Origin: Streptosporangiaceae bacterium
GTDB taxonomy: Bacteria; Actinomycetota; Actinomycetes; Streptosporangiales; Streptosporangiaceae
Reading direction: 5' to 3'
NCBI GenBank assembly: GCA_030045295.1
Contig: JASIGD010000233.1
Span: 1-11,971, forward strand
DNA: 11,971 nucleotides
The notes under the pieces were generated by a model. The model made no database searches. It was not told the DNA's origin and saw only the letters and a program-made list of their open reading frames with translations. This document shows, in pieces, positions 1 through 11,971 of the stretch. Both the position numbers and the translations under genes were made by a program. The first letter of the stretch is position 1. Each line of letters begins with the position of its first letter.

Positions 1-598
1 TGAGTGAGTTGCGGTGCGAGATCATGACCCCTTTCGGGGTGCCGGTCGACCCCGAGGTGTACAGGAGGTAGGCCAGGTCGGTTTCGATCGCCGAGTCCGC
101 GGCCACCGGGGTGCCCGGTTCGGCCTGTACTGCCTCCCACGGCAGCACGGCCAGGCCTGCGGGCGCCGCCTCGGTTGCCGGGCCGCCCTCCTGCCCCCAC
201 AGCGGGCCCACCACGATCACGCTGCGAAGCTGGGGGACGCTGCTGGCCAGGGCGGCCGCGGCCGACGCCCGGGCCGGGTCGGCCAGGACCACCGCGATGC
301 CGCTGTCGCGCATGATTCCCGACAGCCGCCCGGCGGGTGAGCCCGGGTCGAGCGGGACATAGCCCGCCCCGGCCTTCAGCGCCCCGAATAGGCCCACCAC
401 CGAGGCGGCCGACTTGGGGGCCAGGACCCCCACGCGATCACCCGGCGCCACGCCCTGAGCGAGCAGGGCGCGGGCTACCTGGTTACTCAGCTTGTCCAGT
501 TCGGCGTAGGTCAGGGACAGTCCTCCCGCTGCCACCGCGGGCCGGTCCGGCCGTCGCGCTGCGCTGTCGGTCAACAGGTGCTGCAGCAGATATGCCAT
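1..598 (-). CDS. Adenylate-forming ligase (AMP-binding / A-domain family), 3' part cut by window edge
   Basis: The first 199 residues of an acyl- or aminoacyl-activating enzyme are visible; it would use ATP to make an acyl-adenylate and pass it to CoA or a carrier protein. Family core motifs appear in order: LTYAEL (residues 29-34, A1-like), LKAGAGYVPLDP (74-85, A2-like) and the P-loop-like YTSGSTGTPKGV (180-191, A3). The frame runs off base 1, so the specificity pocket and the C-terminal lid are not visible; family members usually have about 500 residues. The ATG at 598 follows a very strong Shine-Dalgarno (GGGGGGAAGG) and gives a typical N-terminus. The gene lies 38 bases after the acyl-CoA-dehydrogenase-like gene on the same strand, so the two are probably co-transcribed. 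It resembles stand-alone A-domains such as prolyl-AMP ligases and the acyl-CoA ligases of exopolysaccharide loci. The family is certain; the substrate is unknown. Confidence 0.93.
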   Translation of the reverse strand, partial: MAYLLQHLLTDSAARRPDRPAVAAGGLSLTYAELDKLSNQVARALLAQGVAPGDRVGVLAPKSAASVVGLFGALKAGAGYVPLDPGSPAGRLSGIMRDSGIAVVLADPARASAAAALASSVPQLRSVIVVGPLWGQEGGPATEAAPAGLAVLPWEAVQAEPGTPVAADSAIETDLAYLLYTSGSTGTPKGVMISHRNSL

Positions 599-636
599 GC
601 CTTCCCCCCTGGCCGGTCACCGGCTCCGGCGCTGGC

Positions 637-1782
637 TCACAGGCCCAGCATCCGGGACAAGATGACCCGCTGGATCTCCGAGGTTCCCGAGTAGATGGTG
701 CCTGCGACCGCGTCCCGCAGGTCGCGCTCGATCCCGGCTTCCTTCATGTAGCCGTAGGCCCCGTGGATCTGGATCGCGTCCAGGCTGGAGGCGACCCACG
801 CCTCGCTGGTGAACAGCTTGGCCGCAGCCGCCTCGGCCACGGCGGGCTTGCCCTGCTGGGCGAGCCACGCCGCCTGGTAGACAAGCAGCCGGGCGGCCTC
901 CAACCGCAGGTACATGTCGGCCACCTTGTCGGCCACGCTCTGGAACTTCCCGATGGCCTGACCGAACTGCTTTCGCGCTCGCGCGTACTCCACGCACGTC
1001 TCAAGCTGGCGCTGCATGGCGCCCAGGGCGCTGGCCAGGATGCAGCTCCGTTCCCACCCCATCGATGAGTTGAAGATGGCCATCCCCGCTCCCTCTGGAC
1101 CCAGCCGTTTCTCGGCCGGGACGAGGCAGTCGGCCAGCACGACCTCGCCCATCGGCGAGGTCCGCAGGCCCATCTTGTCCAGGTCCCGGCTCACGGTGAA
1201 CCCGGGCGTGCCCTTGTCGACCAGGAACGCGGAGATGCCGGCCGGCTTGGGCCGGCCTGGGTCGGCGGCGAAGACCAGCAGCACGTCGGCGACCGGGGCG
1301 TTGGTGATGTACAGCTTGGTCCCGTTGAGAAGGTAGTGCTCCCCGTGGCGCTCGGCGCGGGTTCGCATGCTGAACGCGTCGGAGCCGGAATCGGGCTCGG
1401 TCATCGCGTGGACGCCGATGAGGTCCCCGGACACCAGTCCGGGCAGGTAGGCCTGTTGCTGTGCTGGCGTGCCGAACTTGACCAGCGGCAGCTCGATGCT
1501 CCACATCTGCGCGTTGAGCGAGAATATGAGCCCGTTGTCGTGGCAGCCGTAGCCCAGGGCCTCCATGATCAGGACCGTCGTCAGGATGTCGCTGCCGCCG
1601 CCGCCCAGCTCGGCGGGGACCGGCAGGCCCTGGATCCCGAACCGAGCGCAGGCCTGCCAGGCCTCCAGGGGGAACTCCCCTGCCTCCTCTCGTTTCGCCA
1701 GGTCCTGGTTGAGCTTGGCGCGGGCGAAGGCGGCCGCGGCCTCCTTCAGTTCACGCTGCTCGGCGCTCAGCGAGAATTCCAT
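637..1782 (-). CDS. Acyl-CoA dehydrogenase-family flavoprotein (381 aa)
   Basis: An FAD enzyme expected to introduce an alpha-beta double bond into a thioester substrate bound to CoA or a carrier protein. Seen: N-terminal helical domain, flavin-binding MTEPDSGSD (127-135) with YITNAP (158-163), the ARARKQFG segment (267-274), and a C-terminal ERDLRDAVAG...IYSGTSEIQR block (352-372). Full family length. The medium-chain-type catalytic Glu, normally just before GTS, is Ser365 here. A Glu is instead present at 244 (GWERS), the position used by isovaleryl-CoA and long-chain dehydrogenases and, from memory, by prolyl-carrier-protein oxidases. The ATG at 1782 is chosen because GAGG sits 6 bases upstream; a longer TTG start at 1794 would overlap that site. 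The gene starts a pair with the adenylating ligase 38 bases downstream. The substrate is not determined; prolyl-PCP, another acyl-ACP or a branched acyl-CoA are possible. Confidence 0.93.
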   Translation of the reverse strand: MEFSLSAEQRELKEAAAAFARAKLNQDLAKREEAGEFPLEAWQACARFGIQGLPVPAELGGGGSDILTTVLIMEALGYGCHDNGLIFSLNAQMWSIELPLVKFGTPAQQQAYLPGLVSGDLIGVHAMTEPDSGSDAFSMRTRAERHGEHYLLNGTKLYITNAPVADVLLVFAADPGRPKPAGISAFLVDKGTPGFTVSRDLDKMGLRTSPMGEVVLADCLVPAEKRLGPEGAGMAIFNSSMGWERSCILASALGAMQRQLETCVEYARARKQFGQAIGKFQSVADKVADMYLRLEAARLLVYQAAWLAQQGKPAVAEAAAAKLFTSEAWVASSLDAIQIHGAYGYMKEAGIERDLRDAVAGTIYSGTSEIQRVILSRMLGL

Positions 1783-1788
1783 CCCGTT

Positions 1789-1792
1789 CCTC
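1789..1792 (-). promoter_or_regulatory. Ribosome binding site that decides the dehydrogenase start
   Basis: GAGG on the minus strand, 6 bases before the ATG at 1782. The alternative TTG start at 1794 includes the first base of this site, so the shorter 381-residue reading is preferred. Confidence 0.6.
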
Positions 1793-1887
1793 AAATGTCA
1801 TGGCTCAGGCCGTTTGTGCGTCAGCGGGAAAATTTAGACGCGGGGACAAATGCACTATCCAGCCAGTGCGTGAACCGCGCCTGCTGG

Positions 1888-1901
1888 TCCCGCAAGCGGG
1901 A
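1888..1901. repeat. Short palindrome TCCCGC-AA-GCGGGA
   Basis: Perfect 6-base inverted repeat with a 2-base centre, about 105 bases upstream of the dehydrogenase start. Size and place suit an operator for a dimeric regulator, but in GC-rich DNA it may be chance. The same half-sites, more widely spaced, occur at 8642-8662. Confidence 0.35.
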
Positions 1902-1939
1902 ACTTCGGTACTTACGACACCTAGTAGTTTAGGTTGAGA

Positions 1940-1957
1940 CGCGGCTGGATAGCCGCG
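1940..1957. repeat. Hairpin, 7-base stem with 4-base loop
   Basis: CGCGGCT, loop GGAT, then AGCCGCG: a perfect 7-base stem. It lies about 220 bases past the deacetylase stop and 160 bases before the dehydrogenase start. There is no T tract on either strand, so a terminator role is only possible, as actinobacterial terminators sometimes lack one. Confidence 0.35.
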
Positions 1958-1985
1958 AGTTTACTCAACTCAGGGTCTTCGGCCG

Positions 1986-1991
1986 ATCATA
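1986..1991 (-). promoter_or_regulatory. Possible -10 element (TATGAT) for the dehydrogenase/ligase pair
   Basis: TATGAT on the minus strand matches the TATAAT consensus at five of six bases. It sits in the loop of an inverted repeat (GGCCG...CGGCC, 1981-1997), a layout that would suit repression. No good -35 is found 16-19 bases upstream, and the implied leader is about 200 bases, so this is weak. Confidence 0.2.
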
Positions 1992-2148
1992 ACGGCCAAA
2001 TCGGGATTCGTCGCTCATTCCCGCCGATTCACGACAAGGCGCAAACGACTAAGTTCGCGGGTTTACCGGACAAACTGGTATATTCTGGGACTCGCGCGCC
2101 GGGCAGCGCAACAGACTCATACAGTTTTCTGACCGGCTTTCAGCTGAT

Positions 2149-2164
2149 AATTCGTGCTCGAATT
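2149..2164. repeat. Small AT-rich hairpin just after the deacetylase stop
   Basis: AATTCG, loop TGCT, CGAATT: a perfect 6-base stem starting about 15 bases beyond the stop at 2179. It is weak thermodynamically and lacks a T tract on the minus strand. It may mark the 3' end of the glycan operon. Confidence 0.25.
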
Positions 2165-2178
2165 GACAGCGAGGCTGG

Positions 2179-3003
2179 TCAGTACCATTCTTCCCAGTCG
2201 TCGTAAGCGCCGGCCAGCGCCGCGCGGAACAGCATCGGCCGGTCGATCCTGGTGATGAACGTACGGGCGATAGTTCCCTCGGGACGGGAGTTGACGCATT
2301 GCGCGTAGACCGCCGTGTAGCCGACCTCGGCCGCAGCCTGCGCCGCCGCGGGATCCCAGTTACCTGACTGGCCCAGAGGGATGGCGAACTCGCTGGTCTC
2401 GACGCCCAGCACCCGGCGCAGCCGTTCCCGGGAGACCTCGAGTTCTCGGCGTGCGTCGGCGGGCTCGAGCCGGGCGAAGTCTGGGTGGGTGACAGAGTGG
2501 CTGGCCAGGGTCATCCCGCCGTCCTGCAGCGCGCTCACTCCCTGCCAGTCGAGCACGACCTGCCGCCAGTCGTCCGGGATGTGCCCGTCGGCCCACCCGG
2601 TGACCACGAACGCCGTGGCGGGAACGCCATGATGACGCAGTACGGGCAGCGCGTTGGCCAGGACGCTGGCCATCCCGTCGTCGAAGGTCAGCGCCAGCTG
2701 GGGCTTGTCCGGCTCGGCGATCACCTCGGCTGGCGTGGCGAAGCTCCAGCCGTCGTCCACGGCGATCTGCAGATGACGTTCGAAGTCACGCGGCCGCACG
2801 TCGTTGACGCCGCACGTCGGCGTCCCGATCGAGTGATAGGTCAGGATCCGGCCGCGCCGCACCGGGCTGGGCCGGCCCGCGGCACGCTGCGACGCGGCCA
2901 GAGCCCAGCGCTCGGCGCAGAGCCTGCCCCAGACGGCACCTTTGTAGGCGACGCGACGCGGGTGGTAAACACCCAGCCTTCGGCGAACCGACTGCAGGCT
3001 CAT
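2179..3003 (-). CDS. NodB-type polysaccharide deacetylase (carbohydrate esterase 4), 274 aa
   Basis: Predicted metal-dependent deacetylase acting on N- or O-acetyl groups of a glycan. Seen: ILTYHSIG (53-60), metal-site motif 1 TFDDG (106-110, Asp108/Asp109), motif 2 SHSVTHPD (168-175, His169 and His173), and a motif-3 equivalent FAIPLG (206-211). Classical NodB proteins have RxPxG there; the Arg is absent, and the segment looks more like the FAYPxG version seen in the PgaB/IcaB branch. There is no signal peptide or membrane segment: the first 50 residues are basic and polar. It may therefore act in the cytoplasm on lipid-linked or nucleotide sugars. The ATG at 3003 has a purine-rich upstream stretch (AGGAAAGGCAAGGG). 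It is 72 bases after the aminotransferase stop and is probably the last gene of the operon. The family is sure, the substrate is not. Confidence 0.92.
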   Translation of the reverse strand: MSLQSVRRRLGVYHPRRVAYKGAVWGRLCAERWALAASQRAAGRPSPVRRGRILTYHSIGTPTCGVNDVRPRDFERHLQIAVDDGWSFATPAEVIAEPDKPQLALTFDDGMASVLANALPVLRHHGVPATAFVVTGWADGHIPDDWRQVVLDWQGVSALQDGGMTLASHSVTHPDFARLEPADARRELEVSRERLRRVLGVETSEFAIPLGQSGNWDPAAAQAAAEVGYTAVYAQCVNSRPEGTIARTFITRIDRPMLFRAALAGAYDDWEEWY

Positions 3004-3075
3004 GGCCCTTGCCTTTCCTGGTCCCTTGCCTCTACGTCAATGATCACAGGCTCCTCAGCTGCACCGCCGCCCGGT

Positions 3076-4248
3076 TCACCCGGCTGCCGAGGTCGTCGGC
3101 TCCCGGTCCGCCGGGAAGGGCAGGCCCGCGGCGTCGAACATCGCGGAAATCACCTGGTCCTGCTCGTCCCGCGCGAGCTGATGGAACAGCGGGAGAATGA
3201 CGCTGCAGGAGGACAGCCGCTCGGTCACCGGGAGATCGGCGACGCCACGGTAGCCCGCGTAGGCGGGTTCCAGGTGCGCGGCCATGATTCCCCGGCGAGC
3301 GGAGATTCCCGCGCTGGCCAGTCGCTGCAGCAGGTCGTTCCTGGTCACGGGGAACTCTCGAGGCAGCGCGACCCAGAACGACTGGAAGTTCGTGGTGCCA
3401 TACTCCGGATCGGCGATCATCCGCAGGCCGGGGATCTGGCCGAGTAGCCGCTGGTACCGCTGCGCCAGCTGCCGGCGCCTGGCGATGATGTCACCGAGGC
3501 GGCGAAGCTGCACGAGACCGATCGCCGCCTGCACGTCGGTCATCCGGTAGTTGTAACCGACCTCCATATAACGCTCGATCACCGGCTGGCGTTCGGCATG
3601 CCGGGCGGCCGCGCTGACGTTCATACCATGCTCGCGCAGGCGGCGCAGCCTAGCGGCCAGGTCCGGGTCGGGAGTGATGATCATGCCCCCCTCGCCGGTG
3701 GTGAGCAGCTTGCGGGGGTGGAAGGAGAACGCCGCGAGGCCGGCTCCCGCGCCGGCCGGCCGGCCGCGGTAGGTCGCCCCGGCCGCGCAGGCGGCGTCCT
3801 CCACCACTGTGATGCCACGCGGATCGCACAGCGCACGCATCGCGTCGAGGTCCGCCGGGACGCCGGCCTGGTCGACCAGGATCACCGCCCGCGTCCGCTC
3901 GGTCAGCAGCGGCTCCACCGTGGCCGGGGTGAGGTTCAGCGTCGCCGGATCCACGTCGGCGAATACCGCCTCGGCGCCGACGTAGCGTGCTGCGTTCGCG
4001 GTGGCGATGAACGACAGCGACGGAACGACGACCTCGTCCCCGGCGCCGACGCCCGCCGCGATCATCGCCAGGTGCAGGCCTGCCGTGCAGGAGGAAACCG
4101 CCACGGCGTGCCCGGCGCCCGTCGCCTCGGCGAACGCGGCCTCGAACTCCGCGACCCGCGGACCCTGCGCAACCCAGCCGGACGTGATGGCCTCGGCTGC
4201 CGCTGCTGCTTCCTCGGCGCCGAGCACCGGGCGGATGACCGGGATCAT
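3076..4248 (-). CDS. DegT/DnrJ/EryC1/StrS-family sugar aminotransferase (390 aa)
   Basis: A PLP enzyme expected to convert a keto-nucleotide sugar to an amino sugar, using glutamate or glutamine as donor. Seen: N-terminal ITSGWVAQGP (21-30), the phosphate-site region SSCTAGLHLA (52-61), VVEDAACAAGA (148-158) with Asp151 to hold the PLP ring nitrogen, FSFHPRKLLTTGEGGM (174-189) with the predicted Schiff-base Lys180, and YNYRMTD (232-238). Full family length. The open frame extends upstream to 4935, but the start at 4248 gives the family N-terminus MIPVIRP. Its ATG overlaps the epimerase TGA by four bases (ATGA), which implies translational coupling. It belongs to the SFHPRK subtype, unlike the SFYPGKN-type enzyme at 10652-11758, so the two probably act on different sugars. 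The upstream epimerase/dehydratase may supply its keto-sugar. Confidence 0.95.
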   Translation of the reverse strand: MIPVIRPVLGAEEAAAAAEAITSGWVAQGPRVAEFEAAFAEATGAGHAVAVSSCTAGLHLAMIAAGVGAGDEVVVPSLSFIATANAARYVGAEAVFADVDPATLNLTPATVEPLLTERTRAVILVDQAGVPADLDAMRALCDPRGITVVEDAACAAGATYRGRPAGAGAGLAAFSFHPRKLLTTGEGGMIITPDPDLAARLRRLREHGMNVSAAARHAERQPVIERYMEVGYNYRMTDVQAAIGLVQLRRLGDIIARRRQLAQRYQRLLGQIPGLRMIADPEYGTTNFQSFWVALPREFPVTRNDLLQRLASAGISARRGIMAAHLEPAYAGYRGVADLPVTERLSSCSVILPLFHQLARDEQDQVISAMFDAAGLPFPADREPTTSAAG

Positions 4249-5198
4249 CGCTGGCCCCGCCACCAGGCCACGAGGCAGGACAGTCCCTCGTCCAGCCCGA
4301 TCTCGGTCTTCCAGCCGAGCCGGCGTGCCGCGGCGGAGGTGTCCGCCAGCCGCCGCGTGACACCGTTGACACCCCGCGGCGGGCCGAATTCCAGGCCCAG
4401 GTCGCTGCCCATGGCCCGCTGCAGCGCCCCGGCCAGCTCGATGAGGCTGGTCTCGGTACCGCTGGCGATGTTGAACACCTCGTCGGTGGCGTCGCTGGTC
4501 GCGGCCAGCAGGTTCGCCCGGGCGATGTCCTCGGTATAGACGAAGTCCATCGTCTGCAAGCCGTCGCCGAGGATGAGCGGCGGCTGGCCCGCCTCGATCC
4601 GCTCCATCCACCGGACCAGGACCTCGGTGTAGCGGCCATGAATGTCCATCCGTGGCCCGTAGACGTTGAAGTAGCGCAGCGCCACGTAATCCAGGCCCCG
4701 CGTCGCGTGGAAGCTGCGCAGCAGCCCCTCGTTGAACGTCTTGGCGGCGCCGTAGAGCGTGTCGTTGCCGTACGGATGCTGGCGTTCGGTGGTCGGGAAA
4801 TGGTCGGCCAGCCCGTACACGGACGCGGAGGATGCGGCGACGACCTTTCGAACGCCCGCATCGGCAGCGGCTTCGACGACCTCGTAGGTGCCGTCGACCA
4901 GGACCTCGAGGGCCAGCCTCGGCTCGGACGCGCATTGCGTGATGCGGATGGCTGCCTGGTGAAACACGACGTCGATCCCGCTCATCAGCTGCCGCACCAG
5001 GCCGGTGTCGCGGATGTCGCCCTCCTCCAGGCGCACCCGGCCGGATGTCAGCGCCTGGGCCAGGTTCGCCCGGCGACCGCGGACGAGGTTGTCCAGCACG
5101 ATGATCTCATCGGCACCCGCCGCGACGAGCTGATCGACGATCGTCGAGCCGATCGTGCCTGCTCCTCCAGTGACCAGGTAGCGCTCTCCTGCTATCAC
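4245..5198 (-). CDS. NAD-dependent nucleotide-sugar epimerase/dehydratase (extended SDR), 317 aa
   Basis: An extended short-chain dehydrogenase/reductase acting on a UDP- or dTDP-linked sugar, most like the GalE/4-epimerase group. Seen: Rossmann motif TGGAGTIG (10-17), acidic Asp36 after strand 2 (IIVLDN) as expected for NAD, HQAAIR (80-85), SSASVYG (123-129), and the catalytic pair Tyr149/Lys153 (YGAAK). ALRYFNVYGP (173-182) and DFVYTEDIA (218-226) are further family blocks. Length is typical. The start is GTG at 5198, with AGAAGGG about 6 bases upstream and MIAGERYLVTGGAG as a normal N-terminus. It follows the glycosyltransferase by 39 bases and overlaps the aminotransferase start by four bases. 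It could be a 4-epimerase, or a dehydratase-like enzyme supplying a keto-sugar to that aminotransferase; sequence does not separate these. Confidence 0.94.
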   Translation of the reverse strand: MIAGERYLVTGGAGTIGSTIVDQLVAAGADEIIVLDNLVRGRRANLAQALTSGRVRLEEGDIRDTGLVRQLMSGIDVVFHQAAIRITQCASEPRLALEVLVDGTYEVVEAAADAGVRKVVAASSASVYGLADHFPTTERQHPYGNDTLYGAAKTFNEGLLRSFHATRGLDYVALRYFNVYGPRMDIHGRYTEVLVRWMERIEAGQPPLILGDGLQTMDFVYTEDIARANLLAATSDATDEVFNIASGTETSLIELAGALQRAMGSDLGLEFGPPRGVNGVTRRLADTSAAARRLGWKTEIGLDEGLSCLVAWWRGQR

Positions 5199-5237
5199 GG
5201 TGTCCCTTCTTGGTTCATCTCGTAACTGTTCGTCGGG

Positions 5238-6278
5238 TCAGATACCGCGCCGCAGCTTGCGGTGCCACCGCCACCGGTCCTTCACATGACGCACGACAGC
5301 GGACCAGATGAGCGGCTGGAGGTAGGGCATGACACGGTACCCGATCCGCCGCCGCAGCTGCAGGCCACGGAAGACGCCGAGCCGGGCGGCGCCCGGCCAG
5401 CAATCGAACGCGAACGCGACCAGCCCATCGACCGGCACCCGGTTTGTGCGGCCGCGGTCGTAGGCGCGGGTGGCGTTCCACAGAGCCTCCCTGGCCAGCC
5501 GCTTGTGCACGGCGGCGGAGAGTTCGGCCGCATTGGGCAGCGTATCGCCGCATTGTCGGAGGACGCCTTCGAAGGCAGCCCGCATCTGGCTCAGGCTGAC
5601 CAGCGGGTTGCCGAGCTCCAGCGACATGTTCTGGTCGTGCCTGCGGTAGAAGGCCTGATCTGCGCGGATGAAGGCCACGTCGGAGCACGCCGCCAGCCGC
5701 ATCCACATCTCGGCATCGGACGTGTGGTGAAGGTCCGGGTTGTAGCCGCCGACCTGATGCTGGACGGACGTCCGGACCACGACCTCGGGCGAGAAAGTAC
5801 AGGCCGTCGCCTCGCGGAATCGTCGCTCGAGCCACCAGTGACCTGGCCAGATGGCCTGTCCCCGGGACTCCGTCCGGGCGGGCCGCGGCGGCTCACTGCC
5901 GCGGAATTCCACTACGTTGCCGTAGACGAAGCCCACCTCGGGGTGAGCGTCCATGAGGTCGGCGGCCCGGCGCAGGGCGCCTGGCGCCAGCCGGTCGTCC
6001 GCGGATATCAGGACGCAGTAGTCACCGTCGGCCCAATCGAGGACGCCTTCGTTGAAGGTGGCTATGTGGCCCCGGTTCGCCTCGTGTACTCGCACCTCGA
6101 TCCGGTCGTCCGGGGCAGCCAGTTTCTCGGCGATGTCCGCGCTGTCGTCCGTGGAGGCGTCATCGATGATCAGGACCCGGACATCGATGCCGGGCTGGTC
6201 GTCGAGAGCGCCGGCCACGCAGTCGCCGAGGAACTTGCCGTAGTTGTAACAGGGGATGACGACGTCGACCCGGCTCAT
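5238..6278 (-). CDS. Family 2 glycosyltransferase, downstream paralogue (346 aa)
   Basis: A GT-A fold inverting sugar transferase, cytoplasmic or membrane-associated, with no predicted membrane helix. Seen: VDVVIPCYNYGKFL (4-17), LIIDDASTDD (36-45, nucleotide-binding Asp39/Asp40), NRGHIATFNEG (68-78), the DXD-like ISADD (91-95) for metal and nucleotide sugar, and the acceptor-side block HTSDAEMWMRL (185-195) with a probable base at Asp188 or Glu190. YRRHDQNMS (211-219) is a usual GT2 tail motif. The C-terminal 130 residues are basic, with no known domain recognised. It is a paralogue of the glycosyltransferase at 6408-7445: by eye 103 of the first 120 residues match, then identity drops to roughly half. 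Its ATG overlaps the stop of the 33-codon oxidoreductase remnant by four bases (ATGA), and GGGAAGCGGG lies just upstream. The sugar transferred is unknown. Confidence 0.94.
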   Translation of the reverse strand: MSRVDVVIPCYNYGKFLGDCVAGALDDQPGIDVRVLIIDDASTDDSADIAEKLAAPDDRIEVRVHEANRGHIATFNEGVLDWADGDYCVLISADDRLAPGALRRAADLMDAHPEVGFVYGNVVEFRGSEPPRPARTESRGQAIWPGHWWLERRFREATACTFSPEVVVRTSVQHQVGGYNPDLHHTSDAEMWMRLAACSDVAFIRADQAFYRRHDQNMSLELGNPLVSLSQMRAAFEGVLRQCGDTLPNAAELSAAVHKRLAREALWNATRAYDRGRTNRVPVDGLVAFAFDCWPGAARLGVFRGLQLRRRIGYRVMPYLQPLIWSAVVRHVKDRWRWHRKLRRGI

Positions 6279-6376
6279 GTCCCGCTTCCCTGGCCAGCTA
6301 GCGCGCCGACCTGCGACGCGACCCAGGCGCCCGCCGCCGCGATGCCAGTCGGGCTGACGTCGTGCTCAGAAATCAT
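6275..6376 (-). pseudogene. Remnant of a second Gfo/Idh/MocA oxidoreductase gene (33 codons, internally deleted)
   Basis: The sequence between the two glycosyltransferases carries a copy of the start of the oxidoreductase gene at 8554. It encodes MISEHDVSPTGIAAAGA against MISERDVSPIGIAVVGA in the intact gene. About 50 coding bases align with four differences, all transitions; a further 16 upstream bases, including the GGAGTG ribosome-binding site, align with two differences. After codon 16 or 17 the match stops, and the frame continues with unrelated sequence to a TGA overlapping the next glycosyltransferase's ATG by four bases. The intact oxidoreductase overlaps its own glycosyltransferase in the same way (GTGA). 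The simplest reading is duplication of an oxidoreductase-glycosyltransferase unit followed by deletion of nearly all of one oxidoreductase. The remnant may still be translated and couple translation to the next gene. It has no Rossmann fold left, so no enzyme activity is expected. Confidence 0.75.
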
Positions 6377-6407
6377 GACACTCCAGCATCTCTATGTCCG
6401 TCCGGGC

Positions 6408-7445
6408 CTAGGTCCACCTGTCCCTGAGCTGGCGCCTGGACTCGAGCACCTGGCGCGCCAGCAGCCGCGGCCAGACCAGCGGCCGCAGGTACGGCATGAT
6501 GGCGGGCCCGACCCGGCGGCGCCACTGGAGGCTGCGGTAGGTGCCCAGGCTGGCCGCGTCGGGCCAGCAGTCGAACGCGAACGCCTCCAGGTCCTTCACC
6601 GGCACCGTGGCCGTCTGGCCCTGGTCATACGCGCGGGCGGCGACCCAGAAAGCCTCCTTCGCCAGCTCGCGGTGAACCATATCGGAAAGCCTGGCCGCGT
6701 CGGGCAGCACGTCGCCGTAGCGCTTCAGGACGGCCTCATACGCGACCCGCCGCTGCTCGAGGTGCAGCAGGTCGTCGACCACGCCCGACATCTGCTCGGT
6801 GTGCTCGCGTTTGTACGCCTGGTCCGCGAAGACGTATCCGACATCCGCGAACGTGGCCAGCTTCATCCATATCTCGACGTCCGATGTGTGGTACAGATCC
6901 GGGTTGAAGCCGCCCACGCGGTGCACAACGGAGGTCCTCATGACCACCTCGGGTGAGAAGACGCAGGTATGCGCCTCCTTGAAGCGCTGCTCGAGCCATT
7001 GGTGGCCGGACCAGGTCTTCGGGTGGCGGGAGGGCGTCGTCCGGGCGGGCGGCAGCTCCTCGCCGTCGTGGAAGCCCACCACGCCGCCGTAGACGAAGCC
7101 CACCTCGGGCCGCGCGTCCATGAGGTCGGCGGCCCGGCGCAGCGCTCCGGGGGTGAGCTTGTCGTCCGCGGAGATCAGCACGCAGTAATCTGCGTCCGCC
7201 CAGTCGAGCACGCCCTCGTTGAATGTGGCGATATGGCCCCGGTTGACGGGATGGACGATCACGCTGACCCGGTCGTCGGCGGCCGCGAGCTTCTGCGCGA
7301 TCTCCGCGCTGTCGTCCTGGGACGCGTCGTCGATGATCAGGACCCGGACGTCGGTGCCGGGCTGGTCGTCGAGAGCGCCGGCCACGCAGTCACCGAGGAA
7401 TCTGCCGAAGTTATAGCACGGGACGACGACGTCGACGCGGCTCAC
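6408..7445 (-). CDS. Family 2 glycosyltransferase, upstream paralogue (345 aa)
   Basis: A GT-A type sugar transferase, likely adding one residue to the lipid-linked glycan of this locus. Seen: VDVVVPCYNFGRFL (4-17), LIIDDASQDD (36-45), NRGHIATFNEG (68-78), DXD-like ISADD (91-95), FSPEVVMRTS (163-172), and HTSDVEIWMKL (186-196) as the acceptor-side block. The C-terminal segment RSLQWRRRVG...MPYLRPLVW parallels the same stretch in the paralogue at 5238-6278. Differences gather after residue 120: the paralogue has YRRHDQNMS where this one has YKREHTEQMS. That suggests the donor side is shared and the acceptor or linkage differs. The start is GTG at 7445, overlapping the oxidoreductase TGA by four bases (GTGA), so the two are probably translationally coupled. 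A 31-base gap separates its TAG stop from the remnant start. Confidence 0.94.
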   Translation of the reverse strand: MSRVDVVVPCYNFGRFLGDCVAGALDDQPGTDVRVLIIDDASQDDSAEIAQKLAAADDRVSVIVHPVNRGHIATFNEGVLDWADADYCVLISADDKLTPGALRRAADLMDARPEVGFVYGGVVGFHDGEELPPARTTPSRHPKTWSGHQWLEQRFKEAHTCVFSPEVVMRTSVVHRVGGFNPDLYHTSDVEIWMKLATFADVGYVFADQAYKREHTEQMSGVVDDLLHLEQRRVAYEAVLKRYGDVLPDAARLSDMVHRELAKEAFWVAARAYDQGQTATVPVKDLEAFAFDCWPDAASLGTYRSLQWRRRVGPAIMPYLRPLVWPRLLARQVLESRRQLRDRWT

Positions 7446-8554
7446 TTCGCACTCCTCCCGCCGAACACCGCGGGAGCTGACGCAACCCGATCCGGCTGGA
7501 TTCCGCGCAGCGCCACCGGGGCTCCCTGCAGCGCGATGCTGCGCGACGCCGCCTCGAGGATGTCAAGGACACGCAGGCCGGAGCGCCCGTCGGTGAGTGA
7601 CGCGCGGCCGGTGCGGATGCAGTCCGCGAACTCCTCGACCATGCTGGCCAGTGCCTCGCAATCATTGAGCGCCGGCGACACGAGGTCACCGGTCCGGTAC
7701 AAGACGGACGCCTTCTGGCGGTCCTCGGCCCCGGCCTCCTGCGCTGGCACCAGGTCCACGCCTCGGTCGAAGACGGTTACCCGCTGCAGCGGATTGAGGT
7801 CATCCCACAGCAAGGCCCGCTTGGATCCGCCGATCATCGTGGTCCGGACCTTGGTGGGCGACAGCCAGTTGACGTGAAAATGAGCGATCGCCCCGCCCGT
7901 CAGCTGAATTGTCACGAAGGCGACGCAGGACCGGCCGGCACCGATCGGGTCCGCCCCGTGGGTCGCGACCGACAGCGGCTCGACCCCCGGAGGAAGGATT
8001 GACGTCAGGATGGAGATGTCATGTGGGGCAAGATCCCACAGTACGTCGATGTCGGGCTGCACCAGGCCCAGGTTGATCCGCACCGAGTCGAAGTAGTGCA
8101 GGTCGCCGATCTCGCCCGAGTGCACCAGCTCCCGGATCTTGCGAACGGCCGGGGTGTAGCAGAAGGTGTGATCGCACATGAGCACCAGGCCAGCGCGATC
8201 CGCCTCCTCGACCAGGCGGAGCCCGTCGGCGTAGGTGGCGGCCAGCGGCTTCTCGATGAGCACGTGCTTGCCAGCGCGCATAGCCGCGAGCGCTATGTCC
8301 CGGTGGGTGGCAGCCGGAGTCGCGATGGCGACGGCGTCGACCCGCTCATCGGCCAGCACGACGCCCAGGTCATCGGTCGCGCCGACGGTCGAATACGGCC
8401 CGAGCACCTGGACCGCGCGGGACTTGTCGATGTCGCACAGCCAGGCAAGGCGATACTGCGACGAGCCGGCGAAGTTCCGCACCAGGTTCGGCCCCCAGTA
8501 GCCCGCGCCCACCACCGCGATGCCAATCGGGCTGACGTCGCGCTCAGAAATCAT
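7442..8554 (-). CDS. Gfo/Idh/MocA-family NAD(P)-dependent sugar oxidoreductase (370 aa)
   Basis: Predicted to oxidise or reduce a hydroxyl/keto group of a nucleotide sugar, using bound NAD(P). Seen: Rossmann motif VVGAGYWG (14-21), AIATPAATH (76-84), the catalytic-lysine motif EKP (101-103, Lys102), DHTFCYTP (128-135), and WDLAPHDI (173-180) with the likely acid/base His178. Length is normal. The GAGYWGPNLVRNF start is common in glycan-locus members, including 3-dehydrogenases of the WlbA/WbpB type. In those pathways an oxidised sugar passes to a DegT aminotransferase; two are present nearby, but the N-acetyltransferase of the pathway is not in the window. The ATG at 8554 has GGAG four bases upstream. 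It is the first gene of the long minus-strand run and faces the flippase across a 356-base divergent region. An internally deleted second copy lies at 6275-6376. Confidence 0.94.
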   Translation of the reverse strand: MISERDVSPIGIAVVGAGYWGPNLVRNFAGSSQYRLAWLCDIDKSRAVQVLGPYSTVGATDDLGVVLADERVDAVAIATPAATHRDIALAAMRAGKHVLIEKPLAATYADGLRLVEEADRAGLVLMCDHTFCYTPAVRKIRELVHSGEIGDLHYFDSVRINLGLVQPDIDVLWDLAPHDISILTSILPPGVEPLSVATHGADPIGAGRSCVAFVTIQLTGGAIAHFHVNWLSPTKVRTTMIGGSKRALLWDDLNPLQRVTVFDRGVDLVPAQEAGAEDRQKASVLYRTGDLVSPALNDCEALASMVEEFADCIRTGRASLTDGRSGLRVLDILEAASRSIALQGAPVALRGIQPDRVASAPAVFGGRSAK

Positions 8555-8641
8555 GGCACTCCCGCATGGTTACGGCGTCGTCAAGCTGCGCCGTCGTAAT
8601 CTTCACCCGGCCACCTGCGGGCCGACAGCAACTCGGCACAC

Positions 8642-8662
8642 TCCCGCTCAAACTCAGCGGGA
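8642..8662. repeat. Inverted repeat TCCCGCT-N7-AGCGGGA
   Basis: A perfect 7-base inverted repeat with loop CAAACTC, about 90 bases upstream of the oxidoreductase start. It could be an operator or a hairpin in the operon leader. Neither strand has a T tract after it, so it is not a clear terminator. Its half-sites match those of the palindrome at 1888-1901. Confidence 0.4.
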
Positions 8663-8898
8663 ACGGCCCCTCAGGTCCCGTTTGGCCTGGCGTCCTACGC
8701 ATGTTAGACGCGCGGACCCGGTGAAATGTTGACATTGGCCGATTTTCCTGCTGAGCGGTCGTTCCCCGGGTGGCGTCGTGCCGCGAAAGCAGATTACGCC
8801 AATCCGGCAGCTGGTGTCTTCGGCAAGTGAAAGCCCCATGACCAGCCAGAACCGAATCGATCAGGTCCGCTCTTCTCTACCTGCCGTGGAAGTCCGGT

Positions 8899-8904
8899 TA
8901 CCCT
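8899..8904 (+). promoter_or_regulatory. Probable -10 element of a leaderless flippase transcript
   Basis: TACCCT fits the actinobacterial TANNNT -10 pattern, and its last base is at -7 relative to the GTG at 8911. Transcription would thus begin on the start codon. There is no Shine-Dalgarno before that GTG, which agrees. A -35 match is lacking at 17-18 bases upstream. Confidence 0.4.
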
Positions 8905-8910
8905 GACGGT

Positions 8911-10623
8911 GTGAAGTCGGGACCGCCTAGGGCTACTGGGAAACCCATGCAGCCTGCCGGCACCTACGACTACTGGGTCGACGACAGGCTCACGATCCCC
9001 TTGCCGGGCGCCGACGGGGGTCCCATCATGCCTGGCCCAGAGCCCCAGACTCCTCGCCCTGCGCCGGTCCCTGAAGCCCTGAACCCGGTCGCCCGCGTTT
9101 TCTCAGCGCTGCGCGACCCCGCTTACCGCGGCAGTTACGCCCTGGTCGCGAACACGCTAGGGACAAACCTCATCGGCGCGGCTTACTGGGCTGTCGCGGC
9201 CCGCCTGTTCAGTCCCGAGGCCCTGGGCCGCGCCACGGCACTGATCTCCGGGCTGATGCTCGTGGCCACCCTCTCCCAGCTCAATCTGGGCAACACGCTG
9301 ATGCGGTTCCTGCCTCAGATGGGGGCGATATCGGCGGGACGCCTGATCATATTCAGCTATCTGGCGACTTCGCTGACGGCTCTGGCCGGGAGCGTGATAT
9401 TTGTCACCGTCCTGCCCAGACTCAGCTCCGAATGGCATTTCCTGGGCGGTTCGGTCTTTCTTGCCGTCCTCTTCGTAGTGTCAGTTGTCGTCTGGGAGAT
9501 ATTTACCCTGCAGGATACGGCGCTTGTCGGTCTCCAGCATGCCGTTGTCGTCCCGGTGGAAAATGTGATCTACGCCTTGGCGAAGCTGGCCCTGCTGGTG
9601 GTAGGAGTAGAGCTGCTCGGCTCGACAGACATCCTCGTGTCCTGGATGAGCCCGCTGATCTTTTTGATCCCGATCATTAACTGGATGATCTTCCGATACC
9701 TCAAGGACCGCGACCCACGCGACACGGTCCCGGGGATGCGGGTTCGCCACTTCGCGCGTTTTGCCTCCGTCGACTATCTGGGCGTGATCTGCAGTCAGGT
9801 CACCGCGAACGCACTCCCGCTGCTGGTAATAACCGTCCTCGGACCCGCAGCTACGGCCAGCTTCTACATCGCCAGCTTGATTACGTCCGGCGTGGCAGCC
9901 CTGGGAATAAGTTTTTCGACCGGCCTGCTCGTCGAAGCCTCCGCGGCACCTGACCGGCTGCAAGAACTCACCCTCGGCGCGCTTAAGAGGTGCGCGCTTG
10001 TCATGATACCGGCGACGATTGTACTGGTATTCGGAGCACCGCTCATCCTGAGGATTTACGGGGGCAGCTACGTCGCCAGCACGGTCGTGCTCTTCCAGCT
10101 GCTGGCCCTGACCCTCCTTCCCTTCTGCATCTCGACCATCGCTTTCTCGCTCGACCGTATCGCTCGCAAGCCCATTCGTGCGACGCTGACTCAGCTCGCT
10201 AATTCCGTTCTCGTCCTCGGCGGCTGCTGGCTGTTGTTCGGGCGGCTCGGACTCAACGGGGTAGGCGTCGCGTGCATCGTGGCCGATACTTTCATAGCAG
10301 TCGTGCGCCTTCCTACGGTCCTGGGCGCCCTCCGGCGGCGCCCTGGTGCGATAGCACGGCCGACCAGTGCACCGCGGCAGGTCGCAGCGCCGGATTCCCC
10401 CGCTCCCGCCCGCTCGGACCGGCTCTCCAGCCGCCGGGGCTACGTAGGCCGTCACCGGGCCACAGGGCAGGGCGGGAACTCCTCATCGGGCAGGCATCAG
10501 CAAGAGCCCGCAACAGACCGGCACCAGCAAGGACCCGAGCGGCGTCCGGTAAACGGGCGCGAGGCGTACCCGTTCCAGCGGGCACAAGGCAACGGCGAGT
10601 ATCGCCGACCGGACAAGGTCTGA
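8911..10623 (+). CDS. Polysaccharide flippase, Wzx/MOP-superfamily membrane protein (570 aa)
   Basis: Integral membrane protein expected to move the lipid-linked oligosaccharide from the inner to the outer face of the plasma membrane. About 12 hydrophobic segments can be traced, near residues 76-99, 107-126, 144-166, 179-199, 210-233, 243-263, 285-308, 313-336, 360-380, 391-411, 425-445 and 447-467. The NTLGTNLIGAAYWAVAARLF opening and SPEALGRATAL are typical of the family. Two extensions are unusual: a proline-rich N-terminus of about 65 residues and a hydrophilic C-terminus (about 472-570) rich in Arg, Gln, Ser and Pro, probably disordered. The GTG at 8911 is used because a -10 is placed for leaderless transcription. 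The ATG at 8947 (558 residues) is the main alternative. It is the only plus-strand gene, divergent from the glycan operon and ending 28 bases from the convergent aminotransferase. Confidence 0.9.
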   Translation: MKSGPPRATGKPMQPAGTYDYWVDDRLTIPLPGADGGPIMPGPEPQTPRPAPVPEALNPVARVFSALRDPAYRGSYALVANTLGTNLIGAAYWAVAARLFSPEALGRATALISGLMLVATLSQLNLGNTLMRFLPQMGAISAGRLIIFSYLATSLTALAGSVIFVTVLPRLSSEWHFLGGSVFLAVLFVVSVVVWEIFTLQDTALVGLQHAVVVPVENVIYALAKLALLVVGVELLGSTDILVSWMSPLIFLIPIINWMIFRYLKDRDPRDTVPGMRVRHFARFASVDYLGVICSQVTANALPLLVITVLGPAATASFYIASLITSGVAALGISFSTGLLVEASAAPDRLQELTLGALKRCALVMIPATIVLVFGAPLILRIYGGSYVASTVVLFQLLALTLLPFCISTIAFSLDRIARKPIRATLTQLANSVLVLGGCWLLFGRLGLNGVGVACIVADTFIAVVRLPTVLGALRRRPGAIARPTSAPRQVAAPDSPAPARSDRLSSRRGYVGRHRATGQGGNSSSGRHQQEPATDRHQQGPERRPVNGREAYPFQRAQGNGEYRRPDKV

Positions 10624-10651
10624 TCTAGCCAGTTCCGGCGCCCAAGCCCAG

Positions 10652-11758
10652 CTACATGAGCGCGCGCCGGACGGCGTCGGCCACCCTGACCTGCTGCTCT
10701 CGGGTGATCTGCGGGTAGAGCGGCAGCGACAGCAACTGCCCCGCGGCGGCCTCGGCGACCGGGAAGTCGCCGGGCCCGTAGCCGAGGTGCCGGAACGCTG
10801 GCTGCAGGTGAACGGGCACCGGGTAGTGGATCCCGGCGCCAATTCCATCGTCGTGCAGACGGCGCAGGACTTCGTCCCGGTGCGGGACCCTGATCGTATA
10901 AAGATGCCAGACGTGCTCATTGCCGGGCGCAGTCCGGGGCAGGATGGCCTCCGCTAGGTCGGCGAGCAACTCGTCATAACGGCCCGCCGCCCGCCGCCTC
11001 GCCTGGTTGCCGGCCGCGAGTCCGCGAAGCTTAGCCCGCAGCACCACCGCCTGCAGGGTGTCGAGCCGGGAATTGAACCCGATAGTGAGGTGCTCGTAGC
11101 GACGCTCGGATCCATGGTCGCCGAGCAGGCGAATCCGCCGTGCGTGCTCGGATGAATCGGTCAGCACCGCCCCGGCGTCGCCGTAGGCGCCGAGATTCTT
11201 GCCGGGGTAGAAACTCACCCCGGCCAGCAAGCCGAACGAACCGGCCGACCGGCCGTCCTGGGTTGCGCCATGTGCCTGGGCGGCGTCTTCGATGATCACG
11301 GTCCCGCGCTGGGCGACGACGTCGGCAATGGCGGCCATCGGCGCCATCTGGCCGAACAGATGCACGGGGATCACGGCCCCGGTCTGCTGGTTCAAGGCCG
11401 CCTGCAGGCATCCTGGATCGAGCAGCAGGTAATCGGGATCCACGTCGATGAACGCCGGACGGGCGCCAGCGCGGATGACGGCTTCCGCGGTCGCGACGAA
11501 GGTATTCGCGGGCATGATCACCTCGGCCCCGGCGGGCACCTCGGCCGCGCGCAGGGCCAGCTCGAGCGCGTCGGTTCCGTTGGCCACCCCAACGCAGTGC
11601 GCGACGGCCGTGAAAGCTGCGTACTCTCGCTCGAAAGCCGCCACCACCTCGCCGTTGATGAAGGCGGCGGTGCCCATGACCTCCTCGAAGCCCGCCTGGA
11701 TTTCCGCCGCTACCTGAGCGTGCGCAGCCCGCACGTCCACCAGCGGTATGGTCGTCAT
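10652..11758 (-). CDS. DegT/DnrJ/EryC1/StrS-family sugar aminotransferase, SFYPGKN type (368 aa)
   Basis: A PLP aminotransferase of nucleotide sugars. Seen (numbering from the chosen start): MTTIPLVDVRAAHAQV at the N-terminus, GVANGTDALELAL (57-69), IPVHLFGQMAPM (130-141), IIEDAAQAHGA (155-165) with Asp158, SFYPGKNLGAYGDAGA (182-197) with predicted Schiff-base Lys187, and GFNSRLDTLQA (227-237). The HLFGQM and SFYPGKNLGAYGD blocks are like dTDP-3-amino-3,6-dideoxyhexose enzymes (FdtB/QdtB/TylB group), so a 3-keto deoxysugar is a fair guess. The ATG at 11758 is preferred: GGAG lies 3 bases upstream and homologues start IPLVD. An ATG at 11782 adds 8 residues, but its GAGGG abuts the codon. The gene converges on the flippase and is not in the main operon; upstream genes lie outside the window. 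Confidence 0.95.
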   Translation of the reverse strand: MTTIPLVDVRAAHAQVAAEIQAGFEEVMGTAAFINGEVVAAFEREYAAFTAVAHCVGVANGTDALELALRAAEVPAGAEVIMPANTFVATAEAVIRAGARPAFIDVDPDYLLLDPGCLQAALNQQTGAVIPVHLFGQMAPMAAIADVVAQRGTVIIEDAAQAHGATQDGRSAGSFGLLAGVSFYPGKNLGAYGDAGAVLTDSSEHARRIRLLGDHGSERRYEHLTIGFNSRLDTLQAVVLRAKLRGLAAGNQARRRAAGRYDELLADLAEAILPRTAPGNEHVWHLYTIRVPHRDEVLRRLHDDGIGAGIHYPVPVHLQPAFRHLGYGPGDFPVAEAAAGQLLSLPLYPQITREQQVRVADAVRRALM

Positions 11759-11906
11759 CGTCTCCGCCTGACTCACCGTCATCCCTCATCGCTCACTGTG
11801 CCCAGGCAAGCCAGAACTACTGTCACAGGCATTCCAGCCATGAGCCTGCCGGCCGGGGCACACCTTCCGGGCACGGAAACTACACCTTATTCACACCGGG
11901 CCGCTG

Positions 11907-11925
11907 CCTGCCCAGCCCGGGCAGG
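11907..11925. repeat. Strong GC hairpin, 7-base stem
   Basis: CCTGCCC, loop AGCCC, GGGCAGG: a perfect 7-base GC-rich stem. It may be a terminator for a gene outside the window or a leader structure for the aminotransferase. There is no T tract on either side. Confidence 0.45.
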
Positions 11926-11948
11926 AAACACGCAAATCGTGACTTTCC
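11924..11948. repeat. Second, bulged inverted repeat next to the GC hairpin
   Basis: GGAAA-CACG, loop CAAAT, CGTG-AC-TTTCC: nine pairs with a two-base bulge. It shares its first two bases with the end of the preceding hairpin, so the two structures exclude each other at that point. It could be an operator or a competing RNA fold. Confidence 0.35.
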
Positions 11949-11971
11949 CCACATGGCGAAGCCGGCGGGCG

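Follow-up and report, generated by a model that had tools for sequence, protein, structure and literature searches.

Gene organisation of the locus

The window, i.e., the whole stretch of 11,971 nucleotides that was analysed, carries, around the segment considered here, a row of genes for amino sugars and glycosyl transfer on the minus strand. Read along the minus strand, the row consists of an oxidoreductase gene (OR), a glycosyltransferase gene (GT2), 31 bases, a frame of 33 codons, a further glycosyltransferase gene (GT1), an epimerase/dehydratase gene, and a DegT aminotransferase gene. The intact OR (7442..8554, minus strand) encodes a Gfo/Idh/MocA oxidoreductase of 370 aa (Pfam PF01408, PF22725, and PF02894), and its end is joined by a GTGA overlap to the start of GT2 (6408..7445, minus strand), a family 2 glycosyltransferase (PF00535). 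GT1 (5238..6278, minus strand; PF00535) is a family 2 glycosyltransferase paralogous to GT2. The 33-codon frame located just before it, named here the stub (MISEHDVSPTGIAAAGAWVASQVGALAGQGSGT, followed by the stop codon TGA; 6275..6376, minus strand), begins with the ATG at 6376 and runs, as the preliminary description of this DNA had stated, to a TGA (6277-6275) overlapping the ATG of GT1 (6278-6276), which gives an ATGA overlap at 6275..6278 of the minus strand. The catalytic body of an oxidoreductase is absent from the stub, which thus encodes no enzyme, the Pfam domains of the 370-aa OR extending over residues 11-348.

The closest named relative of the glycosyltransferases among the matches listed is P0018, from a Streptosporangiaceae MAG, which is 74% identical to GT1. 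DNA searches of genome contigs, viral contigs, and whole genomes gave no glycosyltransferase nearer to GT1 than about 65% across its length; the genome-contig search for close relatives covered the best 80 of 465 matches, the whole-genome searches covered 6, 297, 200, 345, and 394 genomes in partly overlapping sets with strict E-value limits, and the class-wide genome search, which was empty, lacked a positive control for the threshold used.

The best models for the acyl-CoA dehydrogenase at 637-1794 are of the PigA/RedW type, the PigA model scoring 438 bits, under its cut-off of 500, and an adenylation-domain protein at 2-598, cut by the window edge, adjoins it. From these two neighbours, the cluster may be one in which a pyrrole-type acyl group is attached to an amino sugar. 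On the plus strand, 8911-10623 encodes a 570-aa protein that is flippase-like by eye and has no match in Pfam or NCBIfam.

Both ends of the stub match oxidoreductase genes

The 5′ segment of the stub (6327..6389, minus strand), including a GGAG motif resembling a ribosome-binding site before the ATG, has its counterpart at the start of the intact OR (8505..8567, minus strand). A repeat of the OR start region with roughly six differences had been noticed by eye, and the alignment of 6389-6327 with 8567-8505 confirmed it, with 57 of 63 bases identical, exactly six differences, and no gap. The match scored 96, far above 500 dinucleotide shuffles (mean 22, maximum 37). It spans 13 bases ahead of the ATG, with two differences, and 16 codons, with four, all of them at second codon positions. 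The third codon positions are identical in 16 of 16 codons, among them ATT and TCT, two codons seldom used in nine genes of the window, the OR's own included (14 and 2 of 3383 codons, respectively). When third positions were compared with those of the window's OR start, the starts of six distinct ORs in fetched loci agreed at only two to three of eight, whereas the stub agreed at eight of eight. Since the third positions all agree, unlike those of the OR starts in the fetched loci, the stub start was, as far as can be judged from the alignment, either copied from the OR lineage of the window, or homogenised with it, or constrained.

The preliminary description held that the match stops after about 16 codons, before codons 17-33 (AWVASQVGALAGQGSGT; 6278..6328, minus strand). 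This is correct with respect to the OR of the window, as the DNA of codons 17-33 is no more similar to the tail of that gene than shuffled sequence (397 of 1000 shuffles were as good), but not with respect to its relatives. When the best 120 of 7999 OR relatives from the protein database were compared, codons 17-33 matched their C-terminal tails in the same frame and with the same stop, so the remnant is more than a start followed by unrelated sequence. The best local score of the tail, 46, was equalled by 1 of 500 shuffles, and its mean right-justified score against 120 OR tails, 1.86, was reached by 2 of 5000 (shuffle mean −9.5, sd 3.5); scores in the remaining five frames lie between −4 and −16, compared to +1.9 for the stub frame. 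The resemblance can be seen by setting the tails of P0121 (DRDASPVGGPVGQGSGT), P0183 (DWAAFPVGGLVDQGSGI), and P0162 (SPVASPVPELAGQGSRT) against that of the stub. Free local alignment took the tail to the OR C-terminus for 27 of the 40 best ORs and for 35 of all 121, a low fraction because OR tails vary greatly. A null made of real sequences, consisting of 57 distinct peptides upstream of GT starts in the fetched loci and taken in the same way as the stub's tail, gave a similar result: none of the 57 reached the mean score of the stub, and the one that reached its best score, from L101, is itself the tail of a genuine OR. Among the 120 OR tails proper, 70 outscore the stub in mean and the remainder do not, so that the stub scores as an ordinary member of the family. 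By these comparisons, the link of codons 17-33 to the OR runs via the proteins of relatives rather than via the window's own OR.

Homology to ORs is present at both ends of the stub, its frame is open, and its stop overlaps the GT1 start. With the 5′ end matching the OR start and codons 17-33 matching OR tails, the frame fuses both ends of an OR gene, i.e., it is, on this evidence, composed of the N-terminal 16 and about 16 C-terminal OR codons, joined by an in-frame internal deletion with loss of about 1.01 kb. Measured against the window's own OR, 1011 bases are missing; the number would be about 1014 if the parent gene had the usual longer tail.

The parent gene itself can be considered in the light of P0183. 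Among the best 120 of 7999 ORs, this protein is the top match of the stub tail and, behind the window's OR, of the stub N-terminus; it also has in common with the stub a short N-terminus and His5. P0183 lacks 16 residues within a conserved part of the protein and P0188 lacks 23, both as clean in-frame internal losses, and internal core gaps of four or more occur in these two alone among 121 aligned ORs. Either the decay of second copies or errors of assembly may lie behind these losses. A quick OR tree of 76 rows, with 75 of the 120 ORs listed, gave no clear position for the window's OR, and a segment-by-segment comparison of its nearest relatives gave no clear mosaic.

The oxidoreductase-glycosyltransferase pair and the age of its proposed duplication

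The position of the stub before GT1, as of the OR before GT2, raises the question whether the two genes form a unit. This is supported by the locus L121 (genome G175), in which a single OR, 80% identical, precedes a single GT and overlaps it by ATGA, and by the database matches, where 18 of the 117 listed ORs with a contig agree with one of 152 listed GTs in contig size and source. P0050 and P0103 (contig size 2623, with a common source) may be a pair of this kind. In the control, contig-size offsets of 1 to 5 gave zero or one OR/GT pair each, and equal contig sizes without a common source (2051, 1329, and 7053) were counted as coincidence. The GTs paired with an OR occur in both the GT1 clade (P0007, P0011, P0012, and P0023) and the GT2 clade (P0032 and P0035). 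The available sequences thus support the OR-GT pair as a recurring two-gene unit. No contig with two full ORs appeared in these lists. No two of the listed ORs agree in both contig size and source, which is weak counter-evidence to two-OR loci because only the longest contig per cluster is shown.

Two further GTs of the family, P0014 and P0026, have the same contig size (296491) and sources and are probably encoded together on a single contig of a different organism. In the quick GT tree, P0026 groups within the clade of GT2. P0014 resembles GT1 in its C-terminus and is 75% identical to GT1 and 69% to GT2; since the tree sets it outside the GT1 clade, beside that of GT2 (support 83), it may be the product of a separate duplication.

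The GT1 and GT2 proteins are 67% identical and fall into separate clades of 18 and 17 rows (SH-aLRT 95 and 97) in the quick tree, built from 62 GTs, i.e., a hand-chosen 60 of the 120 listed and the two of the window. Their third codon positions are 61% identical over the full length and 80% identical in the first 40 aligned codons, which is perhaps a trace of gene conversion. At a rate of 61%, the 16 of 16 agreement of the OR starts has a chance of about 4 in 10,000 (by hand arithmetic, taking positions as independent), and at 80% the chance is about 3% (likewise by hand). As third positions of the GTs are far more diverged than those of the OR starts, the history is, on this comparison, more than one simple recent duplication, GT1 and GT2 being old paralogues. 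The mismatch in timing could result from gene conversion of the ORs after the GT split, from a constrained initiation region, or from a later partial duplication. Of the earlier proposal that a two-gene unit was duplicated and one copy almost completely lost, the recurring OR-GT pair and the remains of the OR stand, whereas a single simple duplication does not.

Origin of the stub

The most likely origin of the segment, at a probability of about 0.85, is a duplicate copy of the upstream Gfo/Idh/MocA oxidoreductase gene that has lost its interior; the fossil of a second oxidoreductase suggested in the preliminary description is upheld by the match of both stub ends to ORs. In the proposed history, the OR-GT pair would have been present twice in tandem, as OR-GT2-OR′-GT1 with two full ORs. 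The two GTs would have diverged and both been kept. Both ORs presumably made the same product, which would have rendered one of them dispensable. Gene conversion between the OR starts would have preceded the loss, and the body of OR′ would then have been deleted (some 338 codons, about 1.01 kb), so that the ribosome-binding site, ATG, and 16 codons of this gene came to be joined in frame to its last approximately 16 codons and its stop. Internally deleted pseudogenes of tandem duplicates in bacterial operons are a known sort of gene remnant. The stub resembles them in that the two ends of the parent are in place and in order, the body is gone, and an intact paralogue is close by; it differs in that its frame is open from start to stop, which makes it also a small ORF. 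It is, in this respect, an ordinary kind of gene fossil whose sole unusual feature is the frame still open.

The stub has very high identity to the OR over the 63 bases of its 5′ segment and low identity in its tail, and GT1 and GT2 are old paralogues, from which it follows that the two ends of the stub may differ in age. This would fit a partial duplication, or insertion scar, in which just the 5′ end of the OR was copied before GT1 during the rearrangement that brought OR-GT2, the tail being the remainder of an older OR′ cut by that rearrangement; a second full OR with such a start would then never have existed. We regard this as unlikely. The short N-terminus with His5 occurs in P0183 together with the tail type of the stub, so a single parent gene can supply both stub ends, and the C-termini of GT2 and GT1 resemble those of their relatives, hence no truncation is visible at the junctions. 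The junction itself is known from this contig alone, which leaves room for chance similarity or an assembly artefact, but the height of the 5′ match over shuffles and the joining of two ends in frame and in the right order make this very improbable. GT2 also occurs without any difference as P0053 in another record, and P0001, again from another record, shares 97% identity with GT1, although neither shows the junction.

Whether an internally deleted duplicate of this kind also has a function is a separate issue, and in an addition to the preferred reading, selection would keep the stub as a short upstream frame loading ribosomes onto GT1, the deletion having been tolerated solely for being in frame. 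The start, GGAG motif, frame, stop, and overlap are all intact, and the change of four second positions and no third is as expected for a constrained initiation region and an unconstrained peptide. The clean in-frame internal losses of P0183 and P0188, 2 of 121 ORs, also point in this direction. Coupling by termination-reinitiation is reported as strict in 13 of 14 overlapping pairs tested (PMC6728339), so a stub with a ribosome-binding site, a start, and an overlapping stop could couple to GT1, and iraD is described as controlled by a short ORF that overlaps the next start with its stop codon (PMC5574718). As in the ATGA-type pairs of the first report, the upstream stop overlaps the downstream start, but the upstream frame here is a 33-codon stub known from sequence alone. 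The upstream ORF of iraD is likewise short with an overlapping stop; its coupling and control by CsrA are presented as proven by experiment (PMC5574718), while the ORF described here is a gene remnant. Translational coupling of the stub to GT1 is plausible, and there are about even odds that the stub would still be translated and hand ribosomes to GT1 by termination-reinitiation, as would a full OR. However, the retention of the stub is perhaps mere youth, a deletion is in frame by chance about one time in three, and the all-nonsynonymous pattern among four coding changes arises by chance about as often (hand estimate). The ATGA overlap is weak, unspecific evidence, because GT1 begins with Met-Ser (ATG AGC), as GTs of this family often do, and such a start writes ATGA automatically; of 85 GT starts inspected, with some loci entering twice, 71 read NTGA, many of these without a long upstream frame. 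Pairing energies with the 16S rRNA end did not set starts apart from the background (mean −5.0, sd 2.9) in a table of nine rows, two of which (DegT1 and ACAD) were off the true start codons. Selection for a coupling function is considered possible, with the odds somewhat against it.

A wider version of this proposal, in which redundant ORs in tandem OR-GT clusters would be worn down by successive in-frame deletions to a minimal coupler gene (16 residues lost in P0183, 23 in P0188, and about 338 in the stub), the frame and not the enzyme being needed for coupling translation to the glycosyltransferase, is quite doubtful. Among the papers listed, judged by titles and abstract openings, no in-frame remnant of a duplicate acting as a coupler was found. 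An RNA element in the segment was ruled out, its folding being no better than that of shuffles (z +1.17).

Implications for gene loss in operons

The case shows, in the reading of an internally deleted duplicate, how a two-gene unit was duplicated and then lost in part, where the glycosyltransferases diverge and stay and the presumably common oxidoreductase is reduced to its translation signals. On its own, the case is ordinary genome evolution. If many such stubs turned out to be in frame, they would reveal how operon coupling influences which remnants of dead genes persist.
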